Shown here one piece after another: positions 1-64,000 of a stretch of 64,000 nt of DNA. The translations under genes were made by a program, and so were the position numbers. The notes below the pieces were generated by a model. That model did not search any database. It was given only the letters and a program-made list of their open reading frames with translations, and was not told the DNA's origin. Source of the DNA: a virus; IMG/VR virus record IMGVR_UViG_3300034175_000060, positions 1-64,000 of that record, one strand, 5' to 3'. Numbering within the stretch: the first letter of the stretch is position 1; every line of letters starts with the position of its first letter.

Positions 1-141
1 GGCCTTGACATTATCAATGACAACCCTTATCATGAGAAGAACATGTTCGGTGCTCTGCCTCTTGCTTGGTTCGAATGGATGGATGGGCATGAAGAGGAGT
101 ACCAGAAAGCTAAGAAGGTTCTGGATGAGGAATATGAATAA
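1..141 (+). CDS. Partial unknown protein (C-terminal 46 residues)
   Basis: Frame 1 is open from the window edge to a TAA at 139-141. The fragment is acidic and aromatic, has a short stretch FGALPLAWFEWMDG, and ends DEEYE. The 5' end lies outside the window. The following HNH gene starts inside its last codons (ATG at 134), which is how free-standing homing endonuclease genes are often inserted. I do not recognise the family. Confidence 0.6.
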   Translation, partial: GLDIINDNPYHEKNMFGALPLAWFEWMDGHEEEYQKAKKVLDEEYE

Positions 142-718
142 TTGGGAGAACTTCTATTACTACGACGAGGTAAGTCCAAGTTGTTTACGGAGAAAGACTG
201 ATTGGGTGTGTGGTAAGCACCGAATTACTTTAGGTAAAGTAGGTGATGATTGTGTCTGTAAAAATTCCAATGGATACTACTCAGTTAAGCATCAAAAGAA
301 AGATTACAGAGTACACAGAGTAATTTGGGAACTATTTTTTGGAGAAATTCCTTGTAAGATGTACATAGATCACATAGATGGGGATATAAACAATAACAAA
401 ATATCTAATCTTAGGCTTGTGGATCATGCCTATAATATGAGGAACAGAAAGAAAAATAAGAATTCCGGCAAAATGCAAGGCGTCACTAGGGCGAAACAAC
501 GCACGAGGAAAGATGGCAGTTTTTCAGAAGTTTGGCTTGCAAGGTGGTATGAACTAAGTGATGGAGATCATCGTGCTAAAAGCAAAAGCTTCAATATTGA
601 TGTTCATGGAGAAGATGTAGCTTTTGCTTTAGCTGTGGCATACAGAAATAAGATGATCGAACAGTTAAATTTTGCTGGCGCGGGGTACACAACTAGGCAC
701 GGATCGGACGCTGCATGA
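134..718 (+). CDS. HNH homing endonuclease with AP2-like C-terminal domain
   Basis: A 194-aa protein. The ATG at 134 is preferred over the upstream in-frame ATG at 5, because the family N-terminus (WENFYYYDE) begins here and the longer reading would run through the upstream gene. The core has VHRVIWELFFGEIP, then IDHIDGDINNNKISNLRLV, which carries the H-N-N pattern of phage HNH_3 nucleases. The C-terminal half (VTRAKQR...FALAVAYRNKMIEQLN) resembles the AP2-type DNA-binding module found in related proteins at 13391 and 39992. All three end in a G-x-x-Y-T-x-x-H-G motif. Such genes normally spread by cutting alleles that lack them; here it sits between two unknown genes and overlaps both. Confidence 0.85.
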   Translation: MNNWENFYYYDEVSPSCLRRKTDWVCGKHRITLGKVGDDCVCKNSNGYYSVKHQKKDYRVHRVIWELFFGEIPCKMYIDHIDGDINNNKISNLRLVDHAYNMRNRKKNKNSGKMQGVTRAKQRTRKDGSFSEVWLARWYELSDGDHRAKSKSFNIDVHGEDVAFALAVAYRNKMIEQLNFAGAGYTTRHGSDAA

Positions 719-1080
719 CTAAGAAAAAACTCGTCCTCTTGAAACACAAACGTATGTGGGAACCTGTTGTGACAATCCTTGTCAACCTTCTTGTGCAGGA
801 ACCGCCTCGCACTAATGGAAAAGGTAGGCGCGCTAAAATTAGGCTGCGCCTGCACAAAGACTTCAAGCATGTGAAAAAGTGGCCAAAATCTGTCTTTGTA
901 CATTGTGACGATGTTGAGTACATCATCCGTGAGCTACGAGCTTGTACATTGCTAGATCATCTGCACGAGCTTGGGATTTCCAAGTGGAGTTCTCATGATA
1001 TTTATAGGATGCGTATGGGCGCTATGTCAGGTGTGAAAGATTTTGAGAATTTTCTTGACATGGGTGTGGATGGTCTGTAG
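715..1080 (+). CDS. Hypothetical protein, basic N-terminal half
   Basis: A 121-aa protein that starts in an ATGA overlap with the HNH stop codon. The first 60 residues are rich in Lys and Arg (TKKKLVLLKHKR, GKGRRAKIRL); the second half is less charged. No family is recognised. It is probably co-translated with its neighbours in the rightward metabolic block. Confidence 0.55.
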   Translation: MTKKKLVLLKHKRMWEPVVTILVNLLVQEPPRTNGKGRRAKIRLRLHKDFKHVKKWPKSVFVHCDDVEYIIRELRACTLLDHLHELGISKWSSHDIYRMRMGAMSGVKDFENFLDMGVDGL

Positions 1081-1115
1081 GATGTGAGAATACAAATTTC
1101 TTAAGGGGAAAACTA

Positions 1116-1637
1116 ATGAAACGTTCTATTGCACGGAAGTGGGCGGAAATGCTTGAGATTGGAAGGAACTGTGAGATGGGTGGGAAGCTGATTGAAGACA
1201 AACCTGACACTAACCCTAAGAAGCAATTCGGAGATAAATCCATCCCACTCAACTTGTGGCCTGCACTAGCATCCTCCTACGGTGCTCTGGGACTCTACAA
1301 CGGTAAGCTCAAGTATGGGCAGAGTAACTTCAATGCAACGCCTGTGGAGGCTTCTATTTACATTGCTGGAGCTTTGCGACACTTGAGTGCATGGGCAGAA
1401 GGTGAGGAGCTTGACCCTGCTGACGGTGTACCAAATCTAGGGGGTGTTCTGGCAAATATTGCTATCATCCTAGAAGCTCGTGCAGCAGGAACTTTGATTG
1501 ATGATCGCAAGCTTGGTGATGGATATTTGCAAGAGCGAGAGTATTTGAAAGATATTGTAGCAAGCTTGCAGGTGTTGCACCAAAGCAAAGCACCCCGCCA
1601 CTACTATTTGGCAGACAAGAAAGTAAACAATGAATAA
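1116..1637 (+). CDS. MazZ/DUF5664-like dATP/dGTP diphosphohydrolase
   Basis: A 173-aa protein starting at ATG 1116 after the ribosome site AAGGGG. Residues about 28-135 match the phage family described as dATP/dGTP diphosphohydrolase N-terminal domain (DUF5664): DKSIPLNLWPALASSYGALG, KYGQSNFNATPVEASIYIAG, ALRHLSAWAEGEELDP and the LANIAIILEAR segment. Members related to MazZ hydrolyse dATP or dGTP in phages that carry 2-aminoadenine (Z) genomes, but the domain also occurs in ordinary phages. The stop overlaps the next gene, an HD-domain hydrolase, so the two are translationally coupled. The family call rests on remembered motif patterns; substrate is inferred. Confidence 0.65.
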   Translation: MKRSIARKWAEMLEIGRNCEMGGKLIEDKPDTNPKKQFGDKSIPLNLWPALASSYGALGLYNGKLKYGQSNFNATPVEASIYIAGALRHLSAWAEGEELDPADGVPNLGGVLANIAIILEARAAGTLIDDRKLGDGYLQEREYLKDIVASLQVLHQSKAPRHYYLADKKVNNE

Positions 1638-2154
1638 CGCAATCCTGTTACAATCTGGAGAGTTCTACAGCTACACCAATCCAGAGCAGAACAAGTTTAC
1701 TATTGAGGACATTGCGGAAGCACTGTCAAACATCTGTCGCTTCGGTGGACATGTTAGCACTCATTATTCTGTTGCTCAGCACGCGGTTAATGTTAGCTAC
1801 GATATCGAACCTGAGTATGCACTAGACGGATTGCTTCATGATGCTGTGGAGGCTTTCTTGTGCGATATTCCAACACCCTTGAAGATGCTTCTTCCAGACT
1901 ACCAAGAAATTGAAGAGAAGCATGAACGAGAAATGTTCAAGCGTTTCAATTTGACGTACCCGATGGTTGATGCTGTGAAGCGTGCAGACAAGCGAGCATT
2001 TTGCACAGAAGTACGTGACATGAAGCCTAAGAATGCTCATTGGGATTCTTATTGTGACATTGCTACGTATGATTACAAGATTGTCCCTTGGAGTCATCAG
2101 GAGGCTAAGGAGAAATTCTTGGCAAGGTATTATGAGATTGTTGGTAAAAATTAA
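1630..2154 (+). CDS. HD-domain nucleotide phosphohydrolase (DatZ/YfbR-like)
   Basis: A 174-aa HD-superfamily hydrolase. Visible metal-binding elements are GGHVSTHYSVAQHAV (His residues near position 40), GLLHDAVEAFLCDIPTPLK (the HD pair near residue 68) and a later Asp in VKRADKRAF. The arrangement is that of short phage and bacterial deoxynucleotidases, which include the Z-genome dATPase DatZ and the 5'-deoxynucleotidase YfbR. ATG 1630 overlaps the end of the MazZ-like gene by 8 bp, suggesting joint expression. Which nucleotide it cleaves cannot be read from the sequence. Confidence 0.8.
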   Translation: MNNAILLQSGEFYSYTNPEQNKFTIEDIAEALSNICRFGGHVSTHYSVAQHAVNVSYDIEPEYALDGLLHDAVEAFLCDIPTPLKMLLPDYQEIEEKHEREMFKRFNLTYPMVDAVKRADKRAFCTEVRDMKPKNAHWDSYCDIATYDYKIVPWSHQEAKEKFLARYYEIVGKN

Positions 2155-2155
2155 T

Positions 2156-2184
2156 TTGACACAGTTGTAAGAAGTCTGTACAAT
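2156..2184 (+). promoter_or_regulatory. Sigma70-type promoter ahead of tRNA-Arg
   Basis: TTGACA (2156-2161), 17-bp spacer, TACAAT (2179-2184). It lies just after the HD gene and 9 bp before the tRNA. The same TTGACA-N17-TACAAT pattern recurs at 12725. Confidence 0.7.
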
Positions 2185-2192
2185 GCACACAT

Positions 2193-2269
2193 CTGCCCGT
2201 AGCTCAGATGGATAGAGCACAAACCTTCTAAGTTTGGTGTCACAAGTTCAAATCTTGTCGGGTGGACCA
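2193..2269 (+). tRNA. tRNA-Arg(UCU)
   Basis: A 77-nt cloverleaf. Acceptor CTGCCCG pairs with CGGGTGG (two G-U pairs), D-stem GCTC/GAGC, anticodon stem CAAAC/GTTTG with loop CTTCTAA (anticodon TCT), T-stem ACAAG/CTTGT with loop TTCAAAT, and encoded CCA (2267-2269). It reads AGA codons, which are frequent in this AT-leaning phage and rarer in many Gram-negative hosts. Confidence 0.93.
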
Positions 2270-2300
2270 TGAATTTTAACGTAGTAAATAGGAGAGTAAA

Positions 2301-2612
2301 TTGAAGGAAGAAGATACTTTGGCAGTAAAACTTTGGAAGCTGTTGGGTGCACTTGTACTGTTTGCAGTATCTATTTATCTAAGCACTTACACAGTACAAC
2401 ATCTGTGGCAATGGTTTGTAGTCCCATTGTTCAGTGTCCCTGTTCTGGGTCTGCTCCAAGCGATGGGCTTGGCAATGTTTGTGCGATACTTGACTAAAGG
2501 TCCAACGTATTATGTAGAACGTGAAGATGCTTACAAGGATCGTCTGATTCATTCTATCATGCATCCTGTGTTGGCTCTAGGTGTTGGGTACGTTGTGCAT
2601 TTGTATATTTAA
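2301..2612 (+). CDS. Small integral membrane protein
   Basis: A 103-aa protein starting at TTG 2301 behind GGAG (2291-2294). It has hydrophobic segments at about residues 10-30, 35-60 and 88-102 (LLGALVLFAVSIYL, FVVPLFSVPVLGLLQAMGLAMF, PVLALGVGYVVHLYI), and a charged loop between the last two. It probably shares the 2156 promoter with tRNA-Arg. The function is unknown; it sits just upstream of the SSB gene. Confidence 0.6.
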   Translation: MKEEDTLAVKLWKLLGALVLFAVSIYLSTYTVQHLWQWFVVPLFSVPVLGLLQAMGLAMFVRYLTKGPTYYVEREDAYKDRLIHSIMHPVLALGVGYVVHLYI

Positions 2613-2626
2613 TTAAGAATTACAGC

Positions 2627-2655
2627 TTGCACAGAAGCTGGGCGAATACTAATAT
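2627..2655 (+). promoter_or_regulatory. Candidate promoter for the SSB gene
   Basis: TTGCAC (2627-2632), 17-bp spacer, TAATAT (2650-2655), about 60 bp upstream of the SSB start in a 105-bp gap. Confidence 0.5.
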
Positions 2656-2717
2656 GTCGCTATCCAAATGGACTGTGCATTAAATCTAAAACTAAGTAAA
2701 CTAATAGGAAACTAAAA

Positions 2718-3368
2718 ATGGCAGCTAAAGAAAAGAGCAAACTGGGTGTTATCGAAGGCACTCTGGTATATGCAAAAGTAGGTCAACCTGACAACAAATA
2801 CCAGAGTACTGAAAAGGAATGGTCGATTGAAGTTATCGTAAGCGAAGAAATTGCGGACGAGTGGGATGAACAGTTCAAGAAACAGCCATCGAAGAAAATC
2901 AAAGCAAGTGATTTCTCAGCTAAGTACAAGATTGACTTGCCAGAGCATTTGAAGGGTGAAAAGAGCGTCTACGGTATTAAACTGAAACGCCAAGCCACTA
3001 ACGATGGTGAACCTGTTGACGAGTCCTTCCGACCGAAGATTTACATTGATGATGCTGACGGCAATCGTACTGAGTGCGGGCAAAGTCGTTTGATTGCGAA
3101 CGGTTCATTTGGTAAAGTAAGTTACTTTATTTCGACTAACGACTTCGGCACGTTCAGCCGTCTCCAGAATGTTCTGATGAAGGAAGAAGACTTTATTGAA
3201 TACGAGTCGAAATCTTCTGGCGGTGGTTCGGAATTTGGCGAAGCTAAGTCTGTGAAGTACGAGGAGCCAAAAGAGAGTGTTATGAAAACTCGTGCTGAAA
3301 AACCTGCACCTAAGAAAGTCGTAGAGCAAGACGACATTAGCGAAGAAACTGAACCAAGTCCCTTCTGA
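2718..3368 (+). CDS. Single-stranded DNA-binding protein (phage gp2.5-like)
   Basis: A 216-aa protein. The first 150 residues are a beta-rich, OB-fold-like body (IEGTLVYAKVGQPDNKY, YGIKLKRQATNDGEPV, RLIANGSFGKVSYFI). It is followed by a Gly/Ser-rich linker and an acidic tail ending DDISEETEPSPF. An acidic tail with terminal Phe is the protein-docking feature of SSB proteins, including T7 gp2.5. Position in the replication block fits coating of single-stranded DNA during replication or recombination. The start ATG 2718 follows AGGAAA. A GIY-YIG nuclease gene begins in its stop codon (TGATG). Confidence 0.75.
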   Translation: MAAKEKSKLGVIEGTLVYAKVGQPDNKYQSTEKEWSIEVIVSEEIADEWDEQFKKQPSKKIKASDFSAKYKIDLPEHLKGEKSVYGIKLKRQATNDGEPVDESFRPKIYIDDADGNRTECGQSRLIANGSFGKVSYFISTNDFGTFSRLQNVLMKEEDFIEYESKSSGGGSEFGEAKSVKYEEPKESVMKTRAEKPAPKKVVEQDDISEETEPSPF

Positions 3369-4327
3369 TGTCAGCGGCACTCATAGCAGAGTGCCTTCTT
3401 GATGTGAAAGACGAAGATGTGTCCAACATAGGTATTTACGTGATTACAAGTGAATCCGGTAAGTTCTATGTTGGACAGTCTGTTGATCTTAAGAAGCGGG
3501 AATATGAACACTTTAGAACATTAAGAAACAACACTCACCATAATAAGCACTTGCAGAACAGTTTCAACAAGTACGGCTATTTAGACTTCTATGTAATCGA
3601 ATATCATTATGACCCTTGGCAGCTAACAGCTAGAGAAGAATACTGGATGAATTTTCTTGACAGTTATTATAACGGAATGAATCTTACTCCTAGTGCTGCT
3701 ACTTCATTAGGTTGTGTCAGGACTGAAGAACAGCGAAGAGTTATTTCGGAAATTACCAAAGAGTTTTGGAGCAAAGAAGAAAACCGTAAAGCTCAGTCTG
3801 AACGTAAGAAGAATTTCTACAAGAACAATCCTGAAGTTCTTTTAAAGATGTCAGAGACAACGAAGAAGATTCTTAAAGATAGTCCTGAACGTTGTGAGAA
3901 GCACTCAGCACTTATGACTGAAAGAAGTAACACACCAGAGTGTCTTGAAGCCTTTACTAAAAGAATGTCTGATTGGCGTAGCACAATTTCATCAGAAGAA
4001 GCCCGTAAGATGGGACTTAAAACGGCAGCTACGAAAAAGTCCCTCGGTGATGAGTACAACAAGAGAATTTTACTTAAAGCTAGTAGAACTAAAGTAGTCA
4101 ACATGATTAAGGGTGACAGCCACATACAGTGGCATATTCTAAAATCAAGAGGCGGGAGACTTCTAACTACCTGTTCTGTACGCTGGACAGAAGCAGATGG
4201 TTCCCAGAAGCTAAAGCGTTTCTCGGCTTTGAAATATGGCGTCCTACCAGCTTACAAAATGGCTTTCTTGTACCGAGGTGAATTACAGAAAAGACTTCTA
4301 CTTGATTATGACGCTTTGTTGAATTAA
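3368..4327 (+). CDS. GIY-YIG homing endonuclease
   Basis: A 319-aa protein. Residues 22-100 form a GIY-YIG nuclease: NIGIYVITSESGKFYVGQSV gives the GIY and YVG elements, then the basic KKREYEHF helix and a catalytic Glu in LTAREEYWMNFL. The middle (about 120-240) is Lys/Glu-rich with short NUMOD-like repeats (LKMSETTKKILK, EARKMGLKTAATKKS). The end (ALKYGVLPAYKMAFLYRGEL) matches the C-terminal module of this phage's HNH proteins, so nuclease domains appear to have been swapped onto a common DNA-binding end. It starts in the SSB stop codon and is followed by a terminator. Confidence 0.85.
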   Translation: MSAALIAECLLDVKDEDVSNIGIYVITSESGKFYVGQSVDLKKREYEHFRTLRNNTHHNKHLQNSFNKYGYLDFYVIEYHYDPWQLTAREEYWMNFLDSYYNGMNLTPSAATSLGCVRTEEQRRVISEITKEFWSKEENRKAQSERKKNFYKNNPEVLLKMSETTKKILKDSPERCEKHSALMTERSNTPECLEAFTKRMSDWRSTISSEEARKMGLKTAATKKSLGDEYNKRILLKASRTKVVNMIKGDSHIQWHILKSRGGRLLTTCSVRWTEADGSQKLKRFSALKYGVLPAYKMAFLYRGELQKRLLLDYDALLN

Positions 4328-4332
4328 AACTT

Positions 4333-4363
4333 GCCCGGATTCCTTAACGGGGTCTGGGCTTTT
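4333..4363 (+). terminator. Intrinsic terminator after the GIY-YIG gene
   Basis: GCCCGGA (4333-4339) pairs with TCTGGGC (4353-4359, one G-U pair), followed by TTTT. It is 6 nt downstream of the stop codon; the next gene's ribosome site follows within 10 nt. Confidence 0.65.
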
Positions 4364-4377
4364 CCTTTAGGAGAACT

Positions 4378-5337
4378 ATGAGAAAATACGACCTGCTAGT
4401 GGATTTTGATACAGCACTTGTGTCAGCCGCTGCGGCCCAACAAAAGAATACAATCCTTGCTCGCTACACAGCAAACGGTAAAGCTAAGCCATTTGACACC
4501 CGCACAGCCTTTAAAGCATGGCTCAAAGACAATCCTAAGTGGAATGCTGAACAGTTTGAAATTGAAGATGTCAACACAATTGTTGGAAGTGTCAGAAATG
4601 CTGTAGATGGTTTGTTAGGGAAGATGAATGATATCTGTGAGAGTAATCCTGTGAAGTCTGCCAAGTTTGTTATTGGCGGTGTGCATGGAAACTTCCGCGA
4701 CCATGTTGCGCGGATCCAGCCGTACAAAGGACAGCGTAAAGCCAAACCATTGTTATTTAATGACATCAAAGCTAAACTGATTAAAGAGATTTCTTCTTAC
4801 ATTATTCAGCCTACTAGCAATCATGAGAGTGATGATGTAGCATCGATCTATCTTGCAGAACATCTAGAACATGGAGAAGACTCAGATCGTGCTATATCTA
4901 GTCCTGACAAAGATCTGAAGATGTGTATTGGCTGGCACACTGATGCGAACAAATGGGATACTCCTGCACTGTACACAAAGGACTTTGACGGCTTCTATCA
5001 ATACTGTTGGCAGGGACTTCGAGGAGACTCAATCGATAACATCATGGGTATCCCTCACGGTGTTCCCTCTGTCAAAGAGAAGTTCGGCTTACGCGCTGGT
5101 AAAGGCTTTGGAGAAGCCGCCGCAACTAAATGCCTAGCAGACTGCACAACTAAAGAAGAACTCGCACAACGCGTTGCTTGGGTTTACAAAGAAACCTTTC
5201 AAGACGGCTATGTAATTCCTTCTGGTGAAACTCTTAGTTGGGTTGAGATGATGGATGAGAATATGCAACTCCTCAAGATGCTTGACTATGAAGGTCAGGT
5301 TTATAAATTTAGCGAAGAATGGGACATTAAAACATGA
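4378..5337 (+). CDS. 5'-3' exonuclease / flap endonuclease
   Basis: A 319-aa protein with the acidic motifs of the PolA-N / T5 D15 / T7 gp6 5'-nuclease family: LLVDFDTAL near residue 6, HESDDVASIYLAEHLE near 150, SSPDKDLKMCIGWH near 173, and GDSIDNIMGIPHGVPS near 215, the helix-hairpin-helix that holds duplex DNA. The family removes RNA primers and DNA flaps or degrades 5' ends for recombination. Start ATG 4378 follows AGGAG. It overlaps the next gene by 4 bp (ATGA). Confidence 0.85.
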   Translation: MRKYDLLVDFDTALVSAAAAQQKNTILARYTANGKAKPFDTRTAFKAWLKDNPKWNAEQFEIEDVNTIVGSVRNAVDGLLGKMNDICESNPVKSAKFVIGGVHGNFRDHVARIQPYKGQRKAKPLLFNDIKAKLIKEISSYIIQPTSNHESDDVASIYLAEHLEHGEDSDRAISSPDKDLKMCIGWHTDANKWDTPALYTKDFDGFYQYCWQGLRGDSIDNIMGIPHGVPSVKEKFGLRAGKGFGEAAATKCLADCTTKEELAQRVAWVYKETFQDGYVIPSGETLSWVEMMDENMQLLKMLDYEGQVYKFSEEWDIKT

Positions 5338-6146
5338 ACAACAAATCCTTCCGCATCAATAACGAGCAATTTGGTAACGCAACTGTGTGGCCCATCTCTG
5401 AGCACATGCACAGCATCAAGTGGGACAATTGGGAAAATTCTTATTGTATATTTTCCGAGCATATGGAAAATAACCTCAAAGACGGCACTTGGACAAAACT
5501 AGAAGACTCCTTGCCGCGTAGTTTTAAATTCTACTGTGAATCTGAGCCAAGCTGTATTTACACTTACACTCAACAAGCTAATGGTAACCCCCGAGTCTCT
5601 TGGGAGGGTGTCGGTAAGAACTACACTAACAGTTATACTCTGGAGGATGTGAAAGAATGTATTGCTGATGGTCGGTGGGTTGTGCTGCCAGAGAAAAATA
5701 AAGCTAAACGAATGTCCCCAGAAACATTTGCAGACAAATTTGAAGATATCTTATACCGACAAACTGAAGATGCAATTTACACCAGCAGCCCCACTTCGGG
5801 CGGTTACTCCCGTGATCCTGACCATTCTATCGGAGAGGACGTTGATGAATTGATTGCAGGGTATACTAAAGCTGTAGAAGAGACTAAATATACTGCTGAC
5901 GAATATTGCGCAAGCTTTGAAGAAACTTCTGTAGACATTCTCGCAGAAATCAAATCCTTCACAGAACAATCTATAAATAGCACTGTGCGTATTGTGAAAG
6001 ACGGCGCTTATGAGTTGCATTCTAACGGGTATCGTGCAGCATACGCCTACACTGACGAAGAACTTCTGGAGTTGATGGCAGCTATTCTTGTTGTGGAGAA
6101 GGCTCTTAATAAGAAGATTGTTAAGAAGATTGAGGATATTTTTTAA
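5334..6146 (+). CDS. Hypothetical protein
   Basis: A 270-aa protein coupled by ATGA overlap to the exonuclease gene and by TAATG to the next gene. The first 80 residues are Trp-rich (VWPISEHM, IKWDNWENSY, WTKLEDSL); the C-terminus is a Glu/Lys helix (ILVVEKALNKKIVKKIEDIF). No catalytic motif is seen. Position suggests a DNA-metabolism accessory. Confidence 0.55.
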   Translation: MNNKSFRINNEQFGNATVWPISEHMHSIKWDNWENSYCIFSEHMENNLKDGTWTKLEDSLPRSFKFYCESEPSCIYTYTQQANGNPRVSWEGVGKNYTNSYTLEDVKECIADGRWVVLPEKNKAKRMSPETFADKFEDILYRQTEDAIYTSSPTSGGYSRDPDHSIGEDVDELIAGYTKAVEETKYTADEYCASFEETSVDILAEIKSFTEQSINSTVRIVKDGAYELHSNGYRAAYAYTDEELLELMAAILVVEKALNKKIVKKIEDIF

Positions 6147-6691
6147 TGGCTGTTAAGAAGCCTTCTAAAGCCCCTTTAACACGTTGCGGTGGTACACAGA
6201 CAGAATCTCAGTATCTGGCATGGATTCGTAGCTGTCTGCGCTCTAAGAGCCTCAAATGGAAGCCTCGCACAGATTGTATCAACGCTGCAAGGCGACCTTA
6301 CAAGGGTCCAAACAAGCAGCAGAAGTATGAAGTAGAATGTGCCATGTGTGGTGGATGGTTCAAGCTAAAAGAGATTGCAGTTGACCATTTTCCGATTGAG
6401 GCTGGAGGAATTAGGTCTATTGAAGATATCGGACCATTCGCTGAGAGGTTGTTCTGCGAGACTGACAACTTACGCTGCTTGTGCCATGAGTGTCACAGAA
6501 AATGGACATTGGCAAGTTCTAAAGGGATTACTGTTGAACAAGCTGCACTAGAGATTCTTGTGAACGATACTCTCAAGGATAAGAAGAAAACTCTTGCACT
6601 ACTGAAAGAAAACCTGTATAATAACTGTACCAACGATGAGAAGCGTAAAGCTGCTTTGATGGAAATTTTTAGGGAGAATAAGATTGACTAA
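6146..6691 (+). CDS. HNH nuclease with CxxC zinc ribbon
   Basis: A 181-aa protein. VECAMCGGWFKLKEIAVDHF supplies the first Cys pair and the HNH His. DNLRCLCHECHRKWT supplies the Asn, second Cys pair and final His. It lacks the AP2 module of the other HNH proteins here and so may be a resident phage nuclease (for example a junction or packaging nuclease) rather than a recent homing gene. Start ATG 6146 overlaps the upstream stop; the stop overlaps the next gene by 8 bp. Confidence 0.7.
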   Translation: MAVKKPSKAPLTRCGGTQTESQYLAWIRSCLRSKSLKWKPRTDCINAARRPYKGPNKQQKYEVECAMCGGWFKLKEIAVDHFPIEAGGIRSIEDIGPFAERLFCETDNLRCLCHECHRKWTLASSKGITVEQAALEILVNDTLKDKKKTLALLKENLYNNCTNDEKRKAALMEIFRENKID

Positions 6692-6932
6692 TTTCAAACC
6701 TGCTTCAAAGAATGAGCTTCTGGATTTTCTTACGTCTTACCCAGAGCCACTGGTGCGAGATTGGACAGGTATCTGCGAACCACCACTTGTCTCTTATAAT
6801 GACTTCTCAGGTAACAAGAAGTGGCCTGAGAGTATTGTAGCAAAATACCATGACACTGAGAGTTATCCTAAAGACTCAGGTAATGCATACACTTGGGAAG
6901 AAAATCAATATTTTATTAAGGATACTGAATGA
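6684..6932 (+). CDS. Hypothetical protein, TTG start
   Basis: An 82-aa protein. TTG 6684 follows AGGGAG at 6671-6676. It is rich in Pro, Trp and Tyr (DWTGICEPPLVSYNDF, NAYTWEENQYF) and acidic at the end. It overlaps the genes on both sides. The family is unknown. Confidence 0.5.
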   Translation: MTNFKPASKNELLDFLTSYPEPLVRDWTGICEPPLVSYNDFSGNKKWPESIVAKYHDTESYPKDSGNAYTWEENQYFIKDTE

Positions 6933-7789
6933 GTAATCAAGACTGGCAAGTTGCAGCAGTTCGTTTAGCAGAAACAGAAGTGATGTCTTGGCGTGACATT
7001 GCCATCCAGCTTGAGGTGGCAAAGTCCACAGTGAGTGACTATCTGCGCAGTTATTTCAAATTCAAAGATGAGGCACGTGTGGAAGAAATGTACGAAGAAC
7101 CTGCACCTAAACAGAGCCATGACAATTCTCGTATATTGTTCATCTCTGACATGCACATTCCATATCACCATCCGAACACTATTCCGTTCTTGAAGATGTT
7201 GAAGGAACGTTATAATCCTACGCGAGTGATTTGTTTGGGAGATGAGCTTGACAAGCACGCGCTGAGCTTTCATGATAGCGACCCGGACTTGATGAGTGCT
7301 GGCGATGAGCTTCGTGCTTCTCTGCCGGTTATCAAGCAAGTAGAAGAATTGTTCCCTGTTATGGACATCATTGACAGTAATCATGGTAGTATGGTGTTCC
7401 GCAAATCTAAGGCTCACGGCATTCCACGTCACTATCTGAAAAGCTACAATGAAGTGTTGCAAGTTGGCGATGGTTGGAAGTGGCATCATGACATGACTAT
7501 CGAACTTCCTGACGGCCAGAAGGTTTATATCCATCACGGTAAGAGCGCTGAAGCGATTAAAACCAGTCAAGCAATGAGCATGAGTCATGTGTGTGGTCAC
7601 TTCCACGAGAGCTTTGGTGTGAAGTATTGGGCCAATCCTAACGGTTTGTTCTTTGCAATGAATAGTGGGTGCTTGATTGCAGACGATAGTTACGCATTCG
7701 CTTATAACAACACCAATTTGAAACGTCCTATTATTGGGACTAGTTTGATTATTGATGGTGTACCTATTCTAGAAGCCATGCCACTATGA
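6929..7789 (+). CDS. Calcineurin-like metallophosphoesterase with N-terminal HTH
   Basis: A 286-aa protein. Residues 1-45 form a helix-turn-helix (MSWRDIAIQLEVAKSTVSDY). Residues 68-250 carry the metallophosphoesterase signature: FISDMHIPYHH (D-x-H), CLGDELDKH (GD), DSNHGSMVF (NH), IHHGK and VCGHFHE (GHxH). The fold cleaves phosphoester bonds with two metal ions; phage members include DNA repair nucleases and nucleotide phosphatases. The HTH suggests DNA binding and hence a nuclease. An HNH gene follows in an ATGA overlap. Confidence 0.75.
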   Translation: MSNQDWQVAAVRLAETEVMSWRDIAIQLEVAKSTVSDYLRSYFKFKDEARVEEMYEEPAPKQSHDNSRILFISDMHIPYHHPNTIPFLKMLKERYNPTRVICLGDELDKHALSFHDSDPDLMSAGDELRASLPVIKQVEELFPVMDIIDSNHGSMVFRKSKAHGIPRHYLKSYNEVLQVGDGWKWHHDMTIELPDGQKVYIHHGKSAEAIKTSQAMSMSHVCGHFHESFGVKYWANPNGLFFAMNSGCLIADDSYAFAYNNTNLKRPIIGTSLIIDGVPILEAMPL

Positions 7790-8442
7790 TTGGCGAAAGA
7801 TTCAACAGATGGTTGGTTGTTGTACGCGGTGAGGACTATATCTACCCAAGTACCGGCAAGAGTGCTATAAGATATATTTGTTCTTGTGATTGTGGAGAGA
7901 CTAAGTTGGTGCACAAGAGTCATCTCAAGAACGGTTCTAGTCAGTCTTGTGGTTGTCTAAATCGTGAGATTTCTTCTACTGCTGGTGGCTTGTCTCAGAC
8001 TCGTGCTTACAGGTCTTGGTCAGGGATGATTGGCAGAACGGACCCTAACAACACTCAAGCATCCAATCAATCTTACAGAGACAAAGGAATTACTTGTAGC
8101 GAAGATTGGAAATCCTTTGAAAACTTCTACAGAGACATGGGAGATTGTCCAGAGGGTTATGAGCTAGAACGGGAAGATGTTATGGGAAACTACTGTAAAG
8201 AGAATTGCACATGGTCAGACGAAGTTACCCAAGCAACTAACCGCACAAAGTTCAGTAACAACACTTCTGGTTATACTGGCGTAAGTTGGAGCGAACAACA
8301 TAACAAGTGGCGAGTTGGTCTTTACGTAAACAAGATACGTTATGAAGGCGGGTTATTTGAGAAGGATGATTTTGCCTCTGCTGTAAAGGCCAGAAAAGCA
8401 CTTGAATTAAAGCATCTTGGTTACATAAAGGATCACATGTGA
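7786..8442 (+). CDS. HNH homing endonuclease with CxC ribbon and AP2 domain
   Basis: A 218-aa protein in three parts. First, a zinc-ribbon-like start with YICSCDCGETKLV and SQSCGCLNREI (residues 30-66). Second, a degenerate HNH region (YRSWSGMIGRT, CPEGYELEREDVMGNYCKENC, TWSDEVTQATNRTK). Third, a C-terminal AP2 module (SGYTGVSWSEQHNKWRVGLY). The same architecture occurs at 39992. It overlaps both neighbours by 4 and 1 bp. Confidence 0.82.
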   Translation: MIGERFNRWLVVVRGEDYIYPSTGKSAIRYICSCDCGETKLVHKSHLKNGSSQSCGCLNREISSTAGGLSQTRAYRSWSGMIGRTDPNNTQASNQSYRDKGITCSEDWKSFENFYRDMGDCPEGYELEREDVMGNYCKENCTWSDEVTQATNRTKFSNNTSGYTGVSWSEQHNKWRVGLYVNKIRYEGGLFEKDDFASAVKARKALELKHLGYIKDHM

Positions 8443-8693
8443 TGGAACAAGTCCCAATAAGCCTACACGGCCTTCCAATTCAAGCTGTCCTCATCAGCAA
8501 TGGACAAATAGGTTTTATTAAGATGGGAATGTTCCCTACGATATTCGACTGGAATAATGAGACAATCATTTCCCAAGAAAATATTATTGTGAAAGGTGAG
8601 ACATTCCTGTATAATCATGGATACAGAGCTTCTGAGAATCTTAAGGATTGGCTCACGAGTTTGATGATAGATAATCCGTTTGAGGAGAATTAA
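8442..8693 (+). CDS. Hypothetical protein
   Basis: An 83-aa protein. ATG 8442 follows AAGGA; a GTG three bases earlier is an alternative. It has hydrophobic beta-like strands (ISLHGLPIQAVLISNGQIGF) and an acidic end. It is coupled to both neighbours. The function is unknown. Confidence 0.5.
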   Translation: MEQVPISLHGLPIQAVLISNGQIGFIKMGMFPTIFDWNNETIISQENIIVKGETFLYNHGYRASENLKDWLTSLMIDNPFEEN

Positions 8694-8914
8694 TGGAACC
8701 AGAGGCATTATTCGACAGCATCACTCGCATGAGGATTGTGGAGAAATCAAACGGCAGGTTTGCGACAGAGTTCCTTTCATGTTCAGAGTGGCATCCTAGT
8801 TGGGATTTTAAAACGCTAGAGGGTGCTGAAAATTGTATAAGGAAAGCTTTGACTCTTCTACAAAATAGGCGTGTACCTACCACAGTAAAAATTATTAAGG
8901 AGTATGAAGTATGA
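8693..8914 (+). CDS. Hypothetical protein
   Basis: A 73-aa protein starting in a TAATG overlap. It contains FLSCSEWHPSWDFKTL and ends in a Lys-rich strand. It resembles short phage-specific proteins; no family is recognised. Confidence 0.5.
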   Translation: MEPEALFDSITRMRIVEKSNGRFATEFLSCSEWHPSWDFKTLEGAENCIRKALTLLQNRRVPTTVKIIKEYEV

Positions 8915-9363
8915 AAAGTAAAGCAATTAGCAACGCATACGAGAGTGTTTATAAGTTTCACGAGATTGCAGGAGTTCTAGATAACCCTGATTATGAAACC
9001 GTAGACCTGTATAACAGTCTGGCCTTCGAAGAACTGAGCGAGAGCATCACAGCATTAGAAGAGAACAATCCTGTAGAAATACTCGACGGCGCAATTGATG
9101 AGTTCTACATTGCTTGCGGTAAGCTTGCGGTGTTGGAGAAGATGGGATACAATGTAGAAGAAGCCATCAAACGGGTATGCGACAACAATTTGTCGAAGTT
9201 TCCTAGCCTTGTAGATGGTTGTGCACATTTGAAAGAGTATACTGCAACTGTGAATCAGAAACATAATGTGTATGTAATTAAAGATGGAAATGGTAAGATT
9301 CGGAAGCCCGAAGGATTTGTCGGAGTTGTGCTGAATGACTTAGTACCGGGAGTTAAATCGTGA
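8911..9363 (+). CDS. MazG-like nucleotide pyrophosphohydrolase
   Basis: A 150-aa all-helical protein. FEELSESITALEE (about residues 32-45) and EILDGAIDEFYIACGKLAVLE (about 51-71) give the EExxE and ExxD pattern of MazG / PRA-PH hydrolases. The following EAIKRVCDNNLSKFP matches the N-x-x-K-F element of that fold. These enzymes remove pyrophosphate from NTPs or dNTPs; here the gene lies two genes upstream of nrdA. ATGA overlap with the previous gene. Confidence 0.65.
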   Translation: MKSKAISNAYESVYKFHEIAGVLDNPDYETVDLYNSLAFEELSESITALEENNPVEILDGAIDEFYIACGKLAVLEKMGYNVEEAIKRVCDNNLSKFPSLVDGCAHLKEYTATVNQKHNVYVIKDGNGKIRKPEGFVGVVLNDLVPGVKS

Positions 9364-9941
9364 TTAGCATCAGCCTCACAGATATGAAATTAGTCTCAGA
9401 ACTCTCAGAGATGTCAGAAATTGAAATGGTACAAATTGAGAACGATGAGTTGATGCAGAAGTATTTTTACCAGATTGGAATGGATTGTTATGATTTCCCC
9501 TTCGTATATGTACCAAACAAGCATCGTACCCTTGCTGGTGAAGTGGTCACAGGATTTAGGTGCGTGGGTGAGTTGCGCTGTGACTCCGCTTTCCGTGATA
9601 GCTATTTGGCTGGGATCACAGAGCGCCTAATTATCAGTAGCTACTTGGACACTTCTTTGATGCTAGAGATTGCAGAGTTGTCTTATAAAGTACGAGACTT
9701 CGACGACTACCTCAATGACTGTGACAGTATTGACTTTGACGAGAGTCGTGCGCTATTCCCAGCAAATCAGTTGGAAGATGACTGGGTAGAACAAGAAGCA
9801 ATTATTAAGAATCTGCAAGATGTCTTGACTATGATACGTGGTCCTGTGTATAATGCTTCTGGTGCTCTTAAGACAGCAGAAGAGTACAAAGAGTTTGCTG
9901 TAGCACGAGAATTTTATGAGGAGAAGTATGCAACGAATTAA
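9360..9941 (+). CDS. Hypothetical acidic protein, GTG start
   Basis: A 193-aa protein. GTG 9360 overlaps the upstream TGA and follows GGGAG. It is strongly acidic (DYLNDCDSIDFDESRALF) and mostly helical. It overlaps the nrdA start by 14 bp, so it may affect nrdA translation. No known family. Confidence 0.5.
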   Translation: MISISLTDMKLVSELSEMSEIEMVQIENDELMQKYFYQIGMDCYDFPFVYVPNKHRTLAGEVVTGFRCVGELRCDSAFRDSYLAGITERLIISSYLDTSLMLEIAELSYKVRDFDDYLNDCDSIDFDESRALFPANQLEDDWVEQEAIIKNLQDVLTMIRGPVYNASGALKTAEEYKEFAVAREFYEEKYATN

Positions 9942-11763
9942 TTACCAAGGGATTGAGATTCACCAAGAAGACCCAGAGTACATCACTGAGTTCTCCAAAA
10001 CTCTCGTAGATGGCTTTTACAAGCGTGACGATGAAACTGTATCACAAGCCTTATCCCGCCCTGCTGTAGCTTTCTGTCAAGGTGACTACGAGTTTGCTCA
10101 GCGCATTTATGACTATGCTTCAAAAGGCTGGTTCATGTATGCAGGGCGAGTATTGTCAAATAGTCAGCGTGGCAGTTGGGTAAAGAAGGAGAATCCTACC
10201 GATTGGCGTACTCATGACTTTGTGGCAGAAGAGAAGTTCTATGGTCAACCTATCAATTGCTTCGCCTTTAATGTACCAGATACGGCTAAAGGTCAAGTAA
10301 GCGTTATTCAAGAACTTGCAGAACTTTGTATGATGGGTGGTGGCACAGCAGCCCACATGGACATTCGTGGTATTGGTGGCAAGGCTGTCGGTCCAATCCC
10401 TTATATGAAGATGATGGACAGTGCTATTGCATACTTCCAACAAGGTAAAAGCAAACGTGCAGCACTTTGTGCATACTTGGATGTAGATCATCCAGACATC
10501 ATTGAGCACATCCGTTTCCGTACTCCGGGGGGTGATACCAAACGCCGCAGTGACAACCGTAAGCAGTTTCACGTAGCGGTCAATCTCACAGATGTGTTTA
10601 TTGATGCTGTATTGCAGAACAAAGATTATGATTTGAAATGCCCTCACTCTGGTCGAGTATTTGAAACTCTGCCAGCACGTAAAGTATGGGAAGAAATCAT
10701 GGAAACTCGTGCACTCACTGGTGAGCCATTCCTGTTGAAGATTGATGCAGTAAATCGTAACCTGCCACAATCCCAGAAGGATTTAGGTTTGGAAATTCGT
10801 GGCTCCAATCTGTGTACGGAAATCACCTTGCCTACTAATGCAGAACGAAGCTTTGTGTGCTGCTTGAGTAGTTTGAATCTGGAGAAGTTTGACGAGTGGA
10901 AAGATAGCAATATCGTAGAAGACCTTGTACGTTTCTTGGATAATGTCCTGCAAAGCTTCATTGACTTGGCTCCTGATACAATTAGTCGTGCTAAGTATAG
11001 TGCATCAAGGGAGCGTGCAATTGGAATTGGTGCTATGGGTTTCCACGGTTATCTCCAGAGTAAGAGTATTCCGTTTGAAGGTGGCGGTTTCAACAGTTCT
11101 GTGCAGCACACTAACATCTTGTTTAAACATATTACTGAACGTGGCGTGGCGGGCAGTCGGCAACTTGCTATTGAACGCGGCGAGCCGGAAGATATGAAAG
11201 GCACAGGTTTGCGAAACTCTCGTCTGTTTGCTTTGGCTCCTAACGCAAACAACTCGGATTTGCTGAATACTTCACCAACAATTGAGCCTTATTTCCGTAA
11301 CATCTTCTTGAAGAGTACGAAGGCTGGTAATTTTGTTGTGAAGAACATGCATCTTGCCAAAGTGTTGCAGAAGTATGGTAAAGATAATGATGCAGAATGG
11401 AAGAGTATCAAGGACAACGAGGGACGTGTTGACCATTTAGAGTACCTTACAGATCACGAGAAGCTTGTTTTCAAAGTGGCTATGGAAATGGACCAACATT
11501 GGATCGTTGAGCTTGCAGAGCATCGTGGGGCTATCATGGGGGAACACGGGCAGGCTCAGTCACTGAATGTGTACATTCCGTTTGGCAGCACTAAGAAGTA
11601 TGCAAACAGCATCCACCTTAAGTTTCTGAAAAGTCCTAATGTCTACACGATGTATTATTACAGAAGCGAGCGAGAAGGTAATAGTGACAATGCTAAAGTG
11701 ATTGAACGTAAAGCATTGGTTGATTGGTCTGACACTGGCGAATGTCTTTCGTGCGAGGGATGA
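9928..11763 (+). CDS. nrdA: Ribonucleoside-diphosphate reductase, large subunit (class Ia)
   Basis: A 611-aa protein that reduces ribonucleotides to deoxyribonucleotides together with NrdB. Active-site elements are present: PINCFAFNV (first redox Cys), GSNLCTEITLPT (Asn, radical Cys and Glu), FVCCLSSLNL (second redox Cys) and the C-terminal shuttle pair CLSCEG. GIGAMGFHGYLQ is also typical. The protein is about 150 residues shorter than cellular NrdA and begins directly with the catalytic region. It therefore lacks the N-terminal ATP-cone and is probably not shut down by dATP. ATG 9928 (after AGGAG 9918-9922) is preferred to ATG 9916, which lies at that ribosome site. Confidence 0.95.
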   Translation: MQRINYQGIEIHQEDPEYITEFSKTLVDGFYKRDDETVSQALSRPAVAFCQGDYEFAQRIYDYASKGWFMYAGRVLSNSQRGSWVKKENPTDWRTHDFVAEEKFYGQPINCFAFNVPDTAKGQVSVIQELAELCMMGGGTAAHMDIRGIGGKAVGPIPYMKMMDSAIAYFQQGKSKRAALCAYLDVDHPDIIEHIRFRTPGGDTKRRSDNRKQFHVAVNLTDVFIDAVLQNKDYDLKCPHSGRVFETLPARKVWEEIMETRALTGEPFLLKIDAVNRNLPQSQKDLGLEIRGSNLCTEITLPTNAERSFVCCLSSLNLEKFDEWKDSNIVEDLVRFLDNVLQSFIDLAPDTISRAKYSASRERAIGIGAMGFHGYLQSKSIPFEGGGFNSSVQHTNILFKHITERGVAGSRQLAIERGEPEDMKGTGLRNSRLFALAPNANNSDLLNTSPTIEPYFRNIFLKSTKAGNFVVKNMHLAKVLQKYGKDNDAEWKSIKDNEGRVDHLEYLTDHEKLVFKVAMEMDQHWIVELAEHRGAIMGEHGQAQSLNVYIPFGSTKKYANSIHLKFLKSPNVYTMYYYRSEREGNSDNAKVIERKALVDWSDTGECLSCEG

Positions 11764-11764
11764 T

Positions 11765-12721
11765 ATGAATAAGATTACAGAAGCTACAACAATTTTCGTC
11801 CCTAAGTATCATAAGTTGAAGGAAGTGTATGACAAGCATGAGCGCGCACATTGGTTACCTGATGAAGCCGACATGTCTACTGATGTAGCACAGTGGAAAG
11901 ACGGCACAATCACTGAAGGGCAGAAGCAGTATATCAAGATGATTTTGCGAGGCTTTACCCAAGCTGATACGAATGTTTGTGCTGGATACGTTGAGAAGCT
12001 TTTGCCAGTGTTTAAGAACGCTGATGCTCGTATCATGTTGTTATCCTTTGCTGGGCGTGAGACAACTCACATGTATGGGTACAAACGACTTAACGAAACA
12101 TTGGGTTACGATAGTCAGGAGTTCATGTCAGAATTCCTCTCTTACAAAGAGATGAAGGACAAGCATGATTTCATGATTGAAGACATTGACTTGCGTTCTA
12201 ACAAGAACAAGGCTGAATATCTTGCAAAGCAAATCTTGATGGAAGGTGTTAATCTGTTTGCATCGTTCGCTATGCTGCTTAACTTCTCACGGCTGGGTCA
12301 ACTTCCCGGAATGGTGAGCGTCAACCAGTGGAGTGTAATTGATGAGTCAATGCACGTTGAGGGTTTGGCAGAGTTGTTCCGAATCTTTATTGATGAAAAT
12401 CCTTCGATTGTAAATGAAGAATTCAAGAAGGTTATTTACAACACGGCGCGTAAAGTTGTAGAGATTGAAGATGCAAACATTGATCTTTGCTACTCTGTAG
12501 ATGTTCCTGACAAGCTCTCTAAACAAGACTTGAAAGACTACATCCGGCTTATCTGTGACTACCGTATGCAGCAGATGGGATTCAAACCGCAGTTTGGTAT
12601 CACTGAGAACCCTTTGCCGTTTATTGAGGAAATCACTGGCGATGGTGTGTTTGGCAACTTCTTTGAAGCGACTATCACTGCCTACAGCAAAGACTCCCTG
12701 ACAGGTGAGTGGGAATACTAA
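11765..12721 (+). CDS. nrdB: Ribonucleoside-diphosphate reductase, small subunit
   Basis: A 318-aa di-iron radical subunit. Metal ligands are visible: Asp in FTQADTNVC, Glu and His in GRETTHMYGY, Glu in ILMEGVNLF, and Glu and His in IDESMHVEG. The Tyr four residues after the first His (HMYGY) matches the radical Tyr of E. coli NrdB. ATG 11765 lies 1 nt after the nrdA stop and follows GAGGGA. A longer reading from ATG 11702 inside nrdA is less likely. Confidence 0.95.
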   Translation: MNKITEATTIFVPKYHKLKEVYDKHERAHWLPDEADMSTDVAQWKDGTITEGQKQYIKMILRGFTQADTNVCAGYVEKLLPVFKNADARIMLLSFAGRETTHMYGYKRLNETLGYDSQEFMSEFLSYKEMKDKHDFMIEDIDLRSNKNKAEYLAKQILMEGVNLFASFAMLLNFSRLGQLPGMVSVNQWSVIDESMHVEGLAELFRIFIDENPSIVNEEFKKVIYNTARKVVEIEDANIDLCYSVDVPDKLSKQDLKDYIRLICDYRMQQMGFKPQFGITENPLPFIEEITGDGVFGNFFEATITAYSKDSLTGEWEY

Positions 12722-12724
12722 AGC

Positions 12725-12753
12725 TTGACAAACGGGAGAAGACTCTATACAAT
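12725..12753 (+). promoter_or_regulatory. Sigma70-type promoter after nrdB
   Basis: TTGACA (12725-12730), 17-bp spacer, TACAAT (12748-12753), just downstream of the nrdB stop. It is identical in both boxes and spacing to the promoter at 2156. Confidence 0.7.
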
Positions 12754-12777
12754 GAGCTTCTCACAATAAGGAGAACT

Positions 12778-12957
12778 ATGAAACAACTTAAACAATTAGC
12801 TTCATTGCTAATCACTATCCCGCTAGCCTTCATTGCATTGCTAGTGATTATCGTAAGTGGAACTGTCACAATTACTGTGATGGCTGTGGCTCTGTACACT
12901 TGGGTAATCTGCAATGGGATGAAAACTGTGTATAAAATGATTTTGAAATCTAACTAA
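12778..12957 (+). CDS. Small membrane protein
   Basis: A 59-aa protein starting at ATG 12778 after AAGGAG. It has one long or two short membrane spans (LITIPLAFIALLVIIVSGTV, VMAVALYTWVIC) and a basic C-terminus. The function is unknown. Confidence 0.6.
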   Translation: MKQLKQLASLLITIPLAFIALLVIIVSGTVTITVMAVALYTWVICNGMKTVYKMILKSN

Positions 12958-12966
12958 GGAATAACA

Positions 12967-13338
12967 ATGACCACCAATAACATCACCCTGCAATCCTACG
13001 CACAAGAAGTTCTGCCAAGTCTGCGCGCTCTTGATACTAAATCTCAAGTGCTTAAAGAATGGGAAGCGGACCAAACTTTTCTAACTCAGAAAAAAGCCGA
13101 AATCAAAGCTATTCAAGAAGAGATGAAAGCTTATGTGGAGAACAAAGAACCAGACTTGGTACGTGAAATTAAAGATCTGAAAACTGATATTGGCTTGGCT
13201 GTAAAAGCTATGGTCAAAGGTACTGATTATAAGAGTGCTCAGATGAAACAATACCTATCTAGTCGCGCAAAAGATAAGGTAGATGATGTGCTAGCCAAGG
13301 CAGAATTATTTGAAGAACTGGAAGAAGTTCTCAACTAA
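12967..13338 (+). CDS. Hypothetical coiled-coil protein
   Basis: A 123-aa Lys/Glu-rich helical protein. The segment KKAEIKAIQEEMKAYVENKE and the following repeats predict coiled coil. The end is acidic (ELFEELEEVLN). It is served by the 12725 promoter and followed by a terminator. The family is unknown. Confidence 0.6.
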   Translation: MTTNNITLQSYAQEVLPSLRALDTKSQVLKEWEADQTFLTQKKAEIKAIQEEMKAYVENKEPDLVREIKDLKTDIGLAVKAMVKGTDYKSAQMKQYLSSRAKDKVDDVLAKAELFEELEEVLN

Positions 13339-13358
13339 TCTATTTTTGTTAATCAATT

Positions 13359-13376
13359 GCCCCTGTCGGGGCTTTT
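13359..13376 (+). terminator. Intrinsic terminator
   Basis: GCCCC (13359-13363), loop TGTC, GGGGC (13368-13372), then TTTT. It closes the transcript from 12725; an HNH gene has been placed directly after it. Confidence 0.75.
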
Positions 13377-13390
13377 AGTATTGGGGATTT

Positions 13391-13951
13391 ATGAAAGAAT
13401 TTGATGTGCACGAATGGTTTTATTATGATGCAAATAGTCCCACTGGTCTGAGGTGGAATAAGGAAATTAGGTCAGGCAGAGATGGTTGTATTCTCAAGCA
13501 TAACAAAGGTGATATAGCAGGTTACCACGATCATAATAAAGGATATCTGAAGGTCTCAGCCAATCACACGAGTCGCTGTGTCCATCGCCTTGTCTGGGAG
13601 ATTTTCTACGGACAAACTGACTTGCAAATTGACCACATTGACGGAATTAAAAACAACAATAAAATAGAGAATCTCAGGCCGGTGGACAATAAGACTAATT
13701 GTAAAAATAAAAATATGTACAAGTGTAATAGCACAGGCGTCACGGGTGTTGGATTCACGACTACTAATAACGGAGTTCTTTACGTTATGGGTTACTACAA
13801 GGATGAGAATTGCAAGAATTGTCGCAAGCACTTTTCTACCAAAAAGTTCGGACTTTTGCCAGCATTTAAGATGGCTGTAGAATATAGGCAAAGAATGATT
13901 GCTCAACTAATCGAGGAAGGTCAACCTTATACAGAACGTCACGGTAAATAA
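13391..13951 (+). CDS. HNH homing endonuclease with AP2-like end
   Basis: A 186-aa paralogue of the 134-718 protein. It has HEWFYYDANSPTGLRW, the HNH core VHRLVWEIFYGQTDLQIDHI with DGIKNNNKIENLRPV, the AP2-like STGVTGVGFTTTNNG, and KFGLLPAFKMAVEYRQRMIA. It ends TERHGK. It is the last rightward gene before the strand switch. Confidence 0.85.
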   Translation: MKEFDVHEWFYYDANSPTGLRWNKEIRSGRDGCILKHNKGDIAGYHDHNKGYLKVSANHTSRCVHRLVWEIFYGQTDLQIDHIDGIKNNNKIENLRPVDNKTNCKNKNMYKCNSTGVTGVGFTTTNNGVLYVMGYYKDENCKNCRKHFSTKKFGLLPAFKMAVEYRQRMIAQLIEEGQPYTERHGK

Positions 13952-13954
13952 CGC

Positions 13955-13984
13955 AAAAAGCCCACAACCTTCTCAGGGAGTGGG
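13955..13984 (-). terminator. Terminator for the leftward lysis/late operon
   Basis: On the minus strand CCCAC (13980-13984) pairs with GTGGG (13961-13965), followed by C and five T (plus-strand A 13955-13959). It lies between the convergent HNH and Rz1 genes. Confidence 0.65.
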
Positions 13985-14019
13985 TAAAATCTTTCTACCA
14001 GAAAGAATATCTTTACGTG

Positions 14020-14262
14020 TTACTTGTCTTTTACAGCGTCTATCAATGCCTTGTGAGAATCGTCACAACGATGGTAGATTGCTGCGTTACTAGTTATATT
14101 GGTCAACATATCTTTGCCAGTTAATCCCTGCAATTGCTCCAACGGTTCGCATTGAACTAGGAGTGATGCAGGGATTTTAGCATTTGGGATTGGCTTATTA
14201 GATGCGCAGCCTCCAACGCTAATTAGCAGAAGCACAGCAACAATCTTATTTAGGCGCTTCAT
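14020..14262 (-). CDS. Rz1: Outer-membrane spanin lipoprotein (Rz1)
   Basis: An 80-aa protein with a signal peptide and lipobox (LLLISVGGCAS; lipid-modified Cys near residue 19). The start lies inside the end of the Rz gene, overlapping by 17 bp, which is the classic Rz/Rz1 arrangement. The mature part would cross the periplasm from the outer membrane and join Rz to fuse the two membranes in the last step of lysis. This implies a host with an outer membrane. Confidence 0.8.
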   Translation of the reverse strand: MKRLNKIVAVLLLISVGGCASNKPIPNAKIPASLLVQCEPLEQLQGLTGKDMLTNITSNAAIYHRCDDSHKALIDAVKDK

Positions 14263-14593
14263 AAGCTTCCCCTTTCAGCGCCTTGTTAGCTACGGCCAAT
14301 CCTTGCTCATCAATACACACATTCTTGTATATTTCTCTTTCAACAATCTGAGGAACAATCTTGGTAATTGTGTTAGTCTGGATAATACGTTCAGCTTTAG
14401 TGTTCTCAAGCTTCGTAGCCACTTCTTCATAGCGTGCTTGTGCTTTCTGGTTTGAAGTTGCCTGAGCAACCTTCCAAGCGTCATCTGCTGAGTTGTACCC
14501 TGCGTTATAAGTGAACCAAGCAGCCCCTGCCACAACAGCAATCACAATCAACCACTCAGCAATCTTGGCTTGTATTCCAACGAGATTAAACAT
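14246..14593 (-). CDS. Rz: Inner-membrane spanin (Rz)
   Basis: A 115-aa protein. It has an N-terminal membrane anchor (EWLIVIAVVAGAAWFTYNAG, about residues 12-31), then a periplasmic helical region (RYEEVATKLENTKAERIIQT) predicted as coiled coil. ATG 14593 follows AAGG; longer readings overlap the holin gene. Partner of the overlapping Rz1. Confidence 0.78.
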   Translation of the reverse strand: MFNLVGIQAKIAEWLIVIAVVAGAAWFTYNAGYNSADDAWKVAQATSNQKAQARYEEVATKLENTKAERIIQTNTITKIVPQIVEREIYKNVCIDEQGLAVANKALKGEAYEAPK

Positions 14594-14825
14594 CCTTCTC
14601 ACCTTTAACTTCCAGAGACTGTTTAGTACGAACACGAAGATAAATATTGAATACAACCACAACCATCCCGACAGTTTTAAATATGTTATCTGGGACATAT
14701 TGTGCCATCTGTGGGAGATTATCTTGAACACCTGACACAATATCATTAGCGAAAGGGAAAGCTGCTAGGAACAAACCATTGACCCACATTGTAAGAGATT
14801 TAAAAGCTCCTCTAATCTTGTTCAT
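14586..14825 (-). CDS. Holin-like membrane protein
   Basis: A 79-aa protein with two likely membrane spans (MWVNGLFLAAFPFANDI and TVGMVVVVFNIYLRV) and a basic C-terminus (RTKQSLEVKGEKDV). Size, topology and position between lysozyme and Rz fit a phage holin that permeabilises the inner membrane to release the lysozyme. It overlaps the Rz start by 8 bp. Start ATG 14825 follows AGGGA. Confidence 0.65.
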   Translation of the reverse strand: MNKIRGAFKSLTMWVNGLFLAAFPFANDIVSGVQDNLPQMAQYVPDNIFKTVGMVVVVFNIYLRVRTKQSLEVKGEKDV

Positions 14826-14826
14826 A

Positions 14827-15384
14827 TTATCCCTTTACAGAAGCATACAAATCCGCCTCACGCTTGCGACGATTCCTCAATCCATCGTTAGGCTTACCGT
14901 TTGCTATAATATATTGATTGAATTTATTAAATACAGCAATATGATCTTTAGCTTGCACACGCTTACTGATGTCGTATTTAATGTAATTTGTGATTCCAAT
15001 ATTGTAGACGAGTGAGGTAATGGCAGCTTGTCTCTCAGGAGAGAACGTAGCCAATGCAGGAGTGGCCTTAATAGCTGCTGTCATAAACTCTCGCACACGC
15101 TTGTCAAGCTTTGTATCAGCTTCTTGTTGAGTGTACACAGTGTTCTTGGTAACCCCTTGTGTTTCACCAAAGCCACAAGTATAAGGGGTGGCTTTGAGAT
15201 ATTCCCACTCTTTAGGTACAGCCCATTTACCTTGCAGGTACGCGTTCCACTGATTGTGAGCTTGGATAGCCTGTGCAAGATCGGACGCTGGATCGCAATA
15301 AGCCTTCAGGTAACAACCTTCAGAAAGCTTCACAAGTTTTGTGGCAATCTTTACAGCCGTTTCATTTAAAATAATTTCAGTCAT
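14827..15384 (-). CDS. GH24 lysozyme (endolysin)
   Basis: A 185-aa phage lysozyme. The segment KLSEGCYLKAYCDPASD contains the catalytic Glu. YTCGFGETQGVTKNTVYTQQ corresponds to the TIGYGHT loop. SLVYNIG and GLRNRRKREADLY are typical C-terminal elements. About 35 residues separate the CDP and TCGFGET motifs, longer than in T4-type enzymes. There is no signal peptide, so release should need the holin. It cleaves peptidoglycan glycan strands. Confidence 0.85.
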   Translation of the reverse strand: MTEIILNETAVKIATKLVKLSEGCYLKAYCDPASDLAQAIQAHNQWNAYLQGKWAVPKEWEYLKATPYTCGFGETQGVTKNTVYTQQEADTKLDKRVREFMTAAIKATPALATFSPERQAAITSLVYNIGITNYIKYDISKRVQAKDHIAVFNKFNQYIIANGKPNDGLRNRRKREADLYASVKG

Positions 15385-15445
15385 ATCATTGTTCCTTTAG
15401 GGTAGAATTACAAAAGGGTCGTCTTAGTGCGACCTCAATATTTAA

Positions 15446-15811
15446 TTAGGAGTTGTTGCCGATGTTGTTTGCCCTAAAAAGCAAATTCAACTGGTTCAAA
15501 ATATTTGTCTCGGTGCTTCGCAGTGCTTCCCTCATTTGAGCCATCTGTTCACGCATATCTGCCCGCAACAATTCAATATCCCTATCTGCTCTGGCCTGTG
15601 ATTTCTCTACTAGATGCTTGGCTTCATCCCTCATCTCACTCAATCCTTTTTCAAGTTTAGATTCGATTTTTAGGAATCTATCGAGGTTGCTGGTATCTGA
15701 GTTTTTTAAGTCTTGTATCTCTTGTCTTGCAAAAAACCATACGGTGCTAAAAAGAACTGTTAAGATAAATAACAGTCCGGGGAAAAGCCAACTAAGTGTT
15801 TCTACTGGCAT
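15446..15811 (-). CDS. Membrane-anchored coiled-coil protein in the lysis cassette
   Basis: A 121-aa protein. It has one N-terminal span (LFPGLLFILTVLFSTVWFFA), then a charged coiled coil (KIESKLEKGLSEMRDEAKHL to MREQMAQMREALRSTE). ATG 15811 follows AAGGAC; a longer reading would enter the fibre gene. It could be a second holin, an antiholin or a structural accessory; topology alone does not decide. Confidence 0.5.
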   Translation of the reverse strand: MPVETLSWLFPGLLFILTVLFSTVWFFARQEIQDLKNSDTSNLDRFLKIESKLEKGLSEMRDEAKHLVEKSQARADRDIELLRADMREQMAQMREALRSTETNILNQLNLLFRANNIGNNS

Positions 15812-15869
15812 ATATATAGTCCTTTGTTTAATGTAAAATATAATGATTGAAGATTGCCCTACTACCACC

Positions 15870-18203
15870 TTACAACAAGCCTTCAATAGTTGCTGTCAAA
15901 TAACTCTTCGTGGTATAAGCTACATTGATTTCCCAATCTTTGTAATAACCGTAGACAATTAAGGAAGACTTCTTATTACTAGTTCTATCCATTAAAGTTG
16001 TGTTGGCATTCCACACACAAGCTGTTGCGCGGATGCTCGCCAACAATCGTGCTGTCTTATCAACGTCGGCATCTTCCAACATTTGCTTAGTGTTCATCCT
16101 TTTAGCATAACCCCTCTTCGTGAGTGTAGGATTACCAAAAGCATCCATAGTTTTTATGGAATAATCTGTAACACCAATAGTTGGACTAGTCTCTGTCGAG
16201 CCTAAGTGATATTCTGTACCCACAACAAAGTTACCAATGGCAGGTGCAGCATTCGCTGAATATACGTCAATTAACACATACGCATCAGTATACGTAGGTA
16301 ATCCAGTGAGGGAATAATCCGTGATAGGTATACCCCTACCTGTAAAGTCGATTACTTTAGAATAGACCTGCACATAGTTAGAGAATATTTTCACAGTGAT
16401 CGTGTCAGCGCTGACGTTCACAAAATTTAGACTAGACAGACTATTTATTTGAATCCAAGTGTATATATGCCCAGCTACAGCACCTGTAGTCTGAGTACCT
16501 ACTTGACTATCAAACATCGCATATGCATTTGTAGCACCTATAACAGACCACCAAGTAGGGCTTGTGTCAGGTTGATGAGCAATGTTAGATGCTTGTAGAG
16601 AAGCATACTTTACGTGATTGAATATTACAGAGTTGTTGCCTGATACATCCACTGCATAATTCGTAATGTTTGACCAGACAGGAAAATCATTTTCTGCTAT
16701 GTTTGAATATATCAAACCAAATGTTGATACATCAGGTTGTCTAACACCATTGACTGATGTTGTTACATCAGCAGGAGCTATGGGACTTGGCGCGTTTGAT
16801 ACGGATATAATAGGTGATGTCTCGCAATAACCTTCTTCAAATTGCATACCCCATCCAACACAAGCATTAGCTGAGTTTCCACCTGTCCACGATGTTGATC
16901 CGTCATTGTTTACAGAAGGCCAAAATTTAACAACTGCTGTGGTATTCCCAGTACTATTGTTAGGCACACCAATAGACAACCTCCACCAACCAATTCCACC
17001 TGAACCAGATGGGTAGTTTTTGAGATTGAGATAAACTGGGCTAGAAAATAAAGTTGTAGTATTCGTGACACCTGTTGATGGGTTCAAAGATATGCCAGCA
17101 CTTGTCGGTGTTGCACCTCCTGCGTATTCAACCGAGAGTCCTACTATCGACCCACTGTTTTTTCTGACGAACACAGAAAATATCTTCATACTAGAGTCAT
17201 TTACCACAGTGCACGACTGACCAATGTAACCTATTATTCCAGATGTGGTGTTACTTGTAACAAAACCCCCATTGTTCATTGTAGTAGGGTCTGTACCAGT
17301 GCCGCCGTTTTGGGTTAAATTCACAAGTGATTTAGTCCACACTGCATCCTGCGGACTGTTAGACTGTACAAGCAAATTCCTAGCAGAAGGCTCTACCAGT
17401 AACTTAGGTAGAAGAGCTAGATTATCAGGAGTGTAATCCATCCTTGCAACATTCGTAGAAATTGCCAGCAATCCTGCGGAATTTACCCTGTACCTAGTAC
17501 CACCCCCTGACACGTAAGTTTGGACGGAAGGGATGTAACTAGAAATATCACCACTCTCTAATTGTGCTCCCCACAAATACAGTCCAGAGATTCCATCTCC
17601 AGTGTAAGTAGTGGAACCATTATAAATACCAAAAGAGATTGTACCTCCGCTAGATGGCTGGCTCACTATACACCTATACCAACCATTCGCTAAAGCTTGA
17701 ATACTAGCAGTACCTATGGGTGCAGCGTTACTGATGATAGAGTAAGTTCCAGAGGTTAAATCAAAAGTTGTGGTTTGATCCGAACCTGTTCCAGAATTTA
17801 AACGTATGTATATTTTATTACGTTCTTTAGCTTTAGCATATACAGAAAACGTCACAGGGTTTGTAGCCGTGAGTGTTCGTGAGAGTGTATGTAGAGAGTT
17901 CTCAGCAGTTTCCACGTACCGATGTGCTGTGTAAGTTCCATCAGGAGCTTTAGTTGCGTGATACCCGATATTTAAGCCAGTCGTAGAATAACCACCTTGC
18001 AAATCTTCTGAATAATTCGAGAAGTTTGTTTCGAGTGATTCTAATATCGGTGTTGGGGGTGCTGTGAGATTTGCTGGGTCATACCCCAGCCGTAGTATAT
18101 TATTCGCCGCATACGAGAGCGATCCTGTGCTGTTGACGTAGCTTGCCAAAGACGCCCTAGTGAACGTAGTAGCACTGATTGTTTTTGGAACGGTTACGTC
18201 CAT
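15870..18203 (-). CDS. Tail fibre / tip protein with repeated carbohydrate-binding-like modules
   Basis: A 777-aa protein. Two related beta-rich modules are visible at about 50-230 and 265-470. Each begins with an N-(L/F)-x-x-x-SxxxQ-like strand, then a TAHRY or SMKIFSVF segment, a WxRxxI strand (GWYRCIV, GWWRLSI) and a W-G-x-Q-x-E-x-G motif (LWGAQLESGD, GWGMQFEEGY). They resemble concanavalin-like glycan-binding domains of phage tail proteins. The C-terminal 100 residues (KRMNTKQMLEDADVDKTARL to ATIEGLL) look like a separate attachment domain. It probably contacts the host surface. It is the only gene between the tape measure and the lysis genes. Confidence 0.7.
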   Translation of the reverse strand: MDVTVPKTISATTFTRASLASYVNSTGSLSYAANNILRLGYDPANLTAPPTPILESLETNFSNYSEDLQGGYSTTGLNIGYHATKAPDGTYTAHRYVETAENSLHTLSRTLTATNPVTFSVYAKAKERNKIYIRLNSGTGSDQTTTFDLTSGTYSIISNAAPIGTASIQALANGWYRCIVSQPSSGGTISFGIYNGSTTYTGDGISGLYLWGAQLESGDISSYIPSVQTYVSGGGTRYRVNSAGLLAISTNVARMDYTPDNLALLPKLLVEPSARNLLVQSNSPQDAVWTKSLVNLTQNGGTGTDPTTMNNGGFVTSNTTSGIIGYIGQSCTVVNDSSMKIFSVFVRKNSGSIVGLSVEYAGGATPTSAGISLNPSTGVTNTTTLFSSPVYLNLKNYPSGSGGIGWWRLSIGVPNNSTGNTTAVVKFWPSVNNDGSTSWTGGNSANACVGWGMQFEEGYCETSPIISVSNAPSPIAPADVTTSVNGVRQPDVSTFGLIYSNIAENDFPVWSNITNYAVDVSGNNSVIFNHVKYASLQASNIAHQPDTSPTWWSVIGATNAYAMFDSQVGTQTTGAVAGHIYTWIQINSLSSLNFVNVSADTITVKIFSNYVQVYSKVIDFTGRGIPITDYSLTGLPTYTDAYVLIDVYSANAAPAIGNFVVGTEYHLGSTETSPTIGVTDYSIKTMDAFGNPTLTKRGYAKRMNTKQMLEDADVDKTARLLASIRATACVWNANTTLMDRTSNKKSSLIVYGYYKDWEINVAYTTKSYLTATIEGLL

Positions 18204-18212
18204 AGGTTTCCT

Positions 18213-18240
18213 TAAAAGAGAAGGGAGCTAGCTCCCTTCT
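18213..18240 (-). terminator. Perfect palindrome terminator between tape measure and fibre genes
   Basis: A 22-bp perfect palindrome (18219-18240, arms AGAAGGGAGC/GCTCCCTTCT) is followed on the minus strand by CTTTT. It begins 3 nt after the tape-measure stop, so it probably lowers read-through into the fibre and lysis genes. Confidence 0.7.
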
Positions 18241-18243
18241 TAG

Positions 18244-21200
18244 TTACACTGATGTTGTCTGCACTGCCGTTCCTTCTGGAGTTACATCAACAAATCGTTT
18301 GTACAGCTTACGAATATCATCCTGCATCTCTGATATAACTTGCATATTCAACTCACTGGATTTCTCAATAGCTTCAACTACCGTCGCAGAATCCCCACCA
18401 TTGCGTGATGCTTCTGCTTGCTGTGCAGTCAGGACTTTTTCACCCTTGTGCAAGCGAGCAATATAATTATCACGCGGTACTTTTTCTAAACCGCCCGCAT
18501 GAGAGCCGTCAGGATGTTTAGCCAAATACTCTGGTGATTTCATAAAGTCGGCAGCGATTTGTGATGTAGAAGTTCTCTGACTGGACCAGAAAGCCAACCC
18601 TGCCGAATCTGCTTTTCTACCTAAGATACTTTCATAAAGAGCCGCAATTTCAGCGTCAGAGGCAATCCCAGAACCAATAGGCTTACCATTACTCCCAACA
18701 ACACCTGCCTGCTGCTGAGCACCAATGGCCCCACCCACAGCACTGTTGAAAGATATCAAAGCTGTCTTCAAATCCATAATAGCGACAGTCGTACCATTCA
18801 TAGCATCCAGTTGCATTTGTGCTGCATTGAGGATAGAATCAAACTTAGCGTTTTGCATATCCAAAGTTTCTTTAGCAAGAACCAATTGACTTTTAGCTAC
18901 GTCCAATTGCCTATCAACAGCACTACCTTGTTCCTTGGTGATATCATTAAGATTGGAAAGTTTGCCTGCTGTTATTCCAATATCTTTGATATAGTCTGAA
19001 TACGAGCTAAATGAATCCGCTGGGTCTTTACTCAAAGATGCTAATGTATCTTTCATTTCATCTGCTGAAGGCAACTTACCCGTTTTTCTTGCAGTAGATA
19101 GCGCAGCATCAAGATTTGTTTGAGCTTGTTTGCGAGACATTGCAAACGTGCTTTCTGCAAATCCAGTGACAGTTTTGAAAGCACTATCCAACGAGCTTGA
19201 GAGTTCGGTAATAGCTTTTCTTGATTCTGTCAGCGATGTTACTTGAGCATTTAAAATGGCTGCTTGTGCATCGTAAGCTTTTTGTGCTTTATCTTTAGCC
19301 TTATCAACAGCTAAGCTGAGTGAATCAAAAGCGTTGTTAGCTGAATTCTTAGAAGACTCTATAAGATCATCCGACGCATTTTTAGCAGCTTCTGATACTG
19401 CAATAAATGCTGGAGCGACATTCATCAAAGCAGCATACATCTCTTGACCAGATTTAGTATTCAAGTCCTGTGCAAGCACAAGATTCTTAAATTTCTCCAT
19501 CGTGTCAGTTGATGCTAGCCCTAAACGATTCATCTCTTTAGTCAGGGACTCTTGAATAGGCTTCAACTTGTCAGCATCAGAAAGGAAATTATCAACAAAG
19601 TAGGAAGTGCTCTCTGTCAGCTTGTCAATACTTCCAAACAAAGCTATAAAGTTCTGTGAAGACTCAACTGCTGCAATACCTGTGGAAGTCATAGAGATGC
19701 CAAGCACAGCAAATACATCTTGCACTTGAACAAGCTGGTTAGCCACACGTGCCAGAGTTTCCAAGTATCCTTCGCCAACTTTCTGGAAATCCGCCAATCC
19801 TGCTACACCAAACTGTGCCATATCATCACCAAGTTTTGCAAAGGCTGACTCAAGTGCTGCTGAGATTTCTTCACCAGTCATATCTTTGGTGGAGATTTCC
19901 GCGATATTGATTGCAAATGTTTTCAACTTGTCTTCAAAAGCTTTTCCACCAATGCCCAATGTGTTTGCAGCACCGGTTACAGTATCTGACAAACCTTTGA
20001 TAATCATAGTGAATTGGCTATTGATTTCGTCACCAAGCCCTTTTGTCTCTGTCGAATACTTATCGCTTGAGAATAAGCCACCTTTTTTCTTGATATCAGT
20101 GTATTGGGAAGCTGTAACACCTTTAAGAAGTTCTGCGAGAGAACCTTTATCGATCTTGATACCAACATCTTCTACAGATTTTTTACCGCCGAAGATGGAG
20201 CCAATAACTTTGCCCATCAAGCCGCCAGTGAGCTTCTCGCCTATTGAAGCTCCACCAATCGAATTAGCAAACTTTTGTGCCGATCCCATCTGATCTGCTG
20301 CAACTGGACCAGAAAGATTAGTTCCACGCACTAATAAGCTAGAAACGCCGCTGATTCCTTCTACAACCTGACGTAAAGACTTGTCCATTGAGTTGAAGTG
20401 GACTAAGCCTAATCCTGAGTCTTTAGCAATCTCATCCAAAGCGCGTTGAATAGAATCGCTCTTAGCGCTGGAATCTCCGAGAACAGAGCCTGTACCATTA
20501 GATTTCTGCCGGAACTCGGAAGTTTGTGGTGCAGAAGAACTACCTCCACCAGAGAATCCCAATCCTGCCATGAGTGCCAAGAAAGCAGCAGCACCAGCAA
20601 AACCAGCCCAACCACCTTGTGCAAACAGTGAAGCCACACCAGAGGCAACTTTAGGTGCGATAGTGGCGATTGACGAAGCTATCTCAATTGCCGATGCCGC
20701 TTGGCTGGCTACACCCATCAACTTGTAACCTTTTGATCCTTCTGTGAAGAACCCTTGTGCCGAATTAGCTAAATCACCATACAATTTAGTTTTAGCACCA
20801 AGCGATTTGTTGTCAGTGTTATGGTATTTCGTAATTGCTTCAACCATTCCGCCAGCAGCTTTACCACTCTTGCCAAAAGCATCTGACAGGGAATTAGAGA
20901 TGGATTTACCAACTCCTGTCCACATTGTCTTATACTTTTCGGCCAATGATTTCTGCTGATTGAGTGCTTCTCCGTAAGCTTTCTTGTCACCTGTGGAAGC
21001 ATCTGGTGCATCTGCGAAACGCTTAAGTTTTTCAAGTTGTGCTTGCAAATCTGGCAAAGAGGCTTTATACTTGTCTGTGGCGTCTTGTGCAGCATTCCAC
21101 ATTGCAGCCAAACCTTGATCTTCCGAGGCTGTTTGAACTCCTTTGAGGGTGTTACCAATTTCCAATGCAAGAACGTTATATTCTTTCGAAAGTTCCTTGA

Positions 21201-23937
21201 CACGAGCACTGTCCATTGCGGAAGCTTGTAATTCTTCAAGCTGCCTCAGACGTTCACCAATCTCAGGGATTGTGTCACCGTACTTCTCGAAATCTTTCTG
21301 CACAGCTTTAACGGCTGGAGCGTATTCTGTACTCCAACGAAGTGCTGCGGCAGCTACAAAATTACCCTCTTCTTCAAACTGCTTAACTTGTTCTTTGGCA
21401 GCATCTTGACGAAGGCCAGAAATGTACACATCAGTTTCTTGTGCAGCTTTGCGTTTAGCTTGCTCGATGGCCTCTGTGTTAGCTTCTTGCAAACCTGAGA
21501 AACGCTCTACGTCAGCCTGCTTGTTCTTACCTTTTGAAGCTATAGTAATTTGTTTCTTAAGGGCATCGTCAATCTTTGCGTATTCTTCAAGCTGGTTTTT
21601 AGTGCTGTCGCGGATAACTTGCAGCTTGCCCATTTCACCAGCTTTGAATCTGCTGTTGAGCATATCATCAAAGTTTTGAATGTCCTTCTTGGCCGCTTTT
21701 ACTTGAGCGTTAAGTTTAGCAATTGAGGCTGCATACTGGTCATTCATCGCTGCACCATCAACCTTGCCGGACAACTTATTGGTAGGTTCATCTTGCTCAA
21801 CTTTGCGATTTTCTTTTGCAATAGCTTCAGTCAGTTCTTTGTTCTTCTTAGCTTGATTGAAAAGAGCTTCTTCCGCAGCAGAGACAAGTTTAAGATTGTT
21901 TGCAGCTTTAGTACGAGCACGATCTAATTCGTTTGTTGCTTTGAGCGCAGCAGAGACATCAAAGTTACCTTTTGTTTTTGCCAGATTTGCTTCAGCTTCT
22001 TTGATTGCGAGTTGATCCAACTGAATCATACGTTTACGAGATTCATCTTTCTCAATCTCAGCATTGATTTCTGACAGTGATTTACGATCCTTCATCTTGG
22101 AGTTCACTTTCTCCAGATGCTCTGCTTCTTTAATCAAACCTTCCAGATAGCCATTGCTGTAAGCTTCAGCATTCTTTGCAGAACGGTCCGCTTCCCCACC
22201 ACCCTTCAACAAGTTGTAAGCTGTAAGGGCAACAATCGCTGCACCAACTACAGCTAACAAAGGAGGGAAAAGGGTAGTCAGGGTTACTGTCCCCGCTGCA
22301 AGACCCGCAACCGCAGTAGTGATAGAGGCAAAGATTCCCGGCAACATCTGGAGTAATGGGACAATTCCCAGCGCAACTTTAATTGCCACAAAAGTTGCTG
22401 CCAATTTAGCCAACAAAGGTAAATTTTCTGCAACCGAAATTGCCAAAGAGGCAAAACTTTCTGCCAATCCAATAATACCATCTTTAAATTCTTTTGAGTT
22501 AAAGATACCTTTCATTCGAGCCGTAAAGGCAATCAACTCTGGCTCAATGCTTGTGAAAGTATCTGCAAAGCTTGATTTCAATGTGTTGAACATAGAATCA
22601 ATTTGGCTCTTGGCTGTCAAAGCCATCTGTGCAGCACCTTTAGCCGCAAAGCCGTAACTGTTATCTACATTCTTGCGGAATCGCTCAAGAGCATTCTCGC
22701 CATTACCAAGCTCTGTGTTGTACTCACCAAGCAACTGTGTAAGCAAGCGTTGACCACGTTCATTACTAATACGGCCTTGCGCCAACTTAGATTCGCTAGC
22801 ACTGAGAGATTTAAGCGCACCATCAACTAATTCAACAACTTCTAACAAAGGTTTAAAATTGCCCTCTGTGTCTTTCAACATGGCTTGTGTAATTCCCATG
22901 TCTCGGAATGTGCCACCAACTTTATCAGACTCTGCTGCCAATTCTTTATAGAAGTTCTTCAGCGCCGTACCTGCTGCTGTGCCTTTAATGCCCAGATTAG
23001 ACAACACACCCAAGCTTGTACCGATATCTTCCAGTGAAACACCATACAGACGATTTACTGACGATGCAGACTTAAATGCTTCTGACAAACTCTCAACTGA
23101 AGACATGGACAATGCTGCTGTTTTAGCAATCACATCCCCTACGCGTCCAAAACCTTCTGCCACATAACCTACAGCCGTACCAACGGATACCAGAGTGGTT
23201 GCAGCTTTCTCAATACTAACTCCACCAACTGTTGCAAGATTTAAAGCTGCACCAATTGATGAAGCAGCCTGACTTGCATTCAAACCCGCCAGAACCAGAG
23301 TTTCAAGTGCTTTGGCAACTTCTTGTGGTCCGTACACACCTTTACCCAAGTCTTGCACAACTTCACGAAGATTTTTAATAGACTCTACAGTTTCATTACC
23401 GCGAACACGGATACCTTCAAGAGTGTGCTCAACATCCACACCAACAGTCACAATACCCTTCAGGGAAGCTCCAATTGCCAAGCCTACAGCCATGCCAGCA
23501 AAGTTACCATACGTCAGCCACAGAGCGCCTAGCGAGCCTGACAAGCCTCGTGCGAGTGCATGAGCTTCACGCATCTCATTATTGTGGCGGCGCTGGACAA
23601 CTTCTGCACGTTGCAAGTTTTGATTCATTAAGTTGAGTGACGTGGAGAGCAAAGTCATAGCTGCTGCTAAGTCTGCTGTACCTCTTGCTGCTACACGTGA
23701 ATTTGCAGCCATGTTACCGAGTAATGCATCTTGCTCGCGCAGACGTGTTACAATGCTTTGAGTTGATTTAGCAGCCAACTCATTAGCCACGTTCATCTTC
23801 TTTGTAGCTTCGATAAGGGAGTTGATGCGACGTTCTGCGTTAGCTGCGGACGTGCCAAGGCCAGAAAGCGCCGTAGACGCCTCCTTAATTCCTACTGATT
23901 TTACTTCTACAATTAACGATGTGATGTCTGCTGCCAT
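18244..23937 (-). CDS. Tail tape measure protein
   Basis: A 1897-aa protein, the longest gene here, which by family knowledge sets the length of a non-contractile tail. The N-terminal third is helical with TP901-type motifs (LVLAGLNASQAASSIGAALN, VSVGTAVGYVAEGFGRVGDV). Hydrophobic segments occur near 140-175 and 490-580. The middle is charged coiled coil (about 610-1050), followed by a Gly-rich hydrophobic patch (LFAQGGWAGFAGAAAFLALM). Near 1755-1810 an ALYESILGRKADSAGLAFW segment resembles DUF4214, followed by the YIARLHKGEKVLTAQQA motif common near tape-measure ends. It lies directly after the G/GT genes, as in lambda. Confidence 0.92.
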   Translation of the reverse strand: MAADITSLIVEVKSVGIKEASTALSGLGTSAANAERRINSLIEATKKMNVANELAAKSTQSIVTRLREQDALLGNMAANSRVAARGTADLAAAMTLLSTSLNLMNQNLQRAEVVQRRHNNEMREAHALARGLSGSLGALWLTYGNFAGMAVGLAIGASLKGIVTVGVDVEHTLEGIRVRGNETVESIKNLREVVQDLGKGVYGPQEVAKALETLVLAGLNASQAASSIGAALNLATVGGVSIEKAATTLVSVGTAVGYVAEGFGRVGDVIAKTAALSMSSVESLSEAFKSASSVNRLYGVSLEDIGTSLGVLSNLGIKGTAAGTALKNFYKELAAESDKVGGTFRDMGITQAMLKDTEGNFKPLLEVVELVDGALKSLSASESKLAQGRISNERGQRLLTQLLGEYNTELGNGENALERFRKNVDNSYGFAAKGAAQMALTAKSQIDSMFNTLKSSFADTFTSIEPELIAFTARMKGIFNSKEFKDGIIGLAESFASLAISVAENLPLLAKLAATFVAIKVALGIVPLLQMLPGIFASITTAVAGLAAGTVTLTTLFPPLLAVVGAAIVALTAYNLLKGGGEADRSAKNAEAYSNGYLEGLIKEAEHLEKVNSKMKDRKSLSEINAEIEKDESRKRMIQLDQLAIKEAEANLAKTKGNFDVSAALKATNELDRARTKAANNLKLVSAAEEALFNQAKKNKELTEAIAKENRKVEQDEPTNKLSGKVDGAAMNDQYAASIAKLNAQVKAAKKDIQNFDDMLNSRFKAGEMGKLQVIRDSTKNQLEEYAKIDDALKKQITIASKGKNKQADVERFSGLQEANTEAIEQAKRKAAQETDVYISGLRQDAAKEQVKQFEEEGNFVAAAALRWSTEYAPAVKAVQKDFEKYGDTIPEIGERLRQLEELQASAMDSARVKELSKEYNVLALEIGNTLKGVQTASEDQGLAAMWNAAQDATDKYKASLPDLQAQLEKLKRFADAPDASTGDKKAYGEALNQQKSLAEKYKTMWTGVGKSISNSLSDAFGKSGKAAGGMVEAITKYHNTDNKSLGAKTKLYGDLANSAQGFFTEGSKGYKLMGVASQAASAIEIASSIATIAPKVASGVASLFAQGGWAGFAGAAAFLALMAGLGFSGGGSSSAPQTSEFRQKSNGTGSVLGDSSAKSDSIQRALDEIAKDSGLGLVHFNSMDKSLRQVVEGISGVSSLLVRGTNLSGPVAADQMGSAQKFANSIGGASIGEKLTGGLMGKVIGSIFGGKKSVEDVGIKIDKGSLAELLKGVTASQYTDIKKKGGLFSSDKYSTETKGLGDEINSQFTMIIKGLSDTVTGAANTLGIGGKAFEDKLKTFAINIAEISTKDMTGEEISAALESAFAKLGDDMAQFGVAGLADFQKVGEGYLETLARVANQLVQVQDVFAVLGISMTSTGIAAVESSQNFIALFGSIDKLTESTSYFVDNFLSDADKLKPIQESLTKEMNRLGLASTDTMEKFKNLVLAQDLNTKSGQEMYAALMNVAPAFIAVSEAAKNASDDLIESSKNSANNAFDSLSLAVDKAKDKAQKAYDAQAAILNAQVTSLTESRKAITELSSSLDSAFKTVTGFAESTFAMSRKQAQTNLDAALSTARKTGKLPSADEMKDTLASLSKDPADSFSSYSDYIKDIGITAGKLSNLNDITKEQGSAVDRQLDVAKSQLVLAKETLDMQNAKFDSILNAAQMQLDAMNGTTVAIMDLKTALISFNSAVGGAIGAQQQAGVVGSNGKPIGSGIASDAEIAALYESILGRKADSAGLAFWSSQRTSTSQIAADFMKSPEYLAKHPDGSHAGGLEKVPRDNYIARLHKGEKVLTAQQAEASRNGGDSATVVEAIEKSSELNMQVISEMQDDIRKLYKRFVDVTPEGTAVQTTSV

Positions 23938-23946
23938 GTTATTCCT

Positions 23947-24884
23947 TTATGATTCTAGGTGGAAACCCATGGCTTTCATTCTCGTAAGAATGTCATCTGC
24001 CATTGCTTCTTCTTCATCCTCAGTGAGTTCTACTTCAGCTAAATCTTCTATATCCAAAGGACACATACAACGAGGGTCTGTAGCTTCTTGCGCCATCCAA
24101 CAATACTCTTGACTCATCTGACGAATCATTTGTAAATCAATGTCAGGGAGTGTGCAATATTTAATAACTATTGGAACAGGCTTGTGACGTTTATTCTCAG
24201 GGTTCTTTACCCATTCAATTACTGTTTCAGAGTAGAAGCGCTCAGACCAAGCAATGAGAACATCCCAATCGAGAGCGTCTATTCCCATGCCTTTTTGTGA
24301 CACTGTTCCAGCTTCTCTCCACAAACCTACAAGATACTCTTCGTAGCTTGACAGTTGTGGGGGTTCTAGGATAGGATCATTAGCGGCACGTTGCTCTCTT
24401 CGGGATTTAGGCTCTCCCGGCTGACCGTCTGGAGTGGCATTAAGCCAAGCACTGTGACGAACATACCGGGAGAGGTTTTCTTTTACTTCTGCATAAAAGA
24501 TTCCGTATTTCCCAGATTTTCACTAAGAATGTCGGTGATCCAGTACAGTGCAGGGTTCATGTACAGTTCTTTGAAGTGTGCCTGAGTGGTCAGCGGGCCG
24601 TTACCCAAATCGAAATTACGAATAGATTTAGTAATTGCAGCGAAGAATTCTGCATTGTCTTCTTGGGACTCTTCGGGGGTAGCAACCCGCTTGCCCCGCT
24701 TAGCTTTTTTCTTCTCCGCACCGATCAGGTAGTTACGCATCTGCTTGGACGAGCGGCCGTACACTTCAATTTCCAGTGGCTCTTTCTCAGCTTCATCAGC
24801 ATAGAGGTAAGTGCCATCTGGACCTTGCAGGTGCAGTACAGTTGTATCTTGCAGCGCGAGTGCGTTAATGTTAAAATTTGCCAT
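23947..24884 (-). CDS. Tail assembly chaperone GT fusion, made by -1 frameshift
   Basis: The T frame is open from a stop just upstream of the slippery site to 23947, but has no good start of its own (only a TTG at 24324). Ribosomes that translate G and slip back one base at 24507-24513 would make a protein of about 312 residues: 126 from G plus 186 from the T frame. The T part starts KYGIFYAEVKENLSRYVRHS and ends in an acidic tail (AEVELTEDEEEAMADD). In lambda, G and GT coat the tape measure and recruit tail protein. The order G/T then tape measure matches. Confidence 0.85.
24483..24884 (-). CDS. Tail assembly chaperone G
   Basis: A 133-aa zero-frame product, starting ATG 24884 after AAGGAA. 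It is followed within its last codons by the slippery heptamer. It has an ALQDTTVLHLQGPDG beta start and a helical end (NPALYWITDILSEN). It is the expected abundant partner of the frameshifted GT protein. Confidence 0.8.
   Translation of the reverse strand: MANFNINALALQDTTVLHLQGPDGTYLYADEAEKEPLEIEVYGRSSKQMRNYLIGAEKKKAKRGKRVATPEESQEDNAEFFAAITKSIRNFDLGNGPLTTQAHFKELYMNPALYWITDILSENLGNTESFMQK
24507..24513 (-). other. Slippery heptamer GGGAAAT for -1 ribosomal frameshift
   Basis: In the G frame this reads G GGA AAT, the canonical X XXY YYZ pattern. A -1 slip re-pairs as GGG AAA. It lies 7 codons before the G stop, and the -1 frame is then open for 187 codons. Lambda uses GGGAAAG at the same genetic position. 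Confidence 0.88.
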
Positions 24885-24924
24885 GATTATATTTCCTTTG
24901 GTAGATTATGCGGAATTCCGCGAT

Positions 24925-25857
24925 TTAAGCTCTGTATTCAGAGTCTAGTTTTGAAATTAGTTTAATAAAGTCTTCTTGTGTTACATCCACGAAGCATTCT
25001 GTATATCCGTCGAATTTGTAGTCAGGTGATTTAAAATTCATCCTTAAATTCGATAATTGTTTCTGTTCTATATCTCTTGCGCGATTACCGTCGTCAAACT
25101 CATAAATAGCAACTTTTTCGAAAGGTATTCCTGATGACATTCTTATTTCTCGCAGGCGGCTTTCAGGGCGTTTATTAGTGATCCCTATCTTGATAGTTTC
25201 ATTAGATTTCAACACATAGAGAGATGCAGGCTTACCTTGACTAAACCCAGATTTGTTACATCTGGTGCAACCACAACCTCGTAAATGTGTACAAGGAGTC
25301 TGACTGAAGGTATAATCACAACGATTACATTTTATCTTTCCAGCGTCTTTAGCAGAGATATACTCAAATTCTGAATAATCATAAGTACCAATACCGTGTT
25401 CTTCCTCAGCCTCTTCTACAAATTTTTCTTTAGTTTTTGCTTGAGTAGGGCCAATGCGCTCCAAACCACACTTAGGACAACCATTACCTTCACAGAGATT
25501 CTGTGCTGTCGTTTCCACAATACCGTGTTTTAAGCAAACGAAACTGATCTTATTCTTACCTTTGGTGTAAATTGAATTAGAGAAATCATACAAATCTGAG
25601 TAATGGTTTATCATCTCAACCAAGAACTGTTCTTGTGTTTTGGTCTGAGATTTGCCACACTGAATGTCTCCACAGACAGGGCAACCATAACCTTGTTGCA
25701 GACTGTTAGGCCGGGTTTCAAAATCACCGTGCTCATAACAACCCACTGTAACTTTTATGTGAGCATATTCATAAACTACTCTGGAGAGGTCATACCTGTC
25801 TCCATGAATCTTTATAATATTCTCTTTAAACTTTTCTGTTGTAAGTCTAGGTGGCAT
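24925..25857 (-). CDS. Putative homing endonuclease: zinc-knuckle repeats plus T5orf172 (GIY-YIG-like) domain
   Basis: A 310-aa protein. Three treble-clef-like repeats (about 1-65, 70-135, 140-200) have the pattern VGCYEHGDFETRP...GYGCPVCGD, FVCLKHGIVE...GNGCPKCGL and IKCNRCDYTF...GCGCTRCNK, like DUF723. Residues 208-275 (PASLYVLKSNETIKIGITNK) match the T5orf172/Mug113 branch of the GIY-YIG fold. A paralogue lies at 26455. It sits between the major tail and chaperone genes and is preceded by hairpins, one holding its ribosome site. Confidence 0.75.
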   Translation of the reverse strand: MPPRLTTEKFKENIIKIHGDRYDLSRVVYEYAHIKVTVGCYEHGDFETRPNSLQQGYGCPVCGDIQCGKSQTKTQEQFLVEMINHYSDLYDFSNSIYTKGKNKISFVCLKHGIVETTAQNLCEGNGCPKCGLERIGPTQAKTKEKFVEEAEEEHGIGTYDYSEFEYISAKDAGKIKCNRCDYTFSQTPCTHLRGCGCTRCNKSGFSQGKPASLYVLKSNETIKIGITNKRPESRLREIRMSSGIPFEKVAIYEFDDGNRARDIEQKQLSNLRMNFKSPDYKFDGYTECFVDVTQEDFIKLISKLDSEYRA

Positions 25858-25879
25858 GTGTATCCTTCATAAGATACAC
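25858..25879 (-). promoter_or_regulatory. Hairpin covering the ribosome site of the endonuclease gene
   Basis: GTGTATC (25858-25864) is the exact inverse of GATACAC (25873-25879), with an 8-nt loop. On the minus strand the AAGGA ribosome site lies in the loop and 3' arm, and ATG 25857 follows immediately. Folding would block translation of read-through transcripts. Confidence 0.6.
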
Positions 25880-25884
25880 TAGAT

Positions 25885-25912
25885 GGGAAGCGGATAAATG
25901 TCCGCAATTCCC
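25885..25912 (-). promoter_or_regulatory. Second hairpin in the MTP-endonuclease gap
   Basis: GGGAAGCGGA pairs with TCCGC-AA-TTCCC (10 bp with a 2-nt bulge, 6-nt loop). No U-tract follows on either strand. It may be an RNA stability or processing element. Confidence 0.45.
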
Positions 25913-25920
25913 GTAGTGTT

Positions 25921-25957
25921 GAAAATTAAAGCCACCAAGTATTTCTACTAAGTGGCT
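25921..25957 (-). terminator. Intrinsic terminator after the major tail gene
   Basis: On the minus strand AGCCACTTAGTA / TACTTGGTGGCT form a 12-bp stem (two G-U pairs) with a GAAA loop (stem arms 25946-25957 and 25930-25941), followed by TTAATTTT. It would end most transcripts 7 nt after the major tail stop. Confidence 0.75.
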
Positions 25958-25964
25958 AATTTGT

Positions 25965-26435
25965 TTACGCTGCTTGGTAGAAGTTACCGCTAATTTCCAC
26001 GTTCGTATCGAACGAAGTAATCTGGTTGACCGAGCCAACGTTAATTGGAGCAGACATAACTTGACCTTGGAAATACAGAGTAGCTTGTGGCAGACCTGTA
26101 GCACCACCACCAATTGTCAGCTTAAACGAGTAAGCCAGTGGATCATCAAGAGCGATCAGAAGCTTAGCTTGACCCGGATCACTAGGAGCATAAGCACCTT
26201 GCAGAGCCAGTTGACCTGAGTTCGACGTACCCTTAAATTTATATGTTGTCGGATCGGCAACAGGTTCGTGTGTAATCAGCGAGAACACTTTACCGATAAC
26301 ACCAATGTTGGTCAGTTCTTTGACTTGAACGTAAGTTTGGGCAGCAAAGCCCGCAGCGTCAAAGGTTGCTGGAACAGCGTTGGAAGTGCAGATGTACAGT
26401 TTTGAACCTGCACTGGGGAAGGCTAGAGTAGCAAT
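25965..26435 (-). CDS. Major tail protein, no standard start codon
   Basis: The frame is beta-rich and reads PKIATLAFPSAGSKLYICTS, AQTYVQVKELTNIGVIGKVF, GQLALQGAYAPSDPGQAKLL and ends DTNVEISGNFYQAA, like lambda gpV-type tube proteins. The expected N-terminus begins right after the stop of the 26455 endonuclease. No ATG, GTG or TTG exists in frame before a GTG at 26288, which would remove about 50 conserved-looking residues. I annotate from ATT 26435, which lies 8 nt after AGAGG; GTA at 26444 marks where a standard start would be expected. The start could have been displaced by the endonuclease insertion. Gene order (tail terminator, this gene, G/GT) supports the role. Confidence 0.65.
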   Translation of the reverse strand: MATLAFPSAGSKLYICTSNAVPATFDAAGFAAQTYVQVKELTNIGVIGKVFSLITHEPVADPTTYKFKGTSNSGQLALQGAYAPSDPGQAKLLIALDDPLAYSFKLTIGGGATGLPQATLYFQGQVMSAPINVGSVNQITSFDTNVEISGNFYQAA

Positions 26436-26454
26436 TTTGGGTACCTCTTTATAG

Positions 26455-27177
26455 TTAAGTTTTATTTGCGGAGATTATCTCTCCAAATGTCTCTGTAATT
26501 TTTAGGTACAGATCGGAGCGGTCAACATCCACAAATGTTTCTGTGTAACCGTCAAAAGTTTTATTGATATTCTTATAGGTTTTCCTGAGATAACGCAGAA
26601 CTATTGTCTCTATATCTAAGGCCGTTTTGCCTTCAAAGAACTTAAGCTCTAATAGAACATCAAAATTTAGTCCGGAGTCTCTTGAGACTAGACCACACCT
26701 TTTCTTAACAGTGCGGTTAGTTATTCCGAGTTTGGTGTAATCATCACCGCAACCAAGTACATACAACGATCCGGGCCGCCCACTTTTGAAACCTGATTTA
26801 GCGCAATCAGGACAATTCTGCCCTTGTCGATGGTTGTCAGGTGTCTGATGGAAAATGCCGTGTAATGGGCAAATGATCTTGATTTTCGTAATCTTGTCTA
26901 AGTAGTCAACCAAAGAATAGTCATAAAAGTCTCCCCGAATCTCTCGGGTTTTCTCAACCCATTCCTCTGTAGTTGGACTGTAAGTAGGACTACATTTATC
27001 ACAACCTCTCCCCATCATATGAGAATCAGCATTTTGTTCAAAGTCACCATGCACAGGACAAGTAATAGTAACCAAGCTCCTACGGTTCTTATAAACTGTC
27101 CTATCATATGAAAACTTAGCACCATTTATTACTTTACTTCTTCGAATAAATTCCTCTGTGGTAAGCTTTCGACCCAT
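26455..27177 (-). CDS. Putative homing endonuclease: zinc-knuckle repeats plus T5orf172 domain
   Basis: A 240-aa paralogue of the 24925 protein with two Cys/His repeats (ITCPVHGDFEQNADS...GCDKCSP and IICPLHGIFHQTPDN...NCPDCAK), then SLYVLGCGDDYTKLGITN of the GIY-YIG-like domain. It ends DGYTETFVDVDRSD like its paralogue (DGYTECFVDVTQED). ATG 27177 follows AAAGG. It appears to use the ribosome site and start codon that would be expected to serve the major tail gene. Confidence 0.75.
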   Translation of the reverse strand: MGRKLTTEEFIRRSKVINGAKFSYDRTVYKNRRSLVTITCPVHGDFEQNADSHMMGRGCDKCSPTYSPTTEEWVEKTREIRGDFYDYSLVDYLDKITKIKIICPLHGIFHQTPDNHRQGQNCPDCAKSGFKSGRPGSLYVLGCGDDYTKLGITNRTVKKRCGLVSRDSGLNFDVLLELKFFEGKTALDIETIVLRYLRKTYKNINKTFDGYTETFVDVDRSDLYLKITETFGEIISANKT

Positions 27178-27186
27178 TTGCAACCT

Positions 27187-27543
27187 TTATTGAATGATGG
27201 CAGCTTTGACCACTGCACCTGTTGCTGCTGAAATTGCCACAACACCTTGCAAGAAGCTGCTAATGGAATCCAACTGAACGACTGACATACCACTTGCAGG
27301 AACCGTGACGGCATAACCAGAAGCGACTGAGAAGACTGCACCACCTGTGCCGGGAACAGCAATTGTCGTACCGCCTGCCCCATCAATTGTGACCACAACA
27401 GCACTAACGCTCGTATTCGTCAGAATAAGTTCTTGACTTGCATTAGCTACATATGACAGAGTGTCGCCAGAAGTGCCAAGAGTGACTTGGGCAGGATTGA
27501 TTGCGCCGGGGACGCCTTTTTGAGTATTTTGAATAGCAGCCAT
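27187..27543 (-). CDS. Hypothetical virion-associated protein, Ala/Gly/Val/Thr-rich
   Basis: A 118-aa protein of short beta strands (ELILTNTSVSAVVVTIDGAG, TTIAVPGTGGAVFSVASGYA). Composition and size are like phage decoration or tail-tube accessory proteins. It lies between the tail terminator and major tail genes. The exact role is not visible. Confidence 0.6.
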   Translation of the reverse strand: MAAIQNTQKGVPGAINPAQVTLGTSGDTLSYVANASQELILTNTSVSAVVVTIDGAGGTTIAVPGTGGAVFSVASGYAVTVPASGMSVVQLDSISSFLQGVVAISAATGAVVKAAIIQ

Positions 27544-27570
27544 TTGATTTCCTTAAATGTGTGACCACCG

Positions 27571-27984
27571 TCAGGTGGGAACAACTTCGCCTTCTTGGCG
27601 ATAATTAATTGTGACAGGAACAATTCTCCAGCCACTCTCATCCTTGATTGCCCTTGACTTGAACGGAGTTTGTGTTATACTCACTGTTCCAGAAATAGGG
27701 ACAACAGGGAAGTGGGCGATAACTTTGTTTGCTAGTGCTTCACCCTTGCCAGCACCTTGCCCGGAGGGATACCAAACATTCACTTGCATAACTCCAAGTT
27801 CTCTGATACGATTACCGTCAACAGTAACATTGACAGTGATAGCAGGAACAATTACACATTCAAGGAATGGGGAGTTTGTAGGCTTAGTGAAGGGGGAGTC
27901 CTCAAAAGCAATCGGTAGAATCGGAACTTGTGCATCAGCAAAAGCTTTAAGTTTTGTTTCTAATTCTGCGCGAACCGTAATCAT
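27571..27984 (-). CDS. Tail terminator protein (gpU/DUF4128-like)
   Basis: A 137-aa protein. The pattern LETKLKAFADAQ, PILPIAFEDSPFTKP, FLECVIVPA and MQVNVWYPSGQGAGKGEALA matches small phage proteins that cap the tail tube and join it to the head. It overlaps the upstream gene by 4 bp. Placement before the tail-tube gene agrees. Confidence 0.7.
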   Translation of the reverse strand: MITVRAELETKLKAFADAQVPILPIAFEDSPFTKPTNSPFLECVIVPAITVNVTVDGNRIRELGVMQVNVWYPSGQGAGKGEALANKVIAHFPVVPISGTVSITQTPFKSRAIKDESGWRIVPVTINYRQEGEVVPT

Positions 27985-28436
27985 GTTTTGTACCCCATAA
28001 TGTAAGCTTTAGCTAAACTCGTCATCATGTACGGGCCGACATTACCTGTCCAGTTCCAACCTGTTGCAGCATCTAGTCCACGAGGCCAACCTACTTTATC
28101 GGCCCTGTAGGCGTAGCTTACGTTATTCGCCAGAGTAACTGTATTGTCATTTCCCCAAAAAGGGTTCTGAGCAAGCATAGCGTCAATCCGCCCAATACTT
28201 GCAGAACCAGAATGGTCTTGTGTAGAGTCAATAGCTTTACTTGGGGATTTTCCGATAGAAGGGAACCAATTATTAATCAAGGTTCCTTGGGAGTAGTAAG
28301 CTTCAGGAGTGCTGTTCTTACTTGGGGAGTAGTCTACATGCTTTACAAAATATTCTCGTACTATTTTATTCGTACTAGAAGAAGCTTGTATTGTTGCCTT
28401 TGTGGCGAACTTACTTATTCCGTGTGAAAGAGACAT
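27981..28436 (-). CDS. Putative tail completion / head-tail joining protein
   Basis: A 151-aa protein occupying the gpZ/HK97 gp10 position. The start ATG 28436 is led by a strong promoter. The segment SPSKNSTPEAYYSQGTLINN and a Trp-rich C-terminal part (WPRGLDAATGWNWTGNVGPY) are notable. The function is inferred from order only. Confidence 0.55.
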   Translation of the reverse strand: MSLSHGISKFATKATIQASSSTNKIVREYFVKHVDYSPSKNSTPEAYYSQGTLINNWFPSIGKSPSKAIDSTQDHSGSASIGRIDAMLAQNPFWGNDNTVTLANNVSYAYRADKVGWPRGLDAATGWNWTGNVGPYMMTSLAKAYIMGYKT

Positions 28437-28458
28437 ATGCTCCTTTCTTATAGAGAGT

Positions 28459-28486
28459 ATTATACACCATATTTGTCCACTGTCAA
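28459..28486 (-). promoter_or_regulatory. Late-type promoter with conserved spacer (tail-completion gene)
   Basis: On the minus strand TTGACA (28486-28481), 16-bp spacer GTGGACAAATATGGTG, TATAAT (28464-28459). The spacer closely matches those at 35277 and 38222. Confidence 0.85.
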
Positions 28487-28490
28487 TAGC

Positions 28491-28889
28491 TTAGCGGCGC
28501 AACATAAAGTTATATAACAGGGGCGCATTCATCTGAGGATTGGCCTCTTTCATGACTACAATTTTGTACGTTACGCCTGCTACGGTGATACGATCACTTG
28601 TTGGATTAGGTACGAGCAGAGGAGCAAGAACATCGGCCTTATTTGTGGGATACATATAGCAATCTTTATCGCCTTGCAGGATGTCAGTGCCAAACTTTGA
28701 AGACTGCCCATTCACCATTCTGTCAAAATCTAGGAAGATTAATTGCACAGGAATTTGAGTCTCAGAGGTTGTACTCTCTCCGGTTGTGGTGTCATACACA
28801 GGAGTGCCATATTGGATGTAAGTTCCGAATAGAGCGTCATCGTTAAAGAACTCCCGGATCATATTGTCGAATTCGGAAGCTGCGCTCAT
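28491..28889 (-). CDS. Head closure / neck protein
   Basis: A 132-aa protein, in the lambda gpFII-like position. Beta-rich segments VQLIFLDFDRMVNGQS, DRITVAGVTYKIVVMKEANP and a basic end. It overlaps the adaptor gene by 4 bp. The assignment rests on gene order. Confidence 0.55.
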   Translation of the reverse strand: MSAASEFDNMIREFFNDDALFGTYIQYGTPVYDTTTGESTTSETQIPVQLIFLDFDRMVNGQSSKFGTDILQGDKDCYMYPTNKADVLAPLLVPNPTSDRITVAGVTYKIVVMKEANPQMNAPLLYNFMLRR

Positions 28890-29365
28890 GGCACTTCCCA
28901 GCCTGCGGAATTACTTCCCAAAGGCCCGTAACGCGAACCGTCATTAGGTCCGATGTCCGCTGCAACAGCCATGGCTTGACTCTGAGTTCCATTATAATAA
29001 CAACGGTTCCAGTCGGAGACAAACTCTTCCAACATATCTCGTTGAGTGGTATCGAGGCTTTGATAAGGAATTGGAGAATAATCGACAAAAGCAGGATTGT
29101 TGACAGCTAGCATCAAGAAATCCCTGTAATGCGCGTAAGCTTGCGATCCTTTGACCTCTAATTGAAGTCCCATCCTACGGTCTGTCTTTTGTGACAAAAT
29201 ACCTAGAATGTAGTACGCACATGTTTTAGCAGCAGCGTTCAAGTTGTCATTACTATCAATAAGTGCTTGCAGGTAAACGCTGTCAGGTAGGTGGGAGATA
29301 TCTCCAAAATCTGCTACCCTAAGTCGCAGTTTACCTAAATTTGTGGTGGGGTCAATAAGTGCCAT
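28886..29365 (-). CDS. Head-tail adaptor protein
   Basis: A 159-aa protein. The helical N-terminal pattern LRLRVADFGDISHLPDSVYL, QALIDSNDNLNAAAKTCAYY, ILGILSQKTDRRMGLQLEV is typical of phage gp6-like adaptors that dock on the portal ring. Start ATG 29365; a HNH gene precedes it. Confidence 0.62.
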   Translation of the reverse strand: MALIDPTTNLGKLRLRVADFGDISHLPDSVYLQALIDSNDNLNAAAKTCAYYILGILSQKTDRRMGLQLEVKGSQAYAHYRDFLMLAVNNPAFVDYSPIPYQSLDTTQRDMLEEFVSDWNRCYYNGTQSQAMAVAADIGPNDGSRYGPLGSNSAGWEVP

Positions 29366-29377
29366 TAATTCTCCTTG

Positions 29378-30055
29378 TTACCACATATCAGACCAGTGGC
29401 GATTACCTTTAGAAATGTTAGACAATCTGTCTATAACTCTGAGATTGCTTGAACAGTGAAGCCCGCAAACCTTCTCTGAAATTAACGGAACAATATGATC
29501 TACGTTATATTTTACACCTGTTACTTCTGACCTGACGCGTGACAAGTGGTATATCTCATCCACAAAGAATTGGTCGTCAACGCAATTCGCCCACGCCGGA
29601 ATAGCCCGCTTCTTAGAAGCCTGCCTTCTTGTCTGGTATTGCGTCAGGCTATGCCTGTTGGCCTGCCGCCAAGATTTGTTAACCTCGGCAATACGCTCTT
29701 TATTTATCTCCCGATATTTAATGCCGGAGGTTCTTATAGATTCTCTATTTTGTTTGTGGTAATCAAGAATATAATCTTTATTAATGTAATAATAGTTATT
29801 CGCGTACTCTAGGCGAACCTCTCGGTTAGCTTCGTAATTTAAATTGTTTGCTAATCTGATTTTGTCCCTGTTTGCAGCAGAGTATTCTCGCTGACGAGCA
29901 ACTGTATCTTCTCTAAATTGTGGGTCGGTCGCGTATTTAAGCTTCTTCTGCTTATTGCAACATACTTTGCAAGTATTTACACGGCTGTCTCTATTCTTGG
30001 CAAATTCTTCCAATTTTTTGTCAACACCACAAACTTTACAGACTTTCGATTCCAT
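29378..30055 (-). CDS. HNH endonuclease with N-terminal zinc ribbon
   Basis: A 225-aa protein. It has an N-terminal CKVCGVDKKLEEFAKNRDSR...CKVCCNKQ ribbon, a long basic Asn/Tyr-rich helical middle (about 50-140), then the HNH core VKYNVDHIVPLISEKVCGLH with CSSNLRVIDRLSNISKGNRH. It lies between capsid and adaptor genes, has its own promoter at 30082-30110 and a 10-bp inverted repeat before the ribosome site. Confidence 0.82.
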   Translation of the reverse strand: MESKVCKVCGVDKKLEEFAKNRDSRVNTCKVCCNKQKKLKYATDPQFREDTVARQREYSAANRDKIRLANNLNYEANREVRLEYANNYYYINKDYILDYHKQNRESIRTSGIKYREINKERIAEVNKSWRQANRHSLTQYQTRRQASKKRAIPAWANCVDDQFFVDEIYHLSRVRSEVTGVKYNVDHIVPLISEKVCGLHCSSNLRVIDRLSNISKGNRHWSDMW

Positions 30056-30069
30056 AATTCTCCTTATGA

Positions 30070-30110
30070 GTACAATCTCCCATTATACATGAAGAGATTG
30101 TACAAGTAAA
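30070..30110 (-). promoter_or_regulatory. Promoter inside an inverted repeat, upstream of HNH gene
   Basis: On the minus strand TTTACT (30110-30105), 17-bp spacer, TATAAT (30087-30082). GTACAATCTC (30070-30079) and GAGATTGTAC (30094-30103) are a perfect 10-bp inverted repeat around the -10 box. AAGGAG and ATG 30055 follow. The repeat could be an operator or, in read-through RNA, a hairpin. Confidence 0.65.
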
Positions 30111-30145
30111 GAGGCTAGTAGTTATCTAGCTATCTTAATTTATAA

Positions 30146-31186
30146 TTACACACCAGTGCTGCTGAACAGACGCACAACTGCCTGAGGGCGCAGCAACGCA
30201 CTGATGTGATTGCTCTCGGTTTCGATGTCAATCTTAGTACCATTCTGTGCGGCTTGTTCGAATGCGTACATTTTCTCGCCTTGAGTATTCACCAGACCAA
30301 AACGTTCTGCTGGAGCAAAGTAAGTTTTGAAGGTATCGGAACCTTGTGGAACCGCAACGCCTTCGTTCGCGGTAACAATCTTCGAACCGTTGTACGAGTC
30401 ACGCACTTCACGGAAAGTGATACCACCGTAGTAGAACTCACGGCCACGTGGCATTGGGCTACCACCAGCAGCAAGGCGGCCGCGCATTGGATCAAAACCA
30501 GCGGCAGTGTTTTGCGAATACTGATAAGCTGCGATAACTGAAGGATGCTTAATCAGTGCATTGAAGAAGCCAGTATCAACAGGTGCGATAATACCGTCAA
30601 ACGCTCCATTGCCGCCCATACCATCTTGTACAAACTGAATCACCAGTTCAATCGATGCCAGAACCTGCGAAGTCGAACTACCGAACAGGAAGTCCACTGC
30701 GTTACGGGTCACAGAAAATTCAGAGTTCCAGTCTTGCACCACAGTACCGTTAGGTGCATATGCAGTACCTGAGAACAGAGCTTGTGCGCGTGCTTTATTC
30801 AGAGTCCAATCGTGGTTCTGACGCATGCGATCCAGCTTGCGCATACGGACAGCATCCAGTTGCTCAACTTCATTGAAGCTGTCATAAGCCGATTTGTTTT
30901 GCAAATCTTTTGGCGAGATATGGTCATCCAGCGGGAAGTGTGGCACAGCAAAGGTGTGCAGCTTACGCTGGCCGTCTTTGTTAACCAGATTCTTTTCACC
31001 ACGGACGCGATCCAGAATCAGCGCACCGTCAACGGTAGTTTCTTCAAACATCACGGTATCGGAAGCAACGCCTTCTTCGGTAAAGATGCCCAGTTGGTTA
31101 AAAGTACCCCACTGGATAGGCATGTTGCGGACTGCGGACGTAAGGTCAACTACGTCAAAATTATTAAGGGGGCTACGAACCAGCAT
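30146..31186 (-). CDS. Major capsid protein (lambda gpE-like)
   Basis: A 346-aa protein of the gpE family, which builds the icosahedral shell with the HK97 fold. Typical elements are TEEGVASDTVMFEETTVDG, HFPLDDHISPKDLQNKSAYD, TLNKARAQALFSGTAYAP, ASIELVIQFVQDGMGGNGAF and REFYYGGITFREVRDSY. It follows the decoration gene as in lambda. Start ATG 31186 after AAAGGAA. Confidence 0.88.
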   Translation of the reverse strand: MLVRSPLNNFDVVDLTSAVRNMPIQWGTFNQLGIFTEEGVASDTVMFEETTVDGALILDRVRGEKNLVNKDGQRKLHTFAVPHFPLDDHISPKDLQNKSAYDSFNEVEQLDAVRMRKLDRMRQNHDWTLNKARAQALFSGTAYAPNGTVVQDWNSEFSVTRNAVDFLFGSSTSQVLASIELVIQFVQDGMGGNGAFDGIIAPVDTGFFNALIKHPSVIAAYQYSQNTAAGFDPMRGRLAAGGSPMPRGREFYYGGITFREVRDSYNGSKIVTANEGVAVPQGSDTFKTYFAPAERFGLVNTQGEKMYAFEQAAQNGTKIDIETESNHISALLRPQAVVRLFSSTGV

Positions 31187-31215
31187 ATTTATTTCCTTTA
31201 ATTGTCAGAGAGAGC

Positions 31216-31229
31216 GCCCCTTTCGGGGC
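31216..31229 (-). promoter_or_regulatory. Hairpin between decoration and capsid genes
   Basis: On the minus strand GCCCC-GAAA-GGGGC, a 5-bp GC stem with a stable GNRA loop. The following bases are GCTCTCTC with no U-run, so it more likely protects the capsid mRNA end than terminates. Confidence 0.45.
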
Positions 31230-31250
31230 TTGTGTTGTCAAAGACAACTA

Positions 31251-31670
31251 TTAGATTTGAGTCAGAACGTCGATACCGGAATTGGTAGTCAGAGCAGCCA
31301 TGGCGGTGTTACGGACAGCACCAGCGGTAACGCTTGCACCGAACGTCAGAGCTTGGTCAGCGACGCCGCATGGGCCGCGATATACAACCAGAAACTTCGT
31401 GTCCGTGGTGGCAGGAACAACAGTCGAAACAGGGCGACCAAAAGCGTCACCAACGACTACGACTGAAGGGTTTTGTGAACCATCTGTAGCAGAGGTTTCC
31501 GTCAGTTTATACTTACCAGTGGCAGTTACCAGACCCAGAACTGAGCCGATTGGCAGAGTAGCAGCCGGACCATTCAAGGTAATAACTTTTTTGCAGTAGC
31601 CCCACTCTGGTTCGTGTTCCCGTTTGATAAGAGCAGAGTAGTGCATAGTTTCAGTAGCAATAATTGCCAT
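31251..31670 (-). CDS. Head decoration protein (lambda gpD-like)
   Basis: A 139-aa protein. It begins with the gpD-type N-terminus HYSALIKREHEPEWGYCKKV, then TLPIGSVLGLVTATGKYKLT, VVVVGDAFGRPVSTVVPATT and VYRGPCGVADQALTFGASV. gpD trimers bind the expanded capsid and stabilise it. Located immediately before the capsid gene. Confidence 0.85.
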   Translation of the reverse strand: MAIIATETMHYSALIKREHEPEWGYCKKVITLNGPAATLPIGSVLGLVTATGKYKLTETSATDGSQNPSVVVVGDAFGRPVSTVVPATTDTKFLVVYRGPCGVADQALTFGASVTAGAVRNTAMAALTTNSGIDVLTQI

Positions 31671-31688
31671 AATATTTCCTTTGTGTTT

Positions 31689-32369
31689 TTAAATTGGCGA
31701 AATGCCGGATTGAATCGACTTATCCCCAGAAGCATCTGGTGTAAGCTTACCGCTGAAAATAAGCCATTCTGTATCCTCGTTTGGATTCCAGCCTGCCTTA
31801 ATCTTTTTGAACATGGTAGATAGCTGATCTTTAGTTACACCGAGAGCAGTAGCTGCCTTGCTATAACCGTGAGTGGGGTTCTCAACAAAATACTTGTAAA
31901 CTTCGTCTGCCATCTTCCAAACACTCTTGTTGGAGAACTGGCACAACCACGCAACTTTTTTAGAATTAGTCTTCGCAGAGTTATCTAAAGCCGCTTGATT
32001 AGGTTTTCGACCTTGGGCTTTAGCGATAAAACTTAATTTTTGACGAGTGTCTTCTGATAACTTTGAACCTAATCTATTACAATTACCGCCAGCATCACAG
32101 TTATAGCCTATCCGAGGTGTTGGACGTAGTTTGTTTTCTAACTCGTAACAATATTTAACATCTGCAAGAATAACTTCTTCAATAATTAACAGTTCACCGT
32201 ATTTTCTAATAGCATTGTGTATTGGTAATTTACTACCTCCTCGTGCTTTAGATTGGTGTTCTTTAAATCGGTGAACAGCGCCTTTTGCTGCTACACCAAT
32301 ATATCCTTGTGAGAACATATCAGTGTGCTCCGGGAGGTGTATCCAGTAGACACAACTCTTACTTAGCAT
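31689..32369 (-). CDS. GIY-YIG homing endonuclease
   Basis: A 226-aa protein. CVYWIHLPEHTDMFSQGYIG gives the two strands of the GIY-YIG fold. AVHRFKEHQSKARGG and ELENKLRPTPRIGYNCDAGG carry the conserved Arg and Glu. The C-terminal half has NUMOD-like and HTH elements (ALGVTKDQLSTMFKKIKAGW). ATG 32369 overlaps the last codons of the scaffold gene. It interrupts the scaffold-decoration gene pair. Confidence 0.8.
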   Translation of the reverse strand: MLSKSCVYWIHLPEHTDMFSQGYIGVAAKGAVHRFKEHQSKARGGSKLPIHNAIRKYGELLIIEEVILADVKYCYELENKLRPTPRIGYNCDAGGNCNRLGSKLSEDTRQKLSFIAKAQGRKPNQAALDNSAKTNSKKVAWLCQFSNKSVWKMADEVYKYFVENPTHGYSKAATALGVTKDQLSTMFKKIKAGWNPNEDTEWLIFSGKLTPDASGDKSIQSGISPI

Positions 32370-32898
32370 CTGCACTCTTGTATTGAGCAGCAAATTTTGC
32401 TGCGAGGCGGGTTGCAGTATCGGCTTCGTCTACAGGTGTTTCCACCGTCGCAGCTACGCCTTTTTCTTGGAACATTTCTGATTTACTTTCAGCTTCACGG
32501 TTGACAGCAAATGCACTCAACACAGTATTGAAAGTGGTGTCATCGGCACCTTCCAGCGATGCCAGAACAGGAGCAGCGCCAATAGTACCCAGCACAGCTT
32601 CCAGTTTTTCTTTACGAGCAGCAATCACAACAGCTTTAGCTTGTGCAGCGAATTCAGCTTGAGCCGTTTCCGATGCAGCCAGTGCGGCGGACATTTTCTC
32701 AACTTGTGCAGCCATAGCTACAAAAGCGTCTTCTTTGGTTGCCAGAGCGGCTGTAGCCTGTTCGAGACTAGCAGTAAGCTCTGCAATAGTTGCGGCAGTT
32801 GCTAGTGCAGTCGCCTCAGTGGTTTCAGTCATTTCGACTTCCTCTTGAATAGCAGCTTGCACTGCTGGTTTAAAATACTTCTGAAGATGTTTAAGCAT
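32359..32898 (-). CDS. Capsid scaffold-like protein
   Basis: A 179-aa protein. Ala/Glu/Thr-rich helical middle (ATIAELTASLEQATAALATK to AALAASETAQAEFAAQAKAV) predicted as coiled coil, between the S49 protease and decoration genes, as for lambda Nu3. ATG 32898 overlaps the protease stop by 8 bp and follows AAAGGA. A scaffold would be cleaved by the adjacent protease after prohead assembly. This is inferred from composition and order. Confidence 0.7.
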   Translation of the reverse strand: MLKHLQKYFKPAVQAAIQEEVEMTETTEATALATAATIAELTASLEQATAALATKEDAFVAMAAQVEKMSAALAASETAQAEFAAQAKAVVIAARKEKLEAVLGTIGAAPVLASLEGADDTTFNTVLSAFAVNREAESKSEMFQEKGVAATVETPVDEADTATRLAAKFAAQYKSADAK

Positions 32899-33736
32899 TC
32901 TTCTGTCCTTTTTGTTGTGCCAGATAAGCAGCAAATTGTTTATGATCCATTACACCATTAGCCAGCCCAACTTCTACAGCTTTCGTGGCACTAAACATCT
33001 TCGCATCCATTGCTAAAATAGTCTCTTTAGGGATGCCTGTGAATTTAGTTACATGCTCTGCAAATTGATCGCCGAGGTTGGTGACTTCTTCTTGCAGAGT
33101 TTTAAGGAAGTTTTCAGAGAAACTTCCGTCTGGATTGAAAGCAGTTTTGCCGGGTGTGCTGCTGATATAGATTGGCTTGATACCTGCATCTGCCAGAGCT
33201 TTACTTTGATCTACGACACAACAGACACAACCTACAGAACCCGTTGTAGCGGATGGGTGGATGTAAACTTCATCAGCAATAACACTCAGCGCCAGAGCAG
33301 CGCTTGCGGCCATCTCATCTATATAGCTAATCAGTTTTACGTTGTTGTCATCTGCTATATCGCGCAGTTCTTGGCAAGTAGTGAAGCAATGAGCGGCAGC
33401 GCCGCCCGGTGAGCTAAACGTCATGAGGATAGTGTCTACGCCCTCATCAATAAGCTCTTGTGCTTGCTCTAGGATACCTGTGTAGGAAGTTCCTGACGGA
33501 CCGCACAAACCCTCAACAGGTTTGTATGAGATTGCACCATCAATACAGATTTCACCAATACCACCAACTTGTTCTAGCTTCTTCTTTGTGTCTGCTGATT
33601 TGGTATCAGGGACAAAAGAAAAGCTTGCAGAGTTCCGTTCTTTCAGGTATTCTACGATTGGCTTAAGTGCAGTAGCTGTGATAAGCTGAGGGGAGTTGTA
33701 TATCGAATCAAGGAGACGATGGAGTTTGTGTGACAA
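32891..33736 (-). CDS. Prohead protease, S49 (SppA / lambda gpC) family
   Basis: A 281-aa protein. DTILMTFSSPGGAAAHCFTT and YIDEMAASAALALSVIADEV place the nucleophile Ser near residue 145. IHPSATTGSVGCV is the conserved following segment. S49 phage enzymes process scaffold and portal during prohead maturation. The start is TTG 33736, 6 nt after AAGGAG; no other suitable start is near. The downstream scaffold gene overlaps. Confidence 0.82.
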   Translation of the reverse strand: MSHKLHRLLDSIYNSPQLITATALKPIVEYLKERNSASFSFVPDTKSADTKKKLEQVGGIGEICIDGAISYKPVEGLCGPSGTSYTGILEQAQELIDEGVDTILMTFSSPGGAAAHCFTTCQELRDIADDNNVKLISYIDEMAASAALALSVIADEVYIHPSATTGSVGCVCCVVDQSKALADAGIKPIYISSTPGKTAFNPDGSFSENFLKTLQEEVTNLGDQFAEHVTKFTGIPKETILAMDAKMFSATKAVEVGLANGVMDHKQFAAYLAQQKGQKNA

Positions 33737-33746
33737 TTGTATCTCC

Positions 33747-35246
33747 TTACTTATTGTTTACGTTTGCGGCAGAAGCATCACCTTTGCCCATAGGGCTTTT
33801 AGATGTTCCTTCCCCTGCTGTTTGCATACCTTCACCAGCGTTAGACTCAACACCTGCCATTGCGGTAGAAAGTTCTTCTTTATCCACAGGCTTGTCATCT
33901 GGAAGTTCAGCAACACCGAATGCGCGGCGAATACGGTTCATTACAGGTCGGTCCATCTCAATACCTCCGACACTGAAGATTTGTTGCACAGCTTTTGCGA
34001 ATTCTGACAAATTAATGTCTTCGATATCCTCATAGACAAACTTAGCCATGTTTTCTTGTGACCAACCATTTGCGCTGTAAATAGACGACATCAAGTCTTC
34101 GTTAAGAACTGTTGCAATTTCACGCAAGCGGTAATCAATAGCCAGTGTGAGGATAGAAGTTTTACTTTCAGCTAAACTGAAACTACCTCCGCCATCGGCA
34201 CCCATCTTAAGAACGTCTACACTCAGCGCTGAAAGAACATCCGATTGCAAACGTTTGATGATGTTCTCTACGTCATACTTAGCACTACCTTTAGCTTCCA
34301 TCAAGTCATACGTAAACAAAGGATTTTTACCTTCGTCGTACATTCCGGGAACTAGTAGACCGCGCTGAGTACCAGCATTGTAGTTATCAATAATTTGTTG
34401 GAAAGCAGCTACCGTAGCTTTGTCAGCATCACTGCCAGCAGGATCAAGGTACTTTGGAGGTATGGTAATCTTCAAGATTCCTTGGACATCTTTAGAGATA
34501 CCAATCAGTTCACTTTCTTGAAGAAGACTTAATGTCTTGACAGCCAAGTAAATTGACTTGTATAATGAGTTACCTTGGGGATTACCTTTATTGCCAGATG
34601 CTGTGAACAAGAGGAACTTCTCACGGTCAATTGGCACTAGTCCAGTTTTTTCATCCTTACGGCTTGCGTAACGATAACTGTTTTCGACGTTTGAAATGTT
34701 TTGTTGTACACCCAACAGATTTGATCCAGAATCATCAAATATCCATTTTTCAATAGTATCTTGATTCCGTGGAGCTAACTTCTTAATACCGACAAGGCCA
34801 TCATTGTACTTGGAGCCATTGCGGAATAACCTTCGACGCAACACCTTCTCATGAATACCAAAACCGTACTCAAGGTACGGGACAACTTCTTCAATAAAAC
34901 CCTTCCAACTACCTTCCATGTCGTCTGTCATAGTACTAACAAGACGTGCACGTTCTTTCTCAATGTCACTAGCATCTTTAGGGGGTTCAACCCGCCAATT
35001 AACACGAGAAATCATCATGCGGTAAACATTCATAGCCCCACCAACTGTAGGGTTATTTCTTACTTCGTTTACTGTGCGGATAAAAGCGGGGTATTGAAAA
35101 GCTGCGTTAGCTTCTGCATAGATTTGCCCGTTACGAGACTTAAGGCCGACAAAGCCTTGTTCCGTAAGAGAAATTCGTGGTATAGTAATGTCTTTGTCGG
35201 GGGAAGCTGCGGAATTTTCGCCAGATGGCGTATTTGTATCAGCCAT
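33747..35246 (-). CDS. Portal protein (DUF935 / Mu gp29-like)
   Basis: A 499-aa protein. Segments NNPTVGGAMNVYRMMISRVN, WRVEPP, EEVVPYLEYGFGIHEKVLRR, KLAPRNQDTIEKW, REKFLLFTASGNKGNPQGNS and KDVQGILKITIPPKYLDP follow the pattern of DUF935-type portals. The C-terminal tail is acidic and low in complexity. The dodecameric portal is the DNA entry ring and docks the terminase, whose gene lies immediately upstream. Confidence 0.85.
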   Translation of the reverse strand: MADTNTPSGENSAASPDKDITIPRISLTEQGFVGLKSRNGQIYAEANAAFQYPAFIRTVNEVRNNPTVGGAMNVYRMMISRVNWRVEPPKDASDIEKERARLVSTMTDDMEGSWKGFIEEVVPYLEYGFGIHEKVLRRRLFRNGSKYNDGLVGIKKLAPRNQDTIEKWIFDDSGSNLLGVQQNISNVENSYRYASRKDEKTGLVPIDREKFLLFTASGNKGNPQGNSLYKSIYLAVKTLSLLQESELIGISKDVQGILKITIPPKYLDPAGSDADKATVAAFQQIIDNYNAGTQRGLLVPGMYDEGKNPLFTYDLMEAKGSAKYDVENIIKRLQSDVLSALSVDVLKMGADGGGSFSLAESKTSILTLAIDYRLREIATVLNEDLMSSIYSANGWSQENMAKFVYEDIEDINLSEFAKAVQQIFSVGGIEMDRPVMNRIRRAFGVAELPDDKPVDKEELSTAMAGVESNAGEGMQTAGEGTSKSPMGKGDASAANVNNK

Positions 35247-35276
35247 AGTGGGCGCTCTCCTTCGTATTTAGAGGTT

Positions 35277-35304
35277 ATTATACACCAGATTTGTCTCTTG
35301 TCAA
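35277..35304 (-). promoter_or_regulatory. Late-type promoter with conserved spacer (portal operon)
   Basis: On the minus strand TTGACA (35304-35299), 16-bp spacer AGAGACAAATCTGGTG, TATAAT (35282-35277), in the terminase-portal gap. It drives the head genes. Confidence 0.88.
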
Positions 35305-35348
35305 TAGGTAATATGTATAAAGACCGTTGTAAGTGTATAATAACGTTA

Positions 35349-36869
35349 TTAGATTGTCGGGACTGGCGACTTCATAACCAGACTTGGAATGCTAAATGTT
35401 GGGATAGTGACAGAGCGACAGAGATGATTAAACGCATCTGAGCAACTATCGACCATGTCATCTTTTTGATTTTTCTGTATTTTCATATCAGAAGTGAAAT
35501 TCTCAAGTTCTCGGAAGAAGTCGTCATTCCAATCACCCCTAACCACTTTAACCGCACCAGCTTCCGCCATCGAACAAAAAGGCAAGAATCGAGTTAGTTT
35601 AGCTTTTCCTGCCGTTGTGGGGGCAGTTTTAACAGGCACGCCATTTTCAGCAAGAGTGGTTTTAAAGAAATAAACTGCCGTCTTCCCACTGGCAGCAGGA
35701 TCAAGAGGAATGACAACTTGACAACTTTCTACGTCATCTTCATGCGCAGTTTTTGCTACAAGCTTCAAAACTTGGTCAGTTGTTACTTGTGCACGAATAA
35801 CATCTTCTATGTAGTATGTACCAAATTTATCTCTACTAACCTTTACACCAGCGGTATGATCCGGGTTATTCGTCTTAGTTTTAGTTTCTGACGCAAAGTC
35901 CCAAGCACGCACTCTGCCAGTTACTTGTGCAGGAGGTATATCTACAATCTCAACCCACTCTCGATTAAAATACATACTTCCGGCTTCTTTAGCTGTCCAC
36001 GATCCGTGTAGGTATTTTAATTGGTTTACGTAGGGTTGCGAAAGGAGACTAGGCAGGTAACTAGTATTCTTAGGTGGTAAGAGGTAAGGATTGTCGAACA
36101 CATTCGTAGGAACGAAACGGAAGCTTTTAGGCATACACAGTCGTGTACGTTCTTCCCGACTGAAAGCATTCATTTGATCTTCAGTCATACCATGCGCGTA
36201 GATAAGACCCTTTTCTCTGCCATATTTCTCGTAACATTCTTCAGGAGTGTCTGCCCACTGAGCTTTATTATCTTCTACCACAAACCAACGGATTTTATTT
36301 TCTGTGCCCTCCATAGGCACACCTGTATCTGGATCGAGAGAATAATCCACCCAAGATTTCAGAAAACTGTTAATATCTGGATTGCAAGTAAGGATCAGTT
36401 GAGGGTGAATCTTTGATCCTACTGTACGCAGGCGAGACTGCAAGAACAACACTTGCTTTTCTGTCCATTTATCAGCAGCTTCATCCACACAAATTCGAGT
36501 TAGCTGACTTCCCTGCCAAGAACCTAAGTCGTCGTCGCACGATATAGCGGAGAAAGAGATAGTAGCTCCGCTGGGGAATTCCCACATCTGTGCTTGCGTT
36601 TTATAGGGGATTTTGGTAAAATCTGAGTACACTTGTTTGGACTCGTCTATTAGCCCGCCAGGTCTCTTGAGTTCTGGGGCGTACCGACGTAAGATAGCAC
36701 AACGAAAATTAGGGTCTCTAATTCCGTCTAAGTTTTTCGTCAACGAAATTCTAGATTTGCCGCCACCCGCCCCTCCACCCATTAATATCACATCAGTAGT
36801 ATTGTCTTGTAATATAATCTGTTGCTTTACACTGCACGGCCCATAAGAGCGTTTAGCCTGCTTAGCCAT
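35349..36869 (-). CDS. terL: Terminase large subunit
   Basis: A 506-aa packaging motor. Walker A GGGAGGGKSR is at residues 31-40 and Walker B RICVDEA near 130. LILTCNPDI corresponds to the coupling motif. The nuclease part has RVRAWDFASETK (first acidic residue) and VIPLDPAASGKTAVYF. ATPase and nuclease together cut and pump DNA into the prohead through the portal. ATG 36869 follows AAAGG. The downstream portal has its own promoter. Confidence 0.92.
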   Translation of the reverse strand: MAKQAKRSYGPCSVKQQIILQDNTTDVILMGGGAGGGKSRISLTKNLDGIRDPNFRCAILRRYAPELKRPGGLIDESKQVYSDFTKIPYKTQAQMWEFPSGATISFSAISCDDDLGSWQGSQLTRICVDEAADKWTEKQVLFLQSRLRTVGSKIHPQLILTCNPDINSFLKSWVDYSLDPDTGVPMEGTENKIRWFVVEDNKAQWADTPEECYEKYGREKGLIYAHGMTEDQMNAFSREERTRLCMPKSFRFVPTNVFDNPYLLPPKNTSYLPSLLSQPYVNQLKYLHGSWTAKEAGSMYFNREWVEIVDIPPAQVTGRVRAWDFASETKTKTNNPDHTAGVKVSRDKFGTYYIEDVIRAQVTTDQVLKLVAKTAHEDDVESCQVVIPLDPAASGKTAVYFFKTTLAENGVPVKTAPTTAGKAKLTRFLPFCSMAEAGAVKVVRGDWNDDFFRELENFTSDMKIQKNQKDDMVDSCSDAFNHLCRSVTIPTFSIPSLVMKSPVPTI

Positions 36870-36892
36870 TATGATCCTTTATCTGAAACAAC

Positions 36893-36925
36893 AAAAACAG
36901 GCTTGCCATTTCTAGCAAAGCCTGT
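36893..36925 (-). terminator. Terminator between tRNA cluster and terL
   Basis: On the minus strand ACAGGCTT (36925-36918) pairs with AAGCCTGT (36904-36897), followed by TTTTGTTGTTT. It ends the tRNA transcript before the terminase gene. Confidence 0.75.
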
Positions 36926-36937
36926 CCATAAATATTC

Positions 36938-37023
36938 TGGCGGAGGAAGTAGGTTCCGCCCCCAAGCCTGTTCCCAAGCTACTAGTTTTCAAGGCTAGTT
37001 CTGCACCTCGGCAGTCATCCTCC
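36938..37023 (-). tRNA. tRNA-Ser(UGA)-like, abnormal T-arm
   Basis: 86 nt with encoded CCA. Acceptor GGAGGA pairs with TCCTCC, D-stem CTGC/GCAG, anticodon loop CTTGAAA (TGA) on a CTAG stem, and a long class II variable arm AGCTTG-GGAA-CAGGCT. The T-arm is irregular: its loop reads GGCGGAA instead of TTCGANN and its stem is imperfect. It may be decaying or have an unusual T-arm. Confidence 0.55.
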
Positions 37024-37181
37024 AGATTTGTAGCTGCCACGCGACCTATGCAGACATACAATGATGAACCTTACTGTCCACCCTCACCACTACTTGCAAA
37101 TCCTTGGCGTATCTTATTGACCAAGAGAACCTGTTTCCAAGTTTCTATGCAGAACAATAAGGGCTGTAACTCGCAAATTCT
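37024..37181. other. Non-coding stretch within the tRNA cluster
   Basis: There is no supported gene. CTTATTG (37113-37119) and CAATAAG (37155-37161) form a 7-bp inverted repeat around 35 nt. I could not fold a convincing further tRNA here. Confidence 0.4.
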
Positions 37182-37328
37182 TTACGCCACCTTCAACTCC
37201 AAAGGTGTACTATTAATCTTCTGAATCAACTCATCAACTTTAGAAGCTGCTACAGCTAGCTCCTCTACCAGAGCCTTATACTCTGCAACATTACTCGTCA
37301 CAGTGATTTTAATATTTTCTGCGTTCAT
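37182..37328 (-). CDS. Small hypothetical protein (48 aa)
   Basis: ATG 37328 follows AAGGAG with good spacing. The protein is a short helix (VAEYKALVEELAVAASKVDE) ending LELKVA. It lies between tRNA-Gly and tRNA-Ser genes on the same strand. The function is unknown. Confidence 0.6.
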   Translation of the reverse strand: MNAENIKITVTSNVAEYKALVEELAVAASKVDELIQKINSTPLELKVA

Positions 37329-37514
37329 ATTTTCTCCTTGTTTGTATTACATGAAAACGTTAATAAACTGAACAACTTGCACAGAAACGTGTAAAATTGT
37401 TTCAAAACGTTAAAAATACTATTTGCTTCGTACAAAATACTTCCAGCTTCGCTCAACTCAGATACCCGGAGAGGAGGATTCACACTAAGGAGCGAAGCTG
37501 GAAAGATTCTGATA

Positions 37515-37583
37515 AGCCTCCGTGGGAAATCGAATCCCAAGAACTTCCTTGGAAGGGAAGACCCACACCTTGTGGACGGAGGC
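37515..37583 (-). tRNA. tRNA-Gly(UCC), small D-arm
   Basis: Acceptor GCCTCCG/CGGAGGC, anticodon stem CTTCC/GGAAG with loop CTTCCAA (TCC), T-stem TGGGA/TCCCA with loop TTCGATT. The D-arm is reduced (CCAC-AAGGT-GTGG). CCA is not encoded. Confidence 0.75.
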
Positions 37584-37690
37584 ACTGATAAATAGTGCCG
37601 GTTACGAATGTCGCTCTTTTATAAGGAGCTTTCCGGCTGAAGTCCTGTACACTCTGAGGAGTCTCGTCGGTTTGAACACTTCACGAATTC

Positions 37691-37765
37691 TGGAGCCGAC
37701 TGAGAATTACGATATCTCGGCCTAATCATTACAGGTGATTCGCTCTGCCTCTGAGCTAAGTCGGC
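37691..37765 (-). tRNA. tRNA-Thr(UGU), odd anticodon and T loops
   Basis: Acceptor GCCGACT/AGTCGGC, D-stem GCTC/GAGC, anticodon stem AATCA/TGATT with loop CCTGTAA (TGT), encoded CCA with discriminator T. Position 33 is C rather than the near-universal U. The T-loop is ATCGTAA, so the 54-58 pair is A-U instead of U-A. Confidence 0.72.
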
Positions 37766-37867
37766 GGTGTTATTCTCGCTTTGCAGAATCCCTGCACCAT
37801 AATTTCTCTATCCAAGCTCGATAGATGGCGGGCCACTGAAGGTAGCGCCTTCATGTCTAATACAACC
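37766..37867 (-). other. Leader of the tRNA transcript with hairpins
   Basis: It contains TGAAGG/CCTTCA (37837-37853) and CTATC/GATAG stem-loops. No gene is seen. It may be involved in tRNA precursor processing. Confidence 0.35.
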
Positions 37868-37895
37868 ATTATACTCTAATTCTCAGAATTGTCAA
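37868..37895 (-). promoter_or_regulatory. Promoter of the tRNA cluster
   Basis: On the minus strand TTGACA (37895-37890), 16-bp spacer, TATAAT (37873-37868), overlapping the end of the small-terminase gene. Both boxes are consensus; the spacer differs from the late family. Confidence 0.8.
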
Positions 37896-38200
37896 CTGAT
37901 TTTTTGCAAATTCTCAAAATCAACCTCTGGAGTATCATCCTCTTCTTCCCGCTGAACACCATTACCAGTTTTGTGCTGAACGATCATCAATTGCAATTCC
38001 CTCTTCTCAGCCTTGTCCTGCATGTCATCTCGGATATTCAAGATAGCTTTACAAGCATCCAATTTGATCTTCTCGTCCAAACTCTTAGCCAAAGTGACCA
38101 ATCCTGCCACAGCATCTGGTGCAGCTTTGTCCAAATCCCTGATAATCTTCTCTAGTGCACTAGGCGTTCGACGCCTCTTCACAATCTTCTGTTCTGTCAT
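37892..38200 (-). CDS. Probable terminase small subunit
   Basis: A 102-aa helical protein. N-terminal KIVKRRRTPSALEKIIRDLD is basic. SLDEKIKLDACKAILNIRDD is helical and the C-terminus is acidic. Size and position one gene unit before terL, with a strong late-type promoter, fit a DNA-recognising small terminase. The motif evidence is weak. Confidence 0.5.
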   Translation of the reverse strand: MTEQKIVKRRRTPSALEKIIRDLDKAAPDAVAGLVTLAKSLDEKIKLDACKAILNIRDDMQDKAEKRELQLMIVQHKTGNGVQREEEDDTPEVDFENLQKIS

Positions 38201-38221
38201 GCTTTCCTCCTAATTACAAGA

Positions 38222-38249
38222 ATTATACACCAGATTTGCCCCTTGTCAA
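38222..38249 (-). promoter_or_regulatory. Late-type promoter with conserved spacer (small terminase)
   Basis: On the minus strand TTGACA (38249-38244), 16-bp spacer AGGGGCAAATCTGGTG, TATAAT (38227-38222). Confidence 0.88.
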
Positions 38250-38304
38250 TACCCTGAGAATGTCTTGCAAATAACACAACATATAAAGTTGTCATTCTGA
38301 CTGC

Positions 38305-38332
38305 TTGACTGCCAGCAAATATAGTGTAGAAT
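38305..38332 (+). promoter_or_regulatory. Divergent rightward promoter 1
   Basis: TTGACT (38305-38310), 16-bp spacer ending GCAAATATAGTG, TAGAAT (38327-38332). The spacer resembles the leftward late family. Confidence 0.6.
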
Positions 38333-38358
38333 AAATTCCATCGCAGCAAAAATAATTC

Positions 38359-38387
38359 TTGACAGCACTCAAAATTAAGAATATTCT
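38359..38387 (+). promoter_or_regulatory. Divergent rightward promoter 2
   Basis: TTGACA (38359-38364), 17-bp spacer, TATTCT (38382-38387), 30 bp before the first small rightward gene. Confidence 0.55.
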
Positions 38388-38416
38388 GAGAACACTTACA
38401 ACCCAAGGAGAACCCT

Positions 38417-38539
38417 ATGTTACTGAAATTGAAGTATTCCCTCATACTTACATACGCTGCTTTCCGGCGCAAATCTGTGGTAGACTTATTCGGAGGTACA
38501 TATGTTGTCTCAGGAAATTACGTTCGGAGGATTCGCTAA
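38417..38539 (+). CDS. Small basic protein (40 aa)
   Basis: ATG 38417 follows AAGGAG. The sequence is basic and hydrophobic (MLLKLKYSLILTYAAFRRKS, ending YVRRIR). The stop overlaps the next start (TAATG). The function is unknown. Confidence 0.55.
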   Translation: MLLKLKYSLILTYAAFRRKSVVDLFGGTYVVSGNYVRRIR

Positions 38540-38700
38540 TGCTTGTATATTACAAGTCGGACAAGGATAAGCTTTGCGTGACGAAGGTTAGCACAGATAG
38601 CCATGAAGAGGCTTTGGACGAGATGAACCAATGGCTACACATTAATATGGTGTCTTACAAGAAGCCTGTACTTGCCCTGATTCAAGGTGGCAAGCAATGA
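38539..38700 (+). CDS. Small hypothetical protein (53 aa)
   Basis: Coupled by TAATG to the gene before and ATGA to the gene after; GGAGG precedes the start. Reads MLVYYKSDKDKLCVTKV, then an acidic helix. The function is unknown. Confidence 0.6.
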   Translation: MLVYYKSDKDKLCVTKVSTDSHEEALDEMNQWLHINMVSYKKPVLALIQGGKQ

Positions 38701-38807
38701 CAATTATTGAAGAATTTGTACAAGAGTATGAAGCCAAAGAAGATGCTGAAGATATGCACCACAGTGTCTACTTTATCCCAGAATACTATCAACCTGAAGG
38801 AGAATAA
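38697..38807 (+). CDS. Small acidic protein (36 aa)
   Basis: Starts in an ATGA overlap. EEFVQEYEAKEDAEDMHHSV is strongly acidic. It is followed by the ribosome site GAAGGAG (overlapping its last codons) for the next gene. The function is unknown. Confidence 0.5.
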   Translation: MTIIEEFVQEYEAKEDAEDMHHSVYFIPEYYQPEGE

Positions 38808-38809
38808 TC

Positions 38810-39076
38810 ATGCAATACAAAACTATTGTTAGTCCAAGCATCCCTGTAGCTATGCTAGAATTCCAAGATGCTCTGCTCGCAGGATGGCGCATTGATGTAG
38901 ACAATCTGCCTGTCAGTCACATTATGTACTATGAAATTCAACTTGTCCGAGAAGATGGGGAAGATGTGAAAGAAGTGTTCAACACCGTGCACAATCCAGA
39001 GGATACTATTACACCTCCTGAGATTACTTCCGCACGTAAAGCTGGTCGTCCTCCGCAGAATAAAGGTGATAAATAA
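38810..39076 (+). CDS. Hypothetical protein (88 aa)
   Basis: MQYKTIVSPSIPVAMLEFQD opens a beta-alpha fold. The Pro-rich basic end (RKAGRPPQNKGDK) looks disordered. ATG 38810 follows AAGGAG. Coupled to the next gene by TAATG. The function is unknown. Confidence 0.6.
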   Translation: MQYKTIVSPSIPVAMLEFQDALLAGWRIDVDNLPVSHIMYYEIQLVREDGEDVKEVFNTVHNPEDTITPPEITSARKAGRPPQNKGDK

Positions 39077-39219
39077 TGACCGTTATGGAATGGACAGTTG
39101 AACAGATTTTGCAGGATTCCGAGTGTTGTGGTAATCCTTTGCGTTGTCATAGTGAAGCTTTGAGTGAGAGGAATGTGTTTCGTAGTTGTGTTGGTGTTGT
39201 AGAGGAAGAAGTTCTTTGA
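39076..39219 (+). CDS. Small Cys-containing protein (47 aa)
   Basis: Starts in a TAATG overlap. Contains WTVEQILQDSECCGNPLRCH with a CC-x5-C-H cluster that could bind metal, and a later Cys. The function is unknown. Confidence 0.5.
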   Translation: MTVMEWTVEQILQDSECCGNPLRCHSEALSERNVFRSCVGVVEEEVL

Positions 39220-39242
39220 AAAATAAGTCTAAAGGAAATAAC

Positions 39243-39992
39243 GTGAGCCGTAATGCTAATCGTTTTGCAAAGAAACAGGTGACTGGGTCTGATGAGGATC
39301 GAGTTGTAAAAGCGAAGTTCCTTGCAGTGTCACGAGAAGAAGTAAAGTTGAAGGCAATTACGCCCCTCAACGAACGACAAGAAGAATATTTTGAAGCTTT
39401 GCGTACTAAGGATTTGGTTGTAGCCAGCGGCATGGCCGGAACCTCAAAAACCTTTGTAGCATGTTGCTTTGCCGCTGATGCCTACCGTGCAGGAGATATC
39501 AATAAGATTGTTCTGGCTCGTCCCGCTGAGAGTTCTTCCAAATCTCTGGGTTTCGCTAAGGGCGACCAGACAATGAAGATGATGCAATGGGTTATGCCTA
39601 TGATTTCTGTGCTGTACACGCGCATGGGCAAGGCTGTAGTTGATCTTGCAATCCTTGAAGGTAATATCATTTTGCAACCTTTGGAGTCTATCAAGGGTAT
39701 GAGCTTTGGTAAATACACTTGGGTTATTGCTGACGAAGTGGAGGATTGCACAATTGAAGAAATCAAATCTATTGTTACTCGCAGTGGTGGATGCCGGATG
39801 ACATTATGCGGTGACGTCTCCCAAAGCTGCCTGAAAGAGACAAGCGGGTTATTGGCCTTGATGAAGATTATTGAAGGTTCTCCTCGGTTGCAAGAAAGTG
39901 CAGCTTTAATTGACTTTGACTCGTATGACCACATTGTACGTAGTAAGTTGTGCAAAGACTTCATTATTGCCTATGACAAAGCGGGATATTGA
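39243..39992 (+). CDS. phoH: PhoH-like ATPase
   Basis: A 249-aa protein. Walker A is VVASGMAGTSKTFVACCF; the usual GTGKT is GTSKT. Walker B is WVIADEVEDCT. LARPAESSSKSLGFAKGD, INKIVLARPAE and MTLCGDVSQS follow PhoH family order. PhoH proteins are helicase-like ATPases common in phages, with incompletely known roles in RNA or phosphate metabolism. GTG 39243 is chosen because AAAGGA lies 6 nt upstream; TTG 39216 is an alternative. Confidence 0.82.
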   Translation: MSRNANRFAKKQVTGSDEDRVVKAKFLAVSREEVKLKAITPLNERQEEYFEALRTKDLVVASGMAGTSKTFVACCFAADAYRAGDINKIVLARPAESSSKSLGFAKGDQTMKMMQWVMPMISVLYTRMGKAVVDLAILEGNIILQPLESIKGMSFGKYTWVIADEVEDCTIEEIKSIVTRSGGCRMTLCGDVSQSCLKETSGLLALMKIIEGSPRLQESAALIDFDSYDHIVRSKLCKDFIIAYDKAGY

Positions 39993-40714
39993 TGGATGAA
40001 AATATAGGTAAAGTGTTTGGTAGACTTACTGTCTTGGAGAAAACAGCCATTAAATCTAAGTACCATTACTCTTGCCAATGCTCTTGTGGCAACGTAAAAG
40101 AAATCTCCTTTGGGAATTTAGTAAAGAAGAACTCTCCAACATTGTCTTGCGGTTGCCTTAGAAATGAAAACATCACTAAAATTTGTGGTAAACATCTCAT
40201 GGCAAAAAGTAAGGAGTATAAATCTTGGTCTAAAGTAAAAGAGCGTACAGGAAATCCTAAGACTCATAACTATTGTGATTATGGCGATAAAGGTTTTCTT
40301 TTGCAAGATTCTTGGCATAGCTTTCAAGCATTCATAGATTATATGGGGTTGATGCCAAAAGACGGTAAGAGGTACACAATTGACAGGATTCAAAATCATC
40401 TAGGTTATATAGAAGGTAATGTGCGATGGGCTACCAACCACGAGCAAGCTCGAAATAAAACAAAGCCGAAGAATAACTCGTCAGGATTCGTGGGTGTTGC
40501 TTGGCATGATAAACCCAGCCGTGATAAAACATCTTCACTACTTTACGCAACAGCTATTTGGTATGCTCTGGAGGGTAAAAAGAAGTCAAAGTGCTTTTCG
40601 GTAAAAACTTACGGGCTACTCCCAGCCTTCAAACTTGCTGTAGAATATCGTAACAAAATGATTGCAGAGCTAAACTCCCAAGGTGCTGGCTACACTGAAC
40701 TTCACGGTAAATAA
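39992..40714 (+). CDS. HNH homing endonuclease with CxC ribbon and AP2 domain
   Basis: A 240-aa protein built like the 7786 protein: ribbon YSCQCSCGNVKEI and LSCGCLRNENI; HNH-like SWSKVKERTGNP, YTIDRIQNHLGYIEGNVRW; AP2 module SSGFVGVAWHDKPS; end TYGLLPAFKLAVEYRNKMIA and TELHGK. ATG 39992 overlaps the PhoH stop (TGATG). Confidence 0.85.
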   Translation: MDENIGKVFGRLTVLEKTAIKSKYHYSCQCSCGNVKEISFGNLVKKNSPTLSCGCLRNENITKICGKHLMAKSKEYKSWSKVKERTGNPKTHNYCDYGDKGFLLQDSWHSFQAFIDYMGLMPKDGKRYTIDRIQNHLGYIEGNVRWATNHEQARNKTKPKNNSSGFVGVAWHDKPSRDKTSSLLYATAIWYALEGKKKSKCFSVKTYGLLPAFKLAVEYRNKMIAELNSQGAGYTELHGK

Positions 40715-40722
40715 GGACTAAC

Positions 40723-41412
40723 ATGAAACACAACAAATCTAACGCACAACATCCTTTCCTGTCCTTGGGACAACCTCACGTCTTCACAGTCACAGGTTCT
40801 CCTCAGAATATGAACTACAAAGTGACCATCAATGATGACTTTGACCATGCATCGCAATTTGAAGAAATTGTAGAAGTTTTGGACAGTGCACAAGAAGGTG
40901 ACAGCCTGTATATTTCTCTGGCTACTGATGGTGGCTCTCTGTCTAGTATTCTCCCTCTGCTGGGAGCTATTGACAGTACGGAAGCACATGTGCATATCCA
41001 CTGCGCCTCTGATGTAGCCTCTGCCGGTACTATGCTGCTGATGAAAGCTCACAGTATTTCCATTAATGACTATGTGACAGTGATGTTCCATGAGGTGAGC
41101 TTCGGTTCACAAGGCAATGGTAGCCGTGTTGCTGTGCATGTAGGTCATGTACTGAAATCCTCAGAACGTCTCGTGCGAGAGATGTACAAGCACTTCTTCA
41201 ACAAAGAGGAACTTGATAAAATGCTAAGTGGTTTTGAATTCTACATGGACAAAGAAGAGTTCTTGAAACGTTATGTCACACGTATGGAGTTGGAACAGAA
41301 GGATCAAGATGACTTTGAAATGCAAGCTATGAAAGCATCCCGCCCAAAGCGTGTCAAGAAAGCTGCACCAAAGCTTGAAAAGATTGTTGACACTTCTGAC
41401 AAACCTGAGTAA
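40723..41412 (+). CDS. ClpP-like serine protease
   Basis: A 229-aa ClpP-fold protein. SLYISLATDGGSLSSILPLL precedes the nucleophile region HIHCASDVASAGTMLLMKAH (Ser near 100). The catalytic His is in VTVMFHEVSFGSQGN (near 123). The C-terminus is a Lys-rich disordered tail. It is distinct from the S49 prohead protease, so its targets may be host or early phage proteins. Confidence 0.78.
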   Translation: MKHNKSNAQHPFLSLGQPHVFTVTGSPQNMNYKVTINDDFDHASQFEEIVEVLDSAQEGDSLYISLATDGGSLSSILPLLGAIDSTEAHVHIHCASDVASAGTMLLMKAHSISINDYVTVMFHEVSFGSQGNGSRVAVHVGHVLKSSERLVREMYKHFFNKEELDKMLSGFEFYMDKEEFLKRYVTRMELEQKDQDDFEMQAMKASRPKRVKKAAPKLEKIVDTSDKPE

Positions 41413-41425
41413 ACTAGATGTATTG

Positions 41426-41457
41426 GCCCTGTTTCAGCGAAGGCTGGCAGGGCTTTT
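41426..41457 (+). terminator. Intrinsic terminator after the ClpP-like gene
   Basis: GCCCTG (41426-41431) pairs with CAGGGC (41448-41453), with an inner CAGC-GAAG-GCTG stem, then TTTT. Confidence 0.78.
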
Positions 41458-41486
41458 CTTATTTGTAACAAATATTGGAGAATAGA

Positions 41487-41660
41487 ATGAATACGCCACG
41501 ACCTTTTACCAACCCACCTATGCCGGGTGTTGCTGAGAAACTAATCTACAAGAACGACTTGAAATCCGCTGTAGACCGTCTTGACACTTGCTGGAATAAA
41601 ACTCAACTAGAAGACATCCTCAACAGTGTGAAATTCTTCGTACAGAAGATGGAGAAATAA
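41487..41660 (+). CDS. Small hypothetical protein (57 aa)
   Basis: ATG 41487 follows TTGGAG. Pro-rich start (TPRPFTNPPMPGVAEKL), then a helical part ending VQKMEK. The function is unknown. Confidence 0.55.
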   Translation: MNTPRPFTNPPMPGVAEKLIYKNDLKSAVDRLDTCWNKTQLEDILNSVKFFVQKMEK

Positions 41661-41807
41661 ATGCCTACCGTAAAAGATGAAGCACAGAAAGAGAAAGACG
41701 AAATGTTCCGCCAAATTAGGCACATGACAAACTTGTGCACTTGTCCAAGTTATATTACAATTACAGAATTGAATTATATTCTTAGTGTTCTGAAGGGTGA
41801 GAAATAA
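41661..41807 (+). CDS. Small hypothetical protein (48 aa)
   Basis: Begins immediately after the previous stop. Charged helix (KDEAQKEKDEMFRQIRHMTN), then CTCPSYITITELNYILS. Stop overlaps the next start. The function is unknown. Confidence 0.5.
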   Translation: MPTVKDEAQKEKDEMFRQIRHMTNLCTCPSYITITELNYILSVLKGEK

Positions 41808-42010
41808 TGCTCCGCAGCCTATTCCAAGCCATCTTCGGAAGCTTCTCACGCAAGGCTGCGCAGGAAGCTAGGCGTATTGGAGATCATGATATGATTATGC
41901 GTATGATTGTCCAAGCTAATGCTATTGCACGTGGGGAGGAGATTTCAAATCCGTCTGGATTTACTCTCCCTAAACCTATTATTCCTGAACGTAGAAAGGT
42001 TGCCCGATGA
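41807..42010 (+). CDS. Small basic protein (67 aa)
   Basis: TAATG overlap start. Arg/Ala-rich N-terminal half (SFSRKAAQEARRIGDHDMIM) and Pro-rich C-terminus. The function is unknown. Confidence 0.52.
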   Translation: MLRSLFQAIFGSFSRKAAQEARRIGDHDMIMRMIVQANAIARGEEISNPSGFTLPKPIIPERRKVAR

Positions 42011-42156
42011 ATAGTAATTTTGAGCAAGGTGAAGTAGATAGATATTGGCCTAAGAATCACGCTTTGGAATATTACAAGGCAATACTTGAAGGTTTGTTGG
42101 AGCGTATAGAACGTGTTAGAATGAAGATTATTGAATTGGAGAGGAAAGCACCATGA
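42007..42156 (+). CDS. Small hypothetical protein (49 aa)
   Basis: ATGA overlap start. Helical C-terminal part (LLERIERVRMKIIELERKAP) suggests a coiled coil. The function is unknown. Confidence 0.5.
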   Translation: MNSNFEQGEVDRYWPKNHALEYYKAILEGLLERIERVRMKIIELERKAP

Positions 42157-42263
42157 GACATTACCGTAGACACAGTTGCCTTGGGCCAGTTGGTAGCTAT
42201 GTGCTGCTGATTCTTTTTGATGGTTGTGCTGATGGGAGGGTGTTGATAGGGTGGCTCTCATAG
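42153..42263 (+). CDS. Possible small protein (36 aa)
   Basis: ATGA overlap with the previous gene and a GAGAGG ribosome site. Short hydrophobic centre (VGSYVLLILFDGCADG). It is short enough to be spurious. Confidence 0.35.
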   Translation: MRHYRRHSCLGPVGSYVLLILFDGCADGRVLIGWLS

Positions 42264-42314
42264 GAGGGCTTTTCTGTATTAGTAGTGCGCTATTTAGTTG
42301 TGTCCAATACAAGC

Positions 42315-42342
42315 TTGACAACTGTCAGAATTGTTATAAAAT
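42315..42342 (+). promoter_or_regulatory. Promoter before the HTH-like gene
   Basis: TTGACA (42315-42320), 16-bp spacer, TAAAAT (42337-42342), about 30 bp before ATG 42371. Confidence 0.6.
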
Positions 42343-42370
42343 GGTAGTTCTACAGAAGAAAGGAATTATC

Positions 42371-42589
42371 ATGGCAAAAGTAAAATTCAGTAAAGACGTG
42401 GCACTATCTTATCGTGAGCAAGGAATGTCTCACCAAGAAATATCTGAAATTATGGGTTGTTCGCTGAAGTGGGTAAACAGTGCCTTGGTGGGAGTACCTA
42501 AAGGCAACATGCGTGTCCCTGTTGACGATACGAAGATTCAAGTCATGAATCTAGTTAGAGAACTGCTAGTGAAACTGGAGGCATTGTAA
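42371..42589 (+). CDS. Small HTH protein
   Basis: A 72-aa protein. DVALSYREQGMSHQEISEIM followed by GCSLKWVNSALVG is a helix-turn-helix of the resolvase/Trp-repressor type. ATG 42371 follows AAAGGAA. It could be a regulator, or supply DNA recognition for its neighbours. It overlaps the next gene by 1 bp. Confidence 0.6.
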   Translation: MAKVKFSKDVALSYREQGMSHQEISEIMGCSLKWVNSALVGVPKGNMRVPVDDTKIQVMNLVRELLVKLEAL

Positions 42590-43785
42590 TGTTGGGTACG
42601 CGAATTAAAACTATCAACTTCGGCTGGTGTGAAGCTATCTCTGACATGTATGTAATTGAAGGTAAGAAATCTCGTGGTGGTTGGGTTGATGTCAAGTTTG
42701 ACAACACCGGTTATGTGAAGAGAAATGTCATAGTTGATTTCTTCAATCAAGGTTGCGTGCGCGACTCCAGCATACCTATTGTAATCGAGATTGGTCAGAT
42801 ATACCACACAAATCTTTCTGGTGATGTGAAGATTATTGGAGGGGATAGAAATCTAAATATCCAGATTGAGTTTCTGGAGAGCGGCAATACTTACAAAGCG
42901 CAGAAAGACGCACTTCTCACAGGATTTGTTAAGGACAAACCATCTGTTGACAAAAGGCTGGTTAAGGAAGAGGAAGAAAAGCAACACAGGAAGTATGTTG
43001 CAGAATGTGAAGCTTCTGTGAGAAAGAACGCAGAAGAACATGCTAAACGCATCAAACAGGCTAAGAAGGATGAACGTGCGAAGTTAATCAAAGAACACAA
43101 AGAATTTGTTGAAGCTTCTAAGCAGGAACGAAAACATAAGAACGAATCGTTGCTTCAGAAAGCGTTAGATTTCTCTTATGTGCAAATCGACCAAACTACT
43201 TACAGTGCAGGGCTTCTTAACGTTGATTTCAAAGATATAGAGGGTAAGTGGGTGTTGCGATACAGAAATCCTAAGACCAAAGATTTCGTTCAAACTCGCT
43301 TAGGTAAACTCCATAACAACATGACCCAACGAGGAAAGAAAGATTCTGCACTGCAAGACGTACATAACAAATCCTACAACGGTGTCTCCGTAAGCGAAGA
43401 GTTCAAGAATGCACAAACATTCTGTGACTGGGCGGTACAGCAACCCGGATGGGGCTTAGGTTATGATCTTGAGAAAGATTTATTGGTAGACGGCAACCGA
43501 GAGTACTCTTCTGAAGCTTGCTGCTTCCTGCCTGCGGACTTGAACATGGTTATTGCTTTCAAAGGTAAAGTTGATTGTATTAAGAGCGGAGAGTGTTATA
43601 CAGCACGAGCTTCGGCAAGAGGTGAGAGTTTTGTCCTCGGTAGATTTGAGACTGAGGAAGAGGCAACTTCGGCTTGTCTTGAATACAAACACGAGAGGGC
43701 CATGAAACTACTTGAGATATTCAAGCCGTACATTTCTCCCAAAGCTGTAGATAAGTTAATTGAGCTATTTGGAAAATCTCATTGA
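42589..43785 (+). CDS. Large AP2/HNH-degenerate protein, putative homing-type factor
   Basis: A 398-aa protein. N-terminal region with beta elements (about 1-110), a long Lys/Glu coiled coil (about 115-195), then a region where KSYNGVSVSEEFKNAQTFCD, GYDLEKDLLVDGNREYSSEA and CCFLPADLNMV match the degenerate HNH segment of phage endonucleases. The end, TARASARGESFVLGRFETEE, then EATSACLEYKHERAMKLLEI, matches an AP2 module. The HNH His residues are not clear, so it may bind DNA without cutting. Confidence 0.6.
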   Translation: MLGTRIKTINFGWCEAISDMYVIEGKKSRGGWVDVKFDNTGYVKRNVIVDFFNQGCVRDSSIPIVIEIGQIYHTNLSGDVKIIGGDRNLNIQIEFLESGNTYKAQKDALLTGFVKDKPSVDKRLVKEEEEKQHRKYVAECEASVRKNAEEHAKRIKQAKKDERAKLIKEHKEFVEASKQERKHKNESLLQKALDFSYVQIDQTTYSAGLLNVDFKDIEGKWVLRYRNPKTKDFVQTRLGKLHNNMTQRGKKDSALQDVHNKSYNGVSVSEEFKNAQTFCDWAVQQPGWGLGYDLEKDLLVDGNREYSSEACCFLPADLNMVIAFKGKVDCIKSGECYTARASARGESFVLGRFETEEEATSACLEYKHERAMKLLEIFKPYISPKAVDKLIELFGKSH

Positions 43786-43810
43786 CTTTTGAGACAGCTA
43801 TCTATATAAT
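43782..43810 (+). promoter_or_regulatory. Promoter of the resolvase gene
   Basis: TTGACT (43782-43787), 17-bp spacer, TATAAT (43805-43810), 27 bp before the ATG. Confidence 0.72.
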
Positions 43811-43837
43811 TACTACATCAACTTACAAGGAGAATTC

Positions 43838-44503
43838 ATGAAACGTTTTGCTTATCTTCGTTGCAGTAGTGACGTACAAAGTACGGATCACCAAAAGAAT
43901 ACTATCATTCAGAGTGGGTATGTTCCAGATGTTTGGTATTCAGAAGACGGTGTATCTGGTACTACGTCTGCTAGTAAACGCCCAGAGTTTCAGAAGATGA
44001 TGCTAGAGGCAGTGGAAGGAGACGAAGTTTTGGTATTTGCTGTAGATCGCCTTGGTAGGAGGGCTGCTGACATCCTTCAAACGGTAGAATTATTCATCGA
44101 AAAGAAGATCAAACTACGTATCCATGCTTTCGACAATCTAGACATCACAAGTATGTATGGCAAAGTTTTGGTGCAGTTCTTGGCTGTGTTCGCGGAACTG
44201 GATCGTGCTCAGATCATTGCACGCTGTGTCAGCGGAAATCAAAAGAAGAAAGATGCTGGTGTTATCCTTGGCAGAGGCTTCACTATTCCGCCTGAAATTT
44301 TGGAAAATTTAAAAATCGATCAAGATTCTGGTATGACTCTAAATGAACTGGCGGGGAAATATGACATCAATCGAGCCACAATCAGTCGGAATCTTATTGA
44401 ATGGGGAAGCAATCTCAGTGAGTACGAAACCCGCTGGAATACATTCCAACAGCAGAAAGAAGATCGTCGTTTGAGTAAGATTGCCAAGCTTCAAAACACG
44501 TAA
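43838..44503 (+). CDS. Serine recombinase (resolvase/invertase family)
   Basis: A 221-aa protein. KRFAYLRCSSDVQSTDHQKN holds the nucleophile Ser. VFAVDRLGRRAADIL and LVQFLAVFAELDRAQIIAR carry the conserved Arg and E-helix motifs. The C-terminal HTH (MTLNELAGKYDINRATISRN) binds DNA. Small resolvases separate multimers or invert segments. Lying next to the origin-like region, it may resolve genome multimers. ATG 43838 follows AAGGAG. Confidence 0.85.
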   Translation: MKRFAYLRCSSDVQSTDHQKNTIIQSGYVPDVWYSEDGVSGTTSASKRPEFQKMMLEAVEGDEVLVFAVDRLGRRAADILQTVELFIEKKIKLRIHAFDNLDITSMYGKVLVQFLAVFAELDRAQIIARCVSGNQKKKDAGVILGRGFTIPPEILENLKIDQDSGMTLNELAGKYDINRATISRNLIEWGSNLSEYETRWNTFQQQKEDRRLSKIAKLQNT

Positions 44504-44519
44504 TTATAAATTCATTCGA

Positions 44520-44553
44520 GGGAGACACTTACACAGTGGACTCCCTTTATTTT
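44520..44553 (+). terminator. Terminator after the resolvase gene
   Basis: GGGAG (44520-44524) with inner CACT pairs with AGTG and CTCCC (44541-44545), followed by TTTATTTT. Confidence 0.7.
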
Positions 44554-45100
44554 CGCCCAAATTTCTCTATAAAATTTTTTTAGAATCACCCTCCCAATCC
44601 CACCTCAAATAACCCTTAATAGAACTTATTTTGTAGGTTATTCCACCATTTATACCACTTATTTTCTCTTAAATAGTGCCATTTTGGTGCGATTATTTCA
44701 GTAAATTATTTTCAAATTTAATTGGACAGAAGCTGTCGTGTGGTTTAACAGGCAGGACACCACGGCTGGAATGTTGTCTAAACTGCACCAAATATCTCGT
44801 TGAGTAAATCCAATGAGATGGAGTGTTGCTTTCAGAGCAATCACCAATACGCATAACACTATCCCTCATAGCACCTCTATCCATCACCCTACCCACCACC
44901 TATAATCCCTTTCTAATCAGCTACATACGCCCCTCTGTGAGCCTCGTGAGCGAAGCGAGCTACCCTCCCACATATACCACTATCACGCCTCCTGTAGCGC
45001 CTCTGTCAATAACTCCCATCCCATTGTGATAGCAGCCTGACAACTGTTGTTCTCATGTAACTTATTGCACATCGGTAATGTTATCTAGGAGAAACATTAT

Positions 45101-45172
45101 ATGATAACTAGACTGGTCAGTACAGTTATGAATAAATTCCGCGATAAAGAACACTCTTGTGAATGGGGATGA
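45101..45172 (+). CDS. Possible 23-aa peptide in the origin-like region
   Basis: ATG 45101 follows AGGAG at good spacing and reads MITRLVSTVMNKFRDKEHSC to TGA. The length is too short for certainty. Confidence 0.25.
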   Translation: MITRLVSTVMNKFRDKEHSCEWG

Positions 45173-45207
45173 TATTTGAGGGTTTAATACCGAACGGTAA
45201 AGAAGAG

Positions 45208-45238
45208 TTATCCCAAGTTATACACAGGGTTATCCACA
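45208..45238 (+). other. Cluster of three DnaA-box-like sequences
   Basis: TTATCCCAA (45208-45216), TTATACACA (45218-45226) and TTATCCACA (45230-45238). The last is the exact bacterial DnaA consensus; the others differ by two and one base. Same orientation, starts 10 and 12 bp apart, about one helical turn. Confidence 0.65.
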
Positions 45239-45370
45239 GTTGTCACAATAGCATGTATTATGTGTGAATACAGGTGTATTGTCAGGCTACCTGATATAGA
45301 TAGGATAGGCCACAGATAGGGCCTGTGAGGACTACCACCTGTGTACATACACATAGCCTAGCACAATAAC

Positions 45371-45391
45371 AAAACCCACCGTGTAGGTGGG
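45371..45391 (-). terminator. Terminator of the leftward small-gene block
   Basis: On the minus strand CCCACC-TACAC-GGTGGG (45391-45375), then TTTTGTT. A second stem GGGGCG/CGCCCC (45389-45416) lies just before it. Confidence 0.72.
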
Positions 45392-45451
45392 GCGAGTGTA
45401 ACGAGAAAGCGCCCCGTAGGACGCCTTGTATGGATGTTATTGTGAGAGTTG

Positions 45452-45661
45452 TTAGCCGATCATAACCTTGTGTGCGGTTGCTTCGTCCCACCGCGCTTTG
45501 ATGTCAGCATAAACAGCTTCGGCCAATTCATCGTTGTTCAACACCGCTGCCAATACTTTCAAGTTTGACAAACCGTTATAGCCTTCACCGTTAACCAGCG
45601 CTTCTGCAATCTCTTCTACATCCATACCGTTGATGATTACTGGATTGTTTGCGTTGTTCAT
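45452..45661 (-). CDS. Hypothetical acidic protein (69 aa)
   Basis: ATG 45661 follows AAAGGA. Helical and acidic (MDVEEIAEALVNGEGYNGLS, NDELAEAVYADIKARWDEAT). Own promoter at 45702. The function is unknown. Confidence 0.6.
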   Translation of the reverse strand: MNNANNPVIINGMDVEEIAEALVNGEGYNGLSNLKVLAAVLNNDELAEAVYADIKARWDEATAHKVMIG

Positions 45662-45701
45662 GATGTTTTCCTTTGTTTGGGTTGTTTGCTACTGAGACTT
45701 C

Positions 45702-45730
45702 ATAATACAACGCATTTAGCCCACATGCAA
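45702..45730 (-). promoter_or_regulatory. Leftward early-type promoter
   Basis: On the minus strand TTGCAT (45730-45725), 17-bp spacer, TATTAT (45707-45702). Confidence 0.6.
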
Positions 45731-45768
45731 GCCTTATTTGCACATGAGCGTAAGCGAATGTTGTGTTG

Positions 45769-46101
45769 TTATTTGACCACTTTAACAGAGTAAGTAGCAG
45801 TGTCACCCTTGAATCCGCTATTCTCATTATATTGCTTACGTGCTTGCTTCAGAGCATCATTTCTATCATATGCAACAACTTCCGTCTTATACTCTTCCGA
45901 ACTCCAGCCCGAACCGTACGATTGATAGTTAGGAGTAATGGTTACAGAGAAGGTTTTGAAGCTCTTCTTAGGTTTTGCTACCGCTACAGTACCACTAAGC
46001 TTTTCTTCCAGTTGCTGTACAGTTCCTTCAGTATATCCGCCTTCGGTGATGTAGAAGATTTCTTTGCCTTCGCGGGTCAGTTTGCCGATACGTGCGTCCA
46101 T
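45769..46101 (-). CDS. Hypothetical protein (110 aa)
   Basis: ATG 46101 follows AAGGAG. Basic beta-rich protein (KSFKTFSVTITPNYQSYGSG) with a DRNDALKQARKQYNENSGF helix, ending in a TYSVKVVK strand. The function is unknown. Confidence 0.6.
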   Translation of the reverse strand: MDARIGKLTREGKEIFYITEGGYTEGTVQQLEEKLSGTVAVAKPKKSFKTFSVTITPNYQSYGSGWSSEEYKTEVVAYDRNDALKQARKQYNENSGFKGDTATYSVKVVK

Positions 46102-46149
46102 TTGAAACTCCTTGTTTTGCTGTGTTTGTTTGCACTTCCAATACAAACC

Positions 46150-46177
46150 ATTCTACACGCTTCCCAGCCGAACACAA
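46150..46177 (-). promoter_or_regulatory. Leftward early-type promoter
   Basis: On the minus strand TTGTGT (46177-46172), 16-bp spacer, TAGAAT (46155-46150). Confidence 0.5.
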
Positions 46178-46193
46178 GCAATTTCTACACAAT

Positions 46194-46382
46194 CTAATCT
46201 TGTCTCTTCTCTGCAACAGCAAGCGTCGCACCCCTACAACCATACGTCACCCACACTTGTTCCGCCTCATATTCTGGAATAGCTTCTCTATAGATAATTT
46301 CATAGAACGGGTATGGAGTGTATGCACTTGTCTTTCTAAAGGATTCGTACATATATTCTAACAGTGTTTCATTACTCTGCAT
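46194..46382 (-). CDS. Hypothetical protein (62 aa)
   Basis: ATG 46382 lies 8 nt after AAGGA; ATG 46391 is an alternative. Tyr/Glu-rich (LLEYMYESFRKTSAYTPYPF). Start overlaps the upstream gene. The function is unknown. Confidence 0.5.
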   Translation of the reverse strand: MQSNETLLEYMYESFRKTSAYTPYPFYEIIYREAIPEYEAEQVWVTYGCRGATLAVAEKRQD

Positions 46383-46614
46383 AATATTCATCCTTATACC
46401 GCCAGTGGTTGCAATAATGCGGAACAGGCTCATGATAAAAGATAACAGGCACTTTCTTCCACACCCATTGCAGCCACGCTATGCGCCCATCAGCAAGCCG
46501 TTTAGGCCACAGGGCATACACATGTAGCCTGTTATTGTACAGATGCTCTAAGTGTGCTTGAGAGGCTTTGTATCGTTCTTCTTTAGTTTTACCTAGGAGC
46601 ATATTATTCCTCAT
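46372..46614 (-). CDS. Hypothetical protein (80 aa)
   Basis: Basic, aromatic protein (RYKASQAHLEHLYNNRLHVY, IAWLQWVWKKVPVIFYHEPV) ending DEYYAE. Overlaps genes on both sides. The function is unknown. Confidence 0.52.
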   Translation of the reverse strand: MRNNMLLGKTKEERYKASQAHLEHLYNNRLHVYALWPKRLADGRIAWLQWVWKKVPVIFYHEPVPHYCNHWRYKDEYYAE

Positions 46615-46801
46615 TCCTCTTCATCAAATAAAACGCATACATATCATTCGTACGTGGCTTAGGGCATTCCCCTTTAGACGGCTTACAAGCTATCTCCACA
46701 CCCATAACCACCTTCACCACTGTAACGGGATAGCCTAACGTGCAGCGAGCTATGTAGCCTGTTTCTAAGGCTTTGCAGCGTGTGCATGTTCGGGCTTTCA
46801 T
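46604..46801 (-). CDS. Small Cys-rich protein (65 aa)
   Basis: CTRCKALETGYIARC, then a Cys in IACKPSKGECPKP, could bind one zinc ion. Overlaps the next gene by 11 bp. The function is unknown. Confidence 0.55.
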   Translation of the reverse strand: MKARTCTRCKALETGYIARCTLGYPVTVVKVVMGVEIACKPSKGECPKPRTNDMYAFYLMKRNEE

Positions 46802-46804
46802 AGG

Positions 46805-47296
46805 TTATTCCTTTGGGGAATTAGGAAGCTTGCGCCAATGTGTTACAACACCCTCGACAATTTCATGGTCACGTGAATGTTGCCACTTGCCATCTGCAAC
46901 ATAGGCCATCATAACACTGCTATCGTCTTTACAGACAATCAAAAAGTCTACCAAATGAGAATCAGGCATCCCATCAGCAACACTATGCCATTTACTCTTC
47001 TTAGCCTTCTTTACAGCAGCTTGGGAATGCTTGGCTATTCCGCGCTCCGCTTGTCCTTCGCTATGGCGTCGGATGAATTTCTCTGTGTCTTTAGTTTCGT
47101 ATTCTGTGTATTCTTCAAAACCACCGCCAGCAGGATTGTGAACCAATTCGCCATCACTATCTGCAAAGATATAAGCTGCATTGAGATACTGAGCGTCAGA
47201 ACCACTATACCAGTGATAGCCTAACGTTTTAATCAGCACACACTGCAACCGCTCAGATTGTTCTGGATTATCTACTTTAAATTTATAAGCTTTCAT
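46805..47296 (-). CDS. Hypothetical protein (163 aa) with DUF551-like end
   Basis: ATG 47296 follows GAGGA at the end of the upstream gene. The C-terminal part, WHSVADGMPDSHLVDFLIVC, followed by YVADGKWQHS and VTHWRKLPNSPKE, resembles DUF551, a short domain of unknown function common in phages. The N-terminal half is separate and unknown. Confidence 0.6.
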   Translation of the reverse strand: MKAYKFKVDNPEQSERLQCVLIKTLGYHWYSGSDAQYLNAAYIFADSDGELVHNPAGGGFEEYTEYETKDTEKFIRRHSEGQAERGIAKHSQAAVKKAKKSKWHSVADGMPDSHLVDFLIVCKDDSSVMMAYVADGKWQHSRDHEIVEGVVTHWRKLPNSPKE

Positions 47297-47297
47297 A

Positions 47298-47498
47298 TCA
47301 TTCGTCCTCATACTTAATAAGCGAAGTGCTTTTCAGCAAAGAAACATAAGTGGCATCCTTGTAAGCTTGTTCTTCGCTGGGGAAATACTTTTCAGATAGC
47401 TGCTCAGTTTTATCATTGTACCAAAACCATTTACTGCTGCAAAGTGCTTGTTGGGCAACATAACCAAAACTCTGCGCGTGTTCTTTATAAGTTTTCAT
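47298..47498 (-). CDS. Hypothetical protein (66 aa)
   Basis: KTYKEHAQSFGYVAQQALCS and WFWYNDKTEQLSEKYFPSEE, ending in an acidic tail. The function is unknown. Preceded by a promoter. Confidence 0.55.
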   Translation of the reverse strand: MKTYKEHAQSFGYVAQQALCSSKWFWYNDKTEQLSEKYFPSEEQAYKDATYVSLLKSTSLIKYEDE

Positions 47499-47524
47499 GT
47501 TATTCCTCTGTTGTCGATGTATTG

Positions 47525-47553
47525 ATCATAATCTGCTTAGGAAGCTGTGTCAA
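47525..47553 (-). promoter_or_regulatory. Leftward promoter
   Basis: On the minus strand TTGACA (47553-47548), 17-bp spacer, TATGAT (47530-47525), 27 bp before ATG 47498. Confidence 0.6.
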
Positions 47554-47573
47554 GGGATTTGTGAGGATTGTTG

Positions 47574-47900
47574 TTATTGTGTATCACCAAAGATTTTATA
47601 CACTGTATCCGCATCAATTTCCACCAAGCCATCTTCTGCCAGATTGCACGCTGTACGAATCTTTCGATACTCTTCTGTGGCTTCTTTACCCCAATGATTC
47701 AGTAATTGCCACTGTCCCCGATATTCTTTATCCATACGTTTCATAGCCTCAAACCGGCTAGGCTTCCTGAACAGGAAGAATCCAGTAAGATACTTGTCCA
47801 CAAGCTTATTCTGCTCCGCTTGAATCTCTTTGAGCAATGTCTGCTCGTATTTGAAAGCTGCCTCTCGCAGTTTGTAATAGTTTAGTTTTATTGTAATCAT
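47574..47900 (-). CDS. Hypothetical helical protein (108 aa)
   Basis: Charged helices (YEQTLLKEIQAEQNKLVDKY, MKRMDKEYRGQWQLLNHWGK) with an acidic C-terminus. Starts at the stop of the next upstream gene (1-bp overlap). The function is unknown. Confidence 0.58.
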   Translation of the reverse strand: MITIKLNYYKLREAAFKYEQTLLKEIQAEQNKLVDKYLTGFFLFRKPSRFEAMKRMDKEYRGQWQLLNHWGKEATEEYRKIRTACNLAEDGLVEIDADTVYKIFGDTQ

Positions 47901-48094
47901 TATTGCTCCACATTTGTTATCTCAGGCGTATCATCAGAATCTAAATGCCAGTATTCATCAACATCATATCCTCCTTCGATACGCACATCAGCCATAGTCC
48001 TAGAATTAGCTATCTCGATGGCTCCCTCTTCGGAATCAGCTTCTACCTCAGTACAGCAGGATACAGTAACGCTTCCGTGTATTTGATAGAGCAT
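47900..48094 (-). CDS. Small acidic protein (64 aa)
   Basis: Reads as a strand-helix-strand unit (YQIHGSVTVSCCTEVEADSE, EGAIEIANSRTMADVRIEGG) followed by an acidic tail; similar short proteins are frequent in phages. The function is unknown. Confidence 0.55.
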   Translation of the reverse strand: MLYQIHGSVTVSCCTEVEADSEEGAIEIANSRTMADVRIEGGYDVDEYWHLDSDDTPEITNVEQ

Positions 48095-48106
48095 GTCAAT
48101 ACCCCA

Positions 48107-48310
48107 TCAGTAACAACGACTAACAACACTACCACCGGGCATCACATCTGCTGTGCAAGTGGTAGTGTTGCCAAAATAGTCAGTTGACGTAAGCGTGCTT
48201 CCCAACGAATTGCTTGTAAGCTCCACAGAAGGCTTTTGCACTGTAGCGGCTAGCGCAAGGAAGAGACATAGGGCAATGACAAATGTTACGAGGAGGGTTT
48301 CTGGTTTCAT
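48107..48310 (-). CDS. Small exported or membrane-anchored protein (67 aa)
   Basis: N-terminal hydrophobic segment (LLVTFVIALCLFLALAATVQ) acts as anchor or signal peptide. The outer part is Ser/Thr-rich with two Cys near the end (TCTADVMPGGSVVSRCY) that could form a disulfide. Possibly periplasmic, such as an exclusion factor; no family is recognised. Confidence 0.55.
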   Translation of the reverse strand: MKPETLLVTFVIALCLFLALAATVQKPSVELTSNSLGSTLTSTDYFGNTTTCTADVMPGGSVVSRCY

Positions 48311-48351
48311 TTTGCACTCCGTTTAAATGGTTTCATGATAAGGGGTTCCTT

Positions 48352-48441
48352 TTAGGTGGATTTATACTGCTCTTGTAAATATTGTTCCTGTTCGTGCAGC
48401 ATGTCAAGCCATTCTTGTAATTGCTGTTGTTCTGGCGTCAT
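48352..48441 (-). CDS. Very small Gln/Glu-rich protein (29 aa)
   Basis: ATG 48441 follows GGAGG. Sequence TPEQQQLQEWLDMLHEQEQY is one charged helix. Overlaps the previous gene by 4 bp. The function is unknown. Confidence 0.45.
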   Translation of the reverse strand: MTPEQQQLQEWLDMLHEQEQYLQEQYKST

Positions 48442-48680
48442 GCAACCTCCAATATAATACTAGGCAAATTCAATTCTACACCCTTCCACCACTTGCACAA
48501 GGTTTCTTTCTCCTTAGCTGTGCAATAGTAGCCTAGAAGCTCCCAAAAAGCATGTAGGCGCTTGTTTGTCTCAACACCGGGCGGATGCTCTATATGGTCT
48601 GACAAGATGCGCAGGTAGTCGCTAATGAGGACGGCTTTGCACACTTCATATTGTTGATCGTCTGTAAGTTCAATATTCAT
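48438..48680 (-). CDS. Hypothetical protein (80 aa)
   Basis: Helical, starting MNIELTDDQQYEVCKAVLIS, with YYCTAKEKETLCKWWKGVEL. ATGA overlap with the gene upstream. The function is unknown. Confidence 0.55.
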   Translation of the reverse strand: MNIELTDDQQYEVCKAVLISDYLRILSDHIEHPPGVETNKRLHAFWELLGYYCTAKEKETLCKWWKGVELNLPSIILEVA

Positions 48681-48850
48681 AATTCCACCACATAGCCAAC
48701 TTCAATTAATCGATTATCCACAGGATGCTGAATATACACATTAGCATCACACGGCTTACCATCTCGCAGACAACGAGTTTTCACCATATCGCGACCTAGG
48801 TCGTCTAGTTCGGCGGGGTCTTGCAATAGCTCTATAACTTCGTATTTCAT
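48677..48850 (-). CDS. Hypothetical protein (57 aa)
   Basis: ATG 48850 follows AAGGA. KYEVIELLQDPAELDDLGRD, TRCLRDGKPCDANVYIQHPV. Lies directly after the polymerase-like gene and is probably co-transcribed with it. The function is unknown. Confidence 0.55.
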   Translation of the reverse strand: MKYEVIELLQDPAELDDLGRDMVKTRCLRDGKPCDANVYIQHPVDNRLIEVGYVVEL

Positions 48851-48858
48851 ATCAATCC

Positions 48859-50148
48859 TTATTTAGAACAATCTTCAACTTGCAGAATACCATCTTCTAA
48901 CCAATTCATTTTCATACTCACAACTCTGTCAACCTCGACAACTCGTTTATACGCATAGCTCATAGCGTCCACAAGCTTATCGGCATTCTTACGTTGTACT
49001 ATAAATGAATCGTGCACAACTAAAACAGGCTGTTGAATCTTTACAAACTCATCTAGTACGTAATGAGCAATCCAGCTATCTTTATTCTGTAGCACCAATC
49101 CTGTGCACTCTTTGTTGCAGAACTTGCTTTTGAATTCCGGCAGCTTCTTATAGACTTCCTTTACAACCTCATCACCGGAGCTATAACAGAATGTTCCTTT
49201 CGGTTCCTCCGCAATTAGATCGTCAATAGCATTCTTTGCTTTGTACTCAGACGTAGCATTGAGCATAATGTTTATGCCAAGCTTTACAAGCCGTCTATTG
49301 TCTGTGCTATAATTTTGCTTGTCTAGCACATGGTAGTAGATATCCATACCTCTATACTTACTAACACACATTATATCAGAAAGCATGTTAATGTGCAAGC
49401 AATCGAAGTCAATCTCAACAATAGATTCACCGTCAATTGTTGTTCTCAGTCGATCTTTAGTTTTCTTGTTCTTGATCTTGAGAATAGCAGCTTTGAACCA
49501 CCGACCGCCAAAGAAGAAAGATTCATTGTTGAATATCCTACCATACATGTTCACCATGAAGCTACCGGCATAGTCTAGGAATATGTGATTAGAATTCAAT
49601 TGATTGACGGCAAATACAACACGCTCGGCCTCTACTAGTTCCTCTGTGAACTCATAAGCTATAGGATTCTTATTCTTGTCTCTTAGTTCGATACTTACAT
49701 TGGCAAGAATATGGTTATCCTCGGCTGTTGTCACTAACTCAGGCTTAGCACAGAACTTATCAATAAAGCTATCGGAGGGAACAACATACGATGACTGCTT
49801 ATCTCCAATGTCACCATATTGCCTAGGAGCAAGGTAATTGAACAGATAGCCTAGCTGTTGTAGTTCAGCCACAGCATTGTATATGTTATAATTAGATAGC
49901 TTACGTACATTGTAGATAGAAGGCAAGATACCTGTCTTACCTCTGAGATAGTATAGTCTCTGTCTACGCTTGACACAAGCAATCATATTCATGATGACAA
50001 CATGTAAAGCTGATCTATTCTTAGTCTTCCATCGTTCAGTGATCTTCCTCACTCTCTTGTCTATCTCTATGTTTAGCATCATCACCTTACTGTTACTAGT
50101 GTATGATTGTGTGCTTAGTGTTATCCCTTCTTCTGTTACTGTAATCAT
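48859..50148 (-). CDS. Small family A / T7-RNAP-like polymerase-fold protein with N-terminal winged helix
   Basis: A 429-aa protein. Residues about 74-105 (ILPSIYNVRKLSNYNIYNAV, AELQQLGYL) look like a winged HTH. The C-terminal 230 residues carry an ordered set of polymerase motifs: A, VEIDFDCLHINMLSDIM (Asp247) with MDIYYHVLD; B, DNRRLVKLGINIMLNA (Arg285, Arg286, Lys289); C, PVLVVHDSFIVQ (His379, Asp380). A FFFGGRWFKA segment at 211-220 also occurs in uncharacterised proteins of this type that I recall from genomic islands. There is no exonuclease domain and it is half the size of PolA or T7 RNAP. DNA or RNA synthesis cannot be told apart. It has a promoter with a 170-nt structured leader and lies 3.6 kb from the DnaA-box cluster. 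Confidence 0.6.
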   Translation of the reverse strand: MITVTEEGITLSTQSYTSNSKVMMLNIEIDKRVRKITERWKTKNRSALHVVIMNMIACVKRRQRLYYLRGKTGILPSIYNVRKLSNYNIYNAVAELQQLGYLFNYLAPRQYGDIGDKQSSYVVPSDSFIDKFCAKPELVTTAEDNHILANVSIELRDKNKNPIAYEFTEELVEAERVVFAVNQLNSNHIFLDYAGSFMVNMYGRIFNNESFFFGGRWFKAAILKIKNKKTKDRLRTTIDGESIVEIDFDCLHINMLSDIMCVSKYRGMDIYYHVLDKQNYSTDNRRLVKLGINIMLNATSEYKAKNAIDDLIAEEPKGTFCYSSGDEVVKEVYKKLPEFKSKFCNKECTGLVLQNKDSWIAHYVLDEFVKIQQPVLVVHDSFIVQRKNADKLVDAMSYAYKRVVEVDRVVSMKMNWLEDGILQVEDCSK

Positions 50149-50319
50149 CTATTCCTCTTGTAGTCTCTTCAGCTAGGCTAGTAGTCCTCCGCAGGTCAGG
50201 CGGGCTTACTCATTATGGCATGAAATCAACGCCTAAAAGCCCACAAAGCTAGGCTGTATGCGGGTTCTAAGGCATTTCATAGTGGGTTATTGGTGAAAAT
50301 CACCCTTCACATAACGATC
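50149..50319 (-). promoter_or_regulatory. Long structured 5' leader of the polymerase-like gene
   Basis: No gene. On the minus strand it holds GGTG-ATTTT-CACC and an AGCC...GGGCTTTT stem-loop with a short U-run. The 8-mer GCCTAGCT occurs twice (50185 and 50250 regions). GAGGAA precedes the start codon. It could act as an attenuator or translational switch. Confidence 0.45.
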
Positions 50320-50347
50320 ATTGTACAGCAAGCCTGCACACAGTCAA
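50320..50347 (-). promoter_or_regulatory. Promoter of the polymerase-like gene
   Basis: On the minus strand TTGACT (50347-50342), 16-bp spacer, TACAAT (50325-50320). Confidence 0.65.
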
Positions 50348-50383
50348 GACAATTATAACTATCACCACAATAGCAATCAACTA

Positions 50384-50896
50384 TCATACACCTACCTTAT
50401 CAGCCATCCATCGAACAACTTTCTGCACTACAGAATGTTTCACTTTAGCAACAGGTTCAAGCTTCTTAAGAGATTCACTAATCTTGTGCAACACTTGTAC
50501 AGAATCTTTCCTGAAGTCTGTTTCAAAGATTGCCTTAATATTATTAGCTGCCAAGCTTACAGAGATGGTATTTTCTACAGTGTAGCCTTTCTCACAGTCA
50601 ACACGTTCTAGTGTCAAGTCTGTGGGCCGACGTACGTTATCACTTCCTGTACGAGTAAGCTTGATGCCTGTGTATGCACAATGTTCCACTTTTAACAACT
50701 CTTCTACATCTTGACGAGTTAAAGAGAAAGCAATCTTACGCGCCCTACTGCTGTTAGCTTTGTTGCGATAGAAATTATCTATACGGTGTTCGGTCCATGG
50801 CTCGGAGTCAGCAGGAGGCAAGTTCTTTACAGTTTCTGCTTTCACTTTCTTCACAGCTTTTCTTTGCACAGCTTTAGGTATTTTAACAGTAGTCAT
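50384..50896 (-). CDS. HNH-like nuclease
   Basis: A 170-aa protein. Basic N-terminus (KAVQRKAVKKVKAETVKNL). The core EHCAYTGIKLTRTGSDNVRR, PTDLTLERVDCEKGYTVENT and ISVSLAANNIKAIF has the C-x-x-TG, Glu/Asp and Asn pattern of HNH-fold nucleases, although the usual His-His pair is not clear. ATG 50896 overlaps the upstream stop. It sits just before the polymerase-like operon. Confidence 0.6.
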   Translation of the reverse strand: MTTVKIPKAVQRKAVKKVKAETVKNLPPADSEPWTEHRIDNFYRNKANSSRARKIAFSLTRQDVEELLKVEHCAYTGIKLTRTGSDNVRRPTDLTLERVDCEKGYTVENTISVSLAANNIKAIFETDFRKDSVQVLHKISESLKKLEPVAKVKHSVVQKVVRWMADKVGV

Positions 50897-51132
50897 AATC
50901 TCACCCATGTTTGATAATCACCCTCACTATACTCCCTGCCATTCACCCTATCCCTAGCCTTCTCAATCTCTACCAGCGCCTCCCTATGCCCCTCACAAGC
51001 CCTGTTCGCTTGATCGTCGCTAAGCCTCCACAGTGCTGGCACGCGAAGCTCTCCTAGAGCCTTACAGAACGTGCAATAGGTGTTTATGTGCTTAGGAATG
51101 TGTACATCAATGCACCTCCACACTATCCACAT
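50893..51132 (-). CDS. Hypothetical protein with Cys/His motif (79 aa)
   Basis: TYCTFCKALGELRVPALWRL, SDDQANRACEGHREALVEIE: a C-x2-C and C-x2-H pair could bind zinc. ATGA overlap downstream. The function is unknown. Confidence 0.5.
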   Translation of the reverse strand: MWIVWRCIDVHIPKHINTYCTFCKALGELRVPALWRLSDDQANRACEGHREALVEIEKARDRVNGREYSEGDYQTWVRL

Positions 51133-51268
51133 AATACCTAGTATCCTTCCCTGCCATAGCTTGCAACTCCTTAGCCATCTTCATAGCATCATCTTTCTTA
51201 AGGTAACAGATAATAGTTTTGGAATGGGAGTATTCCGGCTTATTTTGTTGTACTCTATAAATAATCAT
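51107..51268 (-). CDS. Hypothetical protein (53 aa)
   Basis: MIIYRVQQNKPEYSHSKTII and a helix (DDAMKMAKELQAMAGKDTRY) ending in a VDSVEVH strand; the beta-alpha-beta type of short phage protein. Overlaps the next gene's N-terminus by 26 bp, so one of the two starts may be later. Confidence 0.5.
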   Translation of the reverse strand: MIIYRVQQNKPEYSHSKTIICYLKKDDAMKMAKELQAMAGKDTRYYVDSVEVH

Positions 51269-51269
51269 T

Positions 51270-51494
51270 TCAAATCCCATTCCAACTGTCTGTTACAAGC
51301 GACATATCCGATGACAATACAATGTGCCACCAGTCCCATTCACACTTACTTTTCCTATCAATGTCCCACTCATGATAGTAACCAGCTTCAAAGAATTCTA
51401 CAGCTTCATCCAAGCTATCAAAGTCTCCTTGGTAATCATTAATACCACCATTGGCGTGGAAGTTGTTTCCAGCAAATAACAAATAAGCTTTCAT
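51270..51494 (-). CDS. Hypothetical protein (74 aa), phage-common type
   Basis: KAYLLFAGNNFHANGGINDY followed by QGDFDSLDEAVEFFEAG and WDWWHIV. I recall similar short proteins in many unrelated phages, with no known function. Stop-start contact with its neighbour. Confidence 0.58.
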   Translation of the reverse strand: MKAYLLFAGNNFHANGGINDYQGDFDSLDEAVEFFEAGYYHEWDIDRKSKCEWDWWHIVLSSDMSLVTDSWNGI

Positions 51495-51817
51495 TAGTCA
51501 ATCCTTTGGTTATTAACAGCTTCCAATGCCAAGCAAATACCGTAAAGATTCCCTTTATCCCACTCTGTCCAACCTTCTTTGGCAGAGTATTCTAGAAGTA
51601 AGGTTTTTAATTTGTCTTCCACAGACGTACTACTTTCCTCCAACCTACAAATCATAGCACGAAGCCGCTTAGTTTCATCTAAGAATGTCTCAAGCTTCAC
51701 ATAGGTTCCTTGCTCAGATTCTACCATGACGGCATAATGCCACTCTGAGGAGGATTCACCACCACCATAACATTGCTCTGTTTCAATAGCAGGGCTAAAT
51801 TTGCGTACCATAGTCAT
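51494..51817 (-). CDS. Hypothetical protein (107 aa)
   Basis: Acidic and helical in its second half (AMICRLEESSTSVEDKLKTL, SAKEGWTEWDKGNLYGICLA). 1-bp overlap with the next gene. The function is unknown. Confidence 0.55.
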   Translation of the reverse strand: MTMVRKFSPAIETEQCYGGGESSSEWHYAVMVESEQGTYVKLETFLDETKRLRAMICRLEESSTSVEDKLKTLLLEYSAKEGWTEWDKGNLYGICLALEAVNNQRID

Positions 51818-51820
51818 TCC

Positions 51821-52021
51821 TCAAAAATGATGTGCACCATGACAATCTTCTGCAAAGGTAGTTTGGCTAAAATCATTCCGTAGCTTCACTTCCACACTTG
51901 TATTAGCATGATTATACTTAGTCTCTGCCGAATATTCCACTTCTACACTAACTTGCAAGTACTTCTCAACAGCAGCCATAACAGCCGCGTCGAAGTCTTC
52001 TTGTGTGTCGAATGTAATCAT
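51821..52021 (-). CDS. Hypothetical protein (66 aa)
   Basis: ATG 52021 lies just after the upstream stop and follows AGGATGG. Acidic (TQEDFDAAVMAAVEKYLQVS) with a beta-rich second half. The function is unknown. Confidence 0.52.
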   Translation of the reverse strand: MITFDTQEDFDAAVMAAVEKYLQVSVEVEYSAETKYNHANTSVEVKLRNDFSQTTFAEDCHGAHHF

Positions 52022-52022
52022 A

Positions 52023-52205
52023 TCACACCATCCTAGACAGCGCATCACGCGCATCAATTAGAGCATCATAGGCACTATCGCAATCTTCCTTCAAGCTGTT
52101 CAAGTCGGAAATAAACTCATCAAGCTTATCCCGGTCTTGTGCAATCTTTATCATATGCTTGTCAATACCTCTGATAATACTTTTAATCTTAGTTTTAGTT
52201 AGCAT
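52023..52205 (-). CDS. Hypothetical coiled-coil protein (60 aa)
   Basis: One long charged helix (IRGIDKHMIKIAQDRDKLDE, FISDLNSLKEDCDSAYDALI). ATG 52205 follows AGGAAT. The function is unknown. Confidence 0.55.
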   Translation of the reverse strand: MLTKTKIKSIIRGIDKHMIKIAQDRDKLDEFISDLNSLKEDCDSAYDALIDARDALSRMV

Positions 52206-52250
52206 GTTATTCCTGCTCCAATGTTATTCGTTTCACTCAAGCCCTCTCGC

Positions 52251-52502
52251 TTATTGCTCAAGGGTAATTGTGCCGACAAACTTTGTAAATTCGCTACGCT
52301 TCCAAGCTGTGCAATGTTCTCCGGTTTGGTTGTAAGAGCCTAGCTTTGGCCGATTGATAATAACACCAGCAAAGTAATTCTCGCCCTCATAGACGTTACC
52401 ATCTGTTACCAGCAATAAAAAGTCATGTTGGTCAATCACCAAGCTCCCCGGCTTGAAAATGTCCTCGGAGGAAGCTTCTTTGTGTTCGATTGTTATTTTC
52501 AT
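52251..52502 (-). CDS. Hypothetical protein (83 aa)
   Basis: Beta-rich (DIFKPGSLVIDQHDFLLLVT, GNVYEGENYFAGVIINRPKL) with an SH3-like feel: short strands and Gly turns. The 62372 protein has similar composition. ATGA overlap upstream. The function is unknown. Confidence 0.52.
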   Translation of the reverse strand: MKITIEHKEASSEDIFKPGSLVIDQHDFLLLVTDGNVYEGENYFAGVIINRPKLGSYNQTGEHCTAWKRSEFTKFVGTITLEQ

Positions 52503-52729
52503 GCTTTATTCTCCAATCGTGCAAAAACACCACCTCTGGATGTAATTGATGTCTTACATTGAGACATATACTCTAGCGACATTTTGTAGTTGTTGTATTG
52601 TTGTTGAAATTTCTCTTCGCCGGTTTCTGCAAAACGTATTGCCGCCGCCTGCATAGAGTCTTTTACCAAACTAATTTTATAGTCAAATTCTTTAATAATT
52701 TCTAGGTAGAGTTCGTGGCCGGTGGTCAT
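52499..52729 (-). CDS. Hypothetical helical protein (76 aa)
   Basis: LYLEIIKEFDYKISLVKDSM and AAAIRFAETGEEKFQQQYNN helices. Overlaps the next gene by 4 bp. The function is unknown. Confidence 0.52.
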   Translation of the reverse strand: MTTGHELYLEIIKEFDYKISLVKDSMQAAAIRFAETGEEKFQQQYNNYKMSLEYMSQCKTSITSRGGVFARLENKA

Positions 52730-52732
52730 TAT

Positions 52733-52885
52733 TTATTCCTTCACACAATGGTCAATACTAAGTTGCAGAGCCAAACACAGCGCCTCTAGCTTATGCTCTG
52801 GCAAATCTTTCAGCAACGAATAATCATCTAAGACACCGGCGATGATTTCGACCAAGTCTTTAGTGCTTACGGTGAGGGTTTTCAT
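52733..52885 (-). CDS. Hypothetical protein (50 aa)
   Basis: MKTLTVSTKDLVEIIAGVLD followed by a helix ending IDHCVKE. The stop provides the AAGGA ribosome site for the next gene. The function is unknown. Confidence 0.5.
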   Translation of the reverse strand: MKTLTVSTKDLVEIIAGVLDDYSLLKDLPEHKLEALCLALQLSIDHCVKE

Positions 52886-52999
52886 AATTATTTCCATTCA
52901 TTGTAAGAGCCTCCACGGCTCGATTGACGTTCAGGCTACATACAGACGTATTCGTCAAATAGCGATCCTGAGTGGCTTACAGGCTGTTGTAGAGGTATT

Positions 53000-53218
53000 C
53001 TAAGGCTGTTCTCCGCACTCAGCAAGGAACTGTGCCATGCTAGCCTCTTGATGTGCCTGCCAAGCTTGCACATAAGCATTGTGATAGAAGTTAAGACCAT
53101 CTCGATAGAAAGTGTTTTCAACCTCTTTCCATTTCTTGTATGCTGCTTTGGCTTCCAAGCGTGTACGATGAAATTCCTCTGTGACTGAGAAGTTTACAAG
53201 TGTTGGTTGAATTTTCAT
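53000..53218 (-). CDS. Hypothetical protein (72 aa)
   Basis: ATG 53218 follows GAGGAAA. Charged helices (EEFHRTRLEAKAAYKKWKEV, AYVQAWQAHQEASMAQFLAE). Own promoter at 53256. The function is unknown. Confidence 0.55.
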   Translation of the reverse strand: MKIQPTLVNFSVTEEFHRTRLEAKAAYKKWKEVENTFYRDGLNFYHNAYVQAWQAHQEASMAQFLAECGEQP

Positions 53219-53255
53219 GATTTTCCTCGTTTCGTTATGTGCTGCCATGTGTTAA

Positions 53256-53283
53256 GAATAACCGAATTCAGAACATTACACAA
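53256..53283 (-). promoter_or_regulatory. Leftward early-type promoter
   Basis: On the minus strand TTGTGT (53283-53278), 16-bp spacer, TTATTC (53261-53256). Confidence 0.4.
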
Positions 53284-53344
53284 GAATTATTTACAAATTT
53301 ATTTAACAGCGCACAAAACTGCCCGCTTGTACGGGCGGGGTTGC

Positions 53345-53536
53345 TTAGGTGGTAGCGACTGGCACGTTATGCGCGGGAATGAATTCCATGCCGTTAAACT
53401 GGCGAATCTTAATTTCCTTGCCGCAGCAGTTGCATATAGTTTTGTCGCCTACTTGCTTGATGCTGTAGAAGTCACGGCCAACAAGGCGGTAGCCGCTGGC
53501 TTCACATTTGTTCCAGTTGGTTTTGCGCTTCGCCAT
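53345..53536 (-). CDS. Small zinc-finger-like protein (63 aa)
   Basis: Basic start (AKRKTNWNKCEASGYRLVGR), then ICNCCGKEIKIRQFNGMEFI and a final His (PAHNVPVATT): a C-x2-C plus distal His suits one zinc ion. GC-richer than its neighbours. Uses the duplicated leader described separately. Confidence 0.6.
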   Translation of the reverse strand: MAKRKTNWNKCEASGYRLVGRDFYSIKQVGDKTICNCCGKEIKIRQFNGMEFIPAHNVPVATT

Positions 53537-53578
53537 GATCATTTCTCCAATAGATGCCCGATTAACGGGCGGGGTTGA

Positions 53579-53833
53579 TTAGATGATGCGGCCGACAAGC
53601 TTAGAAGCCGCGATTCTGTTAGGTTGAATACTCGCAATAGCGCCGGAAATAGAACCTAAAACCGTCGCATGGGGCGCGCGCGCTTTGAGCGTGTCTTCGG
53701 CGCGAATCAACAATCCGATAAGGTCGGAATAGGTCGGAAGCTCTACGTCAGCTAAGAGCACATCAACTTCAGAAATTGCTTTAGCCCTGTGAAGCCCTGC
53801 GAGGTGGGCAATACGGTCACTTTGTTGAGACAT
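53579..53833 (-). CDS. Hypothetical protein (84 aa)
   Basis: ATG 53833 follows TTGGAGAAATGATC. Ala/Leu-rich helices (RIAHLAGLHRAKAISEVDVL, LIGLLIRAEDTLKARAPHAT). GC-richer than the surroundings. The function is unknown. Confidence 0.55.
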   Translation of the reverse strand: MSQQSDRIAHLAGLHRAKAISEVDVLLADVELPTYSDLIGLLIRAEDTLKARAPHATVLGSISGAIASIQPNRIAASKLVGRII

Positions 53834-53932
53834 GATCATTTCTCCAATATTCCCTGCCGGGAGTTCCGCCACGCCTGTTTCTACTTTCGTAGTACCTCGC
53901 CCATGCTCGGTTTGCGCTGCTCAATGAACATC

Positions 53933-53960
53933 ACTATAGCACAACTACCAGAACTCGCAA
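53933..53960 (-). promoter_or_regulatory. Leftward promoter of the 53833 gene
   Basis: On the minus strand TTGCGA (53960-53955), 16-bp spacer, TATAGT (53938-53933). Confidence 0.5.
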
Positions 53961-53989
53961 CAAGTATTTTAAATTATTTGCACATAAAA

Positions 53990-54010
53990 GAAAAACCCCT
54001 TTCGGAGCCT
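53990..54010 (-). terminator. Intrinsic terminator
   Basis: On the minus strand AAGGCTCC-GAAA-GGGGTT (G-U rich stem), then TTTCTTTT. It lies 4 nt after the 54014 stop. Confidence 0.6.
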
Positions 54011-54013
54011 TTG

Positions 54014-54190
54014 CTAACGTACAACTACAACATCTCGACATTGATCTACGGAAATAATTATCTTGACAGCATCAAAACCTTGACACTCTCGCATGAGTTT
54101 GTTTTCCGCATCGTAATTATTTTCTGCCAAGATGTATGCAAGTCTGTTTTCTTTGAATGCTGTGTCAAAGCGGATTCGGTATATGGTCAC
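54014..54190 (-). CDS. Hypothetical protein (58 aa), GTG start
   Basis: GTG 54190 overlaps the upstream TGA and follows AAAGGA. MTIYRIRFDTAFKENRLAYI, acidic helix, then IIISVDQCRDVVVVR. The function is unknown. Confidence 0.55.
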   Translation of the reverse strand: MTIYRIRFDTAFKENRLAYILAENNYDAENKLMRECQGFDAVKIIISVDQCRDVVVVR

Positions 54191-54408
54191 TTCGTTTTCC
54201 TTTCACCGTTAATTTCTGGCAACTCGTCCCATTGCCAATGCATCATAAGACCTGTAATAAAATTTTCTGCCCGCCAATCTGGCAGATTCCAAAGAGAGTC
54301 TAAGCTGTCTTCCCAATGTCCGCCAACTGGTTTGCAATAGCAACAGATAAACCATTGCCCAAGGCGGACATGTGTGGGTTTTGTCGATATGAATTGGGCG
54401 AGAGTCAT
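54187..54408 (-). CDS. Hypothetical Trp-rich protein (73 aa)
   Basis: QWFICCYCKPVGGHWEDSLD has CC-x-C and His; MMHWQWDELPEINGERKTK follows. ATGA-type overlap on both sides. The function is unknown. Confidence 0.52.
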   Translation of the reverse strand: MTLAQFISTKPTHVRLGQWFICCYCKPVGGHWEDSLDSLWNLPDWRAENFITGLMMHWQWDELPEINGERKTK

Positions 54409-54569
54409 TTCTTATTATCCTTTGTTGCTTTCCACATCAAAGCTAAATCCATAGCACGCCAAATTTCATCGTTGAATTTCCCTGTGGGGATTCCAAGAGT
54501 AATGCGAGCTTGGCAGTATATTACGAGTTCTTCGAAAGTGTAGTCTTTCAGTTCTTTTTGCAGGTTCAT
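54405..54569 (-). CDS. Hypothetical protein (54 aa)
   Basis: ATG 54569 follows GGAAAG. Helical (LQKELKDYTFEELVIYCQAR) with a basic end. The function is unknown. Confidence 0.5.
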   Translation of the reverse strand: MNLQKELKDYTFEELVIYCQARITLGIPTGKFNDEIWRAMDLALMWKATKDNKK

Positions 54570-54570
54570 A

Positions 54571-54825
54571 TCAAGCTTTCCAAGGGAGAATTTCAATCAA
54601 TGCGTCTCTATATTTGAAATTAAACTCTTGCAATTCCTTTTCCCGATGAGCCATCATTTCACGTAGCTGTTTAATCTTCTCTTCGGCCACATCGTCAGGA
54701 AGAATAGCTTCGGGGTTTTTAAACCATCCGTGAAATTGCTCTACAAAAACCTTGTCACCATCTGTTTTAAGAACTTTACCCCAGACAACATAAGGGAACA
54801 AATCATATTTCATGAATGCAATCAT
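54571..54825 (-). CDS. Hypothetical protein (84 aa)
   Basis: ATG 54825 follows GAGG. Beta part (DLFPYVVWGKVLKTDGDKVF), then a charged helix (EEKIKQLREMMAHREKELQE). The function is unknown. Confidence 0.52.
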   Translation of the reverse strand: MIAFMKYDLFPYVVWGKVLKTDGDKVFVEQFHGWFKNPEAILPDDVAEEKIKQLREMMAHREKELQEFNFKYRDALIEILPWKA

Positions 54826-55025
54826 TGCGCAGCCTCCCATGTCATCAAATTCCTATCAGCCGTGCTATATGCCTCAAAGGCGTCAATATAGGCCGTTAGA
54901 GCGCTTGTACAGACATCAACGGGCATTCCCATTAGGATGGCTTGATTGCACACCCTGAGCGCGTGTATAGCGTCTGCGCGGGTGTTTTGTGCGATGATTG
55001 TTAGGGTTTGTTGTAGGGGATTCAT
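54822..55025 (-). CDS. Hypothetical helical protein (67 aa)
   Basis: NPLQQTLTIIAQNTRADAIH, ALRVCNQAILMGMPVDVCTS. ATGA overlap downstream. The function is unknown. Confidence 0.5.
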   Translation of the reverse strand: MNPLQQTLTIIAQNTRADAIHALRVCNQAILMGMPVDVCTSALTAYIDAFEAYSTADRNLMTWEAAQ

Positions 55026-55026
55026 T

Positions 55027-55122
55027 TTAAGAGCCTTTAAGTAACGATTCTTTATAAGCCCTGAAAGCGGCTAACATTGCCAAGTGCTTGACATACCATT
55101 CGTTATAGGCTTCTTGGTTCAT
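55027..55122 (-). CDS. Very small protein (31 aa)
   Basis: ATG 55122 follows AGGTGA. MNQEAYNEWYVKHLAMLAAF, then a basic end. ATGA overlap upstream supports it. The function is unknown. Confidence 0.45.
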   Translation of the reverse strand: MNQEAYNEWYVKHLAMLAAFRAYKESLLKGS

Positions 55123-55298
55123 ACTATCACCTGTTGAATACCAATATCAGAATCACCTTGTGCAACTTGCGTTCCATCTGCGCAGCCGTCCCGCCACTCC
55201 ATTGCACAAATACCGAAGTTGTTTTCAATAAAAGGATTATCATCCCAACCTTTACCTTGCGTACCGGCAATAAATCCTGCTAAGTATGCTTTGGTCAT
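55119..55298 (-). CDS. Hypothetical protein (59 aa)
   Basis: ATG 55298 follows GGAG. KAYLAGFIAGTQGKGWDDNP, FIENNFGICAMEWRDGCADG: resembles short phage proteins built around a G-x-x-x-G helix. The function is unknown. Confidence 0.52.
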   Translation of the reverse strand: MTKAYLAGFIAGTQGKGWDDNPFIENNFGICAMEWRDGCADGTQVAQGDSDIGIQQVIV

Positions 55299-55302
55299 AA
55301 TA

Positions 55303-55572
55303 TTATTCTCCAAAAACTTGAACATGAGTATCAATCCAATTGAAAATGTATTTCAAAGCATGAGCATCTGCGACAATAACGTCGTCACCTTGCACACTAC
55401 TTTCTGTTACATCTTCACCATCACGAAACACACAAATACTGGAACGGCTCAACGAATCATAAGCACCGCAACTATCGTCCATTGCAATACTGATTTCATA
55501 GCCCTTATAAGGGATTTTGCAGCAAGCTTGCTGTGTGCCGTTTGCAATCTTTGGGGACCAAATGTTATTCAT
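55303..55572 (-). CDS. Hypothetical protein (89 aa)
   Basis: ATG 55572 lies at the end of the upstream gene; ribosome site weak. Contains NGTQQACCKIPYKGYEISIA and an acidic CVFRDGEDVTESSVQGDDVI segment. The function is unknown. Confidence 0.5.
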   Translation of the reverse strand: MNNIWSPKIANGTQQACCKIPYKGYEISIAMDDSCGAYDSLSRSSICVFRDGEDVTESSVQGDDVIVADAHALKYIFNWIDTHVQVFGE

Positions 55573-55576
55573 GATA

Positions 55577-55777
55577 TTAACCGTTGGTAGAAATGTTTGT
55601 GACTGTAATGTACGATTTACGTTTATTTTCAAAATAATACTCAAAATCGCTGTCTTTTTGTTCCATTTTAGCACCCTTTGCAAGAGAAATTGCTACTGTG
55701 TAGGCTTCATTTTTGGAAGCGAAAGAGCTTTGATAAACGAGTAAAGTTCCGCGATCAACCATTTGAACTTTGTACAT
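55577..55777 (-). CDS. Hypothetical protein (66 aa)
   Basis: ATG 55777 follows GGAG. MYKVQMVDRGTLLVYQSSFA, SKNEAYTVAISLAKGAKMEQ: strand-helix-strand unit. Own promoter at 55835. The function is unknown. Confidence 0.55.
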   Translation of the reverse strand: MYKVQMVDRGTLLVYQSSFASKNEAYTVAISLAKGAKMEQKDSDFEYYFENKRKSYITVTNISTNG

Positions 55778-55834
55778 AATAATTTTCTCCGTTTCAATAT
55801 TCCGCCATGATGGCTTGTGGGACAACATAAAAGT

Positions 55835-55862
55835 ATTTTACACTAGTTCTTAGGATTGTCAA
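55835..55862 (-). promoter_or_regulatory. Leftward promoter
   Basis: On the minus strand TTGACA (55862-55857), 16-bp spacer, TAAAAT (55840-55835). Confidence 0.7.
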
Positions 55863-55873
55863 AGCTTATTACA

Positions 55874-56107
55874 TCAAATCTTGTCTAAGGCTTTCGGGCG
55901 AATATTATCATTAGCATGTGCTGCCAAGATATCGCACAAAGCACTCTCCAATTCCTCTATGCGCTCGTCAGCCTTGATAACAATTTCTGCGGCGGCATGG
56001 CGAGCGTCTCTGTGCCCTTCCCTGTAGAAATAGTGGTCCATGTTGTCTAAGAAAGTGTCAGCTTTACGAACTTCTGATAAGTTCATGATGGTATCGTGCA
56101 AGTTCAT
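55874..56107 (-). CDS. Hypothetical protein (77 aa)
   Basis: Helical and acidic (HAAAEIVIKADERIEELESA, LCDILAAHANDN). ATGA overlap upstream. The function is unknown. Confidence 0.52.
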   Translation of the reverse strand: MNLHDTIMNLSEVRKADTFLDNMDHYFYREGHRDARHAAAEIVIKADERIEELESALCDILAAHANDNIRPKALDKI

Positions 56108-56394
56108 TCCGCTTCCCCTTGTGCTTTGGCAATAGCTTTAGACGCCTTGTAAAGTGCATCACATTGCAACAAGCAGTCATCATCCGCCAGAATCATTTTA
56201 AGCGCTTCTAGCATATCAGGCGCAGCAGAGAACAAACGTGCAGTAGCTTCCAATTCCTCCACAGGCGTATCACGATATCCTTGTACGTTAGCCCATACAC
56301 GATTGCGAAGCTGCGCTTCTCCTTTGCGCCAGCTATCGAACTCCAGTTGATAGACAGTGGTGCAGACTACTTCAAAAGATTGTTTCGTTTCCAT
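56104..56394 (-). CDS. Hypothetical protein (96 aa)
   Basis: ATG 56394 follows TTGGAG. The second half (ELEATARLFSAAPDMLEALK, MILADDDCLLQCDALYKASK) contains the SAAPDMLEAL motif found in many small phage proteins of unknown role. Confidence 0.6.
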   Translation of the reverse strand: METKQSFEVVCTTVYQLEFDSWRKGEAQLRNRVWANVQGYRDTPVEELEATARLFSAAPDMLEALKMILADDDCLLQCDALYKASKAIAKAQGEAE

Positions 56395-56396
56395 TC

Positions 56397-56666
56397 TCAA
56401 TTCTCCAATTTCAAAATTAAAGGGGCATACAGCCAAAGGCGCATCATCAAATCATTATACATGCTAAACGGGCTAACAGCGCTACGAATCGCTGACAAGC
56501 ATTCTTGTACGTCTGTTCCTGTGAGGGCGATTTCCTTGTCAGTGTTTATGACACAGTCGATAGACTTAAACCAGCAGAGGACGATGAAGCAATCCTCTTC
56601 GGAGTAGTTGCCAGAGAGTGATACTTTGGCTTGGAATAGCCATTCGTTGTATTCTGTGGTGGTCAT
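56397..56666 (-). CDS. Hypothetical protein (89 aa)
   Basis: MTTTEYNEWLFQAKVSLSGN, then a hydrophobic core (EEDCFIVLCWFKSIDCVINT) and helical end. The function is unknown. Confidence 0.52.
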   Translation of the reverse strand: MTTTEYNEWLFQAKVSLSGNYSEEDCFIVLCWFKSIDCVINTDKEIALTGTDVQECLSAIRSAVSPFSMYNDLMMRLWLYAPLILKLEN

Positions 56667-56670
56667 AATA

Positions 56671-56868
56671 CTAGCTCCGGCAAGTGACGATGAATTTAAT
56701 CAAAGCTGCTTCCAATTCTGCTACACGGTCGTCTTTAGCAAGACCGGTTATTGCACAGTTCGTGCAAAGCATATCGAAAACATCATCAATCAAATCTTGC
56801 TCAGAGCAATTAATATGCCCTGCTTCGCGTTGATCCAGCCAGAATTTAGTTTCATTGTTGATAGACAT
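56671..56868 (-). CDS. Hypothetical protein (65 aa)
   Basis: ATG 56868 follows AGGAG. TKFWLDQREAGHINCSEQDL and FDMLCTNCAITGLAKDDRVA hold three Cys and a His that may bind zinc. Own promoter at 56908. The function is unknown. Confidence 0.52.
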   Translation of the reverse strand: MSINNETKFWLDQREAGHINCSEQDLIDDVFDMLCTNCAITGLAKDDRVAELEAALIKFIVTCRS

Positions 56869-56907
56869 TTTATTCTCCTGTCGACTCGTTGAACTTCCAA
56901 TAAACAT

Positions 56908-56936
56908 ATTATTGCACACTCTTAAGCGCAGCGCAA
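56908..56936 (-). promoter_or_regulatory. Leftward early-type promoter
   Basis: On the minus strand TTGCGC (56936-56931), 17-bp spacer, AATAAT (56913-56908). Confidence 0.5.
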
Positions 56937-57008
56937 GAGAAGTTCTAAGAATACTGACAACTAGAATGTGCAAGATTTATTTACTGTTGCGTAGAAACTA
57001 CTGTTGTT

Positions 57009-57383
57009 TTATTTCATCAACTCAGCATAATCAACATCTTTGAAATTGCTTTGCTCGACCAATTCAAACCACTGTGCCAGTTCTGCACGATAGCGCGTTG
57101 CATAAGCTTGACCAAGCAAAGCTTCGTGACGAATATCGATCATACTTTCAATCGTGTAAGTGGAGGATTTGCCATCAAACAGATGTTTCACAGTGAAATA
57201 CTTAGCAGCTTGACTAACGCTGAAGCCATCAACACTAGGGCGACCACTGCGATGTTTCTTTTCGGCTTCCTTTTCCAGACGCTCCAAGTTATCACGAATC
57301 AGGCCAAAGCCTTGATAGATGTCTGGAATAGCTGCAAACAGAGTGTTGATGATTTTACTAGCTTGGGTTTTGGTCATGTTCAT
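57009..57383 (-). CDS. Hypothetical protein (124 aa)
   Basis: ATG 57383 (57377 also possible). Helical (LFAAIPDIYQGFGLIRDNLE, RLEKEAEKKHRSGRPSVDGF), with SVSQAAKYFTVKHLFDGKSS, an HTH-like stretch. Own promoter. It could bind DNA; unproven. Confidence 0.55.
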   Translation of the reverse strand: MNMTKTQASKIINTLFAAIPDIYQGFGLIRDNLERLEKEAEKKHRSGRPSVDGFSVSQAAKYFTVKHLFDGKSSTYTIESMIDIRHEALLGQAYATRYRAELAQWFELVEQSNFKDVDYAELMK

Positions 57384-57421
57384 TTTGTGCTTTCTGTATC
57401 TGGTTGTGTTCAAGTGAGTCT

Positions 57422-57450
57422 ATTATTGCAGCTATTCCAAGAATTGTCCA
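57422..57450 (-). promoter_or_regulatory. Leftward early-type promoter
   Basis: On the minus strand TGGACA (57450-57445), 17-bp spacer, AATAAT (57427-57422). Confidence 0.5.
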
Positions 57451-57457
57451 GATTTAT

Positions 57458-57766
57458 TTACACTGGTACACGTTTATGCACAATACGATGACTCCCAATC
57501 GTTCCAGCATTCTCGCGGTATTCCTTCAGGCGCTGATTAGCTTCCTTGCGCGTTTCTTCGGTGCATTCAACGTCCCAACCATGTCCGTAATTACCTTGAA
57601 TTTCAAATTCATCTTTCAAGACACGACGCACTTTGGTTACAACAATATTCGCATCGTATCCGTCATGGCTTACCAAAGCTTGCTTAACATCTTCCACGGT
57701 GAAGCCTTCATTGTAGAACACACGGTCAATGATTTTACGGCCCAGTTTGATATTGAATGCTTGCAT
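57458..57766 (-). CDS. Hypothetical protein (102 aa)
   Basis: KIIDRVFYNEGFTVEDVKQA and HGWDVECTEETRKEANQRLK, with a basic C-terminus (HRIVHKRVPV). ATG 57766 follows GGAG. The function is unknown. Confidence 0.55.
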   Translation of the reverse strand: MQAFNIKLGRKIIDRVFYNEGFTVEDVKQALVSHDGYDANIVVTKVRRVLKDEFEIQGNYGHGWDVECTEETRKEANQRLKEYRENAGTIGSHRIVHKRVPV

Positions 57767-57803
57767 TTTATTTCTCCAAGAGGTTGTTTGCTTCAGTGAT
57801 TCT

Positions 57804-57832
57804 GTTATCTGCGATTTTCTGACTCAGTGCAA
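57804..57832 (-). promoter_or_regulatory. Leftward early-type promoter
   Basis: On the minus strand TTGCAC (57832-57827), 17-bp spacer, GATAAC (57809-57804). Confidence 0.45.
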
Positions 57833-57845
57833 GAACTATTTACAT

Positions 57846-58085
57846 TTATTTTGGATCAATTTGCAACAGCATTTCAATGTCAGCTTGCGGAGTCTTAGCT
57901 AGCGCTAGTTGCCGCACAAGTTCCGCACGCTCGTCGCAATGGTAGAACTTGCGAATATGGTTCATCAGATTACCAGTGTCCGAGCGTACCTGAGCAATCA
58001 CACATCCCTGCCGAATAATTTTCACACTAGATTGATAGTGTCGGCTGGCGTTTGATTGGCGAATTGTATATTGTCCGATAATCAT
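57846..58085 (-). CDS. Hypothetical protein (79 aa)
   Basis: Basic beta start (GQYTIRQSNASRHYQSSVKI) then FYHCDERAELVRQLALAKTP, a helical end. ATGA overlap upstream. The function is unknown. Confidence 0.52.
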   Translation of the reverse strand: MIIGQYTIRQSNASRHYQSSVKIIRQGCVIAQVRSDTGNLMNHIRKFYHCDERAELVRQLALAKTPQADIEMLLQIDPK

Positions 58086-58306
58086 GCTTGCACCAATTCC
58101 ATAGAGTATTTACCTGAAGGAAAATCATATTTCTTTGCTTCTTCGTGTACAGCCAATTGCGACACACTGGTAAACACTACATCTTTTTCCTTCATTGGCT
58201 CAGAGTCGTCATAAATTCCCAAAAACCAGCAGCCAGTGTGATACATTTTCATGTGTTTTGCCAGTGGCGATGATGCATAAGCATAACCAACATTTTTAGT
58301 TTTCAT
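58082..58306 (-). CDS. Hypothetical protein (74 aa)
   Basis: KTKNVGYAYASSPLAKHMKM, TGCWFLGIYDDSEPMKEKDV. Overlaps both neighbours by 4 bp. The function is unknown. Confidence 0.5.
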   Translation of the reverse strand: MKTKNVGYAYASSPLAKHMKMYHTGCWFLGIYDDSEPMKEKDVVFTSVSQLAVHEEAKKYDFPSGKYSMELVQA

Positions 58307-58521
58307 AATCCAAGCTCCTTAAATAATTCTTCATCGGAAATACTCTCTATTGTGCTATCAGCAATTCCTAAGAATTTCCGTTCTGCTGCAATTTCTTTTT
58401 CAAGCTGATTTACCCACACTGTACGGAGCTCTTTCTCTTGAGAGGACTTTGCATTAGTTAGCCGTGTGCGCTCGTTAGAGAGGTTTAGATTTAATGCGTC
58501 TAGGTGGCTGTAGTTGTTCAT
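58303..58521 (-). CDS. Hypothetical coiled-coil protein (72 aa)
   Basis: Charged helix (LNLSNERTRLTNAKSSQEKE, RTVWVNQLEKEIAAERKFLG). The function is unknown. Confidence 0.55.
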   Translation of the reverse strand: MNNYSHLDALNLNLSNERTRLTNAKSSQEKELRTVWVNQLEKEIAAERKFLGIADSTIESISDEELFKELGL

Positions 58522-58560
58522 GATTATCTAGCTACGTTTCTAGCAATGATTTAGCTTTGA

Positions 58561-58839
58561 TTATTCGTTTTGCCCCGGCTTGTAATCCTTGCTGTTCATC
58601 TTTGCGAAGTTTTCAAGATATTGAATTGCCATACTCAGGCCAGCAATATCGCTTCCTATCTCTTTATCAACCGCTGTAACGGCTCTGCCGATGACATTGC
58701 TATAGTCTAGTGTAGTGGTCGCCATATGCTTACGAACGCCTAAGAATACGTTCTCTTGCAACAGGTAGCTGTTAGCGCGCTTCAGGTGGTACAGTACAGT
58801 TTCGATGCTGCGTTCTTGTGCTGCTGTAAGCTTTGCCAT
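58561..58839 (-). CDS. Hypothetical helical protein (92 aa)
   Basis: AKLTAAQERSIETVLYHLKR, ANSYLLQENVFLGVRKHMAT, and a C-terminal MAIQYLENFAKMNSKDY. ATG 58839 follows AGGAAA. Own promoter at 58873. The function is unknown. Confidence 0.55.
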   Translation of the reverse strand: MAKLTAAQERSIETVLYHLKRANSYLLQENVFLGVRKHMATTTLDYSNVIGRAVTAVDKEIGSDIAGLSMAIQYLENFAKMNSKDYKPGQNE

Positions 58840-58872
58840 GATATTTCCTGTTAGTTGCGTTTCAATAGAGCT

Positions 58873-58901
58873 ATCTTAAATCTTCTAACTGGCCTTGTCA
58901 A
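58873..58901 (-). promoter_or_regulatory. Leftward promoter
   Basis: On the minus strand TTGACA (58901-58896), 17-bp spacer, TAAGAT (58878-58873). Confidence 0.62.
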
Positions 58902-59117
58902 TCAATTTTTCTCCCAAAACCAAAATTGTTCTACAAAGGATTCTACAAACTTAGCCGTAACAGGCCCGCTAGCAAGCAACTTTCCATGACCTTCAAAGCG
59001 GAGGCGCTTACCTTTGATGACAACTTGCACATACATCACTTTGTCATTGCGAGCGATAAAATTCACGTCTGTAAGAGTCGCGCCGTATTGTTGCAGAGCT
59101 TGTTTGATAAGTTCCAT
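58902..59117 (-). CDS. Hypothetical protein (71 aa)
   Basis: ATG 59117 follows GGGAAG. MELIKQALQQYGATLTDVNF, then beta strands (KVMYVQVVIKGKRLRFEGHG). The function is unknown. Confidence 0.55.
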   Translation of the reverse strand: MELIKQALQQYGATLTDVNFIARNDKVMYVQVVIKGKRLRFEGHGKLLASGPVTAKFVESFVEQFWFWEKN

Positions 59118-59151
59118 GATTTTCTTCCCTGTAGTTCGTTTCGACAGACAA

Positions 59152-59180
59152 ACTATAGCAAGCCATAATCCAACCGTCAA
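59152..59180 (-). promoter_or_regulatory. Leftward promoter
   Basis: On the minus strand TTGACG (59180-59175), 17-bp spacer, TATAGT (59157-59152), 35 bp before ATG 59117. Confidence 0.6.
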
Positions 59181-59626
59181 GAACTTTTCAGTCTAATTTC
59201 AGATTGGCTAAGAACATGTCAGATACGAGATAGCAATCGGTGCGGACACTATATAAAGTAGTTCTCAAGCCGTCATCCTCCGAGTGGCACAAGGCGAACA
59301 GCTAGCGAAAAAGGCTAGAGTTGTTGTATTTTGTAGAAAGTGCTTTACAGATTGCCGAAAGTCTGCAATAATATATTCACTTGCATCGGAGATGGTAAGC
59401 TAATCCAATCCTGCCCGAATGCTTTTTCGATGTCAAACTGACAATTGTTGTCTAGAAACTTGTATTCTGGTAACATTCTGGGTAATTCTGCATGCCCTCA
59501 AACCATAGATAATATGGTCAAAATACAAAACGACCCTCCAAGATTCGGTGAGATATAGGCAAATCGGCCAAGGCTTTTCAGTTTCGAAAAGACGTTTCAC
59601 TCTGAGACAACATTCTTCTAGATGTG
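59181..59626. other. 446-bp gap without a supported gene
   Basis: Short open frames here lack ribosome sites; the 67-codon frame at 59433-59636 starts inside the terminator below. Small stem-loops CTAGC/GCTAG (near 59300) and CAGA/TCTG (near 59350-59366) are visible. It could encode a small RNA; I see no clear one. Confidence 0.35.
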
Positions 59627-59648
59627 AAAAAGCCACCCGAAAGTGGCT
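59627..59648 (-). terminator. Intrinsic terminator
   Basis: On the minus strand AGCCAC-TTTCGG-GTGGCT (59648-59631), then TTTTC. It lies just after the 59654 gene end. Confidence 0.75.
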
Positions 59649-59653
59649 TGTTG

Positions 59654-59871
59654 TTATTCTTCATATTCAAAAAGAATATACCAATGATCCTCATCATTCC
59701 TACGACCACCTCCATACATGACATGCTTTGTTAATTCATCAATATGATAATTGTCGTTGTATTTAGACAGAGTGTTTTTGAGTTGGTACCACGTAGGCTT
59801 TTTAGCCAAGCTGCTAAAAAGTATTCACCGTATTGGTCGTATTGATTATGCTCGTCAGTTAGAATCCACAT
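59654..59871 (-). pseudogene. Frameshifted small gene (about 72 aa if repaired)
   Basis: ATG 59871 (TAATG overlap, AAGG site) opens MWILTDEHNQYDQYGEYFLA, AWLK. The continuation in the -1 frame, KPTWYQLKNTLSKYNDNYHI, then DELTKHVMYGGGRRNDEDHW and YILFEYEE, is a convincing rest of the same protein and ends at 59654 just before the terminator. The frames meet at a run of five A on the minus strand (59803-59799); six would restore one frame. The total length (218 nt) is one base short. Sequencing error, mutation or ribosomal slippage are all possible. Confidence 0.6.
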
Positions 59872-60071
59872 TATTTACCTTTCTCCGGCATTTTATCTAC
59901 AATAATCTCACAAATATCACAATAAGCACGCCCATTCTTGGCTCCATGCTTCACAATAGCGATCTTCGAAGCTTCTTGTGCAAGGTCGTACGTGGTATAT
60001 ACGCCTACAAAGTATTGACACCAATCGTCATATTCTGCACCATTACAGTACTCTACTAGGAATAGTTTCAT
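59871..60071 (-). CDS. Hypothetical protein (66 aa)
   Basis: KLFLVEYCNGAEYDDWCQYF, then a helix and RAYCDICEIIVDKMPEKGK. Strand-helix-strand unit with four Cys. Overlaps the next gene by 4 bp. The function is unknown. Confidence 0.58.
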   Translation of the reverse strand: MKLFLVEYCNGAEYDDWCQYFVGVYTTYDLAQEASKIAIVKHGAKNGRAYCDICEIIVDKMPEKGK

Positions 60072-60217
60072 GGCAATTCCTCAACAAAATTATCATACTC
60101 TGCGTACAACTTATTAATCTGTTCCTGATAGTCTTGCAATTCTTCCTCCAAGCTATCCATTTCATCAGCAATATGTTTGATTTGCTGTTGTAGTTCTTCT
60201 TTACGTGTAATATTCAT
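60068..60217 (-). CDS. Small coiled-coil protein (49 aa)
   Basis: ATG 60217 follows GGAG. RKEELQQQIKHIADEMDSLE, EELQDYQEQINKLYAEYDNF: heptad-like charged helix. Overlaps both neighbours by 3-4 bp. The function is unknown. Confidence 0.6.
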   Translation of the reverse strand: MNITRKEELQQQIKHIADEMDSLEEELQDYQEQINKLYAEYDNFVEELP

Positions 60218-60384
60218 TTCATCTCCGGTATGCAGTATTCTTCAGGATAGCACAAAAAGTGGGTAACAGCAACGTATTCATCAGGCATACTAATACTGTT
60301 TGCACCATTTGAGACAGCAATTTCCATTACTTCATGTAGAATACTACTTATTTCACACATTGGGATTGGTTTCTTGTAAGTCAT
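60214..60384 (-). CDS. Hypothetical protein (56 aa)
   Basis: MTYKKPIPMCEISSILHEVM, EIAVSNGANSISMPDEYVAV. ATGA overlap downstream; ribosome site weak. The function is unknown. Confidence 0.5.
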   Translation of the reverse strand: MTYKKPIPMCEISSILHEVMEIAVSNGANSISMPDEYVAVTHFLCYPEEYCIPEMK

Positions 60385-60429
60385 TTAAATCGGCCTATTG
60401 GGCAACAATCCATTTATGCCAGCAGAACA

Positions 60430-60966
60430 TTATGGCTTCTCCGTTGGCTGTGGTTCGGCAGAATTCGCTGCAAGAAGAAGTCGAATAGCATCCGTGGCAA
60501 GTATGTAACCTCCGTTCTCGATACCATCTCGGTAGAAGTGCGGAAGCGCATTAACTGATGCGTATATGTTATCTAGGTCAGCGTCTGACGCACAGGCGTC
60601 TTGAACCAACCTCAAGAGTTCTTTTGCATCACTGAACTCCTCTTGGAAATGGAAGAACAATGCAATCAAATCGTCCATTCCTTTTCTATCCCAGAACTCG
60701 ATGAATTCTTCAGTGGAATAACACTTCAGAGAGGTGCGCCCGCTGCCATCTGCCATAAGGATTCTTCCCGGTACGCCGGCGGCGCGCTGGGCGAGGGCGC
60801 GGGTAATTATCAGCGTCAGGTCGGACGTAGTGACCGCAAGCATTTCCTTTTCGTCAAAGTCGTCGTTATATTCCAGTTCGCAAACGTCGCGTAAGATGGT
60901 CGAAATTACCGCCCGCTCATCCTGCGGCAACTCCCCGCCCTGCTGTACTTCGGTATTGGTGGTCAT
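60430..60966 (-). CDS. Hypothetical protein (178 aa), GC-rich
   Basis: Helical and acidic (LRDVCELEYNDDFDEKEMLA, VTTSDLTLIITRALAQRAAG). Much of the coding DNA is visibly GC-richer than its neighbours. ATGA overlap with the gene upstream. It looks like a recently acquired pair; the function is unknown. Confidence 0.6.
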   Translation of the reverse strand: MTTNTEVQQGGELPQDERAVISTILRDVCELEYNDDFDEKEMLAVTTSDLTLIITRALAQRAAGVPGRILMADGSGRTSLKCYSTEEFIEFWDRKGMDDLIALFFHFQEEFSDAKELLRLVQDACASDADLDNIYASVNALPHFYRDGIENGGYILATDAIRLLLAANSAEPQPTEKP

Positions 60967-61775
60967 GCTATGGTCCTTGTCATCCAGTTGGCGCAGATTG
61001 CGCGCACGTCAGGTTCTTGGGGGTCGTCGCCCAGGCAGCGGCAATGCTCTTGCAACGTGCAACGGCCTTTCACCTCTGGCTGCGCTGGTGCTGCGGCTGG
61101 CTGATGGCTGGCGGCGAGGATGGAAATTACCTCCTCTAGATGCACCCAAGCGCCCTGCGGATCGTCGCGCATGCCAAAGGAATCGGAGTCGCGAAGATCA
61201 CAGACATAACGTTTGATCCCGCTCAGCGCCACTTGCGCATGCTGCTGTGTGGCGGCTGCAAGAGCTCCGTCGCGCTCAGCCTTCATCTGGTAAAACATGG
61301 TCTCGGTTCCGGCCTTCTGCGCCTTCAGTTCTTCGATATGGTTTTGCTGGTGCGCGGCCACTTCCTCACGCGCTGCCGCCACGGCTCGCGCTGTGTGGGC
61401 GTCGACATACTGAATAACCTGCGTCGAGCAGAACACTGTCTCGCCATAGTTGCGAAGCACGTCGCGAAACTCGTCGCTATCCACCGATGCCGCTGGTGTG
61501 GCGGATACGTAAGTGCCATTCATGACTAGCTCTATTTCTTGCTCTGTGAATCCGCGCCCATTTGGAGAAACAAAGAACCCGTGCTCGTTTCTGATGGAGT
61601 CACCGGCTACCCAAAGTAATGGACCATGAATTTCCAGCAATGCTTTATGCATTTGACGCTGACTCTCAATTGTAAATTGCACACCACATTCAGTCCCCAT
61701 CATGTGCAACCCTCGCAAAGCATCACGTGCAATATCCTTAGCATCCGCTTGCGTAGCCTTATCAAAATCATTCAT
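60963..61775 (-). CDS. Hypothetical protein (270 aa), GC-rich middle and end
   Basis: ATG 61775 follows TTGGAG. Residues 1-85 are AT-rich and phage-like (DFDKATQADAKDIARDALRG). From about 90 onward it is GC-rich, with an Ala/Arg/Glu coiled coil (ARAVAAAREEVAAHQQNHIE) and an end with several Cys (CTLQEHCRCLGDDPQEPDVR). Possible mosaic of two sources. The function is unknown. Confidence 0.6.
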   Translation of the reverse strand: MNDFDKATQADAKDIARDALRGLHMMGTECGVQFTIESQRQMHKALLEIHGPLLWVAGDSIRNEHGFFVSPNGRGFTEQEIELVMNGTYVSATPAASVDSDEFRDVLRNYGETVFCSTQVIQYVDAHTARAVAAAREEVAAHQQNHIEELKAQKAGTETMFYQMKAERDGALAAATQQHAQVALSGIKRYVCDLRDSDSFGMRDDPQGAWVHLEEVISILAASHQPAAAPAQPEVKGRCTLQEHCRCLGDDPQEPDVRAICANWMTRTIA

Positions 61776-61805
61776 AATTCTCTCCAATTAATTTGTATGC
61801 ATCAA

Positions 61806-61833
61806 GAATAACCTACAATGTTAAGAATGTCAA
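61806..61833 (-). promoter_or_regulatory. Leftward early-type promoter
   Basis: On the minus strand TTGACA (61833-61828), 16-bp spacer, TTATTC (61811-61806). The -35 is perfect, the -10 weak. Confidence 0.5.
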
Positions 61834-61839
61834 GAATTA

Positions 61840-62049
61840 TCAAGGCTTCCTATCATCTCTCACAACACGCGTTGCAGGAGGTTCTGGAGGTGGTGGAGGA
61901 ATCTTATCAGATTTACTAGCCGACTCTCCAGCCGTCAAAAGAAGCTTCAAGGTGGTAAGCTCGGAAAGCTGAATAGGAATGCTACTACCAGATTGGATAC
62001 CAAGAATCATTGAGTCTAGCATCATTAGTGCGATTTGTTTGTTGTTCAT
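61840..62049 (-). CDS. Hypothetical protein (69 aa), Pro-rich end
   Basis: Helical (QIALMMLDSMILGIQSGSSI, PIQLSELTTLKLLLTAGESA), then PPPPPEPP. Overlaps the next gene by 4 bp. The function is unknown. Confidence 0.52.
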   Translation of the reverse strand: MNNKQIALMMLDSMILGIQSGSSIPIQLSELTTLKLLLTAGESASKSDKIPPPPPEPPATRVVRDDRKP

Positions 62050-62375
62050 TTGTCAGCCTTCAATTTCTCAGTTGCTGCAAGAACGATGGCAAGATTCACC
62101 AACTCACGATTAGACAGATATCCTTTGTCAGCATAATAAACGCACACAGGAGTGATTCCGTCACGAGCCATTGCTGTAACGTATTTCTCGTAGAAGTGTA
62201 CGCTAATTTGCATGTCTTTCATAATATTGAAAGTATAGTCGTCATTGTGTACAATACAAGGTAAATCACCAAATCTGTTGCGAATCCACGCGCAGCAGCC
62301 ATCGTCAAACACTTCAGCAGAAACGTCGTTAGCGTGCCAGTAATCTAGTTCAATTTGGGTAATGTCGTAATTCAT
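62046..62375 (-). CDS. Hypothetical protein (109 aa)
   Basis: Acidic, mixed alpha/beta (DGCCAWIRNRFGDLPCIVHN, MQISVHFYEKYVTAMARDGI). Overlaps both neighbours by 4 bp. The function is unknown. Confidence 0.55.
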   Translation of the reverse strand: MNYDITQIELDYWHANDVSAEVFDDGCCAWIRNRFGDLPCIVHNDDYTFNIMKDMQISVHFYEKYVTAMARDGITPVCVYYADKGYLSNRELVNLAIVLAATEKLKADK

Positions 62376-62560
62376 ACAATCTCCTTCAATGTGAAGCGCT
62401 CAAATTGCCAGCATTGCCACTTAGGCATACCTTCCAACACTAGACAACCATCTCCTGCAAGAGTTTCCACAACATACTCATTACCAAGTGTGAGGCCGTC
62501 TACAGGGCCTGATAGCTCTTTTGTGTAGATTACTTTGTCGCCGGGGTGGAATGTGTTCAT
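62372..62560 (-). CDS. Small SH3-like protein (62 aa)
   Basis: FHPGDKVIYTKELSGPVDGL, TLGNEYVVETLAGDGCLVLE: PGDKVIY followed by Gly turns and short strands is the pattern of small KOW/SH3-like beta barrels. The function is unknown. Confidence 0.55.
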   Translation of the reverse strand: MNTFHPGDKVIYTKELSGPVDGLTLGNEYVVETLAGDGCLVLEGMPKWQCWQFERFTLKEIV

Positions 62561-62697
62561 TGGAAACCGTCCGCGATCTGAGAGGCTGTGTCATATGCGG
62601 CTTGCAAACCTGAGATATAATCCCATTCCTCGCCTTCAAGCTCAGCAGCATGTAGGAGTTCTCTCAAAGCATTTACAATTTTATATTCGATTTTCAT
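62557..62697 (-). CDS. Hypothetical protein (46 aa)
   Basis: Helical (KIVNALRELLHAAELEGEEW, DYISGLQAAYDTASQIADGF). Resembles the 63062 protein in size and ending. The ribosome site is weak. ATGA overlap downstream. Confidence 0.48.
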   Translation of the reverse strand: MKIEYKIVNALRELLHAAELEGEEWDYISGLQAAYDTASQIADGFQ

Positions 62698-62738
62698 ATA
62701 TTCTTTCAGTATGGAACAAGTTCATAAGGGAAATTATT

Positions 62739-62855
62739 CTAAAAACGCTCACCGAGGATTTTTAAGGCAGCAATCAATTTCTCTGCATTCGCTTTCGTGA
62801 GGGACTCTGGCACATGAATGCTAAAGAATAGGGAGAGGGCTTTATCGTGGCTCAT
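62739..62855 (-). CDS. Small protein (38 aa)
   Basis: ATG 62855 follows AAGGAA. SHDKALSLFFSIHVPESLTK, then a short helix ending LGERF. The function is unknown. Confidence 0.48.
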   Translation of the reverse strand: MSHDKALSLFFSIHVPESLTKANAEKLIAALKILGERF

Positions 62856-62856
62856 G

Positions 62857-63060
62857 TTATTCCTTAAAATAAAAGTGGCGACTCTGGAATGAATCATTGT
62901 TCATCTTTCCGGGAATTACAATGCTGCCGAAGTCATCTGTAAAACCTTCAATCGTGTAATGCTTACGGCTGTGAGGCGTTTGATAGGCATGTGGCAGGGA
63001 TTCTACTAGGGACTTTAGCGAGTTGTAACCAAGGTGCTCTGGGAAGGTGTAAGGACTCAT
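62857..63060 (-). CDS. Hypothetical protein (67 aa)
   Basis: ATG 63060 follows AAGGA. YTFPEHLGYNSLKSLVESLP, HSRKHYTIEGFTDDFGSIVI, ending in an HFYFKE strand. The function is unknown. Confidence 0.52.
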   Translation of the reverse strand: MSPYTFPEHLGYNSLKSLVESLPHAYQTPHSRKHYTIEGFTDDFGSIVIPGKMNNDSFQSRHFYFKE

Positions 63061-63061
63061 T

Positions 63062-63217
63062 TTAAAATCCTTCTGCAATAGATTGAGCTTTAGAGAGCGC
63101 GGCTTGAATCCCTTTGGCATACCAGATATCTTGTGCCTCTGCGTAAGCACTCGCATTTTCTTTAGCTGCTTCATGCATTTCTTCCAGTGCTTCTACAATT
63201 CGTTCTGCGGTGGTCAT
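63062..63217 (-). CDS. Small helical protein (51 aa)
   Basis: ATG 63217 follows AAGGAG. TTAERIVEALEEMHEAAKEN, AQDIWYAKGIQAALSKAQSI, then AEGF. The function is unknown. Confidence 0.52.
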   Translation of the reverse strand: MTTAERIVEALEEMHEAAKENASAYAEAQDIWYAKGIQAALSKAQSIAEGF

Positions 63218-63228
63218 TTAGCTCTCCT

Positions 63229-63570
63229 TTATTTATAAACAGTTTTCGATGGAACTACTTCAGCAGTGATGTATTCATATTTCAACAGCAAATCTACCCA
63301 GCGACTGTCAGGTTGGCTCCATCCTTCGAAGCGCTCTTTGCTGTTTTGCCACCATTCATAATTCAAAGCTACGATATCTTTAATATCTTCAATATCCGTT
63401 TTCTGTTGATATCTAGCCACAGCACACCAGTTACTTTCGCCAAAGCATGTGATTTCCACACTACCACTTTTGTAGAAGCCATCAACGATGAAAGAATCTT
63501 TAGTGAGCGCTACATTTACGCCAGCTTCCAAAAGTTCTTGGATGAAACTTGGGATGATTCGGTTAGTCAT
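63229..63570 (-). CDS. Hypothetical protein (113 aa)
   Basis: ATG 63570 overlaps the upstream stop by 8 bp. Beta part (VALTKDSFIVDGFYKSGSVE, ITCFGESNWCAVARYQQKTD), helix, and WVDLLLKYEYITAEVVPSKT. The function is unknown. Confidence 0.55.
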   Translation of the reverse strand: MTNRIIPSFIQELLEAGVNVALTKDSFIVDGFYKSGSVEITCFGESNWCAVARYQQKTDIEDIKDIVALNYEWWQNSKERFEGWSQPDSRWVDLLLKYEYITAEVVPSKTVYK

Positions 63571-63754
63571 TTGGTTCTTCCACTTGTACACTGAATTCAA
63601 TATAATTTGCAGCCCATTCTTCTGCAATTTCGTCAAGCAGCTTTTCACGCTCTTTCGCGTTGAGGTTCTCCCACAGGTCGTCATCAATTTCTTCTATATC
63701 CGTCCGTACAGCAGTTGGATATCCAATAGATAGGTGCAATTTAATAGTTGGCAT
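63563..63754 (-). CDS. Hypothetical protein (63 aa), phage-common type
   Basis: TIKLHLSIGYPTAVRTDIEE, LWENLNAKEREKLLDEIAEE, WAANYIEFSVQVEEPND. The E-x-x-x-WAANYIE ending is shared by short proteins I recall from many phages; the role is not known. ATG 63754 follows AAGGAAA. Confidence 0.62.
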   Translation of the reverse strand: MPTIKLHLSIGYPTAVRTDIEEIDDDLWENLNAKEREKLLDEIAEEWAANYIEFSVQVEEPND

Positions 63755-63784
63755 TTCGTTTCCTTGTTGTGAGGTAGTGAATCT

Positions 63785-63813
63785 ATTTTAGGACAACTCT
63801 CACAACAGTGCAA
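63785..63813 (-). promoter_or_regulatory. Leftward early-type promoter
   Basis: On the minus strand TTGCAC (63813-63808), 17-bp spacer, TAAAAT (63790-63785), 31 bp before ATG 63754. Confidence 0.6.
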
Positions 63814-63829
63814 GAGTTTTGTGAAGAAT

Positions 63830-64000
63830 TTAGGTCATCGTATGAACATACTCGACAAAGGCTGCACAGGTTCGGTGGTTAGGCATTAACACGAAGCATC
63901 CCGCAGTGGTGTCATACACCTCCACCAAGACACTTTTGATTCTGTGAAGCGTAGGCACGTCCAAGGCTGTCTGAAGCTGATGCAGAGCTTCTATGGCTGT
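63830..64000 (-). CDS. Partial hypothetical protein (C-terminal 56 residues)
   Basis: The frame is open from the window edge to TAA at 63832-63830. LHQLQTALDVPTLHRIKSVL, VEVYDTTAGCFVLMPNHRTC, then an aromatic end. The start lies outside the window. GC-richer than its neighbours. Confidence 0.55.
   Translation of the reverse strand, partial: TAIEALHQLQTALDVPTLHRIKSVLVEVYDTTAGCFVLMPNHRTCAAFVEYVHTMT

Follow-up and report, generated by a model that had tools for sequence, protein, structure and literature searches.

The major tail (tube) protein gene of this uncultured virus carries, as alignment with related genes indicates, a start-codon substitution of ATG to ATT at 26435-26433, and there is about an even chance that the phage truly has this ATT and uses it as an AUU start. 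The locus is best described as a tail gene that is normal apart from its substituted start codon and that lies next to an ordinary mobile endonuclease gene. The window, which is the whole stretch of DNA analysed, comprises bases 1-64,000 of an 86,208-base contig (an IMG/VR record), and the gene order on its minus strand across this region is the tail terminator gene (27984-27571, with a PF13554 match at 27574-27984), a 118-aa gene with an ATG start (27187-27543), a free-standing endonuclease gene (26455-27177), the major tail frame (25965-26435, 156 codons and a stop if read from the ATT), a second endonuclease gene (25857-24925) and a 133-aa gene in the chaperone position (24884-24483); the tape measure lies at 18247-23937 (PF10145 match). 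The PHROG 158 profile covers residues 5-151 of the 156 in the tail protein (E 9e-17) and is matched by all five members of alignment A2, and its place, between the tail terminator and the chaperone and tape-measure genes, is that of a major tail protein. Further along the same strand, a frame at 24519-23950 has no start codon for 65 codons and shares its first part, in the -1 frame, with the end of the 133-aa gene; a GGGAAAT slippery heptamer lies at 24513-24507, and the overlapping pair at 24884-23950 looks like a programmed frameshift of the lambda G/GT type, the overlapping -1 frame being present in four of four relatives and the strict heptamer in three of them.

On the minus strand, no stop codon interrupts the tail frame between 26474 and its TAA at 25967-25965, and, read over its whole length from 26474, the frame contains no ATG, GTG or TTG before a GTG at 26288-26286. 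An initial annotation had reported a tail frame lacking a normal start codon and this is borne out by the sequence, with the correction that the GTG, 49 codons after the ATT and hence codon 50, is residue 52 counted from the P of PKIATLAFP and not residue 55. The same annotation placed a predicted ribosome-binding site, AGAGG, 8 nt 5' of an ATT at 26435, and the motif is indeed found there, at 26448-26444. Among the matches listed, the closest relatives are the contig represented by L019 and L026, whose tail protein is 80% identical, and L055, at 77%. The L019 gene reads AAAGGAACAATAAA-ATG-GCA-ACT-CTC-GCA-TTT, then CCA AGT GCA GGT, where the window reads AAAGAGGTACCCAAA-ATT-GCT-ACT-CTA-GCC-TTC, then CCC AGT GCA GGT; the L055 gene opens ATG GCA ACT CTC GCT. 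Directly 5' of the ATT, comparison by eye shows little in common between the window and L019 beyond the binding site and an AAA. The ATT shares its alignment column with the ATG of all four nearest full-length relatives in alignment A2, and with that of L055 as well, which supports the ATT as the expected start position, and the GTA at 26444 that had been offered as the other candidate fails, lying three codons before the start column of the relatives. The ATT thus occupies the position of the relatives' start codon.

Wider sampling of the family gave the same picture. Thirteen loci related by their capsid genes were fetched and 12 of these records were searched with the tail protein (L015 being left out), of which eight matched; in these eight and in a ninth locus, L002, an ATG lies no more than three codons from the ATT position (9 of 9). 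A wider search with the tail protein yielded 81 loci, namely the best 80 of 294 viral loci and one MAG contig, of which four repeat records of the nine-relative set and two are one contig, the MAG contig being the viral locus L120. All 81 loci (the MAG contig plus the best 80 of the 294 viral ones) have an ATG no more than 12 codons away from the expected place, as scored by a script that, given several starts within 12 codons, weighed ATG and binding-site strength. Of two scans of genome contigs with the tail protein, the first gave no relative and the second gave one MAG contig (L120), with an ATG. AUU was seen at the tail start in none of the nine relatives and in none of the 81 loci (the best 80 of 294 viral loci plus the MAG contig). 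Phage records were matched in 41 cases, from which six regions were fetched and five tail genes translated, and the annotated start is Met in all five, 5-8 residues before an (S/A)-(A/T)-G motif. A megablast of phage records with the region gave no match, and a pattern scan of viral contigs for a near-identical start region gave 0 matches and no second record with ATT.

Between the ATT and the GTG, the 48 codons 2-49 compare with those of L019 as 20 identical, 22 synonymous and 6 non-synonymous, and third positions account for 24 of the 31 nucleotide differences (p = 6e-7). By this pattern the stretch is coding sequence, more than a chance open frame, and the constraint extends right up to the ATT. 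Given that codons 2-49 have been under coding constraint, a start at GTG 26288 since the divergence from L019 is disfavoured; the shortened protein would lose 49 constrained codons and its start would have a weak binding site (-3.0). This candidate start was rejected.

The upstream endonuclease gene runs from an ATG at 27177 to a TAA at 26457-26455, downstream of the stop of the 118-aa gene and upstream of the binding site that belongs to the tail gene, and matches PHROG 681 (E 3e-52) and Pfam DUF723 (E 1.5e-4). From its motifs we take it to be a GIY-YIG enzyme; of the two endonucleases that flank the tail gene, T5orf172 is matched solely by the neighbour at 24925-25857. A search with its protein found two relatives, 38% identical, and six of the related capsid loci also carry relatives of the gene, in positions that vary. 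Four endonuclease-like genes lie within 7.5 kb amid the structural genes of the window, at 24925-25857, 26455-27177, 29378-30055 and 31689-32393, all on the minus strand. The comparison with relatives lacking the insertion, which had been proposed as a check, was informative: in L019 and L055 the homologue of the 118-aa gene (71% and 72% identical, respectively) adjoins the tail gene, and the spacer from its stop to the tail ATG is 17 nt and 18 nt, respectively, with no nuclease there; both contigs carry related nuclease genes at other places. At the same junction in L023 there is a nuclease of the endonuclease's family (39% identical), and the tail gene there retains its ATG and its own site, so the tail ATG can survive an insertion at this junction. 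L023, whose nuclease lies at 2969-4114, is a more distant relative of the window, and insertions may recur at this junction.

It had been supposed that the nuclease entered at codon 1 itself and took the tail ATG, so that the tail gene would now start at a new ATT or at GTA 26444. The start of the endonuclease gene lends this some appearance of support: its ATG comes directly after the upstream gene with an AAAGG site (27188-27184), which overlaps and trails the stop of the 118-aa gene, TAA 27189-27187. However, the gene sits upstream of the tail gene's own binding site, this site and the AAA persist 5' of the tail start as they do in L019, the column of the ATG holds ATT and not GTA, and the supposition is contradicted by L019 and L055 and by the intact ATG beside the L023 nuclease. 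An insertion at codon 1 is therefore very improbable. As judged from where the gene lies in relation to these features, the endonuclease is a separate upstream insertion that did not take over the start codon, and it does not look like the cause of the ATT. A spliced or bypassed mRNA that joins an upstream start would also account for a frame without a start codon, and intron splicing is known in phage capsid and tail genes, according to an excerpt of PMC3706429. This, too, finds little in its favour here, given that the ATT is where homology to the closest relatives starts and so no exon is missing, that the short stretches flanking the endonuclease gene leave no room for an intron core, and that no intron family reached the Rfam gathering score in the window, where the only two hits were both tRNAs. 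Intron, splicing and bypass were dropped as unneeded for the tail frame, and such an mRNA, or in its place a shortened protein from GTG 26288 with the losses described above, is scarcely credible.

The start-codon substitution might be expected to go with a stronger binding site. In an excerpt of PMC5622118, non-AUG starts are reported generally to accompany stronger Shine-Dalgarno (SD) motifs. The predicted duplex of the window site with the 16S tail (GAGGU, from GAGGT at 26447-26443) is -7.1 kcal/mol, against -1.4 to -6.1 kcal/mol in eight relatives (L002 left out). Sites as strong or stronger precede 21 of 98 genes of the contig, each taken from its first canonical start, and 15 of the 81 tail genes of relatives (the best 80 of 294 viral loci and the MAG contig), all with ATG. 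Furthermore, GAGGT is paired in the predicted fold of the start region and the predicted cost of opening is 2.3-2.6 kcal/mol in the window, against 0.8-0.9 kcal/mol in L019 and 1.2 kcal/mol in L055, leaving a net of about -4.5 to -4.8 kcal/mol for the window, -4.7 to -4.8 kcal/mol for L019 and -4.4 kcal/mol for L055. The stronger pairing is cancelled by the predicted opening cost and no compensation is therefore claimed; a stronger site as a clear compensation for the ATT was rejected, the net being ordinary after opening. On these folding predictions, the tail gene would be no clear example of a non-AUG start with a stronger SD motif.

The substitution is alone of its kind among the genes that could be compared. 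Homologous genes of the contig and four relatives provided 385 gene-by-genome cases, restricted to frames of at least 60 codons with a retained homologue aligning near the start and to shifts of more than 12 codons, and in 31 of the 385 one or more relatives pointed to a missing start at the aligned position. With one relative considered per case, 25 of the 31 have the relative's start aligned upstream of the stop codon after which the present frame begins, and the start of that relative has probably been called too far upstream; in two of those 25 an ATG is aligned with a near-cognate codon (G006_426, ATT; G001_299, ACG), but ahead of the opening stop. The remaining six fall within the open frame. 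Besides the tail gene and three chaperone frames they include G008_117 and G008_174, in which a GTG or TTG of one relative stands opposite TGT or ACA. The tail gene was flagged by four of four relatives and is the sole case, among the 385, of a relative's ATG with a binding site opposite a near-cognate codon in an open frame. On this result, the idea that the phage generally uses AUU starts was rejected. Assembly quality was approached through frame breaks, a test nearly blind to substitutions, and none was found in the matched genes (77 of G001, 34 of G006, 39 of G008 and 46 of G002). The best match crosses a stop in the contig in 3 of 77, 2 of 34, 0 of 39 and 1 of 46 cases for G001, G006, G008 and G002, respectively, and in the reverse comparisons a stop is crossed in 3 of 83 (G001) and 0 of 45 (G006); in the one such match inspected, the stop is five codons in, just 5' of an ATG. 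By the frame-break measure, the contig shows no sign of poor assembly.

Given that the T rests on a single assembled sequence, it is possible that the phage has a normal ATG and that the third base is a consensus error or a minority variant picked by the assembler, which would explain the same letters. This reading comes somewhat short of an even chance. The record is from an uncultured virus, an ATG is present in all nine relatives and in all 81 loci (the best 80 of 294 viral loci and the MAG contig), a single base in a single gene departs while no other testable gene does, and it can be reasoned that chance cases of this kind are expected if many contigs are scanned. Against it, there is no direct evidence of error, and the matched genes are free of frame breaks, in a test that would hardly register a substitution. 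If the mutation is real, the genome might instead be defective, from a recently inactivated or helper-dependent phage lineage, as a start other than AUG should be harmful in a protein both essential and abundant, on the evidence excerpted from PMC13009471 and PMC10158994. This is improbable, the remaining tail frame being intact and under purifying selection and the matched genes unbroken. A real AUU start is favoured by the presence of a binding site at ordinary spacing before the start that homology defines, by neighbouring genes that the frame-break test shows as intact, and by the precedent of AUU starts in bacteria. The tail tube requires many subunits, and a large loss of initiation should therefore be costly.

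The gene is otherwise intact, with its own ribosome-binding site retained. If the ATT is used, initiation at AUU would most likely be by initiator fMet-tRNA, giving (f)Met-ATLAFPSAGSKLYIC..., an N-terminus as in the closest relatives. No phage initiator tRNA is evident: the tRNA genes are Arg(tct) at 2193-2269 (+), Gly(tcc) at 37515-37583 (-) and Thr(tgt) at 37691-37765 (-), and ARAGORN found no further tRNA in the remainder of the contig. The start could be assisted by ribosomes arriving from the endonuclease stop codon 19 nt upstream, and from the layout of the two genes a coupling to this stop is conceivable. In an excerpt of PMC2268962, re-initiation used non-canonical codons with a mutant initiator tRNA or an inactivated recycling factor, and extra IF3 reduced it. 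We infer that the ATT may be real in the phage, that ribosomes may use it and that coupling may give some help. The fuller account, in which an essential, abundant virion protein is naturally AUU-initiated, is tolerated through ribosomes fed from the inserted endonuclease gene and represents start-codon decay beside a mobile element, is less likely than not.

Were the AUU start real, an abundant structural protein of a phage would be translated from AUU and would offer a natural test of substitutes for AUG, and such a start would be mis-annotated by start sets of ATG, GTG and TTG, which, as in the open reading frame list used here, place the tail start 49 codons late. Were the ATT an error, it would be a caution on single-base readings in uncultured contigs. 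An AUG-to-AUU switch is rare, at one among 61,358 ancestral AUG starts in prokaryotes in an excerpt of PMC5622118, and in an excerpt of PMC10158994 in vitro expression was very low for weak codon-anticodon pairs, to which class AUU/CAU belongs. In the literature searched, titles and abstract openings named no phage structural gene with an AUU or ATT start. Outside phages, the titles of cited references give E. coli infC and pcnB as having AUU starts, and an excerpt of PMC13009471 gives S. aureus cvfC1, whose AUU yielded about 10% of AUG in a reporter.

Compared with free-standing homing endonuclease genes, the insertion is typical in being a PHROG 681 gene between two structural genes, at a place that is empty in the two closest relatives, and differs solely in having a downstream gene with an altered start codon, of which it does not look like the cause. 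What the tail gene has in common with infC, pcnB and cvfC1, as far as titles and excerpts describe these genes, is an AUU start codon with an upstream SD motif. In cvfC1, by the same excerpt, the non-canonical start and a very strong SD are conserved among staphylococci, whereas the examined relatives of the tail gene have ATG and its SD is not clearly exceptional. It differs from all three in being structural, in that its product should be abundant, and in that its use of AUU is predicted from sequence. Among the major tail proteins of PHROG 158, it is alike in family, length and gene neighbourhood and unlike in its start, which in the examined relatives is ATG.

Follow-up and report, generated by a model that had tools for sequence, protein, structure and literature searches.

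The window, a stretch of 64,000 nucleotides comprising positions 1 to 64,000 of IMG/VR virus record IMGVR_UViG_3300034175_000060, encodes a 429-residue member of the divPolA2 family. Its N-terminal domain is a predicted MarR-like winged helix, putatively DNA-binding, and is joined to palm and fingers of the PolA lineage, which on the evidence of the structural model and of motif conservation very probably have both the fold and the catalytic competence of a polymerase. Our preferred reading, to which we assign a probability of roughly 0.45, is that divPolA2 would be a short-tract polymerase tethered by its winged helix, most likely one that starts the replication of its mobile element. A sequence-only reading of the same DNA had recognised the open reading frame, leaving its strand (minus) unstated, and had proposed a half-size polymerase fold behind a winged helix. 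That anatomy is upheld by fold and by motif conservation, whereas the accompanying claim of novelty falls, the family having been published in 2024. New here are the winged-helix identity of the N-terminal domain, a lineage in bacterial islands, and the location of a family member, ICP1 ORF100, at a mapped theta origin.

Features of the divPolA2 locus in the window
Feature	Position	Strand	Remarks
divPolA2 gene	48859..50148	minus	coding 50148..48862, 429 aa; stop 48859-48861
Predicted MarR-like winged-helix domain, ~residues 45-125	49774..50016	minus	recognition helix ~86-98; AlphaFold + Foldseek
GR motif region, residues 203-233	49450..49542	minus	invariant R216 and R233; equivalent to the PolA DxxGR...LQ...R stretch
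Motif A, residues 245-256, EIDFDCLHINML	49381..49416	minus	catalytic Asp247
Motif B / O helix, residues 285-297, RRLVKLGINIMLN	49258..49296	minus	Arg285, Lys289
Motif C, residues 376-383, LVVHDSFI	49000..49023	minus	His379, catalytic Asp380
Intergenic stretch upstream of the divPolA2 gene	50149..50383	minus	contains ribosome-binding site
HNH-type endonuclease, upstream neighbour	50384..50908	minus	phrog_3118, E=7e-24
Serine recombinase	43838-44503		phrog_125 DNA invertase, E=3.5e-41

Predicted fold and active site

A model of the full protein was generated with AlphaFold from 26 sequences (mean pLDDT 85.7, pTM 0.84) and compared with the PDB using Foldseek, which returned 97 hits at E<=0.001 (best E=7e-7, probability 1.00). 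The best 50 of these are all family A DNA polymerases, which supports a right-hand palm. Low global TM-scores to the PDB matches (0.25-0.38) are what one would expect were only the palm and fingers common to both structures. The protein is half the size of PolA, comprising the N-terminal domain followed by palm and fingers; as had been proposed, it contains no exonuclease and no thumb of normal size, the latter judged from the length and order of the parts without superposition. The segment preceding the palm was confirmed as a winged helix by folding residues 22-165 alone (AlphaFold pLDDT 78.3), for which the best 50 PDB matches are almost all MarR or winged-helix proteins; the Foldseek E-values are modest (best 3.4e-3, probability 0.99) and the matched family is consistent. 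Pfam HTH_34 was matched in 3 of 23 homologues (best E=1.3e-4).

The polymerase motifs lie where the sequence-only reading had placed them and are conserved. In an alignment of 16 sequences, R216, R233, D247, Y271, R285, K289, H379, and D380 are invariant, and since the homologues are only 18-31% identical to the window protein (with a single exception at 81%) the motifs are not a product of chance. Among 76 dereplicated phage and bacterial sequences, R216, R233, Y271, K289, and D380 are present in 76/76, D247 and H379 in 75/76, and R285 in 74/76. Alignment with bacterial PolA using hhalign is colinear through the GR and LQ elements, motif A, and the RR.AK helix, and the 31 residues that separate the GR motif from motif A are a PolA-like spacing. 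The hhalign scores against phage and bacterial PolA are weak (probability 0.5-7.5%), so that the case for homology to PolA is made by the predicted structure and the invariant motifs rather than by sequence statistics. Pfam PF00476 gave no match for the window protein, for the 16 aligned sequences, or anywhere in the window record; single-sequence searches of Pfam, PADLOC, and the PDB with the window protein found no family, and the 16-sequence profile matched no PDB sequence.

Three positions set most members of the family apart from PolA. By hhalign, the steric-gate Glu of PolA is replaced by His252 (His in 58/76) and the O-helix Tyr by Asn297 (Asn in 57/76, Tyr in 3/76), while Ser381 takes the place of the Glu in the PolA HDE motif, making motif C mostly HDS among the 76 sequences. 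In Klenow, the steric-gate Glu and the O-helix Tyr contact one another, and simultaneous change at both positions therefore looks coordinated. Such an active site might belong to a minimal RNA polymerase, or to an RNA primase initiating chains with NTPs, much as T7-type RNA polymerases arose from PolA. Tyr639 of T7 RNAP, which is needed for ribose selection, corresponds to the position that is predominantly Asn here, and this argues against such an activity, as do the PolA-like spacing and the uniform identity of the best 50 PDB matches as DNA polymerases; the latter also speaks against the T7-RNAP-like identity that had been entertained beside PolA. On the other side stand the exchange of the steric-gate Glu for His, the HDS motif C shared with T7 RNAP, the few phage RNA polymerases found at E about 5e-4 in a BFVD structure search, and the presence of mitochondrial and N4 RNA polymerases among the structural neighbours of divPolA2 listed by Yutin et al. 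2024 (PMC11348598). On balance, we regard an RNA polymerase or primase as quite unlikely.

Family members in phages and bacterial islands

The sequence-only reading had presented the protein as undescribed, but it belongs to a family that Yutin et al. 2024 (Virol J 21:200, PMC11348598) named divPolA2 in a search limited to Caudoviricetes. These authors described, in barbaviruses, an intact palm without thumb or exonuclease, preceded by a globular N-terminal domain 'without detectable similarity' to known domains; the barbaviruses concerned have a regular replicative polymerase elsewhere and carry divPolA2 paralogues. The window protein matches phrog_4756 (E=1.4e-45, function unknown) and, in a BFVD structure search, Barba31A (E=2e-19). 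A second family member that aligns with it (L034) recovered 283 phage records, of which 115 are Rheinheimera barba phages (best listed E=5e-14). With the window protein itself, tblastn found 57 phage records from Vibrio, Aeromonas, Pseudoalteromonas, and Pseudaeromonas phages, including ICP1; nearly all are 110-146 kb in length, and the gene is annotated as hypothetical in every case save one unannotated record. IMG/VR yielded one relative at 81% identity and a further 25 loci by way of sub-alignments, and one Thioclava plasmid carries a homologue. Several phages and bacteria have at least two copies, with up to three paralogues per phage.

The window phage itself looks barbavirus-like. Its full record of 86,208 bases contains a terminase, a major head protein, and PhoH, together with a DnaB-like primase-helicase (81387-83033) and, beyond the window, a replicative DNA polymerase (83617-85689; phrog_1252, E=2e-173). 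PolB-like motifs can be seen by eye in the polymerase, which PF00136 does not match, so that 'PolB' is a call at the level of motifs only. Because this phage possesses its own replicative polymerase and primase-helicase, divPolA2 would be an accessory enzyme. PF00476 was matched at a different locus in all 13 named phages tested and in the syntenic relative G401, in some cases below the family cut-off. In G401, a PolA gene (32828-33640) sits between the same neighbours as the phrog_1252 polymerase of the window phage, a further case of the replicative polymerase swapping described by Yutin et al. 2024 (PMC11348598); divPolA2 is kept in both phages at 81% identity.

The ATG of the divPolA2 gene (position 50148) is preceded by a Shine-Dalgarno-like AAGAGGAAT, and the gene is surrounded by small, variable genes. 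No iteron-like repeats were found in the upstream intergenic stretch, nor any convincing iterons upstream of the gene in 12 phage regions. A replication module composed of a DnaA-box region and a serine resolvase had been suggested, but DnaA-box matches in the window occur at chance level (10 observed, 9.25 expected) and the resolvase has no match in G401, which is otherwise syntenic; a module of resolvase and polymerase was rejected on the latter ground.

Comparison of the window phage (G000) with G401 also showed that the divPolA2 region (48684-50290), with its 81% identical protein, stands out from neighbouring orthologues, most of which are 25-60% identical, the main other exception being PhoH (39186-39992, 83%). 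In the window phage each of these two genes has an HNH endonuclease for a neighbour, a possible hint of exchange driven by homing; none was seen beside the G401 orthologue of divPolA2. Six endonuclease genes, HNH-type or related, are present in the window (7786-8442, 24925-25857, 26455-27183, 39989-40714, 42589-43785, and 50384-50908).

The family is also well represented in bacteria. At E<=1e-8, members were found in 51/397 genomes from the family of Ruegeria genome G002 and in 25/399 genomes drawn from its phylum. Bacterial and phage members separate on a tree, with two label changes compared with 25.7 for shuffled labels, such that the bacterial copies form an old lineage; their origin as recent prophage remnants was rejected on the same grounds. 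A tyrosine integrase lies within about 9 kb of 14/20 bacterial loci as opposed to 0/20 control stretches taken from the genomes under study (P=1.7e-6), the 20 loci being an independent second batch that played no part in building the integrase model. The count in the first batch is partly circular, the seeds having come from those loci, and the second is the trustworthy one. The integrases examined contain Phage_integrase and DUF6538 domains, and further neighbours include Type I, Type III, and Type IIG/ISP restriction-modification genes, a serine recombinase, and a reverse transcriptase. The bacterial lineage is separate and widespread, residing in Pseudomonadota genomic islands with integrases and restriction systems, and we infer that divPolA2 is a core gene of mobile elements, both lytic phages and bacterial integrative islands.

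Company of this sort raises the idea of a conflict protein, which in bacterial defence islands would be a polymerase-type effector and in phages a counter-defence factor or a weapon against other phages. The nearby restriction-modification systems, the reverse transcriptase at one locus, and the small, variable genes around the window copy are in keeping with it. PADLOC gave no convincing match for any phage or bacterial member tested, however, and the diversity of the adjacent cargo and frequent linkage to integrases fit a core island gene better than one defence system; a role in conflict appears decidedly improbable.

Some of the island cargo is of separate interest. The reverse transcriptase gene (RVT_1; L258, 12484-13890) is ~3 kb from divPolA2 in an integrase-bearing stretch. 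Large genes with little or no known family adjoin divPolA2 at three other loci (L265, 10108-11913; L268, 6397-8286; L270, 5995-8142), encoding a DUF1963 protein, a HATPase protein, and a 715-residue orphan, and these are possible uncatalogued cargo.

Relationship to replication origins and proposed role

The strongest clue to function comes from ICP1, a well-characterised phage of the cholera bacterium. Its ORF100 is a family member located at 58,951-60,618 in ICP1_2006_E. Working with a derivative of that strain in which CRISPR-Cas is deleted, Barth et al. 2019 (PMC7145576) report that 8 min after infection sequencing reads are most abundant 'near the 60 kb position', a pattern that fits theta replication from a single origin. 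A random gene would fall within 2 kb of the 60-kb point about 3% of the time, by simple arithmetic; the coincidence comes from one phage and was noticed post hoc, and the peak coordinate is approximate. No other recognised replication protein is among the annotated ICP1 genes around 60 kb, and the PolA match of ICP1 is ~27 kb away from the divPolA2 gene (24.3 kb versus 51.2 kb in MW794178). Literature on the function of ICP1 gp100 was sought and none was found, and ICP1 is absent from the main text of Yutin et al. 2024 (PMC11348598).

Across 12 phage genomes, family members lie closer to local minima of cumulative GC skew than do random points (median 6.0 kb versus 11.3 kb, P=0.018), a weak and confounded signal that divergent transcription could also produce. 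The global minimum was rejected as an origin marker, as in ICP1 it falls at 85 kb, a long way from the gene, which has only local minima near it.

On this basis, we propose that divPolA2 is an active nucleotide polymerase which, lacking a thumb, would be of low processivity and would be held on DNA by its winged helix. Acting at or near the origin as an element-specific initiator or primer polymerase, the tethered enzyme would synthesize a short tract, either a primer or the DNA first made where the duplex is melted or nicked, which the helicase-primase and replicase of the element would then extend. Counting against a role in initiation are the single phage behind the origin coincidence, the weakness of the skew signal, and the lack of upstream iterons. 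Moreover, with up to three paralogues per phage and a window copy that is about 11 kb from the nearest skew minimum, not every copy can mark a single origin.

A rival candidate is a DNA polymerase for short-patch repair or gap filling, whose winged helix would hold duplex without sequence specificity and so replace the missing thumb. Repair or gap filling is one option put forward by Yutin et al. 2024 (PMC11348598), and the absence of an exonuclease is in line with it. Varied gene neighbourhoods and copy number would suit a non-essential repair function, and across the 76 sequences the winged helix varies as much as the linker does and exceeds the palm in this respect. Against this, the neighbourhoods examined show no association with repair genes, and the position of the ICP1 gene at the origin becomes a coincidence, leading us to consider repair rather unlikely. 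Replication initiator and short-patch polymerase had both been offered by the sequence-only reading; we retain both, with the ICP1 coincidence favouring the initiator.

The boldest form of the initiation model, which we advance tentatively and think somewhat doubtful, is that divPolA2 is a new initiator class that combines a winged-helix origin binder and a PolA-lineage primer or short-tract polymerase in one polypeptide, serving lytic phages such as ICP1 as well as bacterial islands. If this were true, divPolA2 would represent a kind of initiator in which origin binder and polymerase are one and the same, and a candidate would be named for the unknown initiator of ICP1. The winged helix, the islands, and the placement at the ICP1 origin make the function of divPolA2 testable, since ICP1 is genetically tractable and its replication profiles have been published.

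Comparison with known polymerases

With divPolA2 as published, the window protein has in common the intact palm motifs, the lack of an exonuclease and of a normal thumb, the N-terminal globular domain, and the occurrence of paralogues; to that description are added the MarR-like winged helix predicted for the N-terminal domain, the bacterial island lineage, and the ICP1 origin coincidence. DivPolA1 is likewise a divergent, accessory PolA found beside a regular phage polymerase but, unlike the window protein, it retains an exonuclease domain in inactivated form along with a truncated thumb, and is placed among replication genes (PMC11348598). T7-type RNA polymerases share the A-B-C order of the palm, the K...(+8) spacing of motif B, and an HDS motif C, and yet none is among the best 50 PDB structure matches; the window protein is half-sized by comparison, has a winged helix as its N-terminal domain, and places Asn where these enzymes have the ribose-selecting Tyr. 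Its best structural match is to the palm and fingers of family A (Klenow, Taq; PF00476), with which it shares the GR motif, the motif A Asp, the O-helix Arg and Lys, and the HD of motif C in the same order. It differs from family A in having no Pfam match, in its changes from Glu to His at the steric gate, from Tyr to Asn in the O helix, and from Glu to Ser in motif C, and in carrying a predicted winged helix in place of an exonuclease and a normal thumb.
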